From positions 868,001 through 932,000 of the forward strand of contig NZ_CP033906.1 of the NCBI RefSeq assembly GCF_003816055.1: 64,000 nucleotides of DNA. Direction: 5' to 3'. This DNA is from Bacillus sp. FJAT-42376. Its GTDB lineage: Bacteria > Bacillota > Bacilli > Bacillales > Bacillaceae. The position numbers and the translations under genes are program-made. Below the pieces are notes generated by a model that saw only the letters and a program-made list of their open reading frames with translations, made no database searches and was not told the DNA's origin. Shown piece by piece: positions 1 through 64,000 of this stretch; position 1 is the first letter of the stretch, and the number at the start of each line of letters is the position of its first letter.

Positions 1-2
1 TT

Positions 3-2264
3 GGAATTTTAGCATATGCCATTAAACTGAAAAACAGCCCGTATACATCCGTTCTAAAAAAGATCATCGTATCAGCAGGAATCGGGTTTTTATTTTGGAT
101 CACTCAGCTTCTATTTTACACGTCTTTACGCGTTTCGGTTAGTCCTGATGGTGCAAGCATCGCTTTTTTGCCGATTTTTATTTTACTGCTGTTTATTTTG
201 ATTCAATTTATCGACTCCAGAAAAGCGGGCCGGAGAAATACGTACCACTATGCAAGAGTGTGCTTATACATGACGATTGCCCTTCTAGCGGCGGATTATG
301 CCGGATTTTATCCCATTTATGCGGGCCAGATGGATTGGAACATCCTCCTGATGATTATCTGTGCGGCCATTGTGGTCGGAACGGTTTTTTCAGGGGCACA
401 GCTGCTGTTTCTGATACTCGATGAAGAATCGATCAAGTCAGCCTTTTACTGGGGAGTGGCCGGGAGTGTGCTCATTGGAAGTGCTTTGTCTGTCATTCCG
501 TACATGGTGATTTTTTCAGTCGTGAGTATCAGTGATCAGCATCATCCATTCGTTCTGCTTCCTTATACGATCGGTCTGATTTCGATGGCGGCACTGGAGT
601 TTATTCCCTCTTACTATTCATATCGAAAATTGAATGTTAAAAAAGAAGAATATGCCTCTCTTTATCAGAACAACCTTGATGCCGTGTTTACGCTTGATCC
701 GAGTGGGATCATTACGGGGTGCAACCGCGCGGCCGTCTTACTGACCGGTTATTCAGAAAAGGAAGTAGAGGGGGAAAGCTACAGCCTGATCGGAAGAAGC
801 GAAGAAATCAGTAAAATGTATAAGAAAAAAGCCATAGCAGGAGAAGCTTTTTCTGTAGAGGTCAATATCAGGAAAAAGGACGGGTCCCTGCTTACGGCGA
901 TTGCTTCGGTGATCTCCATTACGGCTCACGGGAAGGCGACCGGTATTTATGTCATTTTAAAGGATGTTACTGAAATCAAAAAGGCCGAACAAACGATTCA
1001 GCAGCTTGCCTATTATGATGACCTGACAGGACTTCCGAACCTGAAACGATTCAGAGACCTGATCAGCACTTTCTCAGAACCATACACGCTTCTCTCCATT
1101 GAGATTGTGAACCTTCTTAGCATTGAGGAGCTATATGGGGAGAGGGCAGCGGATGAAGTGATTAAGGCTGCGGCCGGGAAACTGAAAACAAGCATGCCAG
1201 AAGGGTCTATTCTGGCCATCACCGATACCGGCGTTTTTTCTCTGGTGCTGTTTGGAAAGAAGCCGGAAGACTTGAACCGGAACAATTATTACGCACTGGA
1301 AAAACCGGTTTGCTATAAGGAAACGGTCATTAACATTACCGCTGCAGCAGGAGCAGCCATCTATCCGATGCACAGCAAGAGCCATGAAGAAGTATTTAAA
1401 TATGCCAATATGGCTCTGAACGTTGCAAAAAACAGGAGTACAGAAAGGCAATTGGTTTTTTCCAATGAGCTGAATGAGGAATACCATAAAGCCTTATATA
1501 TGGAGAATGAGTTAAGGAAAGCGATTCAGGAAGAGGAACTGTTTGTTCACTATCAGCCGAAATTCAATCTGGAATCAGGACAGTTTAACAGTGCAGAAGC
1601 GCTTGTAAGGTGGGTGCATCCTGAACTCGGATTTATTTCTCCTGGGGTATTTATTCCGATTGCGGAGAAAAAGGGCCTCATTCCAAGTCTTGAAAAGTTT
1701 GTGCTGAAAACCGCCTTCCTGCAAATGAGAAAATGGAAGCAATCAGGATATCCTTTCCAGCGGGTAGCGGTCAATTTCTCCCATTATCATTTTTATGATG
1801 ACGGCATCGTGGATACAGTGAAAGAGGTTCTTGGAATGACGGGACTGAATCCGGAATGCGCGGAAATAGAAATCACGGAAAGCGCGATGATTGAAAATAA
1901 AGACGATACAATCCGAAAGCTGAATGAGCTGAAGAAATTGGGGATTAAAATCAGCCTGGATGACTTCGGGACGGGCTACAGCTCATTAAGCTATTTGCAG
2001 GAGCTTCCGATCGATGTATTAAAAATTGACCGGTCCTTCATCAATAAAATCAATTCGAGCAGGCAGAGCAATGCCATTCTCTCAAGCATCATCTCAATGG
2101 CAAGAGACCTGGACCTTGAGATTGTCGCTGAAGGAGTCGAGACAAAGGAGCAGCTTGATTTTCTTGATGCGCTTCATTGTCCGTCCATTCAGGGGTTTTA
2201 CTTCAGCCCTCCGCTATCCCCTGCGGACCTTGATAAAATCGTTTATAAAACCACGTTCTCTTAA
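3..2264 (+). CDS. Membrane-anchored PAS-GGDEF-EAL protein, probable c-di-GMP phosphodiesterase (5' end outside window)
   Basis: The frame is open from the left edge, so the N terminus is missing; 753 residues are visible. Several hydrophobic segments come first, then a PAS domain, a GGDEF-type domain and a C-terminal EAL domain. The GGDEF signature is lost (TDTGVFSLV where GGDEF should be), so cyclase activity is unlikely. The EAL half keeps the hallmark residues: EALVRW, the Asn of VAVNFS, the Glu of EITES, DDFGTGYSS with its following Lys, AEGVET and the Gln of QGFYFSPP. It should therefore hydrolyse c-di-GMP at the membrane, with the dead GGDEF domain possibly binding GTP as an allosteric input. 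The gene ends in its own terminator. The family call is firm; the signal sensed is unknown. Confidence 0.9.
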   Translation, partial: GILAYAIKLKNSPYTSVLKKIIVSAGIGFLFWITQLLFYTSLRVSVSPDGASIAFLPIFILLLFILIQFIDSRKAGRRNTYHYARVCLYMTIALLAADYAGFYPIYAGQMDWNILLMIICAAIVVGTVFSGAQLLFLILDEESIKSAFYWGVAGSVLIGSALSVIPYMVIFSVVSISDQHHPFVLLPYTIGLISMAALEFIPSYYSYRKLNVKKEEYASLYQNNLDAVFTLDPSGIITGCNRAAVLLTGYSEKEVEGESYSLIGRSEEISKMYKKKAIAGEAFSVEVNIRKKDGSLLTAIASVISITAHGKATGIYVILKDVTEIKKAEQTIQQLAYYDDLTGLPNLKRFRDLISTFSEPYTLLSIEIVNLLSIEELYGERAADEVIKAAAGKLKTSMPEGSILAITDTGVFSLVLFGKKPEDLNRNNYYALEKPVCYKETVINITAAAGAAIYPMHSKSHEEVFKYANMALNVAKNRSTERQLVFSNELNEEYHKALYMENELRKAIQEEELFVHYQPKFNLESGQFNSAEALVRWVHPELGFISPGVFIPIAEKKGLIPSLEKFVLKTAFLQMRKWKQSGYPFQRVAVNFSHYHFYDDGIVDTVKEVLGMTGLNPECAEIEITESAMIENKDDTIRKLNELKKLGIKISLDDFGTGYSSLSYLQELPIDVLKIDRSFINKINSSRQSNAILSSIISMARDLDLEIVAEGVETKEQLDFLDALHCPSIQGFYFSPPLSPADLDKIVYKTTFS

Positions 2265-2300
2265 AAAAAGCAGCATCCGGTTGTCCGGATGCTGCTTTTT
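2264..2300. terminator. Rho-independent terminator after the EAL gene
   Basis: A hairpin with arms AAAGCAGCATCCGG and CCGGATGCTGCTTT and a four-base loop has A-runs before and T-runs after it, so it can stop transcription in both directions between converging genes. Confidence 0.85.
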
Positions 2301-2307
2301 AATCTCT

Positions 2308-2428
2308 GTTAAACTTGGCTGTTTTGCGCCTGCTGGGTCCCGCCTGTCCCGCAGCTCTCAGCTCGGAGTCGCGCGCCTTCTACTTGAATCAACTGGTGTT
2401 AAAATCAACATCAGGCTTTAATAGAGCC
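2308..2428 (+). repeat. Dispersed intergenic repeat, internally shortened copy
   Basis: It starts with GTTAAACTTGGCTGTT and ends with a CTTCAATCAAC-like box and a TCAGGCTTTAA-type tail. The same ends and inner blocks occur at 37301-37476, 47522-47700 and, reversed, 7908-8053. This copy lacks much of the GC-rich middle. Confidence 0.7.
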
Positions 2429-2447
2429 TAATAGTAAATCACGGATT

Positions 2448-3293
2448 TTATAAATCTCTTGCCAATTTCCTTACCGCTTTTTGAAGGGTGCTTTCCGTTT
2501 TGATGCCGGAGAAATCAACGCCGAGCTGAATGGCTGTCTGAGCGACTTCAGGGCGGATTCCGCAAATGATGGTTTCCACGCCGATCAGTTTCAATGCTTC
2601 AACCAGCTGGAAGATCTCCTTCGCTACCATGGTATCGACTGTCACCACTCCGGACAAATCAAGAATCAGGTAATTGATTCCCAATTCAATGCTTTGCTGA
2701 AGGGAGGATTCCATGATGTTTTTTGCCCGTGCCGTATCAATGTCTCCGATGATTGGAAGAAGGCCGATATCCTTTGTCAGTTCAATGACAGGTGCACTGA
2801 GCTCCATAATCAGGGAAGATTGGGCTTCCAGCCGTGTTATCATAATTTTCATGAATTCACTTGTAAACGACTCAATGACATAATCCAAAGCCGAGTTCAA
2901 TTTTCTTTCCCAGTAAAAAAGGTCCTGAATGGTTATGGGCAAATCCGTTTGACTTGCGAACCGTTCGACAAACTGCCAAAATACACGGCGGAACACGCCG
3001 AAATTGCGGGTAACCTCGGAGATGGATGTACGGGACTGGGCGCGGTCGGCTGCGGTTCTTTTTGTCCAGGCTGCGATGCCCTTTTTCATGTCTTCCTCGG
3101 ACTGATCAAGAGACTTGGCCACGAGTCTTACGTAATTGGTATTTTGGTCCTTTATTTTTTGAGATACCTGCGGCGGGGCATCAAGCGAATAATCTGAACC
3201 TGGCTTAATCGACTGATGATTATACCATTCCTCGGTAAACTGGGGGGCTGTTTCCACAAGATACTGATAGAGTGCTTTCGCTTTTGTTTCCAT
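2448..3293 (-). CDS. RsbR-family stressosome protein (STAS domain)
   Basis: This 281-residue protein has an N-terminal all-helical, globin-like sensor region (about 1-150) and a C-terminal STAS domain (about 160-275), the architecture and length of the Bacillus RsbR paralogues, most like RsbRD (YqhA). RsbR proteins form the stressosome with RsbS and hold RsbT until stress, thereby controlling SigB. Thr residues sit in GDIDTARAKN and DLSGVVTVDTMVAK, the regions equivalent to the two RsbT-phosphorylated threonines of RsbRA; this placement is by eye. GAGGAG lies just before the ATG. It is monocistronic, and no rsbS or rsbT is nearby, as is usual for the accessory paralogues. Confidence 0.85.
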   Translation of the reverse strand: METKAKALYQYLVETAPQFTEEWYNHQSIKPGSDYSLDAPPQVSQKIKDQNTNYVRLVAKSLDQSEEDMKKGIAAWTKRTAADRAQSRTSISEVTRNFGVFRRVFWQFVERFASQTDLPITIQDLFYWERKLNSALDYVIESFTSEFMKIMITRLEAQSSLIMELSAPVIELTKDIGLLPIIGDIDTARAKNIMESSLQQSIELGINYLILDLSGVVTVDTMVAKEIFQLVEALKLIGVETIICGIRPEVAQTAIQLGVDFSGIKTESTLQKAVRKLARDL

Positions 3294-3397
3294 AAAATCT
3301 CCTCGGTTGGTAAGTCATGCTTTGCTTCGTTTGAGATAAGGAAGGTATGAGTGCAAGAAATACATTATATGAAAATTATAACAGATTTATCAGGCGG

Positions 3398-3961
3398 TCA
3401 GTCACTTAAAACCTTTGGAAGCCCAATAGCCGCAGATAATTTCCAGCCATCCGGATCTTTTTTCGCGATAACCACCTCTTCATAATTCTCGGTTTGTCTT
3501 ACATTAGGAATGCTTGCTTCAAAAAAAGTATAAATGGCCGCGGTTTTCAGATCACGGCCTGTTTTGTACACACGTGCGTCTTTTAAACGGATGTGAAAGT
3601 CATACTGCTTTAAAAAGATGCGGAAGGCGGACTGCTCATGATTATAATTGTACGTTTGGGCCGTCCTGGAGAGAGTGGTTTGATACAAAGCCAAATCTTC
3701 TGTCTGCAGAGCTTTGATGTGGTTCGTTAAAACCTCCATGATTTCCGCTTCCTCTTTTTTTGAAAGGGATGGTTTCCCTGATGCGCTCTTTTTAACTTGG
3801 ACTCTGGAAGGACGCTGGCCGGATTCTTCTTTTATAAGGATGGGTTCCTTCGGTTTTAATGGGATAGCCGGGACAGAGATTGGTTTCACAGCCTTCTCCT
3901 GATCGCCGCATCCGGCAAGGAGAGAAAGCAGAAGAAGGATGACTGGTGCAATGTGTTTCAT
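3398..3961 (-). CDS. Secreted lipoprotein of unknown function
   Basis: A 187-residue protein with a type II signal peptide: Lys near the start, a Leu-rich core and the lipobox LLAGC, giving a lipidated Cys at residue 18. A Pro/Lys-rich linker (about 25-65) precedes a domain of about 115 residues (70-187) with alternating charged helix and strands, reminiscent of the NTF2/SnoaL-like fold seen in many Bacillus lipoproteins. That fold assignment is a guess. It is divergent from the ThrE-type exporter genes, with about 175 bp between starts. No substrate or partner can be inferred. Confidence 0.75.
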   Translation of the reverse strand: MKHIAPVILLLLSLLAGCGDQEKAVKPISVPAIPLKPKEPILIKEESGQRPSRVQVKKSASGKPSLSKKEEAEIMEVLTNHIKALQTEDLALYQTTLSRTAQTYNYNHEQSAFRIFLKQYDFHIRLKDARVYKTGRDLKTAAIYTFFEASIPNVRQTENYEEVVIAKKDPDGWKLSAAIGLPKVLSD

Positions 3962-4070
3962 AATCGTTCCCTTTCTTGTTTGTGTAACTTTTGACTTAAG
4001 TTAACCACTTCTTTTTGCTGGGTCTAAAATCCTTCTTTGCTAAAAGAAAAATGGGAATTTCCTTTAAAAA

Positions 4071-4099
4071 TTGTCCGCATTGCATTTTTCGGCTAAACT
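4071..4099 (+). promoter_or_regulatory. Candidate SigA promoter for the ThrE-type genes
   Basis: TTGTCC (4071-4076) and TAAACT (4094-4099) are separated by 17 bp and lie 37 bp upstream of the start codon. The match to consensus is only moderate. Confidence 0.4.
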
Positions 4100-4136
4100 A
4101 TAGGTGCTTAAACAATGCAAACTCAGGGAGATTTTT

Positions 4137-4904
4137 ATGGATAAACAATTAACCTTTACATACGAAATCATGGATGTCTGTCTGCTGGCTGGAAAAATTA
4201 TGCTTCAGAGCGGAGCAGAAACCTACCGGGTAGAGGACACGATGACGCGGATGGCCGCCGCTTTTGGATTCAGCCATTCCCACAGCTATGTGACACCGAC
4301 AGGGATTATCTTTTCCGTCGAAGGGAAGGAACCGACGAAAACAAAATTGATTCGGATTGCCGAACGGACGACGGACCTTGAAAAGGTTGCACTCGTCAAT
4401 GGAATCTCCCGGAAAATCAGCAGCGGGGAATTGAATGCAGACGATGCCTATCATGAATTGAAAATTGTCGAGAAAGCGAGCCATACATATCCCTTTTGGA
4501 TGCAGGCGCTGGCAGCCGCCGTCTCGAGCGGATGCTTTCTCATTATGTTCATGGGGAAATGGCCGGATTTCTTCCCTGCCATTGTGACAGGCGGCATCGG
4601 GTTTATCAGCCTCATCTACTTTCACAGGCTCGTCCCGATTAAATTTTTCTCAGAGTTCCTGGCCTCGTTCATTATCGGTCTTCTTGCTTTTATTTTCGTT
4701 AAAACCGGTGCTGGCATGGAAGTGGATAAAATCATTATCGGTTCTGTCATGCCGCTTGTACCGGGACTTCTCATCACGAATGCAGTGAGGGATTTAATGG
4801 CCGGCCATCTGGTTTCCGGTCTTTCAAAAGGGGCGGAAGCTTTTTTAACCGCCTTCGCAATCGGATCTGGAATCGCCCTCGTTTTTTCTATTTTTGCAGC
4901 ATAA
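4137..4904 (+). CDS. ThrE/YjjP-type exporter subunit, large component
   Basis: A 255-residue membrane protein of the ThrE family (N-terminal, DUF1212-like part). It has a soluble amphipathic N-terminal region with the family-typical segment GAETYRVEDTMTRMA, then about five membrane segments from residue 120 on, including VMPLVPGLLITNAVRDLM. In the family the fused form exports threonine and serine, and the split E. coli YjjP/YjjB pair has been linked to succinate export. The substrate here is unknown. The start at 4137 is chosen because CAGGGAG lies 8 bp upstream; an in-frame GTG 33 bp earlier has no ribosome binding site. The partner gene follows after 10 bp. Confidence 0.85.
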   Translation: MDKQLTFTYEIMDVCLLAGKIMLQSGAETYRVEDTMTRMAAAFGFSHSHSYVTPTGIIFSVEGKEPTKTKLIRIAERTTDLEKVALVNGISRKISSGELNADDAYHELKIVEKASHTYPFWMQALAAAVSSGCFLIMFMGKWPDFFPAIVTGGIGFISLIYFHRLVPIKFFSEFLASFIIGLLAFIFVKTGAGMEVDKIIIGSVMPLVPGLLITNAVRDLMAGHLVSGLSKGAEAFLTAFAIGSGIALVFSIFAA

Positions 4905-4914
4905 GGGGAATCGG

Positions 4915-5370
4915 ATGATGTTTGAACAGTTAATCACGAGCTTTATCGCCTCAGCCGCATTCGGCATGATTTTTAACGCACCCAGGAAATCTCTCATTAA
5001 ATGCGGATTTGTCGGGATGCTTGGCTGGGTCATTTACTATGCAATGGTTGAAAATCACATGGATACGATCTTTTCTACCGTTGTCGCATCTTTTGTCATT
5101 GCCGTAACCGGACAGGTATTTGCAAAAATCTACCGGACGCCCGTTATTATTTTCAGTGTGGCAGGGGTGATTCCGCTTGTTCCGGGCGGGATGGCCTATG
5201 ATGCCATGCTGAATTTTGTACAGAACGATTACAATACCGCATTAAGTCTCGCCGCAAAAGCATTTATGGTGTCCGGATCGATCGCAATCGGACTCGTATT
5301 TTCAGAAGTCATCAACCAGGCCATCCGTCAAACTCAGCTGAACAGGCTGAACAAGGTGCGCGGAAGGTGA
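4915..5370 (+). CDS. ThrE/YjjB-type exporter subunit, small component
   Basis: A 151-residue hydrophobic protein with four or five membrane segments and the signature VIPLVPGGMAYDAM, mirroring the LVPG motif of its upstream partner. It matches the C-terminal half (DUF3815/ThrE_2 type) of ThrE, so the two products should form one transporter. AAGGGG lies directly behind the stop codon of the upstream gene, 6 bp before ATG 4915 (a second ATG follows at 4918), giving translational coupling. Nothing suggests damage. Confidence 0.85.
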   Translation: MMFEQLITSFIASAAFGMIFNAPRKSLIKCGFVGMLGWVIYYAMVENHMDTIFSTVVASFVIAVTGQVFAKIYRTPVIIFSVAGVIPLVPGGMAYDAMLNFVQNDYNTALSLAAKAFMVSGSIAIGLVFSEVINQAIRQTQLNRLNKVRGR

Positions 5371-5383
5371 GACAAAAAGAGGA

Positions 5384-5421
5384 TTGACTTCCTCTCTTTA
5401 TTTGCACTACAATCTGTAGTG
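5384..5421 (+). promoter_or_regulatory. blaI promoter with overlapping BlaI-type operator
   Basis: TTGACT (5384-5389) and TACAAT (5408-5413) form a promoter with an 18 bp spacer. A perfect inverted repeat, CACTACA-ATC-TGTAGTG (5405-5421), covers the -10 box. It resembles the TACTA/TAGTA-type operators of BlaI/MecI repressors and predicts autorepression. A near-identical site lies at 6705-6721 before doxX. Confidence 0.8.
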
Positions 5422-5434
5422 TGAGGTGAAATGC

Positions 5435-5848
5435 ATGAAAATCAATCGCTTCAAGTCCAATGAATCAGGTTTAAACCGCTTTTTCGGGCCGCTCGAGGCT
5501 AAAATTATGGAGATTCTCTGGAGCCGCGAGGAAATGTCGATTAAAGATGTGCAGGAGCAGCTGGAAAAGGAAAAGCCGATCAGCTTCAACACAGTCATGA
5601 CCGTATTAAAACGTCTTCAGGAAAAAGAAGTAGTAGTCAGAAAGATTGAAAAAAGGACGTCCTATTACAGACCGGCTGTAACCAAAGACCATTTTCTTCA
5701 GGCACAGTCAAGAGAGCTTACGAACGATTTGCTGGATGAGTTCGGCCCTCTAGCCGTCAGCCACATGCTGGATGCTCTGGACGAAGCCGATCAGGAGCTC
5801 ATTGAGAGACTCGAAGACAAGCTGAAACAGCTGAAAAAGGACGTGTAG
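5435..5848 (+). CDS. BlaI/MecI/CopY-family transcriptional repressor
   Basis: A 137-residue protein with an N-terminal winged helix (LEAKIMEILWSRE, then NTVMTVLKRLQEK as recognition helix) and a C-terminal helical dimerisation tail. Family members repress their own operon and are inactivated by proteolysis triggered by an M56 membrane protease, which is encoded immediately downstream. GAGGTG lies 7 bp before ATG 5435. The operator in its own promoter recurs before the doxX gene, so the regulon probably includes the redox genes downstream rather than a beta-lactamase, of which none is in the window. Confidence 0.9.
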   Translation: MKINRFKSNESGLNRFFGPLEAKIMEILWSREEMSIKDVQEQLEKEKPISFNTVMTVLKRLQEKEVVVRKIEKRTSYYRPAVTKDHFLQAQSRELTNDLLDEFGPLAVSHMLDALDEADQELIERLEDKLKQLKKDV

Positions 5849-5851
5849 TTC

Positions 5852-6685
5852 ATGTGGGAAAAGCGTTCTAAACAAACATTCGCATTTGCGACGGTCCTGT
5901 CTGCGCTCCTTATGATGCAGATGATTCTGTACGCGTATCAAATGGTCTGCCAAGGAACCTTCGGATTCAGCATGTACGGCGCATGCCACAGCTTTCTGAA
6001 ACAGGCTGGCCTTTCTGCTGTTGCGATCATGCTCGATGTCCTGATTCTTTTTACGCTGATGAGCCTCTTTTACCACCTTGGGAAACAGGTGCTGCTGTAC
6101 AAAAGGTTTTCCCATAAACTCGAGTTAATCAAGGACCATGACGAGAGCAGCCGACTGGAAGAAAGGTTCGGGATGAAGGTCTCCGTTATCCCCAGCCCTG
6201 ACCCCGCCGCGTTCACAGCCGGATTCTTAAAACCTGTTATTGTGCTTTCATCCGGCCTCCTTCAGCTTCTGAATGAGAAAGAGCTGGAAGCGGTCATCTA
6301 TCATGAACAATTTCATCAGCTGCAAAAGGATCCGCTCAAGAAATGCATTCTTCAATTCATTGCCGGAACGCTCTGGTACATTCCGATTTTCAAATGGTGG
6401 AAAAAGCATTACGAGCTTTCAAAAGAAGTGCTCGCAGACCGCTGGGCAATTCAGGCAACCGGTGGAATTGCGGATTTAAGCCATGCCCTGCTGAAAATGA
6501 TGAAGCACGGGAAGAAACAGAGGAGCTCCTTTACCGTTTCCATTAATCAGACAGCGATTAATTACCGCATTATGCACTTGCTTGATCCTGAAACGAGTGA
6601 ACCGGTCAAGACCCCGCGTTCTGTCGTCATCGCATCTGTACAAGTTGTGCTTGTTATAGCGGGAATGTTCATCATCTCGCCATAA
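5852..6685 (+). CDS. M56-family (BlaR1/MecR1-like) membrane metalloprotease lacking a sensor domain
   Basis: A 277-residue protein with membrane segments near 8-30, 50-75 and 250-275 and a zinc protease centre: the HExxH motif is HEQFH, followed about 35 residues later by KEVLADRWA, which supplies the third ligand region. BlaR1 and MecR1 are about 590 residues with an extracellular penicillin-binding sensor; here the chain stops right after the last membrane helix, so beta-lactam cannot be the direct signal. It starts 3 bp after the blaI stop, in the same transcript. By family analogy it cleaves, or triggers cleavage of, the BlaI-like repressor. The inducing signal is unknown. Confidence 0.85.
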   Translation: MWEKRSKQTFAFATVLSALLMMQMILYAYQMVCQGTFGFSMYGACHSFLKQAGLSAVAIMLDVLILFTLMSLFYHLGKQVLLYKRFSHKLELIKDHDESSRLEERFGMKVSVIPSPDPAAFTAGFLKPVIVLSSGLLQLLNEKELEAVIYHEQFHQLQKDPLKKCILQFIAGTLWYIPIFKWWKKHYELSKEVLADRWAIQATGGIADLSHALLKMMKHGKKQRSSFTVSINQTAINYRIMHLLDPETSEPVKTPRSVVIASVQVVLVIAGMFIISP

Positions 6686-6704
6686 CTTTTTTTATAAACA
6701 ACTG

Positions 6705-6721
6705 CACTACGCTTTGTAGTG
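6705..6721 (+). promoter_or_regulatory. Second BlaI-type operator, before doxX
   Basis: CACTACG-CTT-TGTAGTG repeats the blaI operator (5405-5421) with one arm mismatch and also shares the flanking TG and TG bases. It lies 26 bp before the doxX start codon, placing the redox pair under the same repressor. No clear -35 box is visible. Confidence 0.75.
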
Positions 6722-6747
6722 TGTTGTAAAATAAGGAGGAATGTATC

Positions 6748-7134
6748 ATGCTAAATCATATGGGAACATTCATTATTCGAATTGTACTGGGAATCACATT
6801 TATTCTTCACGGGTATATGAAGTTTTCCGGAGGAATCGGTCAAACGGCCGGATTTTTTGAAAGTCTTGGAATTCCAGGCTTTATGGCATATGCAGTCGCC
6901 GTCATTGAACTTGTTGGAGGCATCCTGGTTCTAATCGGACTTGGGACAAGAGTCGTTTCCGTTCTGATGGCAATCGTTATGCTTGGAGCTATTTTTACGG
7001 TAGGATTAAAAAAGGGGTTCATCGGAGGCTTTGAATTGGACACAGCGCTGCTGGCAATGGCTCTCAGCCTGGTATTTACAGGAGCCGGCATGTATTCGGC
7101 TGAAGGGGCCCTGAAAAAAAAGCATCATGATTAA
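6748..7134 (+). CDS. DoxX-family membrane protein
   Basis: A 128-residue protein with four membrane helices and the DoxX-typical start RIVLGITFILHGYMKF and AVIELVGGILVLIGLGTR. DoxX relatives in Bacillus (CatD, MhqP) and mycobacteria associate with thiol or quinone redox systems; the exact reaction is not settled. A near-perfect AAGGAGG precedes the ATG. It is followed after 20 bp by a DsbA-like gene, and the shared operator before this gene makes a DoxX/DsbA operon controlled by the BlaI-like repressor. This suggests membrane quinone-linked thiol oxidation, which is an inference. Confidence 0.88.
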   Translation: MLNHMGTFIIRIVLGITFILHGYMKFSGGIGQTAGFFESLGIPGFMAYAVAVIELVGGILVLIGLGTRVVSVLMAIVMLGAIFTVGLKKGFIGGFELDTALLAMALSLVFTGAGMYSAEGALKKKHHD

Positions 7135-7154
7135 GAACAATAGGAAGTGAGCTA

Positions 7155-7856
7155 ATGAAAAACGAACAAAATAAACATACATTTTCCCAAAAGCCTTTCG
7201 TATTCGGGCTGTTATTCGCGCTTCTGTTAGCTATTTTAATCGGCGGACTGTTCGTCGGCTACAACCGCTCTTCAATGAGCAACCCGGGAATCATCTCGTA
7301 TGAGAACGAGCCCTACCTGGGTGATAAGGATGCACCGGTCAAAATTATCGAATTCGGTGACTACAAATGCCCGGTATGCAAAGGGTTCAATGATACATTC
7401 TTCAAGGAAATCGACAAGGAATTAATCCAGACCGGGAAGGTGCAGTTCTATTTCTTCCACCATCCATTTATTAATGTGGATTCCTACCGTTCAGCAGAAT
7501 TCGCGGAGAGTGTCTACAAAGTACTCGGCAACGACAAGTTCTGGGAATTCCACGAAAAACTGTACGATGCCCAGCCGGCTGATCCGGAGGCAGAGAACCG
7601 GGACATTTATAAAAAAGATTACTTAACCAACCTCCTCAGCACGATGGCAAGCAAGGAAGAAGTGGCCAAGGTCGTTGAATCATACGACAAAAAAGAAGGC
7701 AAGCTTGCTTCCAACGAAGACGATGCCCTGGCTGTCCAGCTTGGTGTCACATCAACTCCGACCTTATTCGTGAACGGCAAGATGTTCCTCGGCAAGAACT
7801 TGGATGATTTGAAGACGAGAGTGGACGCAGCGGCGAAAGAGCAGTCAGAGGAATAG
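7155..7856 (+). CDS. BdbD/DsbA-like membrane-anchored thiol-disulfide oxidoreductase
   Basis: A 233-residue protein: an N-terminal membrane anchor (about 14-37), then a DsbA-fold domain outside the cell with active site CPVC (in DYKCPVCKGF), a helical insertion, and the cis-proline loop TSTPTLFV. Length and layout match B. subtilis BdbD, which introduces disulfides into exported proteins with quinone-linked BdbC. No BdbC is present here; the DoxX protein directly upstream may be the membrane redox partner, which is inference. AGGAAGTGAG precedes the ATG. A terminator follows immediately, so doxX and this gene end the operon. Confidence 0.88.
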   Translation: MKNEQNKHTFSQKPFVFGLLFALLLAILIGGLFVGYNRSSMSNPGIISYENEPYLGDKDAPVKIIEFGDYKCPVCKGFNDTFFKEIDKELIQTGKVQFYFFHHPFINVDSYRSAEFAESVYKVLGNDKFWEFHEKLYDAQPADPEAENRDIYKKDYLTNLLSTMASKEEVAKVVESYDKKEGKLASNEDDALAVQLGVTSTPTLFVNGKMFLGKNLDDLKTRVDAAAKEQSEE

Positions 7857-7858
7857 AA

Positions 7859-7893
7859 AGGTCAGACCCCTATGTGGTGGTCTGGCTTTTTTT
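7859..7893 (+). terminator. Terminator of the doxX/bdbD-like operon
   Basis: Arms around CAGACCCC and GGTCTGGC fold into a short hairpin followed by seven T residues. Confidence 0.7.
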
Positions 7894-7907
7894 ATGGACA
7901 GGCTATG

Positions 7908-8053
7908 GTAAAGCATGTTGTTGATTTTAAAAGCGGAAGGCGTGAATTTCCGGGCTGAGAGCAGCGGGGCAGGTAAGACTCCGCAGTCGCAAAGCGTCGA
8001 GGAGCCAAGGACAAGCGAACGGCTGTAGCGGAAATCACCAACCAAGTTTAATG
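7908..8053 (-). repeat. Dispersed intergenic repeat, reversed copy
   Basis: Read on the minus strand this has the same ordered blocks as 37301-37476: an opening AAACTTGG, TTTCCGCT, a CTCCTCG/CGACTGCG core, CCCCGCTGCTC, a CACGCCTTCCGC box and an AACATGCTTTA tail. It is diverged but the order is intact. Confidence 0.7.
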
Positions 8054-8155
8054 GAGCTTGTGGAAAAGATAGGAAACGCTGTTTGACGGTGATAAAATAG
8101 AAAGAAAAGCAGAAGAAGCCCCTTTTTGAGGAGCTCTGTGTAAGGGGGAAAATCC

Positions 8156-8941
8156 ATGGTTTCACAATCCGCCATAATCGGCCTAGTATTCCAGCTCGCC
8201 TTATCGGTGATATTGCCGGCAGCCGGGTACATCTATTTGAGAAAAAAATATAAAATCGCTTTCCGTCCGGTTTTAGTTGGAATCCTCATCTTCTTTGTTT
8301 TTGCCAACGTATTGGGCGGAGCATTTAATCAGTTTATTTTAGTTGCCAATAAAGCGACTTCCCAAATTACAGAGAATCCGATTCTTTTTGCGGTTTACGG
8401 CGGACTCTCTGCCGGTTTTTTTGAAGAAATGGGAAGATTCATCGCGTTTGCATGGCTTCTTAAGCTATACCGGGAACGGAAGGATGGCCTTGCTTACGGG
8501 GTGGGCCATGGGGGGATTGAGGCACTGCTCGTTGGTGCACTTGGGAGCATTCAGCTTATCGTACTCTCCGGCCTGCAGAATTCAGGAAAATTGGAGGAAA
8601 CAGTATCCGGACAAAATCTTCCCCCGGAAGTGCTGGATCAGCTGGCATCCGCTCTTGCTGGACTGACTTTTCCAACTGCCGTCATGGGCGGACTTGAGAG
8701 GGTGGCGGCATTCTTCCTGCAGATTGCCTTGTCACTCCTTGTGCTTTACGCTGTGAAAAACAAAAAATATCTGTACTTGCTTGCAGCCATTCTTCTGCAT
8801 GCGCTCATTGACTTTTTCCCCGGGCTTTATCAGGCGAAAGTGCTCAATTTGTATGTAACGGAGATCATCATTTATCTTATTGGAATTGGTGCCTGGTTCT
8901 TTATTAAGAGGAGCAGCCGGATGAAGGGGCTGGATGGGTAA
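8156..8941 (+). CDS. yhfC: YhfC-family intramembrane protein (putative glutamic-type intramembrane protease)
   Basis: A 261-residue protein with seven or eight membrane helices. Motifs in membrane context are FEEMGRFIAF, GHGGIEALL, ERVAAFFLQIAL and LLHALIDFFPG, which match the YhfC (DUF2324) family and recall the Glu/His motifs of PrsW- and CPBP-type intramembrane proteases. Protease activity has not been shown for the family as far as I know. AAGGGGG precedes the ATG by 6 bp. It is a lone gene between a repeat and a palindrome cluster. Confidence 0.75.
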   Translation: MVSQSAIIGLVFQLALSVILPAAGYIYLRKKYKIAFRPVLVGILIFFVFANVLGGAFNQFILVANKATSQITENPILFAVYGGLSAGFFEEMGRFIAFAWLLKLYRERKDGLAYGVGHGGIEALLVGALGSIQLIVLSGLQNSGKLEETVSGQNLPPEVLDQLASALAGLTFPTAVMGGLERVAAFFLQIALSLLVLYAVKNKKYLYLLAAILLHALIDFFPGLYQAKVLNLYVTEIIIYLIGIGAWFFIKRSSRMKGLDG

Positions 8942-9250
8942 AGTGCCTGCGGTATAGAGAAGGTGCCTGGTACAGAAGAGGTGCCAGTCCCGCGATTCTT
9001 CACCGCAGCGGGGGACAGAGGGATAGAGTTTGGAAGCCTTATGCATCAAGGGTTTAAAGAGTTGGTGCCGGAGCTTTAGTCCGGTAAAATTTATGGGGAC
9101 TGGCACGGTGCCAGTCCCCATAAATTTTACCGCAGCGGGGGACAGAGGAAGAAGCGTTGGAAGCCTTATGCATCAAGGGTTTGCGAAGGTGGTGCCATAG
9201 CTTTAGTTCACTGCTGGAGCGCGGGTCAGTCCCCAAAAAACCCGTCCGCA
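8942..9250. repeat. Palindromic repeat cluster, GTGCCAGTCCC family
   Basis: Two related units share ACCGCAGCGGGGGACAGAGG and GCCTTATGCATCAAGGGTTT and are bounded by GTGCCAGTCCC or its complement. Their junction at 9083-9131 is a near-perfect 49 bp palindrome with 24 bp arms. Related sequence recurs at 40310-40560. No reading frame here looks like a protein. The structure resembles REP/BIME-type elements, but no transposase is nearby. Confidence 0.75.
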
Positions 9251-9441
9251 CCAGAAACTAAATTGTTTATAAGCTATGAAGGCGGGTCAGCCCCCGCCAG
9301 CCGCCCCGATTTTCCCTAAGTCTCCCCCAAAAATCAAGTCCTCTTGTTTAAATTCTGCACATACCACAATCAAAATAATTAAATATTTTCCTGCATAAGG
9401 ATATGATAGGAGTAACAAACCATACATAGAGAAGGGATCTT

Positions 9442-11175
9442 ATGAAAAGGGTATTTTCGTTTTTAAAGCCGTACCGTTTGCCGGCAGGGCTTGCGCTGCT
9501 GCTTATGCTTGTCGAACTGACGGTTGAATTGCTGCAGCCGCTCATCATTGCCAGAATGATTGATCAGGGAATTCTTCAAAAGGATATGAGTGTGATTTGG
9601 CTTTGGGGAGCCGTTCTTCTTGGGATGTCTCTTTTCGCTTTTGCGGCCGGAGTGACGAATTCTTTTTTAGCAAGCCGTGTCAGTCAGGGTTTTGCGTATG
9701 ATTTACGGAGCAGCCTCTTTAAAAAGGTACAGGCTTTCTCTTTTTCAAACCTCGATGAATTTCAGACCTCTTCCTTGATTACAAGGGTGACAAACGATGT
9801 TAATACGATCCAGATGACTGTTTTTATGAGTCTCCGGATTATGCTCCGTGCTCCGCTGCTTGTTATTGGCGGGACCATCATGGCTTTATTTGTGAATGCT
9901 AAGCTTGCCCTGATCCTTGTCATCGCGATCCCTATCCTTCTTTTTTTCCTTTTATGGGTGCTGAAAGTAGGCGGAGCGATGTTCCGGGCCGTTCAGGAAC
10001 GACTCGATAAAGTGAACGGTGTGATGAAAGAGAACCTTGCAGGCATGAGAATCATCAAAGCTTTTTTAAATTCCGGGTATGAAATTCGCCGTTTTAACGG
10101 AGCCGCGGAGGACCTGAGAAAGAGAACGGCGACGGTTCTCCGCCTGATTGAAATGACGATGCCAATCCTGTATTTTGTCATGAATGCAGGGATTATTGCG
10201 ATTCTTTGGTTTGGTGCCGGGGAGGTAACGTCCGGTGGAGCAAAAGTTGGAGAAGTAGTGGCGATCGTCAACTACAGTTTAAGAATCACCGCCGCAATTT
10301 CCATGTTTTCTTTCATTATTATGGCGTTTTCGAGAACGAGGGCATCATCCCGCCGTGTATCCGACGTGCTGAAAACGGAACCGGATCTTCATGATACCGA
10401 GCATGCAGCGGATGTACCGGAAATATCCGATGGGGAGGTGGAGTTTCGCGATGTCACGTTTTCCTATCCCGGAAGTGACACGCCTGTCCTGAGAGGGGTG
10501 AGTTTTTCGGCCGGCAAAGGAACGACCACGGCGATCATGGGCGCGACCGGTTCGGGAAAATCTACCCTCTTTCAGCTGATTCCCAGACTGTACGATGCAG
10601 CCGGGGGGAAGGTAATGCTTGACGGGACATCTGCAGAAAAGTACAGGCTGAAAAGCTTAAGGAACCGAATCGGCTATGTACCTCAGGAGTCTGTTCTTTT
10701 TACAGGCACGATTAAAGAAAACATTATGTGGGGCAAGCCCGATGCATCAATGGAGGAAGTCATCCAGGCTGCAAAAGACGCTCAAATCCATGAAACAATC
10801 GAGGCACTTCCGAAAGGCTACGATACGGTGGTGGGGCAGAAGGGGGTCAACCTTTCAGGGGGGCAGAAACAAAGAATGTCCATTGCCCGGGCATTGATCC
10901 GGAAGCCCGCCATTCTCCTGTTGGATGATAGCACAAGTGCCCTCGATTTGAAAACGGAAGGAAAGCTTTTAAAAGCGCTTGCCGGCTATTCGTGCACGAC
11001 ATTTTTGATTACCCAGAAAATCAGCACAGCTGCCGCATCCGATCAGATTCTTATCTTGGAAGACGGAGAGCTCGCTGAGCAGGGAGCGCATGAAGATTTG
11101 CTTGAAACCTCATCGATTTACCGCAGGATCTGGCAATCTCAAAGAAGGGGGGAGCATGCGCATGAGACCCTCTAA
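9442..11175 (+). CDS. yfiB: ABC exporter half-transporter with degenerate catalytic site (YfiB-like)
   Basis: A 577-residue protein with six membrane helices (about 1-310) and a C-terminal ABC ATPase domain. Walker A is GATGSGKST and the signature is LSGGQKQR. The Walker B end reads LLLDDSTSALD, with Asp in place of the catalytic Glu, and the switch region is ITQKIST, with Gln instead of His. This is the degenerate partner of a heterodimeric exporter of the TM287/288 and BmrCD type; the downstream gene supplies the working site. AGAAGGG precedes the ATG. It probably exports drugs or lipid-like compounds; the substrate is not visible. Confidence 0.88.
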   Translation: MKRVFSFLKPYRLPAGLALLLMLVELTVELLQPLIIARMIDQGILQKDMSVIWLWGAVLLGMSLFAFAAGVTNSFLASRVSQGFAYDLRSSLFKKVQAFSFSNLDEFQTSSLITRVTNDVNTIQMTVFMSLRIMLRAPLLVIGGTIMALFVNAKLALILVIAIPILLFFLLWVLKVGGAMFRAVQERLDKVNGVMKENLAGMRIIKAFLNSGYEIRRFNGAAEDLRKRTATVLRLIEMTMPILYFVMNAGIIAILWFGAGEVTSGGAKVGEVVAIVNYSLRITAAISMFSFIIMAFSRTRASSRRVSDVLKTEPDLHDTEHAADVPEISDGEVEFRDVTFSYPGSDTPVLRGVSFSAGKGTTTAIMGATGSGKSTLFQLIPRLYDAAGGKVMLDGTSAEKYRLKSLRNRIGYVPQESVLFTGTIKENIMWGKPDASMEEVIQAAKDAQIHETIEALPKGYDTVVGQKGVNLSGGQKQRMSIARALIRKPAILLLDDSTSALDLKTEGKLLKALAGYSCTTFLITQKISTAAASDQILILEDGELAEQGAHEDLLETSSIYRRIWQSQRRGEHAHETL

Positions 11176-12943
11176 TCATCAGCTGAAAGGAACAAAGCCG
11201 GCAAGACCGAATAACTGGCCGGCCGTTATCAGACGGATTTGGAACTATATGGACGGAAACAGGAGACTGCTCGGTCTTGTAGTGGTGATGATCATTGCAA
11301 GCTCCGGACTTGGCCTCCTCGGACCTTATCTAATCGGACAGACCATTGACCATTATATTGTGCCGTTAAAAACCGGGGGTCTTTCTGTGCAGCTTCTGCT
11401 GCTGGTTGCCGTTTACGCCGGCTTTTCTCTCGCAACCTGGCTGCAGAACTTTTGGATGGCGGGCATTGCCCAGCAGGCTGTTTATCGAATGAGAGTGCAG
11501 CTCTTTGAACATGTTCAGCAGCTGCCGATTGCTTTCTTTGACAAACGTCAGCATGGAGAGCTGATGAGCAGAATAACCAATGATATGGATAACGTCAGCC
11601 AAACGCTGAACAGTTCGTTTATACAAATCCTCTCCAGTGTGCTGACGCTTGTAGGCACCGTGGTGCTGATGCTCATATTAAGCCCGCTGCTGACCCTTCT
11701 CTCCATGATCATCATTCCTCTGATGGTATTCGGGATGAAGTGGATCACAAGCCGGACAGGGGAGAAATTTAAAGAGCAGCAAAAGCATCTCGGTTCTCTG
11801 AATGGGTACATTGAAGAAACGTTCTCCGGACAGAAAATTGTGAAGGCTTTCTCGCAGGAGGAAAGAGTGACGGAAGAATTTCTGGAACGGAGCGCTAAAC
11901 TCAGGGAAGCGGGCTTTTGGGCTCAAACGTATTCGGGTTTTATTCCGAAGCTTATGAACGTCCTCAATAATCTCAGCTTCGCCATTATTGCGGCAGCCGG
12001 AGGATATATGGCGGTCAAAGGATATATTACCATCGGCACCATCGTGATTTTTATTGAATATTCGAGACAGTTTACGAGGCCTTTGAATGACCTGGCCAAT
12101 CAGTTCAATACCATTCTTTCTGCTGTGGCAGGCGCAGAGCGCGTGTTTGAAATACTGGATGAAAAACAGGAAGAGCAGACGGGCAGCAAGAATCTTGAAT
12201 CAGGAGTTACCGAAGGGGATGTCTCGTTCCGGAGCGTTTCGTTCGGATATGATGAAGAAGCTCTCATTTTAAAAGAGATTAATTTTCATGCGAAGAAGGG
12301 GGAAGTCGTTGCTTTTGTAGGGGCAACCGGCGCGGGTAAGACAACCATCATTAACCTTTTGTCGAGATTTTATGATCCAAGTGCCGGGACGATTTTGATG
12401 GACGGGCAGGACATTACGAAAATAAGCAGGACTGATTTACGAAAAAACATGGGTTTTGTGCTTCAGGATCCGTTTTTATTTGAAGGAACCATCAAAGAAA
12501 ACATCAGGTACGGCCGTCTGCATGCTTCGGATCAGGAAGTAGAGGAAGCAGCCAGGCAGGCCAATGCTCATTCTTTTATCATGAAACTGCCGAAAAAATA
12601 CGATACGCCGCTTAAACAGGACGGAAGCGGAATCAGCCAGGGACAGAAACAGCTCCTTTCCATTGCAAGAGCCATATTGGCAAACCCGGTTGTGCTCATC
12701 CTTGATGAAGCGACGAGCAGCATTGATACAATCACCGAGCTTAAAATACAGGATGCGCTTCGTCATTTAATGGACGGTAGAACAAGCTTTGTGATCGCCC
12801 ATCGTTTAAATACGATCCAGCAGGCCGACCAGATTATCGTTCTTGACCACGGAGAGATTGTGGAGAAAGGCTCGCATGAACAATTGTTGTCCAATCGGGG
12901 CCCCTATTACAGCCTTTATCAATCTGCTGAGGATATAAGCTGA
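11156..12943 (+). CDS. yfiC: ABC exporter half-transporter, catalytic partner (YfiC-like)
   Basis: A 595-residue protein with an N-terminal extension, six membrane helices and an ATPase domain. Walker A is GATGAGKTT, Walker B ends LILDEATSSID with the catalytic Glu, and the switch is IAHRLNT. Its own signature is altered (GISQGQKQ instead of LSGGQ). The canonical composite site is therefore built from this Walker A/B and the upstream protein's LSGGQ, and the degenerate site from the reverse pair. The gene overlaps the upstream stop by 20 bp. The start may be ATG 11156 or ATG 11162, both behind AAGGGGGGAG. Confidence 0.88.
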   Translation: MRMRPSNHQLKGTKPARPNNWPAVIRRIWNYMDGNRRLLGLVVVMIIASSGLGLLGPYLIGQTIDHYIVPLKTGGLSVQLLLLVAVYAGFSLATWLQNFWMAGIAQQAVYRMRVQLFEHVQQLPIAFFDKRQHGELMSRITNDMDNVSQTLNSSFIQILSSVLTLVGTVVLMLILSPLLTLLSMIIIPLMVFGMKWITSRTGEKFKEQQKHLGSLNGYIEETFSGQKIVKAFSQEERVTEEFLERSAKLREAGFWAQTYSGFIPKLMNVLNNLSFAIIAAAGGYMAVKGYITIGTIVIFIEYSRQFTRPLNDLANQFNTILSAVAGAERVFEILDEKQEEQTGSKNLESGVTEGDVSFRSVSFGYDEEALILKEINFHAKKGEVVAFVGATGAGKTTIINLLSRFYDPSAGTILMDGQDITKISRTDLRKNMGFVLQDPFLFEGTIKENIRYGRLHASDQEVEEAARQANAHSFIMKLPKKYDTPLKQDGSGISQGQKQLLSIARAILANPVVLILDEATSSIDTITELKIQDALRHLMDGRTSFVIAHRLNTIQQADQIIVLDHGEIVEKGSHEQLLSNRGPYYSLYQSAEDIS

Positions 12944-13014
12944 TCTTCCATCATATGCTTAGAATTGAAAGAACTGGGGAATAACGTAACAAATGACTCA
13001 GTGGAGGGAACGGC

Positions 13015-13140
13015 ATGCGGAAGATAACCGTCTGGCTTGAGAGAACAGCAACCTGGTTTGGCCGCAAAACGATACACGGTATTTTTTATACGAGTTTATT
13101 AGAGGCGAATATAAAAGAACAGGATTCCGCACGCAATTGA
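13015..13140 (+). CDS. Possible 41-residue protein of unknown function
   Basis: ATG 13015 is preceded by GTGGAGGGA at 5 bp spacing and opens a 41-codon frame: basic, Trp/Phe-containing N-terminal half and a polar end. The last nine codons form the left arm of the terminator hairpin at 13113-13169. I do not recognise it. The good ribosome binding site and location in the yfiBC transcript support expression; the terminator overlap could equally mean the frame is accidental. Confidence 0.4.
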   Translation: MRKITVWLERTATWFGRKTIHGIFYTSLLEANIKEQDSARN

Positions 13141-13169
13141 AGCGCTGCGCACATCCTGTTCTTTTTTTT
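13113..13169 (+). terminator. Terminator downstream of the yfiB/yfiC-like operon
   Basis: A 13 bp stem (AAAAGAACAGGAT with ATCCTGTTCTTTT) with a 27-base loop is followed by a T run. Confidence 0.75.
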
Positions 13170-13256
13170 GGAAAGGCACTGCTCCTCAATAGCAGTACGC
13201 AGAAGAAGTGAGAAGAGGTTTTCCTTTAAAAAAAGGTATCCTCATCAATATCCTAT

Positions 13257-13330
13257 TCGCAATATTGGTTATCGACACCAAAACATCAAAAAAATTTTCT
13301 AGAATACCCAAATGAAGTATTGCAATATTC
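13257..13330. promoter_or_regulatory. Paired GCAATATT sites upstream of the XRE regulator
   Basis: ATTCGCAATATTGG (13257-13269) and TATTGCAATATTCAC (13318-13332) share the 8-mer GCAATATT about 63 bp apart. TTACAAT lies downstream at about 13350, a possible -10 box. They could be autoregulatory sites of the helix-turn-helix protein encoded at 13383; this rests on repetition and position only. Confidence 0.3.
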
Positions 13331-13382
13331 ACTGAAACGTGCGTTATGGTTACAATAGGATAGAAGTGAGGTCGTGCCTGTC

Positions 13383-13724
13383 ATGGAAAACCGTATTAAA
13401 GAAATAAGAAAATGCAATGGTGATACTCTGCAAAGCCTTGCGAAAAAAGTAAATTATGATTATAGCAATTTATCAAAAATCGAACGCGGTCTTTATGTGC
13501 CCTCCATTTCGCTTTTGAAAAAAATAGCAGAGGTTTACGAAGTCGAAATCAGCGATTTGCTTGTCTCAGAAAAACGAAGCAAAGAGGTTATTGATCTTCA
13601 ATCAAATAATCTCTTAGTGAAGTATGATCTGGAGCTCGATGGCAGGAAAATTTCATCTGATGAAATCAGTGTCATTACCTCCATCATCCGAAAGCTTCGC
13701 AATGCATCATCGCAAAGTGAATAA
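13383..13724 (+). CDS. XRE-family helix-turn-helix regulator
   Basis: A 113-residue protein. Residues 4-60 form a Cro/CI-type helix-turn-helix (IKEIRKCNGDTLQSLAKK, then YSNLSKIERGLYVPS and LLKKIAEVYEV). The remaining 50 residues are charged and may dimerise; no ligand domain is seen. ATG 13383 is preferred over the GTG 9 bp earlier, because GAGGT lies 11 bp before the ATG but only 2 bp before the GTG. Target genes are unknown; neighbours on both sides have their own terminators or gaps. Confidence 0.8.
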   Translation: MENRIKEIRKCNGDTLQSLAKKVNYDYSNLSKIERGLYVPSISLLKKIAEVYEVEISDLLVSEKRSKEVIDLQSNNLLVKYDLELDGRKISSDEISVITSIIRKLRNASSQSE

Positions 13725-13802
13725 CGGGGAATGAAACTGGACAGCCCGCAATAGTTTTGCCCTTGCCACCCCCGTGATATACTGAATCCGGAGGTGTTTT
13801 GC

Positions 13803-14327
13803 ATGCGTTTAGAAAACAAAAAAATCATTCAGCTCGCAAGCAGCGAATTTGAAGATCTGGAGCTGTGGTATCCGGTACTCCGTTTAAAGGAAGAAGGAGC
13901 CACTGTTCACATAGCTGGAGAAAAGCAGAATGAAACCTATATAGGGAAATACGGTGTCCCTGTCACAACAGACATCGCCTTTTCCGATGTGAAGCCTGAA
14001 GAATACGATGGCATTCTTGTGCCTGGCGGCTGGTCTCCGGACAAGCTTCGCCGCTACCCTGAAGTACTTGAAATGGTGCGCTATATGGATCAGCATGAAA
14101 AGCCGATCGGACAGATCTGCCATGCAGGATGGGTTCTGATTTCAGCAGGCATTCTAAAAGGCCGTAACGTGACAAGCACACCGGGCATCAAAGATGATAT
14201 GACAAACGCGGGTGCCATCTGGCACGACGTGGCTGTTATTACCGACGGCCATATCGTATCCAGCCGCAGGCCCCCGGATCTCCCGCAATATGCAAAAGAA
14301 TTTGCTGACTTGCTGGCAGGCCAATAA
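13803..14327 (+). CDS. PfpI/DJ-1 family protein
   Basis: A 174-residue single-domain protein of the class I glutamine-amidotransferase-like fold. The nucleophile-elbow Cys is in GQICHAGW, the acidic partner in SSEFEDLELWYP, and VPGGWSPDKLRR is the usual glycine-rich loop. Relatives act as stress-linked chaperone or deglycase proteins or peptidases; the exact activity cannot be read from sequence. GGAGGTG precedes ATG 13803 by 7 bp, which rules out the GTG inside that same box. A strong terminator follows. Confidence 0.88.
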   Translation: MRLENKKIIQLASSEFEDLELWYPVLRLKEEGATVHIAGEKQNETYIGKYGVPVTTDIAFSDVKPEEYDGILVPGGWSPDKLRRYPEVLEMVRYMDQHEKPIGQICHAGWVLISAGILKGRNVTSTPGIKDDMTNAGAIWHDVAVITDGHIVSSRRPPDLPQYAKEFADLLAGQ

Positions 14328-14338
14328 GAAGTACGCAA

Positions 14339-14367
14339 GAAAGCCCCCTTTTATGGGGGCTTTTTAT
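14339..14367 (+). terminator. Terminator after the PfpI-like gene
   Basis: AAAGCCCCC and GGGGGCTTT form the stem around a six-base loop, with a T run after it. Confidence 0.85.
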
Positions 14368-14397
14368 TGTTTTTTTTGGGGAGGGGATCCATTTTTT

Positions 14398-14650
14398 GCA
14401 CTGACCCCCGGTGTGCTAAAGGACGAAATCTCCGTCCCCTTAAACAACAGAAGCAGAAGAGAGAAGGGGCAACTGACTTTTTCCTCATTCCCCCGTTGCT
14501 GTACAGAAGTGGGGGTCAGTGCATTGCACTGACCCCCACTTCGCTAAAGGACGAAACCTCCGTCCCCCCAGCACCAAAACCCATACAGCAGACGGGGCAG
14601 ATAAGTTATTCCTCTGCCCCCCGTTCCTTTAAAGGATGGAGGGTCAGTGC
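14398..14650. repeat. Two tandem units of the TGCACTGACCCCC palindrome family
   Basis: Units 14398-14523 and 14525-14650 are both 126 bp. Each opens with TGCACTGACCCCC, carries GCTAAAGGACGAAA and CTCCGTCCCC early, and closes with the inverted GGGTCAGTGC end. The same two-unit arrangement occurs at 40612-40866. It is noncoding. Confidence 0.8.
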
Positions 14651-14783
14651 TATGCAAATCTGTTAGCTCCCCGATTATCCCTCTGTGAACTGGCTAAAGT
14701 AAATGTTTAGTATGGGCCCTCAATATGTTGAGAGCAGCGGGCATCCGCCTGCTTGGTTGAGCAGGCAGTCCCACTTCCAATCC

Positions 14784-14987
14784 TCAGCAGCACCTCGAAA
14801 CCTTCCCGCCCTTTGCATTGTAGCGTTCCTCCTGTGCTTCGCAGAAGAATTCTTTCCTGGATTTCACGGGTTCCCCGGGGTGAACGGCTGTCATATGGGC
14901 GACGTATGTTTCGTAGCAGGGTACCCCGACAAGCAGGTTGAAAAATTGTTTCCGGTGGCTGAAGATGGCCGTTAATGTTTTAAGCAT
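14784..14987 (-). CDS. ybdD: YbdD/YjiX-family small protein, partner of CstA
   Basis: A 67-residue protein with the family pattern: CYETYVAHMTAVHPGEP, SRKEFFCEAQEERY and a C-terminal Cys-Cys. YbdD/YjiX genes almost always follow cstA or btsT, and the small protein is thought to assist that transporter. The start at 14987 overlaps the cstA stop (14980-14982) by 8 bp in another frame, with AAGGAG about 12 bp upstream inside cstA, so translation is probably coupled. The frame can be extended further upstream, but that part runs through cstA and does not resemble the family. Confidence 0.85.
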   Translation of the reverse strand: MLKTLTAIFSHRKQFFNLLVGVPCYETYVAHMTAVHPGEPVKSRKEFFCEAQEERYNAKGGKVSRCC

Positions 14988-17055
14988 AGTGTTTATACTC
15001 TCCTTCCTCGCGTGGAATGTAAGGAGCTTCGTGCAGCTTGACATCTTGCTTTTTAAAGACGCGGATCCACATTCTCACAGCGGAGATAAGGACGGCGATG
15101 ACGACGAGCATGAAGACCGCACACAGGGCTGCATCGACATAGTCGTTTACGATAATCTGGTTCATTTGAGTTTGATTAGCCGCCGGAGCGAGCACCTCTC
15201 CGCTGTTTCTTGCATCGCTGAATACCTTGGCATGAGCAAGGAAGCCGATTTTAGGATTGCTGTGGAAAAGCTTTTGCCAGCCTGCGGTCATCGTGACAAT
15301 CAAAATCCATGTAGTCGGAAGAAGCGTGACCCACACATATGCTTTTTTCCCCATCTTAAAGAGGATGGTCGTTCCAAGAAGCAGGGCAATTCCGGCGAGC
15401 ATTTGATTGGCGATCCCAAATAGAGGCCATAACGTATTGATGCCGCCAAGCGGATCGATGACTCCCTGGTAGAGGAAATAGCCCCATCCCAATACACAGA
15501 TGGCCGTCGCAAGAATATTAGCCGGCAAATAGTCTGTTCTGGCAAGAGGTTTATACACTTGTCCGAGCAGATCCTGAATCATAAAACGTCCGACACGGGT
15601 CCCGGCGTCAATCGTTGTCAGGATAAACAGGGCTTCAAAGAGGATGGCAAAATGGTACCAGAAAGCCATAAGCGCTTTTCCGCCGAGAAAGCTTGAGAAG
15701 ATGACAGACATTCCAATTGCAAGCGTAGGCGCTCCGCCCGTTCTCGACTGGATTGTTTCTTCTCCTACATCTTTTGCAAGTGTGGTTAAATCATCCGGGG
15801 TAATGGTGAATCCCCAGTTGGATACAGCGGCAGCGGCTGAAACCGCATCTGTGCCGATCACAGCGGGCGGGCTATTAATGGCAAAATAGATCCCCGGGGT
15901 AAGCACACAGGCAGCAATCAGAGCCATAACAGCGACGAAGGACTCTGTCAGCATCGCCCCATAGCCAATGGGTCTTGCGTGGCTTTCCCTTTCAATCATT
16001 TTTGGAGTCGTACCGGAGGAAACGAGCGCATGGAATCCGGAAACAGATCCGCAGGCGATGGTAATGAATAAAAACGGAAACAGATTTCCGGCAAAAACGG
16101 GACCTGTCCCATCAATAAATTGAGTAGCAGCGGGCATCTGAAGGTCCGGCGCAACGACTAAAATCCCAATGGCGAGACCGGCAATGGTTCCGACTTTTAA
16201 AAAAGTGCTCAAATAATCACGTGGAGCAAGAAGAAGCCATACCGGTATAACGGAGGCAATAAAACCGTACGCAATCATGAGAATGGCAATGGTTTCTCCA
16301 TTAAATGTGAACATTGCGGCAAGAGCTGGATTCAAAGAAACATACTGTCCGAGCATAATCGAGCCGATCAGCAGCACACCGCCGATAACCGACCCTTCTC
16401 CGACACGGCCTGGCCTGATGTAGCGCATATAGATCCCCATGAAAATGGCAATCGGAATGGTGGCCGCAATGGTAAACATGCCCCACGGACTTCCAATAAG
16501 CGCTTTTACAACAACGAGCGCCAGAACGGCAAGAAGGATAATCATAATGCCGAGGATACCGATCATCGCGATGATCCCGGTGACCGGTCCGATTTCTTCT
16601 TTAATCATTTCTCCAAGCGATTTGCCTTTTCTTCTCATAGACCCAAACAGAATAATAAAATCCTGAACGGCTCCGGCAAGTACAACGCCTGCTACAATCC
16701 AGATTGTACCGGGAAGGTACCCCATTTGAGCCGCCAGAATAGGGCCGACGAGCGGACCCGCTCCGGCAATGGCGGCAAAGTGATGTCCGAACAGCACCCA
16801 CTTGTTTGTCGGAACATAATCTTTCCCGTCATTCTGTGTCTCGGCGGGTGTCTTGCGGTTATCATCCAGTTCAAATACCTTTCTTGCAATAAAACGGCTA
16901 TAAAAGCGGTAAGCGATGGCGTATACACTAAGGGCGGCGACGAGGAGCCAGATGGCGTTTATGGATTCCCCGCGGTTTAAAGCGAGGACTCCGAAGCCTG
17001 CTGCCCCCGCTGCTGAGATGAGCCCCCAGATCAAAATGGACCGAATAGCTTTCAT
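14980..17055 (-). CDS. cstA: Carbon starvation protein A (pyruvate/peptide transporter family)
   Basis: A 691-residue polytopic protein of the CstA/BtsT family, with the conserved block KWVLFGHHFAAIAGAGPLVG followed by GPILAAQMGYLPG and many further membrane helices. E. coli members take up pyruvate, and older work links CstA to peptide use under carbon starvation. The start at 17055 is preferred: GGGGTG lies 9 bp upstream, whereas the GTG at 17067 overlaps that box. The downstream ybdD gene overlaps its end, and the lipase gene lies upstream in the same direction with its own leader. Confidence 0.92.
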   Translation of the reverse strand: MKAIRSILIWGLISAAGAAGFGVLALNRGESINAIWLLVAALSVYAIAYRFYSRFIARKVFELDDNRKTPAETQNDGKDYVPTNKWVLFGHHFAAIAGAGPLVGPILAAQMGYLPGTIWIVAGVVLAGAVQDFIILFGSMRRKGKSLGEMIKEEIGPVTGIIAMIGILGIMIILLAVLALVVVKALIGSPWGMFTIAATIPIAIFMGIYMRYIRPGRVGEGSVIGGVLLIGSIMLGQYVSLNPALAAMFTFNGETIAILMIAYGFIASVIPVWLLLAPRDYLSTFLKVGTIAGLAIGILVVAPDLQMPAATQFIDGTGPVFAGNLFPFLFITIACGSVSGFHALVSSGTTPKMIERESHARPIGYGAMLTESFVAVMALIAACVLTPGIYFAINSPPAVIGTDAVSAAAAVSNWGFTITPDDLTTLAKDVGEETIQSRTGGAPTLAIGMSVIFSSFLGGKALMAFWYHFAILFEALFILTTIDAGTRVGRFMIQDLLGQVYKPLARTDYLPANILATAICVLGWGYFLYQGVIDPLGGINTLWPLFGIANQMLAGIALLLGTTILFKMGKKAYVWVTLLPTTWILIVTMTAGWQKLFHSNPKIGFLAHAKVFSDARNSGEVLAPAANQTQMNQIIVNDYVDAALCAVFMLVVIAVLISAVRMWIRVFKKQDVKLHEAPYIPREEGEYKHYA

Positions 17056-17159
17056 ATGTACATTCACCCCTTTGTTTTGTATAAGGGTAATTGTATTATA
17101 CTATTCTGAAAATTTAAATAAATATTTAGATTTATTGGAATGAAATCTGCCAGACTGCT

Positions 17160-17912
17160 TTACATGTAAATCAGTCTGGTTAGTCCTTCAATTCCGATAA
17201 AATAGGTGTCTGGCATATGATTGCCGGCTAAAGAGCCTGTTTCAATCGTAAAGGTATAGGGCGTGTCAACATGCTGGTAAAAGTATTTCAGCTTACTCAT
17301 TGGATTATAGACGAAAAAAGGAGGAAGCTTTGGCACCAGATCGGCCGTGTTGACAAAACGGATGCTGTTTGGAACGAGGCGGTCAAAAAGAGCCGCGAAC
17401 CGTCCATCTCCCGTTCTTGGAGCCCCATAGTTATACATGACAATTGACCGGAATCCTGCGTTTGCGGCAGCATCGGCTGCGTGAAGAACGGCTAGTGCCC
17501 CGCCGAGACTGTGCCCTGTAATAAATAGATTTTTCTCTTTGGAAAGGGAAGAATACGTCTGGAAAATCTCGTCCCGGCACTTGGAATAGATGGATTGAAA
17601 CCCTTGATGCACGAGGCCGCTGTTTTGGATATATGGATAGGGGGTCTGGCGGATGGTGGCATCGGCAATCCAGTCTGCGTCCGATTGTGTGCCCCTGAAT
17701 GCAATGACCACTGCATCTTCTGATTCAAGGATAAATCCGAACCATTCCATCACACCGTTTGCACTCGATTTGAAAGCTTTGACCAGCTTAAAACCCGGAA
17801 CAGGGTCAACCGGCCCGTTGCTTAAAAACTGGCGGTATGAATATACACACATATGAAGGAGGAACTCAGAAAGTTCCTTATTGTAAAAAGGCTTCTGTCT
17901 CTGCCGGTACAT
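17160..17912 (-). CDS. Class 3 lipase-like alpha/beta hydrolase
   Basis: A 250-residue protein of the Lipase_3 type. The nucleophile elbow is GHSLGGAL, the strand before it is NLFITGHS, the oxyanion region is VVIAFRGTQ, and an Asp lies in NTADLVPKLPP with a late His in GNHMPD completing a plausible triad. No signal peptide is present, so it is probably cytoplasmic. The start at 17912 has GGAGTGAT at 9 bp; an ATG at 17933 lacks a site. The lipid substrate is unknown. Confidence 0.85.
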   Translation of the reverse strand: MYRQRQKPFYNKELSEFLLHMCVYSYRQFLSNGPVDPVPGFKLVKAFKSSANGVMEWFGFILESEDAVVIAFRGTQSDADWIADATIRQTPYPYIQNSGLVHQGFQSIYSKCRDEIFQTYSSLSKEKNLFITGHSLGGALAVLHAADAAANAGFRSIVMYNYGAPRTGDGRFAALFDRLVPNSIRFVNTADLVPKLPPFFVYNPMSKLKYFYQHVDTPYTFTIETGSLAGNHMPDTYFIGIEGLTRLIYM

Positions 17913-18069
17913 ATTCGCATCACTCCGCAGCATGAGGCTTATGTATTACCATACGCGGAATGACGGGAGGGGTGCATGTATGAGGGGATGCTAAAAAATC
18001 CCAACTGAAAAAGAGGTGAAAGGGAAGGGGCTGTCGTATTTACTTTAAAAAAACCTGAGGGGTAATGAA

Positions 18070-19338
18070 ATGATCGTAGAAAAATTGCTTCTTCACGTTC
18101 TGATTGTCCTTGCTCCGATCCTTGTTCACAGTTTGTTTATCTCCCACCGGCCTATTCCAATCGGACGTCCGTCTTACCTGATTGGCGCGGTGTACGGCAT
18201 CACGGCTACGATTTGCATGGTGTTTGCCTATAAAATTTTTGGTTTGTACTGGGACCTGCGCTATGTGCCTCTGCTGCTTGCTGTCCTTTACGGAGGGGTG
18301 CGGGGAGGAATGACGGCACTCGGTATAATCCTCGTGACCCGCTTTTTCCTGGGGGGAGATGCCATCATTTATGGCATGACAGCAGTCCTTCTTTCGGCAT
18401 TCAGCATATTTCTTATAGCAGCCAGGTTCAGGCGCTCTGAAACAAAGGGAAAGAAGACGGGCTGGGTGTTCTTTGCGGCAGTATGGCCGGTGCTGTTCCA
18501 GTTTTCTGTGCTCTCCCTCTATCTTCATTTCCATACAGATAATCCGGTGCTTCAAAGGAAAATGATTTATGTCTTGGCGGCCTTTGGATTGATTCAAATC
18601 GCGGCTTCCGTATTTGCGGCTCTTCTTCACGAGGCAAGCCTGGAACGGTCCCGGCTGCAGGAAGAGGTGTTCCGGTCAGAAAAACTGAATACCCTTGGAG
18701 AAATGGCTGCCTCCATTGCCCATGAAGTAAGAAATCCGCTCACCGTTGTGAAGGGATTTTTGCAGCTCATGCAGGCGGATCACCCAAAAACACAATTCCC
18801 CTATATCCCCCTTGTTTTAAGTGAACTGGAGCGTGCGGAATCCATCATCAGCGAGTATTTGAACTTTGCCAAACCGCAGCTTGAGAAACTGGAACAGTTT
18901 GAGCTTGGGGGATTTTTGGAAGATGTTGTCCAGCTGCTGAATCCGCTCGCAACAAAAGACGGTGTCCACTTAACCTGCCAGACAGAGGCGGAAATCCTTC
19001 TTGAAACAGACCGGAACCAGCTTTGCCAGGCAATGATCAATCTTATCAAAAATGCCATTGAAGCGACACCTGAGGGCGGGAATGTCCATGTATCAATGAT
19101 TGCCTTCGGCAGGGAGGCAGAAATTAAAATTGCCGATACAGGCTCAGGAATGACGAAGGAGCAGCTCGCTAAAATCGGAAGTCTCTACTACACAACAAAA
19201 GAAAAAGGGACAGGTCTTGGAACGATGGTTTCTCTCGGGATTATTGATGCGATGGGAGGAAAGACGGTGTACTCAAGCCTGCCGGGAAAGGGAACAGAAG
19301 TCAGAATTTCTCTGAAGGCGAAGGGTTACTTGGAATAA
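18070..19338 (+). CDS. kinB: KinB-like sporulation sensor histidine kinase
   Basis: A 422-residue kinase with six membrane segments (about 5-195) forming a 5TM-LYT-type sensor, a HisKA domain with phospho-acceptor motif IAHEVRNPLTVVKGF, and a HATPase domain (N box NLIKNAIEA, G boxes DTGSGM and GTGLG). Length and membrane layout match Bacillus KinB, which feeds the Spo0A phosphorelay. The partner gene kapB is not adjacent, so the orthology call is moderate. It is divergent from the lipase gene and ends at the shared terminator at 19484. Confidence 0.75.
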   Translation: MIVEKLLLHVLIVLAPILVHSLFISHRPIPIGRPSYLIGAVYGITATICMVFAYKIFGLYWDLRYVPLLLAVLYGGVRGGMTALGIILVTRFFLGGDAIIYGMTAVLLSAFSIFLIAARFRRSETKGKKTGWVFFAAVWPVLFQFSVLSLYLHFHTDNPVLQRKMIYVLAAFGLIQIAASVFAALLHEASLERSRLQEEVFRSEKLNTLGEMAASIAHEVRNPLTVVKGFLQLMQADHPKTQFPYIPLVLSELERAESIISEYLNFAKPQLEKLEQFELGGFLEDVVQLLNPLATKDGVHLTCQTEAEILLETDRNQLCQAMINLIKNAIEATPEGGNVHVSMIAFGREAEIKIADTGSGMTKEQLAKIGSLYYTTKEKGTGLGTMVSLGIIDAMGGKTVYSSLPGKGTEVRISLKAKGYLE

Positions 19339-19483
19339 GTGGGGAAAAAGTGCGGGTGTTCCAGTAAGTCTGTTTTTAAAGCTTCCCCCTTTGGCTGTAT
19401 CTGCAGCATGCTGCTTCGCTTTTCCTGGGCGGTCGGTGCTCGCCGCCTAACCCATTCCTTTAGATCGACCCATTTTTACAAAG
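19339..19483. other. Short GC-rich intergenic stretch
   Basis: This stretch between the kinase and the terminator has a GGGCGGTCGGTGCTCGCCGCC segment-like core that recalls the dispersed repeats elsewhere in the window, but the order of blocks does not match. No gene is seen. Confidence 0.3.
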
Positions 19484-19514
19484 AAAACCCCCGGTATGCT
19501 GACCGGGGGTTTTC
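19484..19514. terminator. Bidirectional terminator between kinB-like and LysM/3D genes
   Basis: AAAACCCCCGG and CCGGGGGTTTT flank a short loop; A and T runs allow use from both converging genes. Confidence 0.9.
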
Positions 19515-19548
19515 ACTTCGATTATTTTCTTTGAAGCAGGTGCGCTAT

Positions 19549-20103
19549 TTATTTTTTATAAACTTTAATCGTTACTTTTTTTGATCCCCACTTAAGGGCT
19601 GTGCTTTTGGAGGCGAAGAAAACATCGATTTTTCCGCGTTTGATGGCGCTGCCCTTGTCAGCAGCAATCGCTGTGCCGTACCCTGGCACATATACTTTTG
19701 AACCTAGCGGAATGACTCTTGGGTCAACAGAAATGACTTTTGCCCCGGGATTCTTTTTTAAGTTAATGCCTGTCGCTGTAATTCCGCTGCATCCTCTGCA
19801 GCTCGCTGTATAGGCAGTGGCTGTGACAGTGTAGGTTTTATATGCCCCTTGTGGAGCGGCTGCTTTAGCAGGTGCTTTTTTCTTGGAGGTAGACGGTGAA
19901 ATGGTCAACTTTTGATTTGCTTTAATAACGTCTGTTTTCAATTTGTTCCAGGATTTGATCTGGTTCACAGTAACTTTATGCTTCTGAGCAATTTTCCATA
20001 GAGTATCCCCGGATTTAACTGTGTATGTAGCTGCGAAGGCATTGGCTGAGAATCCAAACGACAAGAACAAAACTGCACTGACTGTCAAAATAAACTTCTT
20101 CAA
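19549..20103 (-). CDS. Secreted LysM + 3D-domain cell wall protein (YocH-like)
   Basis: A 184-residue protein: signal peptide ending near NAFAA, one LysM domain (ATYTVKSGDTLWKIAQKHKV, about 25-68), a Lys/Ala linker, and a 3D domain (about 90-180) with the Asp-containing segments ISVDPRVIPLGSKVY, AADKGSAIKRG and KIDVFF. The 3D domain is related to lytic transglycosylase MltA and YocH/EtgA-type muramidases, so a peptidoglycan hydrolase role is likely. B. subtilis YocH has two LysM domains; this form has one. Upstream sequence has no clear WalR box. Confidence 0.85.
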   Translation of the reverse strand: MKKFILTVSAVLFLSFGFSANAFAATYTVKSGDTLWKIAQKHKVTVNQIKSWNKLKTDVIKANQKLTISPSTSKKKAPAKAAAPQGAYKTYTVTATAYTASCRGCSGITATGINLKKNPGAKVISVDPRVIPLGSKVYVPGYGTAIAADKGSAIKRGKIDVFFASKSTALKWGSKKVTIKVYKK

Positions 20104-20519
20104 AAGTCCTAGTCCCCTTTATGTATATGATGGCTAATATTACTAGATTAATATGACAGATCTGTTTCAAACAGTTTCTATTTATGTTACAAAAACATTT
20201 CATTTAGTAATAATAGGTTTAAAAAAGATGTAATTTATCCCTTCTTGTTGCCCATCATGAAGGGATTGAAAGAGGATTCAGAAAAAAGATTATGCTGTAA
20301 AAGGAATTTGTTAACATACGATAGCATTAAGAAAACATGACTTTAGGAGGAGGGAGAGAGGGTTTGAAAAAGATGATGAGAATAATAGACTACAGCCTTG
20401 TTAAGAAATGAATAGATGGTGGAAAATTTCCTGATGAATGAAGGAGGTTTTAAGGAGGTCTTGTCAAATAACAGTAAATAATGCGAATAAGATAAAGGGA
20501 TAGCGTGTTGGGATATAGA
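20104..20519. other. Intergenic region without a supported gene
   Basis: AT-rich sequence carrying the leader of the LysM/3D gene on the minus strand. On the plus strand there are two AGGAGG-like boxes (about 20345 and 20453), each followed only by frames under 20 codons. These look like debris next to the broken acetyltransferase at 20520. Confidence 0.4.
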
Positions 20520-20907
20520 ATGATCGAACAATTTAGCGGAGAGCAATTAAACGAATTGCATCAGCTGTTCCCAAAAAGAATGGCGGACTGAAAAACGGAA
20601 TGCAAAGAAATTCACCCGGACATTCGTCAACTCAGAGTGCAAATTCCTGCTGCTTACCTATTGTTTTGAAGTGCTGCAGCTTTTAAGGGTGCAGATAAAA
20701 ACCGATGAACGGAACGTAACGTCGCAAAGAGCGATTGAAAGGCTTGGGGCGGTTAAGGAAGGGGTGCTTCGGAATGAGAGGATTCTTGAGAACGGGTATG
20801 TCCGGAACGCCGTGCTGTATTCCATCATTAGTGAGGAATGGCCGTCTGTGAAGCAAGGATTGCTTGAAAGAGCTTTGTCATTCAATAAAAAAACAGCCCC
20901 CTTGTAA
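20520..20907 (+). pseudogene. Acetyltransferase (GNAT) remnant, frameshifted and internally deleted
   Basis: ATG 20520 begins a typical GNAT opening (IEQFSGEQLNELHQLF), which stops after 23 codons. One base shifted, the frame continues with QKEWRTEK, and from 20640 onward reads as the C-terminal half of a RimJ/RimL-type acetyltransferase (VQIKTDERNVTSQRAIERLG, then GAVKEGVLRNERILENGY). The central acetyl-CoA-binding portion is missing, so two gene pieces are joined. It is not expected to be functional. Confidence 0.7.
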
Positions 20908-20918
20908 GGGAGCCGCTA
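20884..20918 (-). terminator. Terminator of the YoxD-like gene
   Basis: On the minus strand GGCTCCCTT pairs with AAGGGGGCT (one G-U pair) around a three-base loop, followed by seven T residues. Confidence 0.7.
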
Positions 20919-20928
20919 TAGCTGCGTT

Positions 20929-21648
20929 TTAAGGATTCGTTGACCACAGGCCAGCCGATTTAATAAACGTCCGTTTGTTTAACTTGAGCTGAGCCACCAT
21001 GAATTCAGCGATGTCTTCCGCCTGCATGACGGAATCGGGGTTTCCGTCCGTCAGCTTGTTTTCAATAGCTAAATCCGTCGCCACGGTGCTCGGGGTAAGG
21101 GCGGATACCCTTATATTATGCTTGCGGACCTCCATGGCAAGAGATTCTGTCAGTCCGAGCAGTCCGAATTTGGAGGCGCTGTAAGCACTTGTTACAGGCG
21201 CACCTTTTTGGCCGGCTGTGGAGGAGACGTTAATAATGTCGCCTGCTTTTCGTTCCACCATTCCGGGAAGCACAGCATGGGTCACGTAGTAAGCTCCCAT
21301 CAAATTCACTTGAATGATTTGCTCCCAGTCTGCCGGATCCAGCTCAAGGAAGCCGCCGAATTTAGCGATGCCTGCGTTATTGATGAGAATGTCCACGGAA
21401 CCGAGGCTTGATTCCAGTTCTGCGACAGCCTTTTTCACTTGCTCATGGTCTGCCACGTCTGCTGTTGCATAATAGGCTTTAACTCCCAGCGCTTCTGCTT
21501 CTTCCGCCACTTGTTTTACATGCTCCTCTGTTCTTGCAAGAAGTCCGACATTCACGCCTTCCTTCGCAAGATGAAGAGCGGCGGCACGGCCGATTCCGCG
21601 TCCTGCCCCTGTAATGAGCGCTGTTTTGCCTTGTAGCGATTCACCCAT
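20929..21648 (-). CDS. yoxD: SDR-family oxidoreductase (YoxD/FabG-like)
   Basis: A 239-residue classical short-chain dehydrogenase. The cofactor loop is [12 protein letters not shown] follows at about residue 90, the catalytic Ser is in NVSSTAG, and Tyr and Lys are in YSASKFG. ARTEEH after beta-2 suggests NADP preference. It resembles B. subtilis YoxD and FabG-type 3-oxoacyl reductases; the substrate is unknown. A strong GAGGAGG precedes the ATG. It is monocistronic with its own terminator. Confidence 0.85.
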
Positions 21649-21722
21649 TCTAAAAACCTCCTCAAAATTTAGTCCATGTGTTAATCATAATGTCTGCCTG
21701 CTATCCGTTCAAAACATCTGCT

Positions 21723-22646
21723 TTACCTCACTGAATCATAGCCATGTTTCCGGCGCAGTCTCATACGCATATCTTCATAGGCTCCAGAGCCGAGAATCAC
21801 GCCTGAAATAATCAGAACGAGACCAATCAGGTGAGAGGCATGAACCGTTTCATTCAGGATCAGGACCGATCCTGCCAGCGCAAACAATGTATTCAGGTTC
21901 ATAAAGATCGCCGATTCCGCAGCACCAACACGGGCGATGGCAAAATTATAGGTCATATGTCCGATCGCTGTGGCAAATACGGCCGACAGGAAGAACGCTG
22001 TCCAGACTCTCGGACTTCCGTTTGCCAGCGAAGAAAGGCCATTTTTTTCAGTAATCAGGCTGATGATGAACAGCATGACGGAACCGAAAAGCAGCATATA
22101 ACCGGTAAGCAGCCGGGGATCAATGGTTTTACAGAACTTATTGATGATGACGAAGCTGCATGCCTGGGTCAGAATAGAGAAGAAAATGGAGATGTCTCCC
22201 GCATTCACAGCACTCATTCCGCCTCCGGCAAGGACCGTAAAGGATACACCGGCAAGCCCGAGGATAAATCCGGCCAGCCGGATGAAGGTCAGCCGTTTAT
22301 TCAGGAAAATAATCGATAAAACAGCGACAAGTATAGGACCGAGTCCCAAAATGAGGCCTCCGTTTGTGGAGCTTGTCAGTGAAAGGCCGACAGACAGAAA
22401 ATAATGGTGGGCGACCACGTTCAGCAGACCGCAGCACACAATCAGAACGGTTTCCCGAAAAGTCGGCAGCCGAAGCAATTTTAAAAAGGCAAGAATAATA
22501 AAAACACAAATACTGGCTGTGAAAATTCTCAGCGCTGTGATGGTTACGGGAGTAAATGTTCCAACGATGATCTTGAGCAGAGGAACATTAAACCCCCAGA
22601 GCATCATAATGCCGACGAGGATAAAATAAATGCGAGCGTTTTTCAC
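21723..22646 (-). CDS. EamA-family (DMT superfamily) transporter
   Basis: A 307-residue protein with ten membrane helices arranged as two EamA repeats, each with the usual Pro/Gly-rich helix (LWGFNVPLLKI and FATAIGHMTYNFAIA). Members export amino acids or other small metabolites; no substrate can be assigned. The start is GTG 22646 behind GAAGGGA. It is divergent from the SDR gene at 22757. Confidence 0.85.
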   Translation of the reverse strand: MKNARIYFILVGIMMLWGFNVPLLKIIVGTFTPVTITALRIFTASICVFIILAFLKLLRLPTFRETVLIVCCGLLNVVAHHYFLSVGLSLTSSTNGGLILGLGPILVAVLSIIFLNKRLTFIRLAGFILGLAGVSFTVLAGGGMSAVNAGDISIFFSILTQACSFVIINKFCKTIDPRLLTGYMLLFGSVMLFIISLITEKNGLSSLANGSPRVWTAFFLSAVFATAIGHMTYNFAIARVGAAESAIFMNLNTLFALAGSVLILNETVHASHLIGLVLIISGVILGSGAYEDMRMRLRRKHGYDSVR

Positions 22647-22756
22647 CGGGTTCCCTTCTTTCAGAAGTCTTCATGTATCAGAGTATCACACTGTTTTTTC
22701 CATCACAAAGAAAGTTCTGATTTTTTGCTGATATAATAAAAAAGGAGGCGATAAGA

Positions 22757-23512
22757 ATGAGACTAAAAGATCAGCTGGCGGTCGTAACCGGCGGTTCACG
22801 CGGGTTAGGTGCGGCGATATGCAGGGCGCTGGGCAGAGAAGGCGCCTTTGTTGCCGTCAACTATATGTACAATGAAGCAAAGGCGCAGGAAGTAGTGGAT
22901 GGGATTATTTCAAAAGGCGGCATGGCAGCTGCAATTCGGGCGGATGTGACAGACGAAGCAGCCGTTCTCGAATTGCTGCAAAAGGCTGAAGCGGTTTCCG
23001 GACGGAAGGTAAGCATCCTTGTCAACAATGCAACGGGTCCGCAGCCGGAACTTTCCATGGAAGAGCTTAATTGGAAGGACTATGAGGATCAGCTGAACTT
23101 TTTTGTGAAAGCTCCTTTTCTCCTGATGAAAGCCTGTCTGCCTTCCATGAAGGCGCAGAAAAAAGGATCGGTCATCAATATCGGAAGTGAGGTTGTGCAG
23201 ATGGGCAACGGCCACTTTTCCAATTATGTCACAGCCAAATCCGCAATGCTTGGCATGACGCGCTCATGGGCAAGTGAATTCGGGGAGCATGGGATCCGTG
23301 TCAATCTGCTTAACCCAGGGTTTATTCCTGTCGAGCGGCATGCAGATGTTTCGGGAGATGCCATTGAACAATACCGGTTGAGCATCCCGTTAAAAAGGAT
23401 GGGCGTGCCTGAGGATGCAGCCAATACGGCCGTGTATCTCGCTTCTGAGGAGTCTTCTTTTATCACCGGACAAAGTTTATCGGTGAACGGCGGGAATACA
23501 TACGGAATATAA
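22757..23512 (+). CDS. SDR-family oxidoreductase, 3-oxoacyl-reductase-like
   Basis: A 251-residue short-chain dehydrogenase with TGGSRGLG cofactor loop, NNATGP in place of NNAG, catalytic Ser in INIGSEV, and YVTAKSA for Tyr/Lys. The C terminus ends in ITGQSLSVNGG, the usual enoyl/3-oxoacyl reductase tail. ADVTD binds the adenine. AAAGGAGG lies 9 bp before the ATG. The function within lipid or secondary metabolism is not determined. Confidence 0.85.
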   Translation: MRLKDQLAVVTGGSRGLGAAICRALGREGAFVAVNYMYNEAKAQEVVDGIISKGGMAAAIRADVTDEAAVLELLQKAEAVSGRKVSILVNNATGPQPELSMEELNWKDYEDQLNFFVKAPFLLMKACLPSMKAQKKGSVINIGSEVVQMGNGHFSNYVTAKSAMLGMTRSWASEFGEHGIRVNLLNPGFIPVERHADVSGDAIEQYRLSIPLKRMGVPEDAANTAVYLASEESSFITGQSLSVNGGNTYGI

Positions 23513-23571
23513 AGCGATTTCACCTCGCGCGGGAGTCACAGCATGACCCATTAAACTATCTATGTAAAAAT

Positions 23572-23615
23572 CAAAACCCCCTGAATGCTCAAAACAAAGC
23601 GTTCAGGGGGTTTTG
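23572..23615. terminator. Bidirectional terminator
   Basis: AAAACCCCCTGAATGC and GCGTTCAGGGGGTTTT form a long stem between the converging SDR and nitroreductase genes. Confidence 0.9.
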
Positions 23616-23636
23616 AATTCAATCGTTTCTCTTTGC

Positions 23637-24287
23637 TTACTTATGAAATTTTACGCGTTCTTCAAGCGGCTTGTATTCCTTCGGTCCCGGAGGGGTTACC
23701 GGTTTTCCGAACGGCATTTGGGCAATCAGCTTCCAGCTGGCCGGAATATGCCATTCCCTTTGAATGTCTTCATCCGCAAGCGGGTTGTAATGCTGAAGGG
23801 AAGCGCCGAAGCCTTCAAGCTCAAGAGCTGTCCATACAACGTATTGAAGCATTCCGGAAGACTGCTGGGACCAGATCGGGAAGTTTTCGCGATATAAGGC
23901 GAATTGCTGCTGAAGAGATTCGACTACAGCTTGATCCTCAAAGAAAAGAACCGTTCCGTATCCGCTGCTGAATGAGTTCATTTTTTCCTCAGTCGGTCCG
24001 AATTGATCAGCCGGAACGATTTTACGGAGAGCGTCCGATGTGAAATTCCAGAGCTTTTCATGCTGCTCTCCAACTAAAATCACCACTCTTGCACTTTGGG
24101 AATTAAAGGCAGAGGGAGTATGTTTTACAGCATGCTCCACCACTTCTCTGATGCGTTCATCCGGAACAACGATGTCCTTGCTGATATCATAAAAGGAGCG
24201 TCTTTCTTCGATAGCTGTTTGAAAATCCTTCTTTCCCGTACTTCCTGCCTGTTCATTGCTCCCAAATACTTTATCGAAAAATCCCAT
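23637..24287 (-). CDS. Nitroreductase-family FMN oxidoreductase
   Basis: A 216-residue nitroreductase-fold protein with an N-terminal extension of about 20 residues. The family-typical RRSFYDIS (phosphate-binding Arg) opens the domain, followed by HTPSAFNSQSARVVIL and FGKPVTPPGP near the end. Relatives in Bacillus (MhqN, YfhC, YdgI) reduce nitro-aromatics or quinones. It follows catE in the same direction with about 50 bp between them, so it probably shares the quinone-responsive promoter at 25238-25271. GAGGAAAACAT precedes the ATG. Confidence 0.85.
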   Translation of the reverse strand: MGFFDKVFGSNEQAGSTGKKDFQTAIEERRSFYDISKDIVVPDERIREVVEHAVKHTPSAFNSQSARVVILVGEQHEKLWNFTSDALRKIVPADQFGPTEEKMNSFSSGYGTVLFFEDQAVVESLQQQFALYRENFPIWSQQSSGMLQYVVWTALELEGFGASLQHYNPLADEDIQREWHIPASWKLIAQMPFGKPVTPPGPKEYKPLEERVKFHK

Positions 24288-24336
24288 ATGTTTTCCTCTT
24301 TTCTGAATAGGTTTTTATAAACATAGCCTGCCCTTT

Positions 24337-25188
24337 TTATACGAGCAGATGAATCCAATTTCCGGAAGGGTCTGCTGTAATCAGAGCACCGTCTTTGAAG
24401 ATTGTTTCTGTGCCCAGTTTTTCCAATCTTTCAGCTGCCTTCCGCCGTTCTTCCCCGCTGGGATAAACGATGGAGTAAGAGGCCATTCTGACGCTGTTTT
24501 CAGAGGGAGCGGGAGCACTGGTGCCATTCCAGGTATTCAGACCAATATGGTGATGGTATCCCCCTGTCGAAAGGAAAAGGGCCTGATTGCCGTATTTCGT
24601 GACGACTTCAAAACCGAGGCCTTCCGTGTAAAAGGTTTCTGCCTGGGCTAGGTCTGAGACATGCAGATGAATGTGGCCCATGACGGTGCCGGCTGGGATA
24701 CCCCTCCAATCGTCAGCTGAGCTTTCGGCAAGCAGGTTTTCAGCCTGAAGCGGATCGGTCGCCATCTCCACCTGTCCGTTTGTCCAGTTCCACTTTTCAT
24801 CCGAACGATCCGCATACACTTCAATTCCGTTTCCGTCCGGATCTGCAAAATATATCGCTTCGCTGACAAGATGGTCAGAAGCGCCCTGAATCGGATATCC
24901 GGACCCTAGAAGGTGGTGCAGGAACGCAGATAATTCCTTTCTGGATGGAAGGAGAATGGCGAAATGATAAAGACCGGTCCGGCGGGGTTCTTTTGGCAAA
25001 ATGTATTTCTGAAGTTTCACGGTTAGGATCGGATGAGAGCCATCTGCCGTGAATGTGGCAGATTCATCCGTTTTTTGCAGAATAGCCAGGCCGATAATCG
25101 ATGTATAAAATTCCACTGCCCGCTGCAGGCTGCCAGTCAAAAGGGTAACGCTGCTTACATAGGTGTTTGGATGCTGCTGAAACTTCAA
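24337..25188 (-). CDS. catE: CatE-like extradiol ring-cleavage dioxygenase
   Basis: A 283-residue protein with two glyoxalase/VOC modules (about 8-125 and 165-283). Metal-ligand candidates are His in MGHIHLHVSD, His in YHHHIGLN and a late Glu or Asp. Length and layout match B. subtilis CatE (YfiE), catechol-2,3-dioxygenase of the CatD/CatE pair, which removes catechols and quinones. The start is TTG 25188 with AGGAGG 7 bp upstream. It is divergent from a CatR/YodB-like repressor whose operator sits in this promoter. No DoxX (CatD) gene is adjacent; the window's DoxX is at 6748. Confidence 0.85.
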   Translation of the reverse strand: MKFQQHPNTYVSSVTLLTGSLQRAVEFYTSIIGLAILQKTDESATFTADGSHPILTVKLQKYILPKEPRRTGLYHFAILLPSRKELSAFLHHLLGSGYPIQGASDHLVSEAIYFADPDGNGIEVYADRSDEKWNWTNGQVEMATDPLQAENLLAESSADDWRGIPAGTVMGHIHLHVSDLAQAETFYTEGLGFEVVTKYGNQALFLSTGGYHHHIGLNTWNGTSAPAPSENSVRMASYSIVYPSGEERRKAAERLEKLGTETIFKDGALITADPSGNWIHLLV

Positions 25189-25226
25189 GGGGATGCCTCC
25201 TTTTTTTGTTACAAATAATTAATAAG

Positions 25227-25271
25227 TTACTTTATGTAAGTAAATATATAATGAATAGTTTGTAGTGTCAA
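25227..25271 (-). promoter_or_regulatory. catE promoter with CatR/YodB-type operator
   Basis: On the minus strand TTGACA (25271-25266) and TATATT (25248-25243) are 17 bp apart. Immediately downstream, TTACTT-TATGT-AAGTAA (25227-25243) is a perfect inverted repeat. It contains TACT-N7-AGTA (25228-25242), the arrangement described for YodB/CatR operators in B. subtilis, so binding should block transcription. Confidence 0.8.
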
Positions 25272-25345
25272 GGAAGTCGATTGTAAATTGTAACTTTTTT
25301 ATTTTAAGTAATCATGAGGTATAATAAAAACAGGAGTGAGGATAA

Positions 25346-25678
25346 ATGGAACAATCAAACATATGCCCGCGGTTTGAGCAAGCCATCAACATGCTCGGAA
25401 AACGATGGACGGGTCTGATCATCCATCAGCTGCTGGATGGTCCGAAACGATTCAGCGTCCTTGAATCTGCGACCGCCATCAGCGGAAGAGTCCTTTCAGA
25501 CAGACTGAAAGACCTTGAACAAAATGGCGTCGTAACACGTAACATCATCCCTGAATCCCCTGTGCGCATCGAATACTCGCTTACAGCGAAAGGCTTGGCG
25601 CTCGAACCTATACTCAAAGAAATCGAAAACTGGTCCCAAGATTGGATCGAACAGGATCAGAACCAAACCGGCCAATGA
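25346..25678 (+). CDS. HxlR/DUF24-family thiol-based repressor (CatR/YodB-like)
   Basis: A 110-residue winged-helix protein with the family pattern CPRFEQAINMLGKRWTGLII, LDGPKRFSVLE and RVLSDRLKDLEQNGVVTR. The single N-terminal Cys (residue 7) is at the position of the redox-active Cys of YodB (Cys6) and CatR (Cys7), which is alkylated or disulfide-linked by quinones and diamide. Its C terminus has no further Cys, so derepression probably relies on Cys7 alone or between subunits. A TATAAT box lies at 25320. It is divergent from catE. Which of the two paralogues it matches cannot be settled here. Confidence 0.85.
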   Translation: MEQSNICPRFEQAINMLGKRWTGLIIHQLLDGPKRFSVLESATAISGRVLSDRLKDLEQNGVVTRNIIPESPVRIEYSLTAKGLALEPILKEIENWSQDWIEQDQNQTGQ

Positions 25679-25704
25679 CCCCAATAGGGGGATTGGCTTT
25701 TTTT
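25671..25704 (+). terminator. Terminator of the CatR/YodB-like gene
   Basis: GCCAATGACCCC pairs with GGGGGATTGGC around AATA; a T run follows. The left arm includes the stop codon. Confidence 0.85.
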
Positions 25705-25837
25705 ATGGAGTAAGGAAGTGGACTTCGGGTGGCATTTATCGGAATGCAGCACGGATGATTCGGATAGCGATGAGGATGCGTCGAGTGGAAAAGCTTACTA
25801 AAAGATGGTTGCGTACCCTAATTTGTCATCAACCCAG

Positions 25838-25905
25838 GGTCATGTCCATTATTTTGTGTAAAAACTCAATACTAATTTCAACCGTATAAATTAGATAGGG
25901 CATTT
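25838..25905 (-). mobile_element. Inverted right-end fragment of the IS256-family element
   Basis: This stretch is an imperfect reverse complement of the IS right end at 27765-27830: GGTCATGTCCATTATTTTGT against GGTCAAGTCCATTATCTTGT, and the inner TTAGATAGGGCATTT against ATAGATAGGGCATTT. No transposase is attached. It is the relic of a second insertion in opposite orientation, or a small derivative. Confidence 0.75.
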
Positions 25906-25907
25906 AT

Positions 25908-26135
25908 CTACACAAGATCCGGATTAATTGCACAAGATTTGGGTTTATTTTAAAAAATTTCCGATTTATTGCACAAGATTTGAATTTATTTGAACAAAAT
26001 TCTGATTTATTGCACAAGATTTGAATTTATTTGAACAAAATTCTGATTTATTGCACAAGATTTGGATTTATTTAAACAAGATTCCGATTTATTGCACAAC
26101 ATCTGGAATATTTGCATAAAATTCCAATTATTTGC
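25908..26135. repeat. AT-rich tandem array, 41 bp period made of two ~20.5 bp halves
   Basis: GCACAAG(A/G)TT recurs at 25930, 25971, 26012, 26053 and 26094, exactly 41 bp apart. Within each unit the halves GATTTATTGCACAAGATTTG and ATTTATTTGAACAAAATTCT are related to one another. About five full units are present, decaying toward 26135. It is noncoding. Confidence 0.9.
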
Positions 26136-26168
26136 GCGAAATCTGAATTTATCGCAAAAAAAAACCTA

Positions 26169-26466
26169 TCCAGGTCGGGTTCAACGGAATACGGGCCAAG
26201 TTCACCGAAATACGGGCCAGGTTCACCGAGATATGGGCCAGGTTCAGCGAGATACGGGCCAGGTTCACCGGAATACGGGCCAGGTTCAGCGAAAAACGGG
26301 CCAGGTTCAGCAAAATACGGGCCAGGTTCAGCGAAATACGAGCCAGGTTCAGCGAAAAACGGGCCAAGTTCAGCAAAATGCGGGCCAGGTTCAGCGAAAT
26401 ACGGGCCAGGTTCAGCAAAATGCGGGCCAACTTCAGCGGAAAACGGGCCAAGTTCACCTGAATACG
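26169..26466. repeat. GC-rich tandem array, 21 bp period
   Basis: About 14 units of the type GGTTCAGCGAAATACGGGCC plus A, with unit-to-unit changes (GCG/GCA/ACC, AAATA/AAAAA/AAATG). Because 21 is divisible by three, frames stay open on both strands and give seven-residue repeats (GQVQRNT on the plus strand). No ribosome binding site or known repeat protein is seen, so I read it as a noncoding satellite. It continues for one partial unit beyond the IS at 27831. Confidence 0.9.
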
Positions 26467-27830
26467 ATAGAGTCCATATAATTGTGTAAATAGAAAAAGG
26501 GTCATATCACCCTCATGTTACAATGTTTTCGACCAAGAAAAAATGTAATGGAGGATGAATATGACCCAAATTAATCTTACCCTAAATGTGGAGGACTTAA
26601 AAGACCACCTCTTGAATTCTAATCTGGAAGCTGTCGTGAAATCATCACTTGTTTTGATTCTGAATCAAGTGATGGAAAGCGAACGGGATGAGCACCTGAA
26701 CGCGGATGCTTATGAAAGAACGAGTGGCAGGACTGACTACCGGAACGGCTATTATGAACGAGACTTTCTTGTTTCTATCGGAAAGATTAACCTGAAGGTT
26801 CCCCGTACCCGAAACGGTGAGTTTTCCACCTCTGTGTTCGAGAAATATAAGCGGGCTGACCAAGCCCTCGTCCTGTCTATGATGGAAATGGTCGTCAACG
26901 GCGTTTCAACTCGCAAAGTGACGAAGATTATGGAACAGCTTTGCGGGGAAAGTGTGTCCAAGTCCCTTGTCTCCTCCATCACCAAAAAACTTGATCCCAT
27001 TGTGAACGAGTGGGCTAGCCGCCCTCTGAATGTCATGTACTACAAGTATGTGTTTGTGGATGCTTTGTATATTAAGGTCCGCGAACATCAGCGTGTGGTT
27101 TCAAAAGCAGTTTATGTGGCCGTTGGGGTCAACTCTCAGCTTAAACGGGAAGTCATTGGGCTGGCTGTCAATCATTCCGAATCCAAAGAAGGCTGGACCC
27201 AATTCTTTAGCCACCTTAAATCTAGGGGATTTCAGTCTCCCAAACTGATGATTTCGGACGCCCATAAGGGCTTGAAGGCAGCCATTCAGGAATCCTTTGT
27301 CGGAACAAGCTGGCAGAGATGCACGTTTCACTTTAAAAAGAACCTGTTTGACCGCATGCCGAAGAAACAGGCAGAAGAATTAAAACACGCCCTCCTCCGT
27401 ATTTTTGATGCCGCGAAACCAGAAGACGCAAGAGCTTTAAAAGAGGAGTTTATGCACACCTATGATGGAGAGCGCGGATATGAAACGGTGCTGACACTGT
27501 TGGACGATGGTTTTGAGGATGCCATCCAATTTATGAATGAACCTCTGGGCTTCCAAAAAAAGCTGCGGACCACCAATAACCTGGAACGCCTGAATGCTGA
27601 AATCAGAAGAAGAGAGCGCGTCATTCGAATCTTCCCCAACACCCAGTCTGCTTTTCGTCTGATCGGAGCTGTCTTGATGGACTATGAAAAATCCCTCGAC
27701 CCTGGAGATCGAAAGTACATGTACGACGTGAAAGAGAACTAAGTTCTCTTCCTCTATAAAAAAATGCCCTATCTATTTTATAAGGTTGAAAACATGGTAT
27801 GAATATTTACACAAGATAATGGACTTGACC
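26466..27830 (+). mobile_element. IS256-family insertion sequence, apparently complete
   Basis: About 1,365 bp with one transposase gene. The left end (26466-26492) and the reversed right end share AGTCCAT and TTGTGTAAATA blocks, forming imperfect terminal inverted repeats of about 27 bp. It is flanked by the 8-9 bp duplication CTGAATAC(G). Size, ends and duplication all fit IS256. Confidence 0.85.
26561..27742 (+). CDS. IS256-family transposase
   Basis: A 393-residue transposase of the mutator-like IS256 group. The DDE triad candidates are Asp in FVDALYIKV, Asp in MISDAHKGLK and Glu in ERLNAEIRRRERVIRIFPN, the family's hallmark C-terminal block. RTDYRNGYYERD near residue 55 and RCTFHFKKNLF in the insertion domain are also typical. 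ATG 26561 has GGAGG 6 bp upstream. The frame is intact, so the element may be active. Confidence 0.93.
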   Translation: MTQINLTLNVEDLKDHLLNSNLEAVVKSSLVLILNQVMESERDEHLNADAYERTSGRTDYRNGYYERDFLVSIGKINLKVPRTRNGEFSTSVFEKYKRADQALVLSMMEMVVNGVSTRKVTKIMEQLCGESVSKSLVSSITKKLDPIVNEWASRPLNVMYYKYVFVDALYIKVREHQRVVSKAVYVAVGVNSQLKREVIGLAVNHSESKEGWTQFFSHLKSRGFQSPKLMISDAHKGLKAAIQESFVGTSWQRCTFHFKKNLFDRMPKKQAEELKHALLRIFDAAKPEDARALKEEFMHTYDGERGYETVLTLLDDGFEDAIQFMNEPLGFQKKLRTTNNLERLNAEIRRRERVIRIFPNTQSAFRLIGAVLMDYEKSLDPGDRKYMYDVKEN

Positions 27831-28096
27831 CTGAATACGGGCCAAGCGACTCGTTTCGGCAAAATACGCAGCCGCGCGCCCGCGAGGCAAAATAAAAAAG
27901 CGATTCCTTCGTCACCAGTACCGTGAAGGGATCGCTTTTTATGTTTTTCGTATTCTTTTTTCCGTTTTTCCTGTTTCGTCATGGTTTTGCGTTCGTGCAT
28001 GCTGTAATCAGGGGCTGCGCCTCTCCATGCTGCCGGGTCGGACCCGCCGCTGCGTATGTTGTGCTCTCTCTGTTTCCTGGCTTTGCTTTTCGCCAT
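27773..28096 (-). CDS. Small basic protein of unknown function with IS-derived C terminus
   Basis: A 107-codon frame. The first 56 residues (start MAKSKARKQREHN, then KQEKRKKEYEKHKKR) are basic and helical and recall short conserved Bacillus proteins such as YqkK; I do not know a function. GAGGTGAT precedes the ATG, and TATACT at about 28122 is a possible -10 box. The frame then reads through a terminator-like hairpin (27894-27942), array sequence and the IS right end, so about the last 19 residues come from the IS. Without the IS the frame would stop one codon into the last array unit. Natural relatives probably end earlier. Confidence 0.55.
   Translation of the reverse strand: MAKSKARKQREHNIRSGGSDPAAWRGAAPDYSMHERKTMTKQEKRKKEYEKHKKRSLHGTGDEGIAFLFCLAGARLRILPKRVAWPVFRVKSIILCKYSYHVFNLIK
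27894..27942 (-). terminator. Terminator-like hairpin inside the 3' part of the small basic gene
   Basis: AAAAAGCGATTCCTTC and GAAGGGATCGCTTTTT form a strong stem, with T runs on the minus strand. Its position suggests the ancestral coding region ended near here. Confidence 0.7.
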
Positions 28097-28142
28097 GTTT
28101 TATCACCTCGTAAATAGTATACCATTTTTATCCGGATGAGAC

Positions 28143-28173
28143 TTGATTCTGACGTTACGTCAGGTTATATAAT
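28143..28173 (+). promoter_or_regulatory. MerR-type promoter with 19 bp spacer and central palindrome
   Basis: TTGATT (28143-28148) and TATAAT (28168-28173) are 19 bp apart, and the spacer starts with the perfect palindrome CTGACGTTACGTCAG (28149-28163). The over-long spacer with a dyad between the boxes is the hallmark of promoters activated by MerR-family proteins. It serves the merR/ABC operon itself. Confidence 0.85.
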
Positions 28174-28195
28174 GAGTTTATGGGAGGGTGTGCCA

Positions 28196-28978
28196 ATGAG
28201 TGAAGCCTTATATACGATTGGACAATTTGCAAAAAAGACCGGCGTAACCGTCCGGACACTCCGCTATTATGATCAGCAGGAAATGCTCAAGCCAAGCTTC
28301 GTCAGCGAATCGGGGCGGAGGTATTACAAGGATGATGATTTAATTGTGCTTCAGCAAATTCTTTCGCTTAAGTTCCTGGATTTCAGTCTCGGGCAGATCC
28401 GGGAACTGCTGGCAGCGGCTGATGGGGATTTAACGTCCTCGCTTACTATGCAAAAGGAGCTAATGCTGCAAAAGCAGAATCATATAAACCGGGTTATTCT
28501 CTCTTTGGATCATGCGATTGGCGTTCTCGAGACAGAAAAGCGGCCGAACCTGCAGATTCTCTCGTTTGTAATCGACAGCATTCAAAATGAAGAGGAGCAT
28601 TTGGACTGGATTAAAGAAAATTTACCTGAAAAATATGCGAAGCGGGTAGGGGATATTACGGGGGAAGAATGGCTGGATCTCCATAAGAAGACCGCTTTGC
28701 TTTTCCAGGAGATGAAGGATGCGCTGAAGACCCGGAATCCTGAATCATCAGAGGTTCAGCGTCTTGCTGGTGAATGCCTGAATATGCTTGCCGGAATACT
28801 GGGGGAACAGGACATGCTGACTGACATGAATTCTTTGGACCTTGACTGGGAGCGTTTAGCGGAGGGGGCAGAACAGTCCATGTTTTCCGTTTCTCCCTTT
28901 ACAAGGCAGGAAGAGAAGTTGATTGAACAGGCTTTTGAACATTATTACAGAGTGAAGGGGGAGGACAATCATGTCTGA
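28196..28978 (+). CDS. MerR-family transcriptional activator with ligand-binding tail
   Basis: A 260-residue protein. Residues 3-70 are a MerR helix-turn-helix (YTIGQFAKKTGVTVRTLRYY, wing with SGRRYYKDDD), followed by a dimerisation coiled coil and about 130 C-terminal residues of the TipA/multidrug-sensor length class, mostly helical and acidic. ATG 28196 is preferred because GGGAGGG lies before it; upstream in-frame codons overlap the promoter. Its 3' end overlaps the start of the ABC exporter gene by 8 bp, implying that it controls this exporter in response to a drug or other hydrophobic ligand. Confidence 0.85.
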   Translation: MSEALYTIGQFAKKTGVTVRTLRYYDQQEMLKPSFVSESGRRYYKDDDLIVLQQILSLKFLDFSLGQIRELLAAADGDLTSSLTMQKELMLQKQNHINRVILSLDHAIGVLETEKRPNLQILSFVIDSIQNEEEHLDWIKENLPEKYAKRVGDITGEEWLDLHKKTALLFQEMKDALKTRNPESSEVQRLAGECLNMLAGILGEQDMLTDMNSLDLDWERLAEGAEQSMFSVSPFTRQEEKLIEQAFEHYYRVKGEDNHV

Positions 28979-30725
28979 ACAAGGGAAGCAAGCAGATAAA
29001 CAGCAGCTGTCCGCATTTATTGGCCTGCTGAAAAAACATAAACCCGCCACGTGGATGATTGCTGCCGTATTAATTTTAAGCCTGCTGGAAACAGGGGCCG
29101 GTTTGATTGTGCCAATCTTTACAAAGCAGCTGGTCGATCAGGCAGGGGCTGCTGCATTAAGCTCGGGGATGGTTTTCCTTCTGATTGGTGCATTTGTGCT
29201 GCAATCCATTGGAGCAGGATTTTCCTATTATATGCTCATGTATATTGGTGAGGTGATTGTAAAAGGAATCCGGGAGCAGCTCTGGGGACAAATTCTAAGG
29301 CTGCCTGTTCCTTATTTTGACCAGCATCAGTCCGGGGAAACGATGAGCCGGGTTACGCAGGATACAAATACGATTAAAACGCTGATTACCAGCCATCTTG
29401 TTACATTTGTATCCGGAATCATTGCCATTGCCGGTTCGGTTATCATCCTCTTTATGCTCGACTGGAAAATGACCGCCATCATGCTTGCCGTTATTCCATT
29501 ATCCATGCTTATCCTGTGGCCAATAGGCAGGAAAATGTATAAGATTTCGAAGGAAACGCAAGATGGAATGGCCTCTTTCAGCGGTGATCTTGGACGGGTT
29601 CTTGGCGAGGTCCGACTCGTGAAGGCTTATAGCGGAGAAGAGATCGAAGAAGAAAAGGGCAGAAACGGAATTGGGCATTTGTTCAGACTGGGCCTTCGTG
29701 AAGCGAAAATCCAGGCAGTGGTCAGTCCGTTCATGACAACGATTATGATGGTCATTCTTGTCATCCTGATCGGCTATGGAGGAGTGAGGGTAGCGACAGG
29801 AAGCTTAAGTGCGGGTACATTGGTTGCCATCATCATCTACGTTTTTCAGATCATCGTTCCATTCACCCAGCTTGCTTCGTTTTTTACGGCCTTTCAAAAA
29901 GCGATGGGGGCGACAGACCGGATTCATGAATTGTTCAGTCTGAACACAGAAGATAAGGGATCTTCAGAAGCGGTTGTGGTGAATAAAGTCATGCAGTTTG
30001 AGAACGTTCACTTCAGTTATTCGGAGGATAAACCGATCTTGACCGATCTTTCGTTTACCATTGCACCAAGTAAGACGATTGCCCTTGTCGGACCGAGCGG
30101 CGGCGGGAAAACAACGATATTTTCACTGATTGAACGCTTTTACAAACCGGTGTCAGGTTCGGTGAAAATCGGGGGGCAGGATATCAGCACGCTAGACCTG
30201 CGCAGCTGGAGGAAGCAGATCGGCTATGTGTCTCAGGATAGCCCGATTATGTCGGGATCGATCAGGGATAATATCTGCTACGGCATAGAGCGGGAAATGG
30301 CGGATTCGGAAGTGGAAAATGCGGCACGGCTTGCCAATGCCGCAGAGTTTATTGAGAAAATGCCGGATGGGTATGAAACGGAAGTTGGAGAGCGGGGAGT
30401 GAAGCTTTCGGGCGGGCAAAGGCAGCGAATTGCCATCGCAAGAGCGATATTAAAAAATCCGTCGCTGCTCCTGCTTGATGAAGCAACGTCCAATCTGGAC
30501 AGCGCATCAGAGGTTCTCGTTCAGCACGCGCTGAAAAACCTGATGAAGGGCCGGACTACTTTTGTCATTGCCCACAGGTTATCCACAGTCGTGGATGCAG
30601 ATCAGATTTTAGTCCTGGAAAACGGAAAACTGACTGGGCAGGGGACACACGAAGAATTACTGAACGATCATGCATTATACAGGAAACTTGCCGAAAAGCA
30701 GCTTCAGCTGGAAACGGCAAATTGA
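28971..30725 (+). CDS. Homodimeric-type ABC multidrug exporter (BmrA-like)
   Basis: A 584-residue half-transporter: six membrane helices (about 25-310) and a fully canonical ATPase domain with Walker A GPSGGGKTT, signature LSGGQRQR, Walker B LLLLDEATSNLD and switch IAHRLST. All catalytic residues are in one chain, so it can work as a homodimer, unlike the yfiB/yfiC-type pair at 9442-12943. Length and sequence resemble B. subtilis BmrA (YvcC). Translational coupling to the MerR gene predicts ligand-induced efflux. Confidence 0.88.
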   Translation: MSEQGKQADKQQLSAFIGLLKKHKPATWMIAAVLILSLLETGAGLIVPIFTKQLVDQAGAAALSSGMVFLLIGAFVLQSIGAGFSYYMLMYIGEVIVKGIREQLWGQILRLPVPYFDQHQSGETMSRVTQDTNTIKTLITSHLVTFVSGIIAIAGSVIILFMLDWKMTAIMLAVIPLSMLILWPIGRKMYKISKETQDGMASFSGDLGRVLGEVRLVKAYSGEEIEEEKGRNGIGHLFRLGLREAKIQAVVSPFMTTIMMVILVILIGYGGVRVATGSLSAGTLVAIIIYVFQIIVPFTQLASFFTAFQKAMGATDRIHELFSLNTEDKGSSEAVVVNKVMQFENVHFSYSEDKPILTDLSFTIAPSKTIALVGPSGGGKTTIFSLIERFYKPVSGSVKIGGQDISTLDLRSWRKQIGYVSQDSPIMSGSIRDNICYGIEREMADSEVENAARLANAAEFIEKMPDGYETEVGERGVKLSGGQRQRIAIARAILKNPSLLLLDEATSNLDSASEVLVQHALKNLMKGRTTFVIAHRLSTVVDADQILVLENGKLTGQGTHEELLNDHALYRKLAEKQLQLETAN

Positions 30726-30734
30726 CTCCATAAA

Positions 30735-30763
30735 TAAAAAGCCCAAGGGTATCTTGGGCTTTT
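30735..30763. terminator. Bidirectional terminator between the ABC exporter and khtU
   Basis: AAAAAGCCCAAG and CTTGGGCTTTT form the stem around a short loop between converging genes. Confidence 0.88.
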
Positions 30764-30770
30764 CGCTTCT

Positions 30771-32000
30771 TTACGGAAGGGGTGTTTCTTTTACTTTCAC
30801 TTTTTCCTTCGGCTGCTTCCATTTGAAAACCTTGTTCAGCGCGTTGTAGATATGCTTGGATTCCTTTGTGAGCAATGGTCCAAGGATGGCGAGGATGAGC
30901 ACATAGAGGGCTGAAAAGGGCTGGAGCACAGCCATGAGTCCGCCTGAAAGGCCCAGATTCGCCATAATGATGGAAAATTCCCCGCGGGATACAATGGTCA
31001 GTCCGATATTGGCGGACGCTTTGTGTGACAAACCCGCTCTTCTTCCGGCAATCATCCCGGCAACGAAGTTCCCGATAATGGTAATCGCGACAGCTCCAAG
31101 TGCCAGCCATACAGCACCTCCAAGGGTGAATGGATCAATACTCAACCCGAAGCTGAAAAAGAAGATGGCGCCGAAAAAATCACGGAATGGGACAACGAGA
31201 TGTTCGATCCGTTCACCCTGATCCGTTTCAGAAAAAACGAGTCCGAGCAGCAGGGCACCAATGGCTTCCGCCACATGGATGGTTTCTGAAAATCCGGCTA
31301 TGAAGAAGAGAGCCGCAAACACGACGATGATAAAAATTTCATCAGACGAGATGTTGAGTAATTTGTTTAAAAGAGGTGTGGCTTTTCTTGCAATAATGAA
31401 GAAAGCCAGCATATAGCCAAGGGCAATCAGAACGGACAGGATGGTTCCGCCGATTGACGTGGAGTCTCCCAAAATCAAGCCGGAGACAACGGAGAGGTAG
31501 ACTGCCAAAAAGATGTCCTCAAACATGATAATGCCCAGGATCAGTTCGGTTTCTTTATTCCCGGTACGCCGGAGATCTACAAGTACTTTTGCTACAATCG
31601 CACTTGACGAGATCGTAATGATTCCAGCGATGATCAAGACTTCTAATATCGGAAAGCCCATAATAAGAGCATAAAGGAATCCAAGAGCGAAGTTGATGCC
31701 TATATAGATGCTTCCGCCGACAACAATGGATTTTCCTGATTTTATGAGTTTTCCGACAGAGAATTCAAGGCCAAGATAAAAGAGCAGAAACAGAATTCCG
31801 ATCCTGCCGAGAAAATCAATAAACTCGGCGCTCTCTATGAACCTCAGGTTGATAATGCCGATGACAGGAGCATGAGGTCCGACAAGCATCCCGATGACAA
31901 TGAGAAACGGGATAATGGAGAAATTCAGCTTACCTGCCAAAATCGCGGCGAGAGCTACTAATAATAATGCGGTTCCTACTTCAAAAATTAGATGATCCAT
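30771..32000 (-). CDS. khtU: KhtU-type K+/H+ antiporter (CPA2 family)
   Basis: A 409-residue protein with about twelve membrane helices, lacking the large cytoplasmic RCK domain of KefC; regulation is supplied by separate KhtT, encoded just upstream. GLEFSVGKLIKSGKSI, TISSSAIVAKVLVDLR and FEDIFLAVYLS are the CPA2 core helices with the ion-binding Asp of the last segment. B. subtilis KhtU (YhaU) exports K+ under alkaline or methylglyoxal stress. AAGGGGGG precedes the ATG; the gap to khtT is 6 bp, so they are co-translated. Confidence 0.92.
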   Translation of the reverse strand: MDHLIFEVGTALLLVALAAILAGKLNFSIIPFLIVIGMLVGPHAPVIGIINLRFIESAEFIDFLGRIGILFLLFYLGLEFSVGKLIKSGKSIVVGGSIYIGINFALGFLYALIMGFPILEVLIIAGIITISSSAIVAKVLVDLRRTGNKETELILGIIMFEDIFLAVYLSVVSGLILGDSTSIGGTILSVLIALGYMLAFFIIARKATPLLNKLLNISSDEIFIIVVFAALFFIAGFSETIHVAEAIGALLLGLVFSETDQGERIEHLVVPFRDFFGAIFFFSFGLSIDPFTLGGAVWLALGAVAITIIGNFVAGMIAGRRAGLSHKASANIGLTIVSRGEFSIIMANLGLSGGLMAVLQPFSALYVLILAILGPLLTKESKHIYNALNKVFKWKQPKEKVKVKETPLP

Positions 32001-32006
32001 CTATAC

Positions 32007-32504
32007 TTATCCCCCCTTATTCGATAGCAAATCCTTAATGATATTTTTCAAATCCTTTCTTTCTCCGGAGATTACGAGTGTATCTCCTGCTTCAATGATG
32101 GAATCCGGTCCGGGTGTCAGCTGTTTAGACTGGTTCTTTTTAATAATGGCGATGATGGTGATTCCATAGTTGCTGCGGACGTCGATATCCCCGATGGACT
32201 GATTGACAGCAGCTGCTCCCGGCTCTACTTTAAACCATTCGATAATCAAATCATCGAACGCAAGCTCAATGTTTTCCATCGCTTTTGGCTTGTATGTCAT
32301 CCCGCCGAGGATCGCTGCAATCTGCCTTGCTTCTGCATCATTCATTGTGATATTGGAGATGCTTTCTTCGTGATCATCATCATCATAATGATACATTTCA
32401 CGCCGCCCGTCATCATGAATGATGACAACAATTTTGTCATTGTTCCTCGTTACCGCTTCAAATTTCCGCCCGATTCCCGGTAAATCGCCTTCTCGAATGT
32501 TCAT
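32007..32504 (-). CDS. khtT: KhtT regulatory subunit of the K+/H+ antiporter
   Basis: A 165-residue cytoplasmic protein: an N-terminal domain of about 70 residues and a C-terminal RCK_C (TrkA-C) domain (about 75-160) with GDIDVRSNYGITIIAI and IIEAGDTLVISG. In B. subtilis KhtT the RCK_C domain binds c-di-AMP and opens KhtU. AAAGGGG precedes the ATG. It lies between an AbrB-domain gene and khtU, with short gaps on both sides. B. subtilis has khtS in the position occupied here by the AbrB-domain gene. Confidence 0.92.
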   Translation of the reverse strand: MNIREGDLPGIGRKFEAVTRNNDKIVVIIHDDGRREMYHYDDDDHEESISNITMNDAEARQIAAILGGMTYKPKAMENIELAFDDLIIEWFKVEPGAAAVNQSIGDIDVRSNYGITIIAIIKKNQSKQLTPGPDSIIEAGDTLVISGERKDLKNIIKDLLSNKGG

Positions 32505-32520
32505 GATATGAACCCCTTTC

Positions 32521-32745
32521 TTATTCCTCTAATTGAGTTTTTGCCTTGCGCATCAGCTGCTTAAATTTTTCGTCGCTGACGATGTCCTGAACCTTATGAA
32601 GGGACTCCAAATCTGCTTTTGTCATAATCACAAGCCCGTCTTCTTCAATAAAAGCCACTCTTTCCCCTTCATGCAGGTCAAGCGTCTCTCGAACATGCTT
32701 CGGGATCGTGATCTGCCCCTTCGAGCTCAGTTTAGAAAATTCCAT
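32521..32745 (-). CDS. AbrB/MazE/SpoVT-domain small regulator heading the khtTU operon
   Basis: A 74-residue protein whose first 45 residues are a swapped-hairpin AbrB fold: SKLSSKGQITIPKHVRETLD, then EGERVAFIEEDGLVIM. The C-terminal 28 residues are helical and charged, as in antitoxin or dimerisation tails. No toxin gene adjoins; khtT follows after 16 bp, so it is probably a DNA-binding autoregulator of the antiporter operon. ATG 32745 is chosen because AAGGAG lies 8 bp upstream, whereas the ATG at 32751 is only 2 bp from it. Confidence 0.8.
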   Translation of the reverse strand: MEFSKLSSKGQITIPKHVRETLDLHEGERVAFIEEDGLVIMTKADLESLHKVQDIVSDEKFKQLMRKAKTQLEE

Positions 32746-32907
32746 GTTCATTCTCCTTGTTTTCTTGGTTTTCTAGGAATTCCTTACTTTCCTTACTTTT
32801 ATTCTAACAGAAATTTGGAAAATTAGCTAATGATAAGTATGAAAAGGTGTGAACCAGGCTAAATTCCGCGGCAGGCCGGTTGCTTTCCGGCAAGTGTTGT
32901 GATGGCA

Positions 32908-32951
32908 TAAAAAAACCCCCGGGATGCTTATACAGCGTCCCGGGGGAGGGG
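32908..32951 (-). terminator. Terminator of the YwoG-like transporter gene
   Basis: On the minus strand CCCCCGGGACGC pairs with GCATCCCGGGGG, followed by seven T residues. Confidence 0.88.
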
Positions 32952-32991
32952 GGTCATGATGTTTTATCTGAACCTGGCTTTTTAGTCAGGT

Positions 32992-34182
32992 TCACGATAC
33001 GTGTTCTTTCGGTACATAATTCGATTGTTTTTTCCGGGTCACGGCAGTGAAAAGCACAAGCGTGACAATAATCAGTCCGGATGCATACAAGTACAGGTTT
33101 GAAAGCCCGAGATTCGCAGCGAGCATGCCAAGGATATAAGAGCCAAAGGCAATGCCGATATCAAAAAATGTAAAGAATGTTGACGTTGCATGACCGCTTC
33201 TGGAAGGATGGGCTTTTTGAATAGCCAGTGTCTGGAAGCAGGGAACAAGTGAACCATAGCCGAGTCCGATCAGCGCGCCTGATGCAAGGAGCATCCATGA
33301 GGAGTCTGTAAAGCTGAGCATGAGCATCCCGGCAGCAAAAATGATGAAGGATGGAATCATGACAATCGCGGGCCCTCTTCGGTCGAATGCCCGCCCGACG
33401 AACGGTCTTGATAAAAGCATGACCACGGCGAACACGACGAAAAAGTAGCTCGCTGTGTGGGCAAGGCCAAGGCTTTTTGCATACAGGGAAATAAATGAAA
33501 TAATCCCGGAGTATGAGAATGCAACCAGTCCGCCAATCAAGGCAATGGGGATGACGGTTTTTTCAAAAAGATCCGAAGCCGTGAATTTCCTTGCCGGTAC
33601 TTTGACATGTTCGATTTTAATAAGAAAGCTGAACAGAACGCCTGCAACTGCCAGGATGGAAAAAATCATGAACAGCACAGTAAACGTGGTGAACTGAAGA
33701 AGGGTCAGGGCCAGGAATGGGCCGAAAACGACGGCAAGGTTCATGGACATTGCATGGTAGCCGAGTCCTTCCCCGCGGCGCTCTTTCGGTATAATGTCCG
33801 CAGCAATTGCACCGGTTGCGGTTGTAATCAGGCTGAATGAAATCCCGTGAATAAATCTGAGTACAAGCAGGCCTGTGAACTGATCCACCCAGACGTAGAC
33901 GACTGTGGTGAGCATGAAAACAATCATTCCCACAATAAGACAAAGCTTTTTCCCGTACCGTTCGAGAAGTTTTCCCCATACAGGCCGGACAAGGATAGCG
34001 GAAAGCATGAACGCCGTAATGACCAGACCGGCTTCTGTGTTTGATCTATTTAAATCTTCAATGACATAGATAGGAAGAGCAGTGAGCAGTGCGTAGAACG
34101 TTAAGAAGATGAAGAAGTTGATCAGAAAATTGCTGATAAAGCTCTTCGTCCAAATGGGAGCCTTTGTTGCAGATGATGTCAT
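32992..34182 (-). CDS. MFS transporter (YwoG-like)
   Basis: A 396-residue protein with twelve membrane helices and the MFS loop motif RPVWGKLLERYGKKL between helices 2 and 3. The length equals B. subtilis YwoG, which likewise sits next to a MarR-type gene. It is probably drug or metabolite efflux; the substrate is not known. AAAGGAGG precedes the ATG. It lies downstream of the marR gene in the same direction with a 70 bp gap, consistent with one repressed operon. Confidence 0.85.
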   Translation of the reverse strand: MTSSATKAPIWTKSFISNFLINFFIFLTFYALLTALPIYVIEDLNRSNTEAGLVITAFMLSAILVRPVWGKLLERYGKKLCLIVGMIVFMLTTVVYVWVDQFTGLLVLRFIHGISFSLITTATGAIAADIIPKERRGEGLGYHAMSMNLAVVFGPFLALTLLQFTTFTVLFMIFSILAVAGVLFSFLIKIEHVKVPARKFTASDLFEKTVIPIALIGGLVAFSYSGIISFISLYAKSLGLAHTASYFFVVFAVVMLLSRPFVGRAFDRRGPAIVMIPSFIIFAAGMLMLSFTDSSWMLLASGALIGLGYGSLVPCFQTLAIQKAHPSRSGHATSTFFTFFDIGIAFGSYILGMLAANLGLSNLYLYASGLIIVTLVLFTAVTRKKQSNYVPKEHVS

Positions 34183-34252
34183 GTTGTACCTCCTTTGATG
34201 ATTTTATCTTATAGAAGAAACGGGTTTTTTCCTAATAGAATGACTTGCAGAT

Positions 34253-34666
34253 TTAATTCCAGCTGCCGATTTTCCCGAGAAGGGAAGTAAGAGTGCGGCG
34301 GTCATTTTCGTTTAAATCCCGGAGCATTTCTTCCTCGAATGCTTTAATAGACTGTTTGATCTGTTCAAGCTTTTCATCCGCCAGAGGAGTAAGACTGACA
34401 ATCTTCTCCCGTTTGTCCGCCCCCGGCTCTCTATTAATCCAGCCGCTCTCTTCTAATCTGGCAATCGTCCTTGTAACGGTAGGAGCTTCCACATTTAAAT
34501 AACGCCAGATTTCAGTTTGGGACATCGGTCCGAACCGGTCGAGACAATATAGAACAGACCATTGTGAACTATATATTCCGTGTTCCTGGAGCCTGGAGTT
34601 GGATTCCTTTGTTAAATAGCGGACCGCCTGATGAAGATTATGGATAATGTTGCTAGTATCCTCCAT
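34253..34666 (-). CDS. MarR-family repressor (YwoH-like)
   Basis: A 137-residue winged-helix protein with the MarR pattern: YSSQWSVLYCLDRFG, TEIWRYLNVEAPTVTRTIARLE as helix-turn-helix, and GADKREKIVSLT as wing. A single Cys (in YCLDRFG) lies in helix 2. It probably represses itself and the downstream MFS gene through the near-palindrome at 34683-34696. GAGGTG precedes the ATG. Confidence 0.87.
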   Translation of the reverse strand: MEDTSNIIHNLHQAVRYLTKESNSRLQEHGIYSSQWSVLYCLDRFGPMSQTEIWRYLNVEAPTVTRTIARLEESGWINREPGADKREKIVSLTPLADEKLEQIKQSIKAFEEEMLRDLNENDRRTLTSLLGKIGSWN

Positions 34667-34682
34667 TTTTTCACCTCTATTA

Positions 34683-34696
34683 TTTACCTAAGTAAA
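34683..34696 (-). promoter_or_regulatory. Candidate MarR operator
   Basis: TTTACCTAAGTAAA is a 14 bp near-palindrome (one mismatch pair) 17 bp upstream of the marR start, where a bound dimer would block transcription. Assignment rests on symmetry and position. Confidence 0.55.
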
Positions 34697-34893
34697 CATT
34701 TTATCGGCATTTTAGACGAAAATCAACAGAAATAGCCGAATAAGTGTGAAATAGTGAAAAAACTTATGGGTCAATTGGCGAGAAGTGGATAGATTCCCTG
34801 TGAAACTCTTTACAGGGAAGTCCTATCCTTTGAAACCATATTTTATTTCTGTTAGGGTTGTTTAGGAGCAAACACAAAGGGAGGAAAACGAAT

Positions 34894-35511
34894 ATGAAAG
34901 CCAAAGGTCTAGTATTAGTTTCAAGCCTTGCGATAGGAGCTCTTACATTTGCGGGGCAAACGAACACAGCGAGTGCAGCTGAAAATTATAAAGTACAACA
35001 AGGTGACTCTTATTATAAAATCGGACAAGAATACGGCGTTGCAATTGATGCGTTAAAAGAAGCAAACGGCCGTGCCGATAATATGATTTACACAGGTGAA
35101 ACCCTTCAAATTCCTGTTGCCGGCGCAGTGGATGTAAAAGGTGCTGAGCAAGCAGTTTCAGATGAAGATAAAGATCTAATGGCCCGTCTTGTAGAAGCGG
35201 AAGCAAAAGGCGAATCGTATGAAGGAAAAGTAGCGGTAGCCACTGTAATCATGAACCGGGTGGAAAGCGACAAATTCCCGGATAACGTCAAAGATGTAAT
35301 CTATGAAAACGGCCAATTTTCACCGGTAGCCAACGGAGCGATTAATAATCCGGCAAGCCAGGAGTCTAAAGATGCGGTAAATGAAGCCATCTCTTATTCC
35401 AGCATCAGCAAAGGCGCACTCTATTTCTATAATCCGGATAAGGCAGGCTCAAGCTTCCTTGATGGAAAAGAAGTGACGACAACAATCGGCAACCACGTAT
35501 TTGCTAAATAA
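34894..35511 (+). CDS. Secreted LysM + SleB-type cell wall hydrolase (YkvT-like)
   Basis: A 205-residue protein: signal peptide ending near ASA-AE (residue 29), a LysM domain (NYKVQQGDSYYKIGQEYGV, about 32-75) and a Hydrolase_2/SleB-CwlJ domain (about 90-205). The catalytic Glu is likely in MARLVEAEAKGES, with VATVIMNRVESDKFP and IYENGQFSPV following. Relatives are cortex-lytic lytic transglycosylases; the LysM form with a signal peptide resembles B. subtilis YkvT. ATG 34894 has GGAGG 9 bp upstream; an upstream in-frame start lacks a site. Confidence 0.85.
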   Translation: MKAKGLVLVSSLAIGALTFAGQTNTASAAENYKVQQGDSYYKIGQEYGVAIDALKEANGRADNMIYTGETLQIPVAGAVDVKGAEQAVSDEDKDLMARLVEAEAKGESYEGKVAVATVIMNRVESDKFPDNVKDVIYENGQFSPVANGAINNPASQESKDAVNEAISYSSISKGALYFYNPDKAGSSFLDGKEVTTTIGNHVFAK

Positions 35512-35519
35512 ATAATAGT

Positions 35520-35560
35520 AAAAAAGGAGCGGACCCACTCAAGGGATCCGCTCCTTTTTC
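35520..35560 (+). terminator. Terminator of the SleB-type hydrolase gene
   Basis: AAAAAGGAGCGGA and TCCGCTCCTTTTT form the stem around a 15-base loop; it can also serve the converging 60-codon gene. Confidence 0.88.
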
Positions 35561-35573
35561 TTATTGCAGGCAT

Positions 35574-35756
35574 CTAGGCAGGCATCGTGTTCATCAGAAC
35601 GAGCACGGCTCCGGCAAGTGCGCCAATCCCGATGCCGTAAAGCAGCCACGCCATCCGTTTGTTTCCTCTTGGGGCGTTCTTCATCCGTACAACGGTCACA
35701 AGCCGAAAGGTCATCAATAGAAAGGCTGCAGCAGCAAATAAGATAATTCCATTCAT
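35574..35756 (-). CDS. Small two-helix membrane protein of unknown function
   Basis: A 60-residue protein with two hydrophobic helices (about 3-22 and 38-57) and a basic loop (RMKNAPRGNKR) between them, so both ends probably face outward. GGGGAGG lies 9 bp before the ATG, which makes it a credible gene. I do not recognise a family. It converges on the hydrolase gene and shares its terminator, and it is divergent from the kinase gene at 35968. Confidence 0.6.
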   Translation of the reverse strand: MNGIILFAAAAFLLMTFRLVTVVRMKNAPRGNKRMAWLLYGIGIGALAGAVLVLMNTMPA

Positions 35757-35967
35757 ATTCTATTCCTCCCCGCTCTCAAAGCTCATGTAAACTATGTACC
35801 CATTTCCCCATCTTTTCAAATACCATTTTACCGATAAATTTTTCCCGAAACAAAAGGGAAATTCATCCTCTTTGAAGCATTCTATGATTTACCATAAGAA
35901 TTTTCACATAACCGCATTTCTTTTCGTTACAATGAGAGAAGAATATTTGATTGCTAGGTGGACGATT

Positions 35968-37257
35968 ATGGAACCCTCCAAAAAAATTGCTTTGCGAATT
36001 GCACTGATCTATTTAATCATCGGTATTTTCTGGATTTTTCTCACAGACCATCTATCGTTGCTGATGGCCAAAAGGGATCTGGATCTATACGATTTTTTTC
36101 AGCGCAATAAGGGCTGGATCTATATTCTGCTGACCTGTATCGGACTGTATATTCTTGTTTACAGGCGGACAAAACGAATTTTCCTTTCAAAGGAAAAGCT
36201 TGAGCAAAAAGAAAAAGAGCTTGAGAGAAGCAATGAGCATTACCGCTCCCTATTCCATCATAATCCTGACGGGGTATTTGAGACGGATACGAAGGGCAGT
36301 CTGACCGCTCTTAATCCGGAGGGGGAACTGATTCTCAATTGCAAAGAGTCTTATATAAAGGGAAGAGATGCCCGGGAATTCATTATTCCTTCTGAATGGG
36401 AACGGGCCAGCGCCCTTTTTCAGCAAGTGCTCTCAGGTTCTCCTCAAAAGTTTGAACTGACAGTCCGCAACCGGCTAAAGCAGGAGCGCATTTTACGGTG
36501 TTCACTCCTTCCCATCATCATAAAAGGGGAAATACAGGGGGTATTCGGAATTGGCCGGGATATTACAGAATATAAGGCCAACGAAGAGCTCATGATTGCT
36601 GCCGAAAAGATGTCAGTGATCGGAGAACTTGCCGCATCTGTCGCGCATGAAATACGAAATCCGCTTACCTCATTAAAAGGATTTGTCCAGCTCATGTCCT
36701 CGACAAGATCAGTAGACGACCAGCACTTGGATATCATGATGTCAGAAATAGACAGGATCAACCTGATCTCCGGCGAAATGCTTGCTCTTGGGAAGAAGCA
36801 GGATGTCCTGTTCAGGCAGGAGAATGTAAGGTCCATCCTCAATCACGTGATGGTTCTCCTTGAAGGAGAGGCCCACATGAAAAACGTCATGGTCCGGTTT
36901 GAAGATGACAGCGGAGAGCCGCTCAGCATTTACTGTGATCAAAATCAGATTAAGCAAGTCTTCCTTAATCTCCTGAAAAATGCCATAGAAGCTATCCCTG
37001 AATGCGGAGAGATTGTCATCAGCCTTTCCCGCAGCAAGGAAAACGTGAGAATTCGCATTGAGGACGATGGAACCGGCATGGAAAAAGAACGGCTGGAAAA
37101 ACTCGGAGAGCCCTTTTACTCAACGAAGGAAAGAGGCACCGGCCTTGGTCTCGCCGTCTGTTTCAGCATCGTCAAACGGCACAAAGGCTCCATCCATTTT
37201 AAAAGTACAGTGGGAATCGGTACAAGCGTCATCGTTGAATTCCCGTTTGTAAAATAA
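35968..37257 (+). CDS. Membrane PAS sensor histidine kinase (sporulation-kinase type)
   Basis: A 429-residue kinase: two membrane helices (about 8-30 and 50-68) with a short extracellular loop, a linker coiled coil, one PAS domain (about 95-205, HYRSLFHHNPDGVFETD), HisKA with AHEIRNPLTSLKGFVQL, and a HATPase domain (NLLKNAIEAI, DDGTGM, GTGLGLAV). The arrangement is that of the soluble-PAS KinA/KinC/KinD/KinE group feeding Spo0F, but the specific paralogue is not clear. ATG 35968 follows AGGTGG at 6 bp; earlier in-frame starts have no site and no hydrophobic logic. No response regulator is adjacent. Confidence 0.87.
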   Translation: MEPSKKIALRIALIYLIIGIFWIFLTDHLSLLMAKRDLDLYDFFQRNKGWIYILLTCIGLYILVYRRTKRIFLSKEKLEQKEKELERSNEHYRSLFHHNPDGVFETDTKGSLTALNPEGELILNCKESYIKGRDAREFIIPSEWERASALFQQVLSGSPQKFELTVRNRLKQERILRCSLLPIIIKGEIQGVFGIGRDITEYKANEELMIAAEKMSVIGELAASVAHEIRNPLTSLKGFVQLMSSTRSVDDQHLDIMMSEIDRINLISGEMLALGKKQDVLFRQENVRSILNHVMVLLEGEAHMKNVMVRFEDDSGEPLSIYCDQNQIKQVFLNLLKNAIEAIPECGEIVISLSRSKENVRIRIEDDGTGMEKERLEKLGEPFYSTKERGTGLGLAVCFSIVKRHKGSIHFKSTVGIGTSVIVEFPFVK

Positions 37258-37300
37258 AAAGAGGCGGGGACAAAAGGTTTCCGGCTCATAAACAAGCACT

Positions 37301-37476
37301 GTTAAACTTGGCTGTTGATTTCCGCTGCAGGCGCTCAGCGACCAGCGGGGCGTGTGGCGAGCCTCCTCGCCGCTTTGCGACTGCGGGTCTCACCTTCCCG
37401 CTGCTCCCGCAGGAGTCTCACGCCTTCCGCTTCAATCAACAGAGTTTAAAAAATCAGCAACATGCTTTAACATAGC
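37301..37476 (+). repeat. Dispersed intergenic repeat, full-length copy (176 bp)
   Basis: Ordered blocks are GTTAAACTTGGCTGTTGATT, TTTCCGCTGCAGGCGCTCAG, CGACCAGCGGGGCG, GCCTCCTCGCCGC, GACTGCGGGTCTCACC, TTCCCGCTGCTCC, GCAGGAGTCTCACGCCTTC, CGCTTCAATCAAC and a CATGCTTTAACA end. The same order is seen at 47522-47700, reversed at 7908-8053, and shortened at 2308-2428. Confidence 0.85.
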
Positions 37477-37478
37477 GA

Positions 37479-37537
37479 AAAAAAACCGAACGATTATTTG
37501 AAACTCTGGTATAGAGTTTCGTAATCGTTCGGTTTTA
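37479..37537. terminator. Large bidirectional terminator hairpin
   Basis: AAAACCGAACGATTA and TAATCGTTCGGTTTT form the outer stem and GAAACTC/GAGTTTC the inner one, between the kinase gene and the converging SMR genes. Confidence 0.85.
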
Positions 37538-37620
37538 TTGTTTTTCATGCTTTTTAAAAAAAATATTCGGCATAGGGACAATAATTTCAGTTATGTCCCA
37601 GCCCCTTTTTGCACCGTCAC

Positions 37621-37935
37621 TTACGCAATGATTTTTAAACCGATCGTTGAACCCAGAATGAGGGCGATGAACAAAATCCGCTGCCAGTCTTTCGATTCCC
37701 CGTACAGAATCATGCCAAGCACCGCCCCGCCGGCGGCCCCGATCCCTGTCCAGATTGCGTAAGCCGTTCCCATCGGGAGTGATTTCATTGCGATGGAAAG
37801 AAGAGTAAAGCTCGCCATAAACGATACAGCCAGCAGAAGGATGTTGGCTGCACTGCGCTTCCTGGCTACTCTATTCAGAAGGACAACGCCCAGCATTTCA
37901 AATAATCCTGCAGCGACAATCACAAACCATGCCAT
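37621..37935 (-). CDS. ykkD: SMR efflux subunit (YkkD-like)
   Basis: A 104-residue four-helix small multidrug resistance protein. The membrane Glu of helix 1 is in GLFEMLGVVLLN and the helix 3 block is PMGTAYAIWTGIGAAGG. It matches the YkkD partner of the paired SMR system; YkkCD pairs export guanidinium-type or cationic compounds. The ATG overlaps the stop of the ykkC-like gene by one base (TAATG), and AAGGAG precedes it. Confidence 0.88.
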   Translation of the reverse strand: MAWFVIVAAGLFEMLGVVLLNRVARKRSAANILLLAVSFMASFTLLSIAMKSLPMGTAYAIWTGIGAAGGAVLGMILYGESKDWQRILFIALILGSTIGLKIIA

Positions 37936-38270
37936 TAACCAGTCTCTCCTTCCGGATCTTTTGTTACCGCCTTAAGCCCGATGACCCCAACAAGCAGCGT
38001 GCCAATCAGCATCATTTTCGCCAAGTCGAAAGGCTCGCTGAAAAACAGGATATCCGCCAAAATCGTACCAGCTGTCCCAAGTCCGACGAATACGGCATAG
38101 ACCGTTCCGACCGGAAGCTTGGAACTTGCCACAATCATCACGGTAAAACTCACCGCAATGGCAACAACCGTTCCGCTCCATGAGAGCCAGTCATTTGCGT
38201 GTTTTAAACCGATTACCCATGCCACTTCAAACACAGAAGCAAGCACAACATATACCCAATAACGGTTCAC
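37935..38270 (-). CDS. ykkC: SMR efflux subunit (YkkC-like)
   Basis: A 111-residue SMR protein with the helix 1 Glu in [15 protein letters not shown] and [16 protein letters not shown] in helix 3. Opposite topology to its partner is expected for paired SMR proteins. The start is GTG 38270 behind GGGAGGA, 2 bp after the tetR stop. In B. subtilis ykkCD is preceded by a guanidine riboswitch; here there is no room for one, and control passes to the TetR protein. Confidence 0.88.
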
Positions 38271-38272
38271 TC

Positions 38273-38836
38273 TTATTCCTCCCTTGTAATACCGGACCAG
38301 AAAATATTCCATGAAGCATCCAGCCTTTTAAGCTGTCTTTCTTTACCGCCGTAAAGCATTTCCACAAACAGGCTGTCGAGCACTCCGAGAAAGGCAATCG
38401 CCGCCTGCTCGGGGTCAACCTGGATCGGGGAGGCTTTAAAAAGGGCGGTCAGCGCCTCTTCCAGCGCATCAAGATGTTTATATACCTGAACCATGACATC
38501 TTCATACAAATGACTTGGCGGGAAAAACGACATGCGCAGCCAGAATCGTGTTTCCGGTGCTTCCTCATATTTTTTCATATAATCAGTCAGAAACGGATAG
38601 AGCATATTTTTCAAGTTTGCCCCGCCGGCGCTTAAATAAGCAATGGCACGCTCCAGCTCGCGCTGAAATACATCCTCCGCCGCCTTCAGAAAAAGCTCAT
38701 CCTTGCTTTTGAAATGAGAGTAAATGGATTGTTTTTTAATCCCGGCCTCCTCTGCAATAAGCGAAAGGGAAGCCCCCTCATATCCGTGCTCAGAAAAAAT
38801 CAGCAATGCTTTTTGTTTCAGCTCTTCACCAGTCAT
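38273..38836 (-). CDS. TetR-family repressor of the SMR pair
   Basis: A 187-residue protein. Residues 1-50 form the TetR helix-turn-helix ([20 protein letters not shown], then [16 protein letters not shown]). The C-terminal all-helical domain (about 60-185) has [20 protein letters not shown] typical of the TetR_C ligand-binding class. It is the first gene of a tetR-ykkC-ykkD operon with near-zero gaps, and the inverted repeat at 38850-38867 just after its -10 box predicts autorepression relieved by an exported compound. ATG 38836 lies behind GGGAGAGG; the frame stays open upstream but crosses the promoter. Confidence 0.87.
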
Positions 38837-38849
38837 GCATATCCTCTCC

Positions 38850-38898
38850 CTTACGACCGTTCGTAAGTAAATGTAGCACACCCGGTTTTTCCAGTCAA
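38850..38898 (-). promoter_or_regulatory. tetR-SMR promoter with TetR-type operator
   Basis: On the minus strand TTGACT (38898-38893) and TACATT (38875-38870) are 17 bp apart. Two bases after the -10 box lies CTTACGA-ACGG-TCGTAAG (38867-38850), a 7-bp-arm inverted repeat of the kind bound by TetR proteins. Confidence 0.8.
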
Positions 38899-38989
38899 AT
38901 CTCTCATAGGGACATGGCTTTTCCAATTGAATAATGCTATGATTTACAATGTTCATTTGAAAAAAATTAAGAGAAAAGGTGTTGAAGGA

Positions 38990-40159
38990 ATGTCTCAGGA
39001 AACCGTCTTTATACAAACATTCCAGCCATTTATCCAGGAAACATGGAATCAGTCTGCTTTTGAAGCCCCGACCTCGATACAAGTTCAATCGGTCCAGCCG
39101 GTTATGGAAAATAAAGATATTTTAGCGAAATCACCGACAGGAAGCGGCAAGACGCTTGCTTATCTCCTGCCCGTCCTTGAACGGCTGAATGCTGCAGGAA
39201 AACAGCCGCAGGCCGTTATCCTCGCATCCTCCCATGAGCTCGTGATGCAAATCCATTCCGTCATCCAGGATTGGATAAAGGGAAGCGAACTAAGAACCGC
39301 ATCCTTCATCGGAGGCGCCAATCCGAAGCGCCAGCTTGAAAAACTGAAGAAAAATCCGCATATCATCAGCGGAACACCTGGAAAGATCCACGAGCTGATT
39401 AAAATGAAAAAACTCAAAATGCATGAAGTCAAAACCATTGTGCTGGATGAAGGCGATCAGCTGCTCGTCCCTGAACATCTGAAAACGATCACCGAAGTCA
39501 TCAAAAGCACCCAGCGCGACCGCCAGATTCTCCTTTATTCGGCAACCCTTTCTGCAAAAACAGAAGAATTGGCAGCGGAAATGATGAACGAACCTGTCAA
39601 AATCAGTGTAGACCGTGAACAGGCCATCAAAGCCGAAGTACGCCACCTCTACATTGTCAGCGAACAGCGCGACAAGCTGAAGGCATTGGAGAAAATCATG
39701 CGGGCTGCACCAGTTAAAACCCTCGCTTTCATGAAAGACATCGGCAGCGTCAATGTAGCGGCGGAAAAGCTTGCCTACGACCGCGTTCCTGTCAGCATTC
39801 TTCACAGTGAAAGCGGAAAAACCGACCGTGAAGCAGCCTTAAGAAAATTCCGGAAAGGCGAAACGCCGCTGCTCATTGCCACGGACGTCGCCGCAAGAGG
39901 CCTTGACATCCAAAACCTCCAGCAGGTCGTCCACCTCGACTTCCCGGAAGACATCGACCAATTCGTTCACCGCTCCGGCCGCACCGGCAGACTCGGTTCC
40001 ACCGCAGCCGGAACCGTCATCTCCCTCGTCACCGAACGGGAAGAACGCGAATTGAAACAATATGCTAAAAAGCTCGGCATCGAGCTCGAACGCAACGTAT
40101 TGTTCGGCGGAAATATTCTAAGTGAAGAAGAACGGCTGCGGAATGGCCGGAAGAGATAA
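38990..40159 (+). CDS. yfmL: DEAD-box-type RNA helicase (YfmL-like)
   Basis: A 389-residue two-domain helicase core without long extensions. Motifs: Q-motif region FEAPTSIQVQSVQ, motif I SPTGSGKT, motif II as DEGD (VLDEGDQLL) instead of DEAD, motif III SAT, motif V ATDVAARGLDIQ and motif VI HRSGRTGR. B. subtilis YfmL, of similar length, takes part in ribosome assembly. The Ala-to-Gly change in motif II is noted. ATG 38990 follows GAAGG; a longer frame from 38927 has no site. Confidence 0.87.
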   Translation: MSQETVFIQTFQPFIQETWNQSAFEAPTSIQVQSVQPVMENKDILAKSPTGSGKTLAYLLPVLERLNAAGKQPQAVILASSHELVMQIHSVIQDWIKGSELRTASFIGGANPKRQLEKLKKNPHIISGTPGKIHELIKMKKLKMHEVKTIVLDEGDQLLVPEHLKTITEVIKSTQRDRQILLYSATLSAKTEELAAEMMNEPVKISVDREQAIKAEVRHLYIVSEQRDKLKALEKIMRAAPVKTLAFMKDIGSVNVAAEKLAYDRVPVSILHSESGKTDREAALRKFRKGETPLLIATDVAARGLDIQNLQQVVHLDFPEDIDQFVHRSGRTGRLGSTAAGTVISLVTEREERELKQYAKKLGIELERNVLFGGNILSEEERLRNGRKR

Positions 40160-40165
40160 TTTGGG

Positions 40166-40199
40166 AGGACCCTTGCTTAAATAGCAGGGGTCTTTTTTT
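40166..40199 (+). terminator. Terminator of the yfmL-like gene
   Basis: GACCCTTGCT and AGCAGGGGTC form the stem around five bases; seven T residues follow. Confidence 0.88.
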
Positions 40200-40309
40200 G
40201 AGGGGAAACGGGGCTGCTGGAGATTGTGCGGGGGTCTGGAGGGTGACCGTTTTTGGTGGAGGGGGAGGCGATTGACCGTTTCGGGGGTCTGACCCGCTCT
40301 CTGATAAAG

Positions 40310-40560
40310 GGTGAAAGCTCTGGCACCTTCTCTGTAAATCGCTGGGGCGCAAGGGATAGGGATGGATGATCTCCGTCCCCCGCTGCGGTGAAGGATGTGG
40401 GGACTGGCACGGTGCCAGTCCCGCATTTCTGCATCAGACTAAAGCTCCGGCACCGGATCTTCAAACCGTTGCGGCGCATGGGATGAAGAAGGCAGACCTC
40501 TGTCCCCCGATGCGTTAAAGCAGCTGGGGTCAGGCACAGGATGAGACTCTGTAAACAAAC
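40310..40560. repeat. Palindromic repeat cluster, GTGCCAGTCCC family
   Basis: Contains GGGGACTGGCACGGTGCCAG (from 40400) with its flanking CTCCGTCCCCCGCTGCGGT and TAAAGCTCCGGCACC blocks, the reversed form of the units at 8942-9250. No gene is seen. Confidence 0.7.
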
Positions 40561-40611
40561 ATCGCCGCTGCTCCAACAGGCGCGGGGGGATGTTTGTGTG
40601 CATGCATGTTT

Positions 40612-40866
40612 TGCACTGACCCCCGCTCAGCTAAAGCACTAAACCTCCGTCCCCCTCCTCGAAAACTGCAGGCGGCACAGGTGATACTGCTCTCAATGCT
40701 TGTTCCCCTTTTGCTTTAAAGGGCCGGGGGTCAGAGTCATGCACTGACCCCCGCCTAGCTAAAGCACTAAACCTCCGTCCCCGCCTCCATAAAAACAAGT
40801 GTTCACTCCGCCCCCGTCATCCTTTGCTCCATCCCCCGCCGCGGTACCGTATTGGGGGTCAGTGCA
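40612..40866. repeat. Two tandem units of the TGCACTGACCCCC palindrome family
   Basis: Units 40612-40739 and 40740-40866 each begin TGCACTGACCCCCG, share GCTAAAGCACTAAACCTCCG, and close with the inverted GGGGTCAG end. The two-unit layout and unit length repeat those at 14398-14650, although the inner sequences differ. Confidence 0.8.
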
Positions 40867-41079
40867 CCCGCCAGGTCCCGCCAGACCCCGCCATCCAATC
40901 AGAAGCCAATTCTCCTCCCCCAGAAAAGCGCACCCATTCCCCACTGGCCGGTATCGATTCTCCGATTCCTTGCACCAACCCCAATTTCTGATAAACTGTA
41001 AGAAGGTTATTTTCGCACGCTTGGATGCGATTTATATAGAAAAAAAGGCAGGAGGTTTCTGCCTTGAAAGGATGTTGAC

Positions 41080-43248
41080 ATGAGTAAGACAGTGGTTTTG
41101 GCTGAAAAGCCTTCTGTTGCGAGGGATATTGCGCGGGTGCTGAAGGCGGATCGGAAAGGCAATGGTTATTTGGAGGGCGGACAGTATATTGTGACGTGGG
41201 CTCTTGGGCATTTGGTGACACTTGCGGATCCTGAGGCGTATGATCAGAAGTTCAAGACGTGGGATTTGAATGAGCTGCCGATTATGCCGGATCGTTTAAA
41301 GCTGACGGTCATTAAGCAGAGCAGCAGGCAGTTTAATGCGGTAAAGGCCGTTTTGAACCGGGGAGACGTGAAAGAGATTGTCATTGCAACCGATGCCGGG
41401 CGTGAAGGGGAGCTTGTCGCGCGCTGGATTCTGGAAAAGGCGAAGGTGAATAAGCCGCTGAAGCGTCTGTGGATTTCTTCTGTGACAGACCAGGCGATTC
41501 GCCAGGGATTCAAAAACCTGAAGGACGGAAAGGAATATGAGTTTCTCTATCATTCAGCCGTTGCCCGTTCTGAAGCGGATTGGTTCGTCGGGATCAACGC
41601 TACCCGCGCGCTGACGACGAAGTTTAATGCGCAGCTTTCCTGCGGACGTGTGCAAACGCCGACGCTTGCGATGATTGCCAAACGGGAAGAGGAAATCAGC
41701 CAGTTTAAGCCGAAGCCATTTTACGGCATTTCTGCATCGGCAAACAATGGCCTGAAGCTGACATGGCGCCACAAGAAGACGAACGAAACGAGAATGTTCG
41801 ACAAAGCCGAGGCCGACAGCCTGCTGAAAAAGCTTCAGCATGAAGAGGCAGTTATAAAGGAAGTAAAAAGAACAAACAAAAAAAGCTTTGCCCCTGCACT
41901 GTATGATTTAACGGAACTGCAGAGGGATGCATATAAGCGTTTCGAGTACTCGGCGAAACAGACATTGTCCATTATGCAAAAGCTTTATGAACAGCATAAG
42001 GCTGTTACGTACCCGCGTACCGATTCGAGGTATTTGACATCGGATATGGCCGGGACGCTGATGGATCGTGTCAAAGCGGTTGAAGTTAAACCGTACGCGC
42101 CTTATGCGGCAGCCATTTTGAGAAAAGGTATCAAGGTCAGCAAGGCGTTTGTGGATGACGCGAAGGTTTCGGATCACCATGCAATCATCCCAACAGAAGA
42201 AACGCCGCTGCTGTCTTCGCTTACAAGTCAGGAGCGGAATATTTATGACCTGATTGTGAGACGGTTCCTTGCTGTTCTCTCTGATCCTTATGAATATGAA
42301 CAAACGTCCATTACGGCCGTAATCGGCGGCGAAGAATTTACAGCGAAGGGGAACCGTGTTCTTTCCCTGGGCTGGAAAGAGGCGGCGGGAAAAGAGGCGG
42401 ATGAGGAATCTGCTTCAGATGTTCCGCTTGTAAAAGAAGGAGACCGTTTGAATCCGAAGCTTGTTCAGACGGCTGGAGAAACAAAACCGCCTGAACGCTT
42501 TAATGAAGGAACGCTTCTTTCAGCGATGGAAAACCCGGCGAAATTTATGGCAGGGGAGAATAAAGAGTTAATCAAGACCATCGGGGAAACGGGAGGTCTT
42601 GGAACTGTTGCGACCCGTGCGGATATTATTGAAAAACTGTTCAGCTCATTTGTCATTGAGAAGCGGGGCCGTGACATTGCGGTCACATCGAAGGGCAAGC
42701 AGCTTCTCGGACTCGTTCCGGAAGAACTGAAGTCTCCCGTACTGACGGCTGAATGGGAGCAGAAGCTTGCGGCTATTGCGAAAGGCAAGCTTCCGAAGGA
42801 CCGGTTTATTTCAGAAATGAAGACGTATGCCGGTCAGGTCGTTACAGACATAAAGAACAGCGGGCAAAAATTCAAGCACGACAATGTGACGGGAACAAAA
42901 TGTCCGGATTGCGGCAAGCTGATGCTTGAAGTGAAAGGGAAAAAGGGCAAAATGCTTGTCTGTCAGGACCGGGAGTGCGGCAGCCGGAAAAACATTTCGA
43001 AGACGACAAATGCGCGCTGTCCAAAATGCCATAAGCGTCTTGAGCTCCGCGGAGAAGGAGAAGGCCAAATTTTCACGTGTGTGTGCGGCCACCGCGAGAA
43101 GCTTTCCACATTTAATGAACGGAAAAAGAAAGAGAAGAATCATAAAGTATCAAAAAAAGAAGTCGCCAACTATATGAAAAAACAAGATGATGATGATTTT
43201 TCCAATAATGCTTTAGCGGATGCGCTTGCCAAGCTGAAGCTCAAATAA
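41080..43248 (+). CDS. topB: DNA topoisomerase III
   Basis: A 722-residue type IA topoisomerase. The N-terminal TOPRIM domain has VLAEKPSVARDIA and DAGREGELVARWI, and the catalytic Tyr lies in AVTYPRTDSRYL with SDHHAIIPT after it. The C terminus carries two zinc-ribbon-like Cys clusters (CPDCG with CQDRECG, then CPKCHK with CVCG). Length is close to B. subtilis TopB (about 727). It decatenates and relaxes negatively supercoiled DNA. A small hairpin-capable GGCAGGAGGTTTCTGCC precedes it at about 41048. yfmR follows after 21 bp. Confidence 0.95.
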   Translation: MSKTVVLAEKPSVARDIARVLKADRKGNGYLEGGQYIVTWALGHLVTLADPEAYDQKFKTWDLNELPIMPDRLKLTVIKQSSRQFNAVKAVLNRGDVKEIVIATDAGREGELVARWILEKAKVNKPLKRLWISSVTDQAIRQGFKNLKDGKEYEFLYHSAVARSEADWFVGINATRALTTKFNAQLSCGRVQTPTLAMIAKREEEISQFKPKPFYGISASANNGLKLTWRHKKTNETRMFDKAEADSLLKKLQHEEAVIKEVKRTNKKSFAPALYDLTELQRDAYKRFEYSAKQTLSIMQKLYEQHKAVTYPRTDSRYLTSDMAGTLMDRVKAVEVKPYAPYAAAILRKGIKVSKAFVDDAKVSDHHAIIPTEETPLLSSLTSQERNIYDLIVRRFLAVLSDPYEYEQTSITAVIGGEEFTAKGNRVLSLGWKEAAGKEADEESASDVPLVKEGDRLNPKLVQTAGETKPPERFNEGTLLSAMENPAKFMAGENKELIKTIGETGGLGTVATRADIIEKLFSSFVIEKRGRDIAVTSKGKQLLGLVPEELKSPVLTAEWEQKLAAIAKGKLPKDRFISEMKTYAGQVVTDIKNSGQKFKHDNVTGTKCPDCGKLMLEVKGKKGKMLVCQDRECGSRKNISKTTNARCPKCHKRLELRGEGEGQIFTCVCGHREKLSTFNERKKKEKNHKVSKKEVANYMKKQDDDDFSNNALADALAKLKLK

Positions 43249-43269
43249 AAACCAAAGGTTGATCTTAGT

Positions 43270-45165
43270 ATGAGCATGTTATCGGTTGAAAATTTATATA
43301 AAACATACGGGGAAAAGGTGCTTTTCGACCACCTTTCTTTCTCCATATCAGAAAAGCAGCGCATCGGTTTGATTGGTGTGAACGGAACGGGGAAGTCAAC
43401 GCTTCTGAAATATTTGGCAGGTCAGGAAACGGCAGAATCCGGTTCGATGACCCATGCCAACCAGTTTCACATTGAATATCTGCCTCAAGCATCGGATCTG
43501 AACGAGGAGTTAACGGTGCTTGACCAGATTTATTTCGGGGAGGCCGCGATTATGAGAGGGATGAGGGACTATGAAAAAGCCCTCGCCCTCCTTGAACAGG
43601 ATCCTGCGGATGAAAAAAAGCAGGCTTCCCTCATGGCCATGCAGCAAACAGTCGATGAACTGAATGCGTGGGACGCCATTACGACAGCTAAAACCGTCCT
43701 GACCCGTCTTGGAATTACGAGCTTTACCAAAAAAATAAGCGAGCTTTCAGGCGGCCAGAAAAAACGGGTCGCCATCGCGAAGGCCCTGATTCAGCCTGCC
43801 AATCTACTGATTCTGGATGAGCCGACGAACCATCTTGACCAGGATACGATCGAGTGGCTTGAAGCGTTTCTTGCCCAGTACAAAGGCGCTTTTATTGTTG
43901 TGACGCATGACCGGTATTTCCTGAACCGGGTGACGAACCAGATTTTTGAGCTTGATAAAGGAAAACTGTATACGTACGAAGGCAACTATGAAATGTTTTT
44001 GGAGAAAAAAGCGGAGCGGGAAGAACAGGAAATTCAAAGTGAAGTAAAGCATCACAATACCCTGAGACGGGAACTTGCCTGGCTGCGCCGCGGGGCGAAG
44101 GCGAGAACGACGAAACAAAAGGCACGCATCCAGCGTGTGGAAGATATGAAAGAGCAAAAGTTTGATACAGCGAAGCATGATCTTCAGTTTGCCCTCGGAA
44201 GTACAAGGCTCGGGAAAAAGGTCATGGAGCTCACAGACGTAAGTAAGCAATTCGGAGATGTGCCGCTCGTAAAAGATTTCAGCTACCTGGTCGTTCCCGG
44301 TGACCGCCTTGGACTGATCGGTCCGAATGGAACGGGAAAAACCACCCTGCTGAATATGCTGGCAGGGAAAATCCAGCCGGACAGCGGAGTGATTGAAACG
44401 GGAGAGACTGTGAAAATCGGGTATTACACACAGGACCATTCCGATATGGATGAGAACCTTCGTATGATTGATTACATTAAAGAAACAGCGGAGATTGTCC
44501 ATACCATCGATGGAACGGCGATAACCGCCGAGCAGATGCTGGAGCGTTTTCTATTCCCGAGATCGATGCAGTATACCTACATCCGCAAGCTATCCGGGGG
44601 GGAACGCCGCCGTCTTTACCTTTTAAATGTACTGATGCAGGAACCGAATGTTCTATTCCTGGATGAGCCGACAAACGATCTGGATACGCAGACGCTCAGC
44701 GTGCTGGAGGAATACCTGGATCATTTCCCGGGCGTCGTGATTACCGTATCCCATGACCGGTACTTTTTGGACCGGGTCATTGATCAGCTGTTCATCTTTA
44801 AAGGACACGGCCTGATCGAACGTTTTTACGGGAACTACACAGAGTATGTGGAAGAGCGGAAAATCCAGACGGCCGAGAAAAAAGCAGCTAAACCCGCTGA
44901 AACGGCAAAACCCGTGAAAGAAACGAGGAAAAAGCTTTCCTATAAGGAGCAGCAGGAATGGAACGGTCTGGAAGATCAAATTGCAGCATTGGAAGAAAAA
45001 CTGAGTGAACTTCAGACCGGGATTGATCAGGCCGGAAGTGATTTCGGCAAAATTCAAAAGCTGATGCAGGAGCAAAAGGAAACGGAAGAGAAGCTCGAAT
45101 ACTCAATGGAGCGGTGGGAAGAGCTCTCCCTGATCCTTGAGGAAATTGACCAGGCTAAATCCTGA
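43270..45165 (+). CDS. yfmR: ABC-F ATPase (YfmR-like)
   Basis: A 631-residue soluble protein with two ABC domains (Walker A GVNGTGKST and GPNGTGKTT; signatures LSGGQKKR and LSGGERRR; Walker B LLILDEPTNHLD and LFLDEPTNDLD), the ABC-F linker between them, and a C-terminal coiled-coil extension (about 545-630) typical of YfmR/Uup. It has no membrane segment. ABC-F proteins of this type act on the ribosome; B. subtilis YfmR helps translation through difficult sequences such as polyproline. Probably cotranscribed with topB; a terminator follows at once. Confidence 0.92.
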   Translation: MSMLSVENLYKTYGEKVLFDHLSFSISEKQRIGLIGVNGTGKSTLLKYLAGQETAESGSMTHANQFHIEYLPQASDLNEELTVLDQIYFGEAAIMRGMRDYEKALALLEQDPADEKKQASLMAMQQTVDELNAWDAITTAKTVLTRLGITSFTKKISELSGGQKKRVAIAKALIQPANLLILDEPTNHLDQDTIEWLEAFLAQYKGAFIVVTHDRYFLNRVTNQIFELDKGKLYTYEGNYEMFLEKKAEREEQEIQSEVKHHNTLRRELAWLRRGAKARTTKQKARIQRVEDMKEQKFDTAKHDLQFALGSTRLGKKVMELTDVSKQFGDVPLVKDFSYLVVPGDRLGLIGPNGTGKTTLLNMLAGKIQPDSGVIETGETVKIGYYTQDHSDMDENLRMIDYIKETAEIVHTIDGTAITAEQMLERFLFPRSMQYTYIRKLSGGERRRLYLLNVLMQEPNVLFLDEPTNDLDTQTLSVLEEYLDHFPGVVITVSHDRYFLDRVIDQLFIFKGHGLIERFYGNYTEYVEERKIQTAEKKAAKPAETAKPVKETRKKLSYKEQQEWNGLEDQIAALEEKLSELQTGIDQAGSDFGKIQKLMQEQKETEEKLEYSMERWEELSLILEEIDQAKS

Positions 45166-45166
45166 C

Positions 45167-45195
45167 AAAAACCGCCGGATGATCCGGCGGTTTTT
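45167..45195. terminator. Terminator after yfmR
   Basis: AAAAACCGCCGGAT and ATCCGGCGGTTTTT form an almost loopless strong stem. Confidence 0.88.
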
Positions 45196-45392
45196 ACTGT
45201 ACTATGGACGGATTCTGCTGTAAAATTCTAGTCATACTCTATTTTTGTTTTGACCCTGGCAGAGGCACAATCATTGCTAAGAATTGTTGGAATCCGCCGT
45301 CAGAATACTTAATTTACCAGTCTGATCTATTCGTTTTTTTGAATAAAAAATGATAGGGTAGTAAATAGAACGAATCAGTAAGGGGTGAAACG

Positions 45393-46055
45393 ATGAAACC
45401 TCCTGAGAAATTTGCACACAGTCTTCTTGAGGGAGATCATAAATCCGCGTGGGATATGATTCATCGTCAAATGAACGAAGGTGCAAGTACCCTTGATTTA
45501 TTTGAGGGGCTAATAACAAAAGCAATGAGATATATAGGCGAACTGTGGGAGAATAATGAGGTAACCGTGGCGGATGAGCATTTGGCTACGTCGACCTGCG
45601 ATTATATCCTGGCAAAATATCACTATCTTTTGAGAGAGAAAAATGGGAACCCTTCTTCAGATAAAAAGAAAGCTATGTTTTTGTGCGTGCAGGATGAAGA
45701 CCATTACCTTGGTCTGAAAATGGTCCATATTTTATTCGAGGAAAATGGCTGGGAAACGAAGTTTATGGGTCCCAACCTGCCGCTTGAATATGCAGTATCT
45801 GCGGCTCAGAGCTGGCAGCCGCATGTAATCGGTCTGTCTTTTAGTTTGAGCTACCGTGCAGGGGTGCTTAAATATTATATTGAGAAGCTCGAGGCCATAG
45901 AAACCGAACCGACCGTGCTGCTTGGAGGCCGTCTTCTTGCTACCCATGATTTTACCCAATATGGTTCTGAACGGACATGCTTCGTCCCGTCTCTTTATCA
46001 GCTTGCTGACTGGTTCCATTTAGAGCAGTCCGGAGGAGGTCAAGTTGTCAAATAG
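45393..46055 (+). CDS. Stand-alone B12-binding (CarH/MerR-B12-type) sensor protein
   Basis: A 220-residue protein with a helical cap domain (about 1-80) and a Rossmann-type cobalamin-binding domain (about 92-205). The cap has the W-x9-EH motif of CarH/LitR-type photoreceptors (Trp52, Glu62, His63). The Rossmann part has ExHxxG (Glu102, His104, Gly107), with His104 the expected lower cobalt ligand, then GLSFS and LLGGRLL. There is no helix-turn-helix and no methyltransferase domain. The residue after Trp52 is Glu rather than His, so the bis-His photoproduct of CarH may not form. AAGGGGTG precedes the ATG. The 3' end overlaps a STAS gene, suggesting output through it. Confidence 0.85.
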   Translation: MKPPEKFAHSLLEGDHKSAWDMIHRQMNEGASTLDLFEGLITKAMRYIGELWENNEVTVADEHLATSTCDYILAKYHYLLREKNGNPSSDKKKAMFLCVQDEDHYLGLKMVHILFEENGWETKFMGPNLPLEYAVSAAQSWQPHVIGLSFSLSYRAGVLKYYIEKLEAIETEPTVLLGGRLLATHDFTQYGSERTCFVPSLYQLADWFHLEQSGGGQVVK

Positions 46056-46800
46056 CAAACATATGCCTTTGGCATACTTCTTAATCAACAGGCAATTCGA
46101 GATCCTTGAATGCTCTGATGAAGCCAGGGATCTTTTTTCATTTCAGGATGATTCATCAATTCTTGAACTTGCTGATAGTGAGAGCCGCCCAAAGGCTATG
46201 AAATTTTTGACGGGGGACGGAAAAAAAGAGGCGGAGCTTGCTCTGCTCACAAAAAGCGGGACACTCGCAACCTTTAAGCTTGCGGTTAAGTGGGATGGTG
46301 AAATCGGGCATTTAGTCTGTCACCCCCAGGATTTGCATATGGCAGAGCTCATCAGCAAAATCAGTGATCAGCAGAGACGCCTTGCCGAGACGGATTTGGA
46401 GCTGCTTTTCCAAAAAGAAGCGCTTGAAAAATCATTGGAGAAAATCACCGAACTGTCTGGACCTGCGATTACAATATCACCGAAGCTGGTGCTCATTCCT
46501 CTGTTTGGAAATTTGGAGGAAAACTTGATCAGCAGGAACCGGACTAGATTGCTGAACAGTCTTTTTGAAAAAGACTTTGAACATGCCATCTTAGATTTTC
46601 ACGGGATCGGATCGCTGACAGGAGACGGACTGGAAGAACTCGGGAAACTGACGGCTGAATTCAGGCTCATGGGTGTGGAACCGATGTTTACAGGCCTTAC
46701 ACCTTCCCATGTGAAAGCGATGAACCAATCGGAAGCCGCTCTTGATGTCCTGTCTGTCAGTACCTTGCCAAAAGCCATTCAAACCTATTTTTCTTCCTAA
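46045..46800 (+). CDS. PAS-like + STAS-domain protein (RsbR-like), partner of the B12 protein
   Basis: A 251-residue protein: an N-terminal PAS-like fold (about 7-100, FLINRQFEILECSDEARDLF), a helical linker (about 100-140), and a STAS domain (about 145-250, PKLVLIPLFGNLEENLISR, then DFHGIGSLTGDGLEELG), as in RsbR co-antagonists. By alignment by eye the usual phospho-Thr of the DxTGxxxIDT loop is displaced (LTG). The start is TTG 46045 with GGAGGAGG 5-6 bp upstream, lying inside the upstream gene (11 bp overlap), a clear sign of coupling. The call that both form one sensor is inference. Confidence 0.82.
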   Translation: MSNSKHMPLAYFLINRQFEILECSDEARDLFSFQDDSSILELADSESRPKAMKFLTGDGKKEAELALLTKSGTLATFKLAVKWDGEIGHLVCHPQDLHMAELISKISDQQRRLAETDLELLFQKEALEKSLEKITELSGPAITISPKLVLIPLFGNLEENLISRNRTRLLNSLFEKDFEHAILDFHGIGSLTGDGLEELGKLTAEFRLMGVEPMFTGLTPSHVKAMNQSEAALDVLSVSTLPKAIQTYFSS

Positions 46801-46802
46801 TA

Positions 46803-46835
46803 AAAGCCGCCGGTTTATAAACCGGCGGCTTTTTC
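46803..46835. terminator. Terminator after the B12/STAS pair
   Basis: AAAAGCCGCCGGTTT and AAACCGGCGGCTTTTT form a strong stem, usable also by the converging lipoprotein gene. Confidence 0.9.
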
Positions 46836-46840
46836 GCTTT

Positions 46841-47338
46841 CTATTCAATATTTTGCCATTCCAGGTCAATAAAGTTCTGGGATGCAAGCTTTTCTAGCCT
46901 TTTTTCAAAAGTTTCAGAGATTGAGGCCGCTTCCTCAGACTTGGCAGAGAACTCTTGGTCCAGCCGGTTTTGTTCATCCTCCGTATCCGCTTCATAATAG
47001 GCTCTATCCAGTTTCATCGATTCTAAGTAGCTTTTCAGCGATTTCATGTACAATCGGTGAATATCCGCCAGCCGTTCAGAATCCGGCCGAAACGCTTCTA
47101 CTTTTTGCAGAAAGCCGGGATAGTTTTTATAGGCCTTATCAAGGATGGCTATATATTCCTCTTCGGACATCTTTTCATTTTGATACGCATCCTCGTATTC
47201 ACTGATAATCTTATACTCGGCTGTATTCCAATCGGTCACTTGATCAATATAGGAATCAATTTCTTTTTGCTCCGGGCTGCACGCTGTAAGGAGAAGCGCC
47301 CCCAGCATAAAAAGGAAAAGCATGATCAGTCGGTTCAT
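46841..47338 (-). CDS. Secreted lipoprotein, mostly helical, unknown function
   Basis: A 165-residue protein with a type II signal peptide (lipobox LLTAC, Cys at about residue 20) and a long run of charged, Glu/Lys-rich helices to the end. The acidic residues and helix periodicity suggest an extracytoplasmic helical bundle or coiled coil. No family is recognised. The gene converges on the STAS gene. Confidence 0.7.
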   Translation of the reverse strand: MNRLIMLFLFMLGALLLTACSPEQKEIDSYIDQVTDWNTAEYKIISEYEDAYQNEKMSEEEYIAILDKAYKNYPGFLQKVEAFRPDSERLADIHRLYMKSLKSYLESMKLDRAYYEADTEDEQNRLDQEFSAKSEEAASISETFEKRLEKLASQNFIDLEWQNIE

Positions 47339-47459
47339 CTATTGTCTCCCTCGTCTGTTTTAATTTAGATGGGGCGGTTAGCCGCCGGTTGAGGTATATT
47401 GAAACAGGGATCGTACCCTGTCACACTTAGTGCAGCTATGAGGGCGTTCCTTTTTCCTT

Positions 47460-47521
47460 GGGCGGGCGCATGAAAGAGTCTTCCGCCTTCCGCTTCAATC
47501 AACAGTGAATAAATTAGCTCT
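47460..47521 (+). repeat. Partial tail copy of the dispersed repeat
   Basis: AGTCTTCCGCCTTCCGCTTC, followed by AATCAACAGTGAATAAATTAG, matches the last third of the repeat and sits immediately before a full copy. Confidence 0.5.
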
Positions 47522-47700
47522 CTTAAACTTGGCTGTTGCTTTCCGCTGCAGGCGCTCAGCGACCAGCGGGGCGGGCGGTGAGCCTCCTCGCCGCTATGCG
47601 TCTGCGGGTTCTCACCTGTCCCGCTGCTCTAAGCAGGAGTCTCGCGCCTTCCACTTCAATCAACTAGTTTTAAAAATCAACATTAGGCTTTAACCGAGCC
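47522..47700 (+). repeat. Dispersed intergenic repeat, full-length copy (179 bp)
   Basis: Same block order as 37301-37476 with high identity in the first 70 bp (AAACTTGGCTGTTGCTTTCC, then GCTGCAGGCGCTCAGCGACC) and a TTAGGCTTTAACCGAGCC end. Confidence 0.85.
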
Positions 47701-47706
47701 AATAAA

Positions 47707-47745
47707 TTAAAAACCCCCGGAATGCTCTCGCAGCCTTCCGAGGGA
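47707..47745 (-). terminator. Terminator of the yfmM-like gene
   Basis: On the minus strand CCTCGGAAGGCTGC pairs imperfectly with GCATTCCGGGGG, followed by five T residues. Confidence 0.7.
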
Positions 47746-47771
47746 ATCCATTTCCATCCAATGTTTTATGA

Positions 47772-49328
47772 TTAAAATACCTTCGTCGTCCAGCTTTCGC
47801 AGTTCCACACCTCTGTCGCCAGTCCCTGATAAAATTCAGGTTCATGGGAGATCATGAGGATGCTTCCTTTATAAGCAAGGAGGGCACGCTTTAATTCTTC
47901 CTTTGCATCTACGTCCAGGTGATTGGTCGGCTCATCGAGTACGAGAAGGTTGCTCTCCGTGTTCATCAATTTGCAGAAACGGACCTTTGCTTTTTCCCCT
48001 CCGCTCAGCACTTCAATTTTGCTTTCAATGTGCTTCGTCGTCAGGCCGCATTTGGCAAGGGCTGCACGGACTTCCGCCTGATTAAGAGAGGGGAATGCGT
48101 TCCATACTTCCTCTATGCACGTATTATAATTGCTTGTTTTCACTTCCTGCTCGAAATAGCCGATGTTGAGATAATCCCCGCGTTCCACTGCGCCTGACAG
48201 CGGTTTGATTTCTCCAAGGATGCTGCGGAGGAGGGTTGTTTTACCGATTCCGTTTGCACCGACAAGAGCGATCTTCTGTCCGCGTTCCATCCGGAGGTTA
48301 AGAGGGTTTGAGAGGGGCTCATTGTACCCGATCACCAAATCCTTCGTTTCGAAAATCACTTTTCCTGCTGCGCGGGACTCTTTGAAGTTGAACTGAGGCT
48401 TTGGTTTTTCCGCAGCAAGCTCAATGACATCCATTTTATCCAGCTTCTTTTGACGGGACATAGCCATATTACGTGTAGAAACGCGCGCTTTGTTCCGGGC
48501 AACGAAGTCCTTTAAATCGGCAATTTCGGCCTGCTGTTTTTTAAAGGCTGATTCAAGCTGCTGTTTTTTCACTTCATATACTTTCATGAAATCATGATAA
48601 TCGCCGACATAGCGGTTCAGTTCCTGATTCTCCATATGATAGATCAGGTTGATTACGCTGTTCAAAAAGGGAATATCATGCGAAATCAGGATAAAAGCAT
48701 TCTCATATTCCTGCAGATAGCGCTTCAGCCACTCAATGTGCTGTTCGTCCAAGTAGTTCGTCGGCTCATCAAGTAAAAGAATGTCCGGCTTTTCTAAAAG
48801 AAGCTTGGCGAGAAGGACTTTTGTCCGCTGGCCTCCGCTTAAATCCTGAACCTCACGCTCAAGGCCGATATCGGTCAGGCCCAGTCCGCGGGCAACCTCT
48901 TCCACCTTTGAATCAATGACATAAAAGTCATTATTCGTAAGGGTGTCCTGCAATACTCCTACATCCTCCAGAAGTTTTTCAAGCTCTTCCGGAGTGGCAC
49001 TGCCCATTTTATCGTACATGCCGTTCATTTCAGCTTCGATATCAAACAAATACTGAAAAGCGCCTTGCAAAACCTGGCGCATCGTCTGGCCCTTTTCCAA
49101 TTGAGTATGCTGATCCAGATAGCCGACACGCACTTTTTTGGACCATTCCACTTTTCCTTCATCCGGCTCAAGCTTTCCGGTAATGATGTTCATGAACGTG
49201 GATTTACCTTCCCCGTTCGCTCCGATCAATCCGATGTGCTCGCCCTTCAAAAGACGGAAGGAAACGTTGTTGAATATAGCCCGGTCACCAAAACCGTGGC
49301 TGAGATCTTTAACTGATAATACACTCAT
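47772..49328 (-). CDS. yfmM: ABC-F ATPase (YfmM-like)
   Basis: A 518-residue soluble protein, the same length as B. subtilis YfmM. Walker A motifs are GANGEGKST and GANGIGKTT, signatures LSGGQRT and LSGGEKAK, and Walker B motifs LLLLDEPTNYLD and LVLDEPTNHLD; both switch His residues are in ISHD/ISHEP. It lacks the C-terminal coiled coil of YfmR. ABC-F members act on ribosomes in translation or in antibiotic protection; which applies here is not clear. ATG 49328 has AAGGTG 7 bp upstream, better than the GTG at 49337. About 360 bp upstream of it hold no gene. Confidence 0.9.
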   Translation of the reverse strand: MSVLSVKDLSHGFGDRAIFNNVSFRLLKGEHIGLIGANGEGKSTFMNIITGKLEPDEGKVEWSKKVRVGYLDQHTQLEKGQTMRQVLQGAFQYLFDIEAEMNGMYDKMGSATPEELEKLLEDVGVLQDTLTNNDFYVIDSKVEEVARGLGLTDIGLEREVQDLSGGQRTKVLLAKLLLEKPDILLLDEPTNYLDEQHIEWLKRYLQEYENAFILISHDIPFLNSVINLIYHMENQELNRYVGDYHDFMKVYEVKKQQLESAFKKQQAEIADLKDFVARNKARVSTRNMAMSRQKKLDKMDVIELAAEKPKPQFNFKESRAAGKVIFETKDLVIGYNEPLSNPLNLRMERGQKIALVGANGIGKTTLLRSILGEIKPLSGAVERGDYLNIGYFEQEVKTSNYNTCIEEVWNAFPSLNQAEVRAALAKCGLTTKHIESKIEVLSGGEKAKVRFCKLMNTESNLLVLDEPTNHLDVDAKEELKRALLAYKGSILMISHEPEFYQGLATEVWNCESWTTKVF

Positions 49329-49696
49329 TTTATACACCTTTTCCTTTTATATAGGCTATGTTCAAGCATGGTGCTGTAACGCCTGTTGATTGGAGAGGAA
49401 AGAAATCGGCGGAAACGGAAATCAGCAGGCAGTTTACCCGTACTTGTATAGTCAAAATGATTAGATTTATGCTCACTCCATGATTATATCGAACCAGGCT
49501 GTTTAGTTAAAGAGAGAGGAGGAAGAAAAAGAAAGAGAATTTCCGGAAAGAATGAAGGGGAATGCCGTTGCAATTTGATTATTTCCCGGGAAAAACTGCG
49601 GTAATTCATGTGTAATTTAGCGATTCAAGGCTGGATGGCTGACATCATGCTGTATTTCCTGATAATTTAAAGGAAAAACAAAAAAGGGGCTAAAAC
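49329..49696. other. Intergenic region between yfmM-like and MTHFS-like genes
   Basis: AT-rich divergent promoter region of 368 bp with no supported gene. Purine-rich GAGAGAGGAGGAAGAAAAAG lies at about 49512 and a self-complementary CCCGGGAAA at about 49587. No clear riboswitch or attenuator is recognised. Confidence 0.3.
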
Positions 49697-50425
49697 ATGT
49701 CAAATAAAAAAGAAATCCGCGAAAAGGTATGGAGCCTTTTAGAAGAAGAGAAGCTCGGCAGGTTTCCGTTTCCTCTCAAGGGAAGAATTCCAAATGTGAA
49801 AGGGGCAGAAAAAGCCGCGGCGTTCGTTGTGCAGATGCCAGAATATAAACAGGCAAAGGTCGTCAAAGTGAATCCTGACGCGCCTCAGCTGCCATTGAGG
49901 GCACAGGTGCTGAAAGACGGGAAAACTCTTCTGGTGCCGACGCCGAGGCTGAAAGCAGGGTTTATCCAGGTGAAACCGGAATGGGTGCCGGCAGGGGAAG
50001 AACGAAGAGCAGCCAGTTTAAGTCATATAAAGGACTATGGAAAGCTATTGCCGTTATCAGAGATGCCGCAAATCGACCTGATTGTCGTCGGGTCTGTTGC
50101 GATGACCTCAGATGGCAGACGGCTCGGAAAGGGAGAAGGCTATGCCGACAGGGAATATGCCATCATAAGAGAACTTGGCAATCCGGAGGTCCCGGTCGTG
50201 ACAACCGTCAACAGCCGGCAGGTTGTAGAGGATGATATTCCGGTGGAAGAATTTGATTTAACGGCGGATTGGATTGCAACAGAGGAAGGGCTGTTTAAGA
50301 CAGGCTCGAATGTCAGGAAGCCTGAGGGCATTGTATGGAGCCGGGTTACAGAGGAAGAGCTTCATGAAATGCCGGTGCTGCAGGAAATCAAAGAATGGAC
50401 GAAACATAAAAAAAATCCCCTTTAA
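49697..50425 (+). CDS. 5-formyltetrahydrofolate cyclo-ligase-like (MTHFS-domain) protein
   Basis: A 242-residue protein longer than true MTHFS (about 190). The MTHFS-fold signature GKGEGYADREYAI (ATP/folate loop, usually GGGYYDR) follows IDLIVVGSVAMTSDGRRLGKG. The N-terminal half carries PFPLKGRIPNVKG instead of the normal basic substrate loop, so it belongs to the MTHFSD-like group with uncertain reaction. AAAGGGGC precedes the ATG. The last codons form the left arm of the terminator. Confidence 0.75.
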   Translation: MSNKKEIREKVWSLLEEEKLGRFPFPLKGRIPNVKGAEKAAAFVVQMPEYKQAKVVKVNPDAPQLPLRAQVLKDGKTLLVPTPRLKAGFIQVKPEWVPAGEERRAASLSHIKDYGKLLPLSEMPQIDLIVVGSVAMTSDGRRLGKGEGYADREYAIIRELGNPEVPVVTTVNSRQVVEDDIPVEEFDLTADWIATEEGLFKTGSNVRKPEGIVWSRVTEEELHEMPVLQEIKEWTKHKKNPL

Positions 50426-50450
50426 GCCTTTATGCTTAAAGGGGATTTCT
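50409..50450. terminator. Bidirectional terminator
   Basis: AAATCCCCTTTAAGC and GCTTAAAGGGGATTT form a long stem around a six-base loop between converging genes. Confidence 0.9.
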
Positions 50451-50456
50451 TCGTGA

Positions 50457-51482
50457 TCAGATTTTCGCATAAAGCGGATCGGTCACTTTAACGAGCTGTT
50501 TCCCAAGGTTAGAGCCTTTGAACAGACCAAGGAATGCCTCCGGAATGTTTTCAAAGCCTTCGACGATGGTTTCTTCATATTTCAGGCTGCCATTCTGCAC
50601 CCATGCTCCCAGCTCATGGGAGCCTTCTTCAAAGCGGTCTGCGTAGTCTCCGACAACAAACCCTTTCATCAAAGCACTTGATTTGATGAGCTTCGTTTGA
50701 ACGCGGGGACCTAAATCTTCCCCGGCTTTATTATAAGAGGAGATGGCTCCGCAGATTGGAACACGCGCAAATTTGTTCAACAGGCTGTATACGGCATCGG
50801 AAATTTCACCGCCGACGTTGTCGAAATACACATCGACTCCATTTGGACACGCTTTTTCAAGCGCTTTTTCAACATCATCGGTTTTGTAATTAATGGTTTC
50901 ATCGAACCCGATTTCTTTCAGGTACTTAATTTTGTCATCGGAGCCTGCAATTCCAACGACGCGGGCGCCTTTAATCTTTGCAATTTGACCGACAATGGAA
51001 CCGACGGCCCCTGCAGCACCGGAGACAACGACGGTTTCGCCTTCCTGAGGCTGTCCGATATGAAGAAGCCCGAAATAGGCTGTCAGTCCGGGCATCCCTA
51101 AAACGCCAAGCGCAGTCGTGATCGGTGCCACATTCGGATCAATTTTGCGGACAGCTTTTGCCGGAACTGCGGAATATTCCTGCCAGCCAAGCATGCCGAC
51201 AATGGTGTCTCCGCGTTTAAAGTCAGGAGAATTCGACTGAACGATTTCGCCGACAGCTCCTCCATGAATGACTTCATTAAGAGGGAAAGGCTCTACGTAC
51301 GATTTCGTATCCTGCATTCTGCCCCTCATATAAGGGTCTACAGATAGGTAAAGGGTGCGGACGAGCACTTCTCCTTCTTTCGGTTCGGGGACATTGGTTT
51401 CAGTAAAGCGGAATGTGCTTGCATCCGGCATTCCGTTCGGACGCTGTGCAAGCTGGATTTGCTTTTGAGTTGTTTTTTCCAT
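50457..51482 (-). CDS. yfmJ: Zinc-free MDR-family NADP-dependent alkenal/ketone reductase (YfmJ-like)
   Basis: A 341-residue medium-chain reductase of the leukotriene B4 dehydrogenase/PTGR group: YLSVDPYMRGRM at the substrate side, GMPGLTAYFGLL, the cofactor loop VSGAAGAVGSIVGQIAK and YFDNVGG. No zinc-binding Cys set is present. Relatives reduce the double bond of reactive alkenals and quinones using NADPH. ATG 51482 follows GAGGAA at 6 bp; a TTG 6 bp earlier is less likely. Confidence 0.88.
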   Translation of the reverse strand: MEKTTQKQIQLAQRPNGMPDASTFRFTETNVPEPKEGEVLVRTLYLSVDPYMRGRMQDTKSYVEPFPLNEVIHGGAVGEIVQSNSPDFKRGDTIVGMLGWQEYSAVPAKAVRKIDPNVAPITTALGVLGMPGLTAYFGLLHIGQPQEGETVVVSGAAGAVGSIVGQIAKIKGARVVGIAGSDDKIKYLKEIGFDETINYKTDDVEKALEKACPNGVDVYFDNVGGEISDAVYSLLNKFARVPICGAISSYNKAGEDLGPRVQTKLIKSSALMKGFVVGDYADRFEEGSHELGAWVQNGSLKYEETIVEGFENIPEAFLGLFKGSNLGKQLVKVTDPLYAKI

Positions 51483-51627
51483 TGTCAATTCCTCCTTGAA
51501 TTCGCGTATCTATATTTACCCTATCATCATGCACAAGCTTGTTCAAAGAATACACCTTGAAAAAGGCATATTCATTTTGGCGTGCAGGAAAGTTTCAGGG
51601 TAAAGTGGAAAAAGGGAGGGATTGAAT

Positions 51628-52596
51628 GTGAAAATTGTCATTGTTGGTGCCGGCCTTTCAGGTTTAACGGCCGCAGCGGTATTAAAAGAAAATGGTCTGA
51701 CAGATGTAACCCTGATTGATAAAGGGAGAAGTCCGGGCGGAAGGCTTGCTACACGGAGAATCGGCGGCGGAAGAGCAGATCATGGAGCGCAGTTTTTTAC
51801 CGTAAGGACAGATGAACTGAAAAAAAGAACAGCTCAATGGCTGGAAGCCGGGTGGATAAAAGAATGGTACGCGGATCCATATCCCCGATATACCGGTACG
51901 GAAGGGATGAACAGTCTGGCAAAAAAACTGGCGGCCGATCTTGATGTGAGAACGGACATGAAGATTGTCCGCGTGGAGGAGGTGCCCGGAGGATTTCAGC
52001 TATTCTCTGAAAAAGGGGAAAGCATCCAAAGCGCTGCAGTCCTACTGACCATTCCAGCCCCGCAGGCAGCTGAACTGCTGAATGCAAGCTCAATACCCGG
52101 TGCGAAGGAGCTTGAGGAGATAAAATTTAATCCGTGCCTGGCTGCTTTAGTGACAGTGAAAGAGAAAAGCAGCATTGGCGATCACGGGCATCTTGACCGC
52201 TCGCTGCCGGACGGGATCGAAAGAATGGCCGATCAGTCCGCAAAAGGAATTTCACCTGTGCCGATTACAGTCATTTATATGACGGGTGAATGGTCGAAAG
52301 AGCATTTTGAAATGGCGGACGATGAAATTTTATCGCTGATTTTAAAGAAGGCAGAAGCGTATATAGGCGAAGGAAATGTGGAAGCAGTTCAGCTGAAGAA
52401 ATGGCGGTATGCTGAAGCAGTAAAGCCTTATCAACACCCTTTTCTGGATTTGAATCAGAAGCATCCTTTCCTTATAGCAGGAGATGCCTTCTTGAAAGAA
52501 AACGATCCGGCCGGGCGGACAAGGTTCGAAAGCGCGTATCTGTCAGGGACAGCGGCAGGAGAAGAACTGGTTCGAAGAATGAGAGACAGTATATAA
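51628..52596 (+). CDS. FAD-dependent amine-oxidase/renalase-like oxidoreductase
   Basis: A 322-residue flavoprotein: N-terminal dinucleotide loop IVGAGLSGLTAA, the amine-oxidase signature KGRSPGGRLATRR, HGAQFFTVR, and a C-terminal FAD motif AGDAFLKENDP with SAYLSGTAAGEEL. The overall form is that of bacterial renalase-like proteins, which oxidise isomeric NAD(P)H forms; function here is not proven. GTG 51628 is preferred (GGGAGG at 8 bp) over TTG 51622 (2 bp). It is divergent from the reductase gene. Confidence 0.85.
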   Translation: MKIVIVGAGLSGLTAAAVLKENGLTDVTLIDKGRSPGGRLATRRIGGGRADHGAQFFTVRTDELKKRTAQWLEAGWIKEWYADPYPRYTGTEGMNSLAKKLAADLDVRTDMKIVRVEEVPGGFQLFSEKGESIQSAAVLLTIPAPQAAELLNASSIPGAKELEEIKFNPCLAALVTVKEKSSIGDHGHLDRSLPDGIERMADQSAKGISPVPITVIYMTGEWSKEHFEMADDEILSLILKKAEAYIGEGNVEAVQLKKWRYAEAVKPYQHPFLDLNQKHPFLIAGDAFLKENDPAGRTRFESAYLSGTAAGEELVRRMRDSI

Positions 52597-52713
52597 ATCA
52601 AACGTTTGTTTAAGTCCCTGGGCACAGCCATTCACGCAGACAGCCCCGCTGGAATGGGCTGAAAAGAGAAAGAAAACCGTGCTTAAGCCATTGTGCATGG
52701 TTTCTGGCATAAG

Positions 52714-52746
52714 AAAACGCCGGATACAAATATCCGGCGTTTTTTA
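52714..52746. terminator. Bidirectional terminator
   Basis: AAAACGCCGGATA and TATCCGGCGTTTT form a perfect stem around six bases, between converging genes. Confidence 0.9.
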
Positions 52747-52761
52747 CTGGATTGATATGAA

Positions 52762-54219
52762 TTAAAAAGGATATTTCCTCGGCTCATCCATGACCCCGAT
52801 CCATTTCACGGTTGTGAATTTTTCGATGGCCCACTCTCCGCCGAAGCGTCCGATTCCTGAGTGCTTCTCTCCTCCGAAGGCAACGTGTGCTTCGTCGTTT
52901 ACGGATTGGTCATTTACATGAATCATGCCTGTCTCGATTTCTTTAGCGGCGCGGACCCCGCGGTGAACGTCTCCGCTGAAAATTGAGCCGCTCAGGCCGT
53001 ATTCAGAATCATTGGCGATGGCAATGGCTTCCTCCTCATTTTTGGCACGGAGGAGCGGTGCCACAGGGCCGAAGATTTCTTTTTTGGCAATGGGCATGTC
53101 ATTCGTTACTTCACCAAGGACAATCGGATGGAGGACATTTCCGTCCGCTTTGCCGGAGACGAGCATTTTTGCCCCCATCGCCGTGCTGTCTTCCACATCT
53201 TTGTGAATGCGGCTTAAAGCGTCTTCGTTAATCAATGGACCGACAGCCGTATTCTTGTCATTCGGGTCTCCTGCTGCAAGACTCTTCGCTTTTTCTATGA
53301 ATTTTTCGGCAAAGGCATCGTACACCTCATCCACGACAATAATCCGGTTCAGTGCCATGCAGATTTGACCCTGGTGAAGGAACTTTCCAAAGACCGCTGC
53401 GTTTGCCGCCTGTTCTAGATCAGCATCCTCCAAAACGATCATTACATTATTGCCGCCAAGCTCGAGAGCCGTTTCCTTCAACCCTTTAGCTGCAAGCTCT
53501 GCGATACGCTGCCCAACTTCTGTAGAACCGGTAAAGGAAATGACTTTCGGAATGGGATGGAGAACAAATTCATCGCCGATTTCAGAGCCCCTGCCGGCTA
53601 CAACATTAAGGACGCCTTTTGGCAGCTCTGCTTTTTCAAACAAATCAGCGAGCAGGAATCCGGATGTAACGAGAGTGTCGGAAGAAGGCTTCAGCACGAC
53701 GGTATTCCCTGTAGCGATTGCCGGTGCAACCGATCTCATCGCTAAATGAAGCGGGAAATTCCACGGGCCGATTACACCGACAACTCCTTTCGCAGTAAGA
53801 TATACACGGTTTTCTTTTCCGGGAATGTTTGAAGGAAGGATTTTGCCCTCCATCCGGTTAGGGAAGCTTGCTGATTCCTGAACGATATTTAAGGTAGCAG
53901 ACCACTCGGCCTCCGCCTTAATCCGGGTGCTTCCTGATTCCTGAACAAGCCAGCTGATGATTTCCTCTCTCCGCTCGTTCAGCTGCCGGGCGACATTGTC
54001 AAGAATCGTTCTCCGTTCGGCAGGCAATGTCCGGCTCCAGCTTTTCTGAGCCTGTTTCGCTGATTGGTATGCCAGATCCAAATCGTTTTTGTCTGCCGAG
54101 CGTATCTCAAACAGCAGCTCTCCTGTAAAGGGATTCACATTCTCAATGGTTTTGTCGCTCGATCCATCTGTCCATTCACCGTTTATATAATGTTTCGTAT
54201 AAGTCATTTGACCAGTCAT
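52762..54219 (-). CDS. yfmT: Aldehyde dehydrogenase (YfmT-like)
   Basis: A 485-residue NAD(P)-dependent ALDH-superfamily enzyme. It has the cofactor segment VIGPWNFPLHLAMR, SFTGSTEVG, the general base Glu in LELGGNN and the catalytic Cys in GQICMALNR. The length equals B. subtilis YfmT, reported as a vanillin dehydrogenase, so an aromatic aldehyde substrate is plausible. GGAGG lies 9 bp before the ATG. It is divergent from nos. Confidence 0.88.
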   Translation of the reverse strand: MTGQMTYTKHYINGEWTDGSSDKTIENVNPFTGELLFEIRSADKNDLDLAYQSAKQAQKSWSRTLPAERRTILDNVARQLNERREEIISWLVQESGSTRIKAEAEWSATLNIVQESASFPNRMEGKILPSNIPGKENRVYLTAKGVVGVIGPWNFPLHLAMRSVAPAIATGNTVVLKPSSDTLVTSGFLLADLFEKAELPKGVLNVVAGRGSEIGDEFVLHPIPKVISFTGSTEVGQRIAELAAKGLKETALELGGNNVMIVLEDADLEQAANAAVFGKFLHQGQICMALNRIIVVDEVYDAFAEKFIEKAKSLAAGDPNDKNTAVGPLINEDALSRIHKDVEDSTAMGAKMLVSGKADGNVLHPIVLGEVTNDMPIAKKEIFGPVAPLLRAKNEEEAIAIANDSEYGLSGSIFSGDVHRGVRAAKEIETGMIHVNDQSVNDEAHVAFGGEKHSGIGRFGGEWAIEKFTTVKWIGVMDEPRKYPF

Positions 54220-54395
54220 CGTTCATTTCCTCCTTTTTTCTTACCGTATAAAAGTACCCGATTGGAGAGGGGCCAAAACGGCTGAATGTTTTCCGTCTGG
54301 ATGATTTTACCTCTTTTGAACCATTGGACATTGTGAACCATTTCTACTATTGTTAAAATGGTAAAAAGTATAGTACGACACATAGGAGGACAGCG

Positions 54396-55481
54396 GTGAC
54401 AGAATCAAATGACCTGTTCCTGAAGGCAAAAGAATTCATTCATATCAGTTATCATGAACTTGGGAAAGAAGCAGAAATCGAAGACCGCCTGCTCCGGATA
54501 AAAGAAGAGATTGCAACGTGCGGACAGTATGAACACACAATCGAAGAGCTTGAATATGGAGCGAAAATGGCATGGCGCAACAGCAACCGCTGCATCGGCA
54601 GGCTGTTCTGGCAATCCATGCACGTAATGGATGAACGCCAGGCAGAAACGGAAGAACAAGTGGCGGAAGCCCTAATCCGCCATATTGAATACGCATCGAA
54701 CGGAGGAAAAATCCGTCCGGCTATTACGATATTTAAACCGAAAAAGGGGGAAGTCCACCCTATTCGCATTTGGAACCATCAGCTGATCCGCTATGCCGGC
54801 TATGAATCAGCCGAAGGGTACAGGGGCGATCCTGCATCTGTGCCGTTCACTAATGTGTGCAGGGAGCTTGGATGGGAAGGGGAAGGAACGGATTACGATA
54901 TTCTCCCGCTTGTCATATCGACAGCGGACAACCCGCCGAAATGGTTTTCAATCCCTGATCGCGCGGTCATTGAGGTGCCGATTGTTCATCCGGAGCTCCC
55001 GGCTTTCGAGGATCTTTTCCTGAAATGGTACGGGATTCCGATCATTTCGGATATGAGCCTTGAAATCGGCGGCATCATTTATGGGGCAGCCCCCTTCAAC
55101 GGCTGGTATATGGGTACGGAAATCGGAGCGAGAAACCTGGCGGACGAAAACCGCTACAATATGCTTCCGAAGGTCGCTTCCATAATGGGGCTGAAAACCG
55201 AACTGAATTCCTCCTTATGGAAGGACCGGGCGCTTGTAGAGCTTAACGCCGCCGTTCTTTATTCCTTCAAAGAAGCAGGAGTCAGTATTGTCGATCATCA
55301 TACCGCAGCGGCCCAATTTAAGAAATTCGAAGAACGGGAAGAGCGGAGCGGGCGAGAAGTGACAGGGGACTGGACTTGGCTCATCCCGCCCATGTCTCCG
55401 GCAGCCACGCATATTTTTCATAAACACTATAACAATGAAATAAAGACACCGAATTATTTTTACCAGGAAAAACCTTATTAG
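54396..55481 (+). CDS. nos: Bacterial nitric oxide synthase, oxygenase domain
   Basis: A 361-residue protein covering only the NOS oxygenase domain, as in Bacillus (363 residues in B. subtilis, YflM). The heme-thiolate Cys66 is in [10 protein letters not shown]. The arginine-binding Glu lies in the MSLEIGG region following [12 protein letters not shown] sequence, and [10 protein letters not shown] is in the pterin region. It converts L-arginine to NO and citrulline using separate flavodoxin-type reductants. In Bacillus, NO protects against oxidative stress and antibiotics. The start is GTG 54396 with AGGAGG at 6-7 bp. Confidence 0.96.
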
Positions 55482-55486
55482 AATGG

Positions 55487-55525
55487 AAAGAACCCGTCCT
55501 GCCTGAATTGGACGGGTTCTTTTTT
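55487..55525 (+). terminator. Terminator of nos
   Basis: AAAGAACCCGTCC and GGACGGGTTCTTT form the stem, followed by T residues. Confidence 0.88.
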
Positions 55526-55597
55526 GAATCAGCCGTTTAGCCGTTTAGTTCCCGGCTGAATGGCTGATTATCTCGTCCATTTACCATTTGTGAAAAA

Positions 55598-55631
55598 GAA
55601 AAAGACGTGCAGGCTTTCACACGTCTTTTCA
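55598..55631 (-). terminator. Terminator of the O-antigen-ligase-like gene
   Basis: AAAAGACGTG and CACGTCTTTT pair around a ten-base loop; on the minus strand a T-rich tract follows. Confidence 0.7.
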
Positions 55632-55646
55632 GGTCTTTTATAAGAA

Positions 55647-56939
55647 CTAATATTTTCCCTTATTCTTCTGGGACTTTGAAACATGATGGGACTTTTCGGT
55701 CTGAAGACTGCTTCTCAGGAACGCCCGCTTAATATAGGCTGCTGATTTTTGCACAACATGGACAGGCTCAGTGTAGCGGTCCCAGCTAGCAAGCAGGATG
55801 ACGGTAATTAAGGCCGTCTGCGGCGAAACGAGCGGGTGATCGAGGATTCCTGTAAGGAAGATCACAGGAATCGAAATCATGAACAAATTGAGCAGCTGTT
55901 TCCGTTTTGATTCCATAAAATACAGACAGCAGAACTTAAAGGCAATCCCTCCGGCAAGAAGCAGGAAGGCCAGTCCGCCGATTGTTCCGTATTCCGCAAA
56001 AAAGGCGAGGAACATGTTATGGGCATGAGGGACGACTTTTCCGGTCAGCTGCACATACGATTCGGAAAATCCGAGCGGAGTTGTACCGAAAAAGGTGTTG
56101 TCCTTCCAAATGCTTAAGCTGTTCAGCCAGATTTCTTTCCTGGCAAGGGCCGAATGGTCAATCACTTCGGTTCTCGGGATGAGGGCAATCAGGTGATCCC
56201 TGACCGCATAGAGCATACCGAGACATGTAATCCCAAGCTTCGGGTTTAATTTGATTAATAAGAACAGAGATAAAATAAACATGGCTGCAACACCGGACCG
56301 GGATCCGGTTTGGAAAATCGCAGCGGCAATAATCAGAATCAGAGGAATCTGGTAAAACAATACCCGGTGCCCTCTGTTTTTTAAGTGGCCAATTATACTT
56401 GTTAAGACAAAAGTAAAGGTCAGCAGAAGCAAAAACGCTGTAAAGTTCGGGTTATAGGCACTCCCGAACAGTCTTGCTTCACTGTCTCCCGAACCTCCGA
56501 TAAATTGGGTGCCGGTTAATAAGGCGAAAATCCCGTTAAACGTGTGATCTTTCAGCAGCAATCCGGATAAAAATAAATAAAACCCCCCGGCAATGACAAT
56601 ACGCTTATAGCGCTGAAACGATCCTAAGGTTAAGGTTTCTTTAATGTATAAGTACAATCCTAAATATCCGGCAATGAGTGCAACAATAAGCAGGTACGAT
56701 CCGTTGCGGTGAACAATCGTTGAACCCGCGGCCGAAACGAGAAGGCAAAGAAAGAAAAATGTAGTTAAATTGAGCGTAAAGGATGCTCTGCGATAGACAG
56801 CTTTATTTAAATGATTCCATCCAATGACCACCAGCCACAAAATACCGGCAGGGGGCAGGATAAAGCAAAGACCTACACCAATCTCTAAGTGATAAGCTTG
56901 AATCCATGCTAACAGTTTTTGATATTTTAATTTAATCAT
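55647..56939 (-). CDS. O-antigen ligase/polymerase-family (WaaL/Wzy-type) membrane protein
   Basis: A 430-residue protein with about ten to twelve membrane helices and a large extracellular loop (about 270-335) with VIDHSALARKEIWLNS and VVPHAHNMFLAFFAEYG, the latter holding the conserved His of WaaL/Wzy proteins; TGSRSGVAA is also typical. It probably joins or polymerises surface polysaccharide or teichoic-type chains, but no other glycan gene is near, so the substrate is unknown. ATG 56939 has GAGGAG 7 bp upstream. A structured region lies about 240-440 bp upstream. Confidence 0.8.
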   Translation of the reverse strand: MIKLKYQKLLAWIQAYHLEIGVGLCFILPPAGILWLVVIGWNHLNKAVYRRASFTLNLTTFFFLCLLVSAAGSTIVHRNGSYLLIVALIAGYLGLYLYIKETLTLGSFQRYKRIVIAGGFYLFLSGLLLKDHTFNGIFALLTGTQFIGGSGDSEARLFGSAYNPNFTAFLLLLTFTFVLTSIIGHLKNRGHRVLFYQIPLILIIAAAIFQTGSRSGVAAMFILSLFLLIKLNPKLGITCLGMLYAVRDHLIALIPRTEVIDHSALARKEIWLNSLSIWKDNTFFGTTPLGFSESYVQLTGKVVPHAHNMFLAFFAEYGTIGGLAFLLLAGGIAFKFCCLYFMESKRKQLLNLFMISIPVIFLTGILDHPLVSPQTALITVILLASWDRYTEPVHVVQKSAAYIKRAFLRSSLQTEKSHHVSKSQKNKGKY

Positions 56940-57199
56940 GATTCTCCTCTTTCTTACCTTACCTTGGATCATCTTCAGGCAATGGTGAAGAATTTGCATT
57001 CACATGAAAGACTAAAAATTTCCAATTGGACAGTTTTTTAATCTTAATTCTTAATATATATCTATTTTTTAGGTGAATGAAACCCTCTTCCCCAATTCTT
57101 AACTAAAAATACACAAATCATACATAAAATCATTACACTTTTTTTACAATTCGCCTTGCCTATAAGGGTCCGGCAACCAACTTAAACACTTTACTGCTT

Positions 57200-57370
57200 T
57201 TCGATTGGCTCGTCAACTCGATGAAACAAAGATGCTGCCCGAAGAACTTTACCCGCTGCGGTGGCGGGGTAAACTAAGCAAATTATCCCAGCACGCTGAA
57301 CCGGCTTGGCGGCAGGGCCCGCCGTCCTTTGCCTTCCGGAAAGGCGGCATCCGTCCAGAGGAAAGGGATT
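57200..57370. other. GC-rich structured intergenic region, unassigned
   Basis: In an otherwise AT-rich 450 bp gap, this segment holds several hairpin-capable blocks: CCCGCTGCGGTGGCGGG, GGCGGCAGGGCCCGCCGTCC and GCCTTCCGGAAAGGC. It has no credible frame. It sits between the acylphosphatase terminator and the O-antigen-ligase-like gene, so it could be a long 5' leader for the latter on the minus strand, or a small RNA on the plus strand ending at 57446. I do not recognise a riboswitch. Confidence 0.35.
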
Positions 57371-57410
57371 GTATGGATTTGGTAAAAAGATTGGGGAACG
57401 GATTGAAAGA

Positions 57411-57447
57411 AAAACCGGCCTGTCCAATGGCGGACAGGCCGGTTTTT
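57411..57447. terminator. Bidirectional terminator next to the acylphosphatase gene
   Basis: AAAAACCGGCCTGTC and GGACAGGCCGGTTTTTT form a strong stem around a seven-base loop. Confidence 0.9.
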
Positions 57448-57449
57448 TG

Positions 57450-57719
57450 TCAGTATCTAATATCAAAAGCGCTAAGCGCCTCGTCACTCTCGTAATCCAT
57501 TTGCTCAATGTTTTCAACTTGTGCAAGCGGGCTTCCCGTTTTCATTTTCTCAATAAAAGAGGCAACCTGCTTCCCTTCTCCGTCCGCCACAATCTCGACG
57601 GACCCGTTGTCCATATTTTTGGCCCAGCCTTTAATATTGTGCTGGATCGCCATGGTTTGTGCATAATACCGGAAACCGACGCCCTGGACATGTCCATGTA
57701 CAAAAAGCTTCGTTTTCAC
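57450..57719 (-). CDS. Acylphosphatase
   Basis: An 89-residue protein of standard acylphosphatase length. The phosphate-binding loop and catalytic Arg are in HGHVQGVGFRYYAQ, and the catalytic Asn in GWAKNMDNGSVEIVADG. It hydrolyses carboxyl-phosphate bonds such as acetyl phosphate. GTG 57719 is chosen (AAGGAG at about 9 bp, giving the normal start MKTKLFVHG); a GTG 9 bp upstream is too close to the site. It is the orthologue type of B. subtilis YflL, which also lies near nos. Confidence 0.9.
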   Translation of the reverse strand: MKTKLFVHGHVQGVGFRYYAQTMAIQHNIKGWAKNMDNGSVEIVADGEGKQVASFIEKMKTGSPLAQVENIEQMDYESDEALSAFDIRY

Positions 57720-57733
57720 GGATATCACTCTCC

Positions 57734-58294
57734 TTATTGAATGCGATTTTTAATCGTTTCGATCAGATCGTCTTTAATTTGATTCCAAAAATCTGTGTCT
57801 GATGTGAAACGCTTTGCTACGGTTTCTGCAAATACAGCAAAGGCCTCTTTAAACTCAGGTGCATCCTTCTCGGGAAGAGATTGCTTTTGTTCATCCACCC
57901 ATTCCTGGACAGCCGCAGTACGCGGACCCCACTTCGCCACTTCTTCTCCGTTCTCATTTGTGAAGATGATAATCGGAATGGAGCGGGCTGTTCCGTTTGT
58001 CAAATATTGATCCATCAATTCCAGGTTTTCATCGCGGATCAGGTAGCGTGTTTCAATAAGCGCCTCTTCCGATAGTCTCATGAGAATAGGCAGGTTCACC
58101 ATCGCATCCCCGCACCAGTCGGCAGTCAGGACAATGGCGCGCAGATTTTCTTTTTGCAGAGTCTGCAGAAAGACACGGTCCTCTTCCTTCATTTGAAAAC
58201 TATTATAAATGTGAAGCAGATTCTCCTGATGAACATTCATCCTGCTTATATACGTTTCCTTTGTCCAGCCTTTTTCAAACCATTCATTTAGCAT
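57734..58294 (-). CDS. Thioredoxin-fold protein with single active-site Cys
   Basis: A 186-residue protein of the thioredoxin family found in Bacilli. The fold core is LRAIVLTADWCGDAMVNLP, with the active site WCGDA, so only the first Cys of a CxxC pair is present; the cis-proline is in RSIPIIIF. The C-terminal 50 residues are helical. It cannot form the usual intrachain disulfide, so a monothiol or bacillithiol-linked reaction, or a structural role, is possible. ATG 58294 has GGAGG at 9 bp. It is upstream of, and 14 bp from, the acylphosphatase gene. Confidence 0.8.
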   Translation of the reverse strand: MLNEWFEKGWTKETYISRMNVHQENLLHIYNSFQMKEEDRVFLQTLQKENLRAIVLTADWCGDAMVNLPILMRLSEEALIETRYLIRDENLELMDQYLTNGTARSIPIIIFTNENGEEVAKWGPRTAAVQEWVDEQKQSLPEKDAPEFKEAFAVFAETVAKRFTSDTDFWNQIKDDLIETIKNRIQ

Positions 58295-58367
58295 GATGAA
58301 CAGCCTCCTGTATAATTTTCTCATCTTCTACTATATAAAAGAACCTGGGCAATTGCGAGTATAGCGG

Positions 58368-59651
58368 CTAGCCCTGAACGTTCAGACCTTTCGCAGATGG
58401 ATTGTCATAGCGCTGAAACATCACATAATAAAGGACAGCACCCGCACAGGCAAGCACGGAAAGGATGATAAACGTCCAATTGTATCCAAACCAGACGGTC
58501 ATCGGGATCGAAAGGGGCGCAATCGTACGGCCAATCGTAAACCGCAGGCTCGCTGCAGCAAAATACTGGCCGCGCATGTCTTCCGGAGCAATTCTTGAGA
58601 TGAAGCTCTGCTGAAGGCCCGCTGTCATCAGCTCGGCAAAGGTAAACAAGGCCATCGCTCCAAGGAATCCGATGGTACTCGACATTTGTCCGAACCAGAG
58701 GATGGATATCGCGTAAAAGACGGAAGACAAAATGAATACATTCCGTTCCCGGTATCTTGTCATCCAACGTGTAACAGAAATCGTGAAAATGGCCACAAGA
58801 AGCCCGTTTTCAGACAGCACAATCCCGAAGGACTGTTCTCCGTTCACTGTCAAATCCCAGCCGGGAAGGTTCCAGATCGTCTCATTTGAAATCATCTCTT
58901 TTATATAAACGGGCATCAGCAAATCAAGCTGCATAAAGGTCTGGGCACCGAGAACCCCTGCAAGGATATAAAGCATAAACGTTTTGTCGCGGAAAATAAC
59001 CCCGTAATCCTTCACTTGGGAGCGAATCGCATGATACCATTTGAACTGTTCCGGCCTGTCGCTTTTTTCCAGAACAAGCGGAGCGGTTTCCCTTGTCCAT
59101 TTAAACAGGATGAAAGCAAGCAGCATACATACCAGGCCTGAAACGACAAGCAGCTCCACCTTGTATTGAACATAAAAAATACTTCCGAGAATCGGTCCAA
59201 GAACAACGGCGATATTTAATGAAGTATAAAAAACGGCAAATACATCACTTCTGTCTTTTTCCGGCACCACATCCGCAATCATCGCCTGGCTCGCAGGCCA
59301 GTAAAGGGCGCCGAACACACCTGCAAGCGCAAAGCAGACAAACGCAATCGAAGGCATATCAACTGCCGGTGAAACGGCGATGCCGAAAACGATAAAGGAA
59401 ATCCCCTGTCCGACAGAGGCAAGCACCATCATTTTCTTCCGCCCAAAACGATCGGCACTGTACCCGCCAAGCAAATTCGCAAAAACTGAAAAAACCTGTG
59501 CCGCTATTAAGAAAAGGCCAGCTGTCTCTTTGCCGAACTCATCTGAAAAATAAATCGCAAGAAAGGGGAAAAACATCCAGAACGTAATATTCATCAGCGC
59601 TTCCCCGAAAAGCCGTACTTTTAAATTCGCATCCCAATCTCTAATTCTCAT
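58368..59651 (-). CDS. MFS multidrug-type transporter
   Basis: A 427-residue protein with twelve membrane helices. The MFS motif GGYSADRFGRKKMM lies between helices 2 and 3, and FGALYWPASQAMIADVVPEKDR in the helix 4-5 loop is shared with Bacillus drug exporters. The substrate is not assignable. It has a moderate site (GGGGTA) before the ATG. No regulator adjoins it. It is divergent from fosB with about 120 bp between. Confidence 0.85.
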   Translation of the reverse strand: MRIRDWDANLKVRLFGEALMNITFWMFFPFLAIYFSDEFGKETAGLFLIAAQVFSVFANLLGGYSADRFGRKKMMVLASVGQGISFIVFGIAVSPAVDMPSIAFVCFALAGVFGALYWPASQAMIADVVPEKDRSDVFAVFYTSLNIAVVLGPILGSIFYVQYKVELLVVSGLVCMLLAFILFKWTRETAPLVLEKSDRPEQFKWYHAIRSQVKDYGVIFRDKTFMLYILAGVLGAQTFMQLDLLMPVYIKEMISNETIWNLPGWDLTVNGEQSFGIVLSENGLLVAIFTISVTRWMTRYRERNVFILSSVFYAISILWFGQMSSTIGFLGAMALFTFAELMTAGLQQSFISRIAPEDMRGQYFAAASLRFTIGRTIAPLSIPMTVWFGYNWTFIILSVLACAGAVLYYVMFQRYDNPSAKGLNVQG

Positions 59652-59773
59652 CGCTGTACTACCCCAATTCCTGTAAAGTCACTTCTTCATCATAACTCGA
59701 AACGGCAGGAACCGGAACTGTTTAAGAGAAATATATCAGGAACGTTCATGTAGAACGGGAAAGGAGCAGAAGG

Positions 59774-60193
59774 ATGAAAATCAACGGTCTTAACCACATG
59801 CTGTTTTCGGTATCCAGCCTGTCCCGTTCCATCTCCTTTTACGAGCAGGTCCTGGGCGCAAAACTGCTGGTAAAAGGAAAAACAACCGCCTATTTTGATC
59901 TCAGCGGAATCTGGCTCGCATTAAATGAAGAATCGGATATTCCAAGAAAGGAAATAAACAGCTCATACACACACATTGCTTTTTCAATAGAAGAAAAGGA
60001 TCTTGGAATGTGGCTTGAGAAACTGGAACGACTGACTGTCCCTGTCCTCCCCGGGCGGGAACGGAACGAAAAAGACAAAAAATCGATCTATTTCACAGAC
60101 CCTGACGGCCATAAATTTGAACTGCACACCGGCACCCTTCAGGACCGGCTGGAGTATTACAGGGCGGAAAAGGATCATATGGAGTTTTTTTAA
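59774..60193 (+). CDS. fosB: FosB-type metallothiol transferase (fosfomycin resistance family)
   Basis: A 139-residue VOC-fold protein. Metal ligands fit FosB: His in NHMLFSVS (residue 7), His in SYTHIAFSI and Glu in HKFELHTGTL. YFTDPDGHKFELH is the family signature. FosB opens the fosfomycin epoxide using bacillithiol in Bacilli. AAAGGAGC precedes the ATG. It is monocistronic; the long satellite array follows. Confidence 0.9.
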   Translation: MKINGLNHMLFSVSSLSRSISFYEQVLGAKLLVKGKTTAYFDLSGIWLALNEESDIPRKEINSSYTHIAFSIEEKDLGMWLEKLERLTVPVLPGRERNEKDKKSIYFTDPDGHKFELHTGTLQDRLEYYRAEKDHMEFF

Positions 60194-60235
60194 GCTTCAT
60201 TTTGGGATTTGGGGCATCGCGTCAGGCAGGGTTTA

Positions 60236-61152
60236 GGATGTGCGGCAGGAAGGTGAGCGGGCTGGAAAAGTTTGAGTTTTGGCAGGAAAAAGGCCTAATT
60301 CGGCAGGAAAATGAAGGCTGGCGGGAAAACGTTCGAGAACGGCCGGAAAAGGAACCGGACCGGCCGGAAAAGTCTGAGCTTTGGCCGGATAAAGGCCGGG
60401 TTCGGCGGGAAAATGGAGTTTGGCGGGAAAACGTTCAAGAACGGTAGGAAAAGGAACCGGGCCGGCCGGAAAAGATTGTGGTTCGGCAGGATATAGGCAT
60501 GATTCGGCGGGAAAATGAAGGTAGGCGGGAAAACGTTCGAGAACGGCAGGAAAAGGAACCGGGCCGGCCGGAAAAGTCCGAGTTTTGGCAGGATAAAGTC
60601 CTGGTTCGGCGGGAAAATGGAGTTTGGCGGGAAAACGTTCGAGAACGGCAGGAAAAGGAACCGGACCGGCCGGAAAAGGAACCGTGCCGGCCGGAAAAGT
60701 CTGAGTTTTGGCCGGAAAAAGGCCGGGTTCGGCGGGAAAATGAAGGTTGGCGGGAAAACATTCGAGAACGGCAGGAAAAGGAACCGGGCCGGCCTGAAAA
60801 GTCTGAGTTTTGGCAGGATAAAGGCCTGGTTCGGCAGGAAAAGGAAGGTAGGCGGGAAAACGTTCGAGAACGGCAGGAAAAGGAACCGTGCCGGCCGGAA
60901 AGTCTGAATTTTGGCCGGAAAAAGGCCGGGTTCGGCAGGAAAATGGAGTTTGGCGGGAAAACGTTCGAGAACGGCAGGAAAAGGAACAGGGCCGGCCGGA
61001 AAAGTCTGAGTTTTGGCAGGAAAAAGGCCGGGTACGGCAGGAAAATGAAGGTTGGCGGGAAAACGTTCGAGAACGGCAGGAAAAGGAACCGGGCCGGCCG
61101 GAAAAGTCTGAATTTTGGCAGGAAAAAGGCCGGGTTCGGCGGGAAAATGGAG
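60236..61152. repeat. Higher-order tandem array: 102 bp units of five ~21 bp monomers
   Basis: The landmark GTTCGAGAACGG recurs at 60331, 60433, 60535, 60637, 60760, 60862, 60963 and 61065: spacing 102 bp except 123 (one extra 21 bp monomer) and 101 (one base lost). Each unit is five monomers of 21, 21, 18, 21 and 21 bp, each ending in GGC(A/C/G)GGAAAA. Frames stay open on both strands because 102 is divisible by three, giving 34-residue repeats, but no start site is credible. I read it as noncoding satellite DNA. Confidence 0.92.
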
Positions 61153-61225
61153 TCCTCCGGAATAGCAGAGTACGACAGGATATCAAGCTTCAAAAATAAC
61201 AAGGCTTCCCCAAAGAGGCTCAACG

Positions 61226-61258
61226 CTAAAATCCCCTCACCGTAAAGCGGGAGGGGAT
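61226..61258 (-). terminator. Terminator of the sodium/solute symporter gene
   Basis: On the minus strand ATCCCCTCCCG pairs with CGGTGAGGGGAT around five bases, followed by TTTT. Confidence 0.7.
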
Positions 61259-61265
61259 AGAGTCA

Positions 61266-63104
61266 TCAAATTTCCTGTTTGCTGCTGTATTTGACGAAGC
61301 TTGGGGTTACTCCATGCGGTACAAGCTTGCCGCGCTTCTTTATATCGTTCAGATTCATCTGCTGTTTTGCTACATAATCGGAATATCGCTTGTTCCAGAA
61401 CTTCACGGACCATACCATGAAGAAGGCTGCAATGGCTGCGACTCCGGCCATGGCGGGCCAGAAATAAGGCGATACGATTGCCTGCTCGTACGCGAGTCCG
61501 ATTGGTGAGAAAACGATGTAGGTCATGGCTACTAAAGCGATTAATAGAACGGAAGTGGACAAAGCATATTTCCATGGCACCATATCGACGGCCGCTCTGG
61601 ATTTAAATTCGAATGGAGTCGACCTCGGTTTCATCCATCCAAAAGCCAGCATGATGGCAATTTCGACTGCAAATAGAATGGCGTAAATGTAGATGAAGTT
61701 GATTTCCCATTTAAATCCGAATAGCTGATCGGTTCCCCAGATAAGCATATAGTACGCGATCACATGGAAAATGATGATGAATTTGCATGCGATGGCCGGT
61801 ACGTATTTGGTCAGTACACCAATCAGGACAATGGCGATAATCGGAACGTTAAAGAATCCGGTGAATTTCCTGATTAAATCCCAGAGTCCATTAGGAGCGT
61901 ACATCAGCAAAGGGGCAATGAATAAGGTGACGAGTGCTAAAAATGTCCCGAACCATTGGCTGACCATGATGAGCCTTTTATCGCTTACCTTCGGATTGAA
62001 TCGTGCTTTGTAGACGTCAAGTGCGAACATCGTGGCTGCACTGTTTAATAAAGAGTTAAAGGAACTGAATACCGCTCCAAGCAAGACGGCAAGGAAAATT
62101 CCTGACAGCCATGTCGGGAGCACTTCCGCAATCAATGTCGGGTAGGCAAGGTCAACTGATTTCAGTGAATCTCCGTACTGGTGGAAGACAATGACACCCG
62201 GGATCATCATGAATAAAGGAATCAGCAGCTTATAGAAACCGGAGATGATGACGCCTTTCTGGCCTTCAGCCAGGTTCTGAGCCCCGAGGGTCCGCTGGAT
62301 GACATATTGATTGGATGCCCAGTAGAACAGATTGGCAATAATCATTCCCGTGAAAATTGTGCCAAATGGAACGGAATCCTGAGGACCGCCTATGGCATTC
62401 AGTTTTTCCGAATGGTTAGTCGTCAGTTCCTTAACTCCGTCAAGGAAATTTCCGCCGCCCAATGCGACAAATCCAAGAATCGGAACGAGTGCCCCGATTA
62501 CGAGCAATCCGATTCCGTTTAACGTATCGGAGATGGCAACGGCCTTTAACCCGCCGAAGATGGCGTAGACGGCACCGATTATTCCAATCCCCCAAACAAC
62601 GACCCAAATGGATTGTTCATAGCTGATTCCGAAAATAGAAGGAACATCAAATAGTTTAAGAACGGCGATGGCCCCGGAGTAAAGCATGGAGGGACTTGTA
62701 ACGAATACATAGCCGAGCATGAAAAGAATGACCGTATATAGCCGAACGCCTTCATCAAAGCGTTTGCTCAAAAATTCAGGAAGGGTGGTGAAATTTCCGC
62801 CGAGGTATTTCGGCAAAAGGTAGAGAGCCATAATAATGATGGGAATCGCTGCGGTTACCTCCCAAGCCATGTTGGTAAGGTTCGTGCGGTAAGCTTGTCC
62901 ATTCAAACCGACAAGCTGCTCAGCGGACAGGTTTGTAAGCAGAAGAGACCCGGCGATAAATGTACCGTTCAAACCCCGTCCCGCAAGAAAATATCCGTCT
63001 GAATCCCCTACGTCATTTTTGGATTTTTTATATGAAATCCAGGCGACGATGCCCATAAAAAGTGCACAAGTTAATAGTGTAAACCAGAGATTTCCCGCAC
63101 TCAT
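61266..63104 (-). CDS. Sodium/solute symporter (SSS family, SglT/YidK-like)
   Basis: A 612-residue protein with about fourteen membrane helices. FLAGRGLNGTFIAGSLLLTNLSAEQLVG is interrupted here as the family opening (residues 40-65), and FSSFNSLLNSAATMFALDVYKA is the conserved sodium-site helix 8/9 region. It is most like the sugar-type YidK/SglT branch; the solute is not certain. AAAGGGGAG precedes the ATG. It stands alone between the satellite array and a 210 bp AT-rich leader. Confidence 0.88.
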   Translation of the reverse strand: MSAGNLWFTLLTCALFMGIVAWISYKKSKNDVGDSDGYFLAGRGLNGTFIAGSLLLTNLSAEQLVGLNGQAYRTNLTNMAWEVTAAIPIIIMALYLLPKYLGGNFTTLPEFLSKRFDEGVRLYTVILFMLGYVFVTSPSMLYSGAIAVLKLFDVPSIFGISYEQSIWVVVWGIGIIGAVYAIFGGLKAVAISDTLNGIGLLVIGALVPILGFVALGGGNFLDGVKELTTNHSEKLNAIGGPQDSVPFGTIFTGMIIANLFYWASNQYVIQRTLGAQNLAEGQKGVIISGFYKLLIPLFMMIPGVIVFHQYGDSLKSVDLAYPTLIAEVLPTWLSGIFLAVLLGAVFSSFNSLLNSAATMFALDVYKARFNPKVSDKRLIMVSQWFGTFLALVTLFIAPLLMYAPNGLWDLIRKFTGFFNVPIIAIVLIGVLTKYVPAIACKFIIIFHVIAYYMLIWGTDQLFGFKWEINFIYIYAILFAVEIAIMLAFGWMKPRSTPFEFKSRAAVDMVPWKYALSTSVLLIALVAMTYIVFSPIGLAYEQAIVSPYFWPAMAGVAAIAAFFMVWSVKFWNKRYSDYVAKQQMNLNDIKKRGKLVPHGVTPSFVKYSSKQEI

Positions 63105-63281
63105 GTTGTTCTCCCCTTTAATAAAAATTCATCTTGCTGCTGTATGCGTACTGGTTAAATAACCAAATCAGAGGAAGTTTAAACGCTAAATATTTATATT
63201 GAAAACATAATTAGTTTAAAAGACTCACAGATTTATGCAGTGGTTTCTATCTGTACAAGGAAAAAGGAATTATTCTAATCT

Positions 63282-63307
63282 AAAAAACCGAACCCGGATG
63301 GATTCGG
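63282..63307 (-). terminator. Terminator of the 124-residue protein gene
   Basis: On the minus strand CCGAATCC pairs with GGGTTCGG around a short loop, followed by six T residues. Confidence 0.75.
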
Positions 63308-63316
63308 CGCTGGATT

Positions 63317-63691
63317 CTATTTTTCTTTTACGACAAGTGCTTTCGAAAGCTTTTGAAGAATACAGCCCTTCAGCTGCTCTCCGGATAAAATACCGAGAGT
63401 GAGAGCTGCATCAATTTTTTCTTTATCCGGTTTTTTCACCGTCCTGATGCAATCCTCCATGCGGAGCTCCTCGAGCCTGGCGACCAGCGTATCATCTGTA
63501 TAAGCCTCAGTGGAACGGATTTGCCGCTGCACCACATAATCTCCAATTTGCGCCTTTCCCTTCTGGTTTTCGCCAAACCGGCCGTCAAAATAAGCATGCA
63601 GCTCTTCCTTCAGCTGCCCCAGTTCGGATTCAAGCTCTTTTATTTGCAGCGAAACAGCCCGGTAGCGAGCGACCTTATTTTCCATACTCAT
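63317..63691 (-). CDS. Uncharacterised 124-residue protein with N-terminal coiled coil
   Basis: Residues 8-38 form a heptad-patterned helix (YRAVSLQIKELESELGQLKE), followed by a small mixed region with GDYVVQRQIRS and a helical C-terminal half containing two Cys residues. The layout recalls short structural or regulatory proteins found in Bacillus and phages, but I do not recognise a family. A GAGGGGGA-type site lies 9 bp before ATG 63691. It has its own terminator. Confidence 0.6.
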   Translation of the reverse strand: MSMENKVARYRAVSLQIKELESELGQLKEELHAYFDGRFGENQKGKAQIGDYVVQRQIRSTEAYTDDTLVARLEELRMEDCIRTVKKPDKEKIDAALTLGILSGEQLKGCILQKLSKALVVKEK

Positions 63692-63840
63692 TAACTTGTC
63701 CCCCTCATGCCTTCTCTTACTAGATTCATATGGCAGTTGATCAGGAAATATGCTGAAAAGAAGAGCCGAAATAGTTCCTTCCTCACCGCCTCTATTGTAA
63801 ATTTCCTGGTTCTGAGCTCCTTTTTTCCTTCACACAAAAA

Positions 63841-63869
63841 TTGAAAAATCATCACAATCCCTTTATGAT
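63841..63869 (+). promoter_or_regulatory. SigA-type promoter for the gene at the right edge
   Basis: TTGAAA (63841-63846) and TATGAT (63864-63869) are 17 bp apart, 52 bp before the start codon. Confidence 0.65.
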
Positions 63870-63920
63870 GAGTTAAAACGAAAGAGGTACGCTGTAGGAA
63901 AACGGTTAGGAGAGATTCTC

Positions 63921-64000
63921 TTGAAAAATTCCTTCCTCATTCTCTGCAGCGTCATACTCACAGGGCTCCTCCTGTCACATGCGGTAAAGGCATATGGAGA
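63921..64000 (+). CDS. Start of a secreted protein (cut by right edge)
   Basis: TTG 63921 follows AGGAGAG at 7 bp and opens a frame running to the window end. The 26 visible residues are a classical signal peptide: KNS, then FLILCSVILTGLLLSHAV as hydrophobic core, then KAYG as probable cleavage region. The mature protein is outside the window, so no function can be given. Confidence 0.6.
   Translation, partial: MKNSFLILCSVILTGLLLSHAVKAYG

Follow-up and report, generated by a model that had tools for sequence, protein, structure and literature searches.

What does a stand-alone cobalamin-binding protein report when its gene overlaps that of a STAS-domain protein, and where does the signal go? 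The question is raised by two plus-strand genes in a 64,000-nucleotide stretch of DNA from Bacillus sp. FJAT-42376 (the window, meaning the whole stretch analysed). An earlier note, made from the letters of the window, had proposed that the two form one sensor that links adenosylcobalamin (AdoCbl) or light to the general stress response through an RsbR-like output. Here, we conclude that the pair is probably a split photocobilin-type light sensor, using AdoCbl and optionally a bilin, that signals through a PAS adapter to the stressosome.

The gene pair and its cobalamin-binding protein

The features of the locus are as follows.

45168..45195, plus strand: likely terminator between the upstream ABC-F gene and the pair (inverted repeat and T5; read by eye)
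45393..46055, plus strand: gene 1, stand-alone cobalamin-binding protein (220 aa, ATG start, from the ORF list)
Gene 1 residues 5-73, plus strand: four-helix cap, PF02607 (Pfam, E 1.5e-14)
Gene 1 residues 94-183, plus strand: Rossmann domain, PF02310 (Pfam, E 7.7e-13)
46045..46800, plus strand: gene 2, adapter-STAS protein (251 aa, TTG start, GGAGGAGG inside gene 1)
46066..46329, plus strand: PAS adapter domain (about residues 8-95; AlphaFold2 model, nearest structures, phmmer relation)
46333..46449, plus strand: predicted long helix joining PAS and STAS (residues 97-135; AlphaFold2 model)
46450..46797, plus strand: STAS domain (about residues 136-251; Asn and Gly at the positions of RsbRA T171 and T205)
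46802..46834, plus strand: likely terminator of the two-gene unit (inverted repeat GCCGCCGG-TTTATAAA-CCGGCGGC then T5, just past the stop; read by eye)

Both open reading frames were confirmed, with gene 2 starting inside gene 1 as previously described; the overlap is 11 bases and GGAGGAGG precedes the TTG. A hairpin scan near the gene 2 stop listed only a weaker neighbouring hairpin at 46824-46838 and not the 46802..46834 repeat, and the repeat at 45168..45195 is likewise absent from its listing.

PF02607 and PF02310 were the only Pfam matches for gene 1, so neither a DNA-binding nor an enzyme domain was found, and the product is the isolated CarH-type cobalamin module that had been described. 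The Pfam search returned no MerR-type DNA-binding domain of the kind found in CarH, and gene 1 encodes B12 domains only, without the fused photoglobin domain that defines a photocobilin. The best NCBIfam score was to CarH (NF052513), at 45.1 bits against a cut-off of 400. Weak scores to MtaC, MtgC and MetH, and a fold that is identical in kind, would fit a corrinoid methyl carrier (MtaC/MtbC or MetH-like) that has a regulator as its neighbour and is no photosensor. We regard this as extremely unlikely and rejected it on gene context, as no methyltransferase was recognised by eye among the neighbouring ORFs in the window or at the loci read, and sensor-type partners are found at 106 of 115 loci (see below). 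The top NCBIfam score, itself far under its cut-off, also points to CarH and not to a methyl carrier.

The motifs reported earlier, Trp52-x9-Glu62-His63 and Glu102-x-His104-x-x-Gly107, are present, together with G126-x3-P130, and residue 53 is Glu. When 144 distinct B12 proteins were aligned, leaving out L005, repeats and fragments (≤181 residues or with stops), W52, E62, H63 and H104 were invariant (144/144), and the gene 1 motifs are therefore not due to chance. Residue 53, which we take to be the position of the second axial His in CarH, is Glu in 127 of these proteins, Gln in 16 and Leu in one. The earlier observation of Glu after Trp52, instead of the CarH bis-His ligand, is thus real. 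In the available part of PMC10979010, photocobilins also have no bis-His arrangement, and the characterised photocobilin photoproduct is water/hydroxide-ligated.

According to the accessible text of PMC11796333, GxxW, EH, GxxH and GxxxP form a signature of light-responsive cobalamin domains that has been validated by spectroscopy and structure, and the G of GxxH makes a main-chain contact. GxxW, EH and the H of GxxH are found in 144/144 B12 proteins, and the G and P of GxxxP in 135/144 and 139/144, respectively. The window protein has G49xxW52, E62-H63, H104 and G126xxxP130, with Asp101 replacing the G of GxxH, a G that is found in just 17 of the 106 STAS-group rows; this departure counts against the light reading. 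At the level of sequence, gene 1 thus carries the signature save for this one residue. Cobalamin binding by its product, as predicted from the motifs, is very likely, and light is its likely input.

Alternatively, protein 1 might report the supply of AdoCbl or methylcobalamin to the stressosome, with light incidental. The conserved cobalamin motifs are consistent with such a status sensor, and the genome has two cobalamin riboswitches, which indicates that B12 is managed there. We nevertheless consider it unlikely, as the residues of the adenosyl cap are those of the light-response signature in the accessible text of PMC11796333, and the co-inheritance of a phycobiliprotein-like globin (see below) would have no role. 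The two LOV-STAS proteins of this genome also make light input to its stressosome plausible.

The adapter-STAS protein and other outputs

No Pfam family matched gene 2 at E values up to 1, and in NCBIfam only the STAS part of YtvA_fam was returned, under its cut-off. The AlphaFold2 model (mean pLDDT 80.1, pTM 0.45) has a PAS-like part, a helix at residues 97-135 and a STAS part. This agrees with the nearest structures, which are PAS domains for residues 6-96 and stressosome STAS proteins for about residues 135-251, and upholds the PAS-like plus STAS architecture proposed previously. The C-terminal STAS domain is of the stressosome type, its nearest folds being YtvA, stressosome RsbR and RsbS. 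The claim of an RsbR-like output held for this domain. The RsbRA phospho-threonines are replaced by Asn and Gly in the window protein, and Thr occupies the T171 position in 4/105 relatives and the T205 position in 8/105. With these residues lost, the gene 2 protein is more YtvA-like than RsbR-like; its entry into the stressosome is therefore argued by analogy with YtvA, which also replaces RsbRA as the model for its output. NCRFLQ, the flavin-binding Cys motif of the LOV domain, is absent from the gene 2 protein.

Conserved adjacency, the lack of which in relatives the earlier note had set as a ground for abandoning the idea, was examined in 80 genomes of the window's family and in 397 Bacillales genomes (135 genera). 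In the family, gene 2 matches at E ≤ 1e-10 were found in 25/80 genomes, and the B12 gene is directly upstream in 23 of them; the other two are a STAS-only match (G041) and STAS fragments without B12 (G066). In the larger sample, B12 homologues are present in 178/397 genomes and 56/135 genera. The gene 2 search returned 142 matches in 132 genomes, and B12 is directly upstream at 136 of the 142 (133 from listed coordinates and three from reading the DNA). Of the six others, two are STAS-only (G117, G156), one is partial with no B12 match in the genome (G162), and in G374, G291 and G081 the B12 gene is located elsewhere. Removing G117 and G156 leaves 130 adapter-STAS genomes, 129 of which have a B12 match. 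Gene 2 is split over two frames in G073 and G053, as is the B12 gene in G353.

From the B12 side, 106 of 115 loci have an adapter gene directly downstream (80 STAS, nine kinase and 17 neither). Counted from either gene, the adjacency is conserved. These loci were not chosen at random: they comprise the 30 best matches, 59 picked for family spread, 25 more and the second pair in the same genome as the window. L207, a repeat of L196, was excluded, and L203 (G205), an open frame of 1186 residues that we take for MetH, was retained as having no adapter.

A phmmer match (E 2e-9) relates the gene 2 adapter to the N-terminal part of L006, a second B12-paired protein of the same genome, which has a histidine-kinase core. 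Among 12 kinase-type partners, ATP-binding boxes are recognisable in all, and the phospho-His has been lost in 10 and kept in two. It is kept in L161, L174 and the later-read L213, and is replaced by M, R, G, E, N or S in L006, L018-L020, L162, L169, L175, L177, L180 and L184. The His-less proteins are possibly pseudo-kinases or kinases of another substrate. RsbT is absent or near 1e-18 in four of nine kinase-type genomes (G141, G228, G252 and G277) and good in the other five, which is only suggestive of the kinase type substituting for a missing stressosome. The second B12 pair of the window's genome (L054 4299-6051; G000:C1 about 1268298-1270050) consists of a B12 gene that overlaps a PAS-adapter kinase gene, whose product has Met at the phospho-His position and has kept the ATP boxes. 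At L031 and L077 (G078), a B12-STAS pair and a second B12 gene, the latter of the kinase clade, are arranged back to back, and the strand of this second gene continues with adapter-kinase, ABM and globin genes.

Partners of 206-223 aa that consist of the adapter only, with a helical end that looks DHp-like and no ATPase, were found at L131, L134, L138, L141, L142, L147 and L192. Each of these seven genes is convergent with an opposite-strand kinase-core match, and both kinases read over their full length, at L131 and L141, have an intact His box. At L204 (558-1466; G245), a part containing the letters GGDEF comes after an adapter-like N-terminus (weak, E 7e-7); the B12 gene is the next one downstream, and ABM and globin genes are also found downstream.

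A tree of 145 B12 proteins groups by output type, with four changes for STAS against a shuffled mean of 34.5, and the kinase and adapter-only types cluster within it (support 96/70). As the same adapter is carried on differing outputs that are grouped in the B12 tree, it looks like a reader of the B12 subunit.

The globin and ABM partners

In Fictibacillus, Rossellomorea, Alkalihalobacillus, Planococcus, Halobacillus and others, an ABM gene and a globin gene precede the pair, and ABM-globin is in one operon with it at 42 of 80 STAS loci. In the genome studied here, a single 4.25-Mb contig has the pair at 0.914 Mb and ABM and globin near 4.026 Mb, a distance from globin to pair of 3.1 Mb, or of about 1.1 Mb should the contig be circular.

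The globins are about 115-130 residues long, and neither of two sequences scanned had a Pfam match above cut-off. When a profile of ten globins was compared with PDB sequences, phycocyanin alpha and two photocobilin chains were returned first (E 0.003). Foldseek alone found no match to the globin model (pLDDT 94.8) at E ≤ 0.001. With VIA-align, the 50 matches listed were all phycobiliproteins, photocobilin 8j2w, smURFP or 'bacterial fluorescent protein', and among 50 matches listed the TMq values were 0.65-0.78 for phycobiliproteins against 0.39-0.60 for haemoglobin-type globins. An Asp and a Trp that align with the SasPcob globin, spaced as D270 and W296, are present in 87/87 distinct globins; both are named as biliverdin contacts in the portion of PMC10979010 available. 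The partner globin, whose gene is outside the window, therefore has both a globin fold like that of phycobiliproteins and the Asp of the chromophore site. In 66/87 globins, a Cys aligns with the one in the C-x-R-D motif of phycocyanin, here as C-x-E-D, and makes a covalent bilin conceivable.

The ABM protein is a relative of the IsdG-type haem monooxygenases and resembles IsdG/HmuQ, under their cut-offs. Asn, Trp and His are the catalytic residues of IsdG-type haem oxygenases, including the Asn of IsdI. Among 79 ABM proteins, the His is found in 79 and the Trp in 71, and 77 have Ser where IsdI has Asn, which makes bilin production doubtful.

In the window's family, the globin is present in 23/80 genomes, and the set is identical to the 23 genomes with the pair. 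In 16 of them, the B12 gene is absent from roughly 3.3 kb (about 1.5 kb each way) around ABM-globin. The pair and the globin are thus inherited together even where they are unlinked. Across the 397 genomes, 152 have both B12 and globin, 26 B12 only, eight globin only and 211 neither (raw counts, uncorrected for shared ancestry). The globin was read in two of the eight genomes that have it without B12, and is a lone gene in G349 and a decayed remnant in G166. Divergent or broken B12 copies only, with no globin match, are found in G045, G048, G050 and G079. Three of these copies were fetched after the residue counts and so fall outside the 144 rows: H63 is replaced by Tyr in L213 (G048), H63 and H104 are both lost in L214 (G079), each with an adapter gene still downstream, and the gene is disrupted in L212 (G050).

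The globin has no match in 19 of the 130 adapter-STAS genomes. We therefore rejected it as an obligatory part, and with it an obligatory bilin, and conclude that it likely contributes to the sensor, optionally. These figures also bear on the possibility that the true input is haem, a bilin or gas/redox state sensed via the globin and monooxygenase, while B12 serves as a cofactor with a structural or redox function. Globins can sense gases, and the ABM protein has the likeness to haem-degrading proteins described above. This explanation is very unlikely, given that B12 is present in 129/130 of the same genomes and that the globin model is nearer to phycobiliproteins than to haemoglobin-type globins among the 50 matches listed.

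The stressosome, a proposed mechanism and known systems

An rsbR-S-T-U-V-W-sigB-rsbX operon (gene names by sequence reading) is located near 0.602-0.607 Mb of the genome, which also encodes several RsbR paralogues and two LOV-STAS proteins. One paralogue, of 281 aa, is in the window (2448-3293, minus strand); its residues at the T171 and T205 positions are Asp and Thr, respectively. The LOV-STAS (YtvA-like) proteins, L087 and L089, are encoded at G000:C1 about 2.05 and 2.08 Mb, and both have NCRFLQG; their T171/T205 positions hold E/K and S/Q, with no Thr. An RsbT match (E ≤ 1e-15) was found in 130/130 adapter-STAS genomes against 145/219 genomes without B12 (raw counts), although that in one adapter-STAS genome, G288, is weak (8.8e-31). 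In G124, a genome of the Fictibacillus type, rsbR follows the end of the four-gene operon at a distance of 4.7 kb, and among the matches listed the B12 gene is 7.1-7.7 kb from rsbT in 13 genomes of order family f46.

Upstream regions of 36 B12 loci were scanned for a SigB promoter using the pattern GTTT-N13-18-GGG[AT]A. It matched at seven (L006, L019, L020, L033, L037, L040 and L041), in each case 161-220 bases upstream. The window pair gave no match, its spacing from GTTT to GGGTAG of 19 bases being one over the limit. GGGTAG is 37 bases ahead of the start of the window pair and 39 in close kin, and it fits a SigA -10 at least as well, so autoregulation of the pair by SigB was rejected. A promoter scan gave no plus-strand entry, and no convincing SigB promoter for the pair was found in the 36 regions.

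This lack of a SigB promoter, and the scarcity of Thr at the T171 and T205 positions, would suit a STAS protein that acts outside the stressosome, for example on an anti-sigma factor or a kinase beyond the rsb system. We consider such a target distinctly unlikely, given the RsbT match in every carrier, the stressosome proteins among the nearest folds and the precedent of YtvA as a light sensor of the RsbR family. In the part of PMC3944199 available, YtvA boosts stressosome output in blue light, a positive role alone is known, and YtvA with RsbS alone in vitro seemingly formed no stressosome. By analogy with YtvA, the gene 2 protein would enter the stressosome, and SigB would be the output of the pair. 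The proposal of a single sensor for the stress response therefore stands as far as the co-inherited pair, the stressosome-type STAS domain and the rsb-sigB operon are concerned, but it had missed the globin and ABM partners and the swappable outputs.

For the split light sensor that we favour, the following mechanism is proposed. Protein 1 would bind AdoCbl base-off, with His104 as the lower ligand, and Trp52, Glu62 and His63 would hold the adenosyl group. Green light would break the Co-C bond, as would longer wavelengths when the separately encoded globin docks beside protein 1. Cleavage would change the B12 dimer. Protein 2 would sense this change with its PAS domain and relay it along the helix to its STAS domain within the stressosome, leading to more RsbT release and more SigB activity, in the way that YtvA acts in blue light. 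We infer AdoCbl and bilin binding, the light signal, the physical complex, entry into the stressosome and the sign of the output.

More tentatively, the pair could be one form of a modular dual-chromophore photosensor that exists in pieces in Bacillales and, alongside the LOV-STAS proteins, makes for a multi-colour stressosome. Its parts might be a B12 photoreceptor, a subunit resembling phycobiliproteins that acts as an antenna or adds a second colour, a monooxygenase that forms the bilin and a PAS adapter dedicated to the system. Its swappable outputs might be the stressosome, mostly His-less kinases that have kept their ATP boxes, a DHp-like stub without a kinase and a diguanylate-cyclase domain. 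To our knowledge, the inputs of most RsbR-family proteins are unknown, and if our reading is correct that of one becomes directly testable. About a third of the Bacillales sampled (130/397) would then have B12, and often bilin, light input to the stressosome, and many stand-alone 'B12-binding' and 'STAS' genes would gain a role. Such a system would be a naturally split light switch that responds to several colours and whose outputs can be exchanged, and its His-less kinase-like branch is a further puzzle.

No paper on a B12-binding/STAS sensor pair in bacilli was found among the titles and abstract starts searched; the photoglobin study of Schneider et al. 2022, considered here as cited by others, may have described some neighbourhoods of this kind earlier. 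In the available text of PMC10979010, the photocobilins SasPcob and AbDPcob have, like the pair, a CarH-type B12 domain with W-x9-EH, an axial His and a bilin-binding globin alongside; they form no bis-His photoproduct and control enzyme outputs, and STAS and SpoIIE proteins are named as potential partners of an actinobacterial photocobilin. They differ in that here the B12 protein and globin are the products of separate, sometimes unlinked, genes, and the signal is passed on by an additional protein that carries a PAS adapter. The photocobilins described there also have no linking Cys, whereas most of the globins here have one in C-x-E-D.

CarH/LitR share the cobalamin module and adenosyl cap with gene 1, which has no DNA-binding domain, has Glu for the second axial His of CarH and acts via a partner protein. 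Gene 2 resembles YtvA (LOV-STAS) and the RsbR paralogues in its N-terminal PAS-family domain, helix and STAS domain, and the two LOV-STAS proteins of its own genome in having no Thr at either RsbRA phosphosite. It differs from YtvA in that its PAS domain appears to serve as the adapter of a separate B12 subunit and is unlike a flavin-binding LOV domain. The BBAG-2 globin systems, as presented in the accessible part of PMC10151467, are alike in having a separate bilin-binding globin, a B12-binding protein and a bilin-making enzyme. There, the systems are from pre-PcyA lineages and Myxococcales and use a haem oxygenase, while those described here are from Bacillales, have an ABM protein that resembles IsdG, and signal through STAS, kinase or GGDEF outputs.
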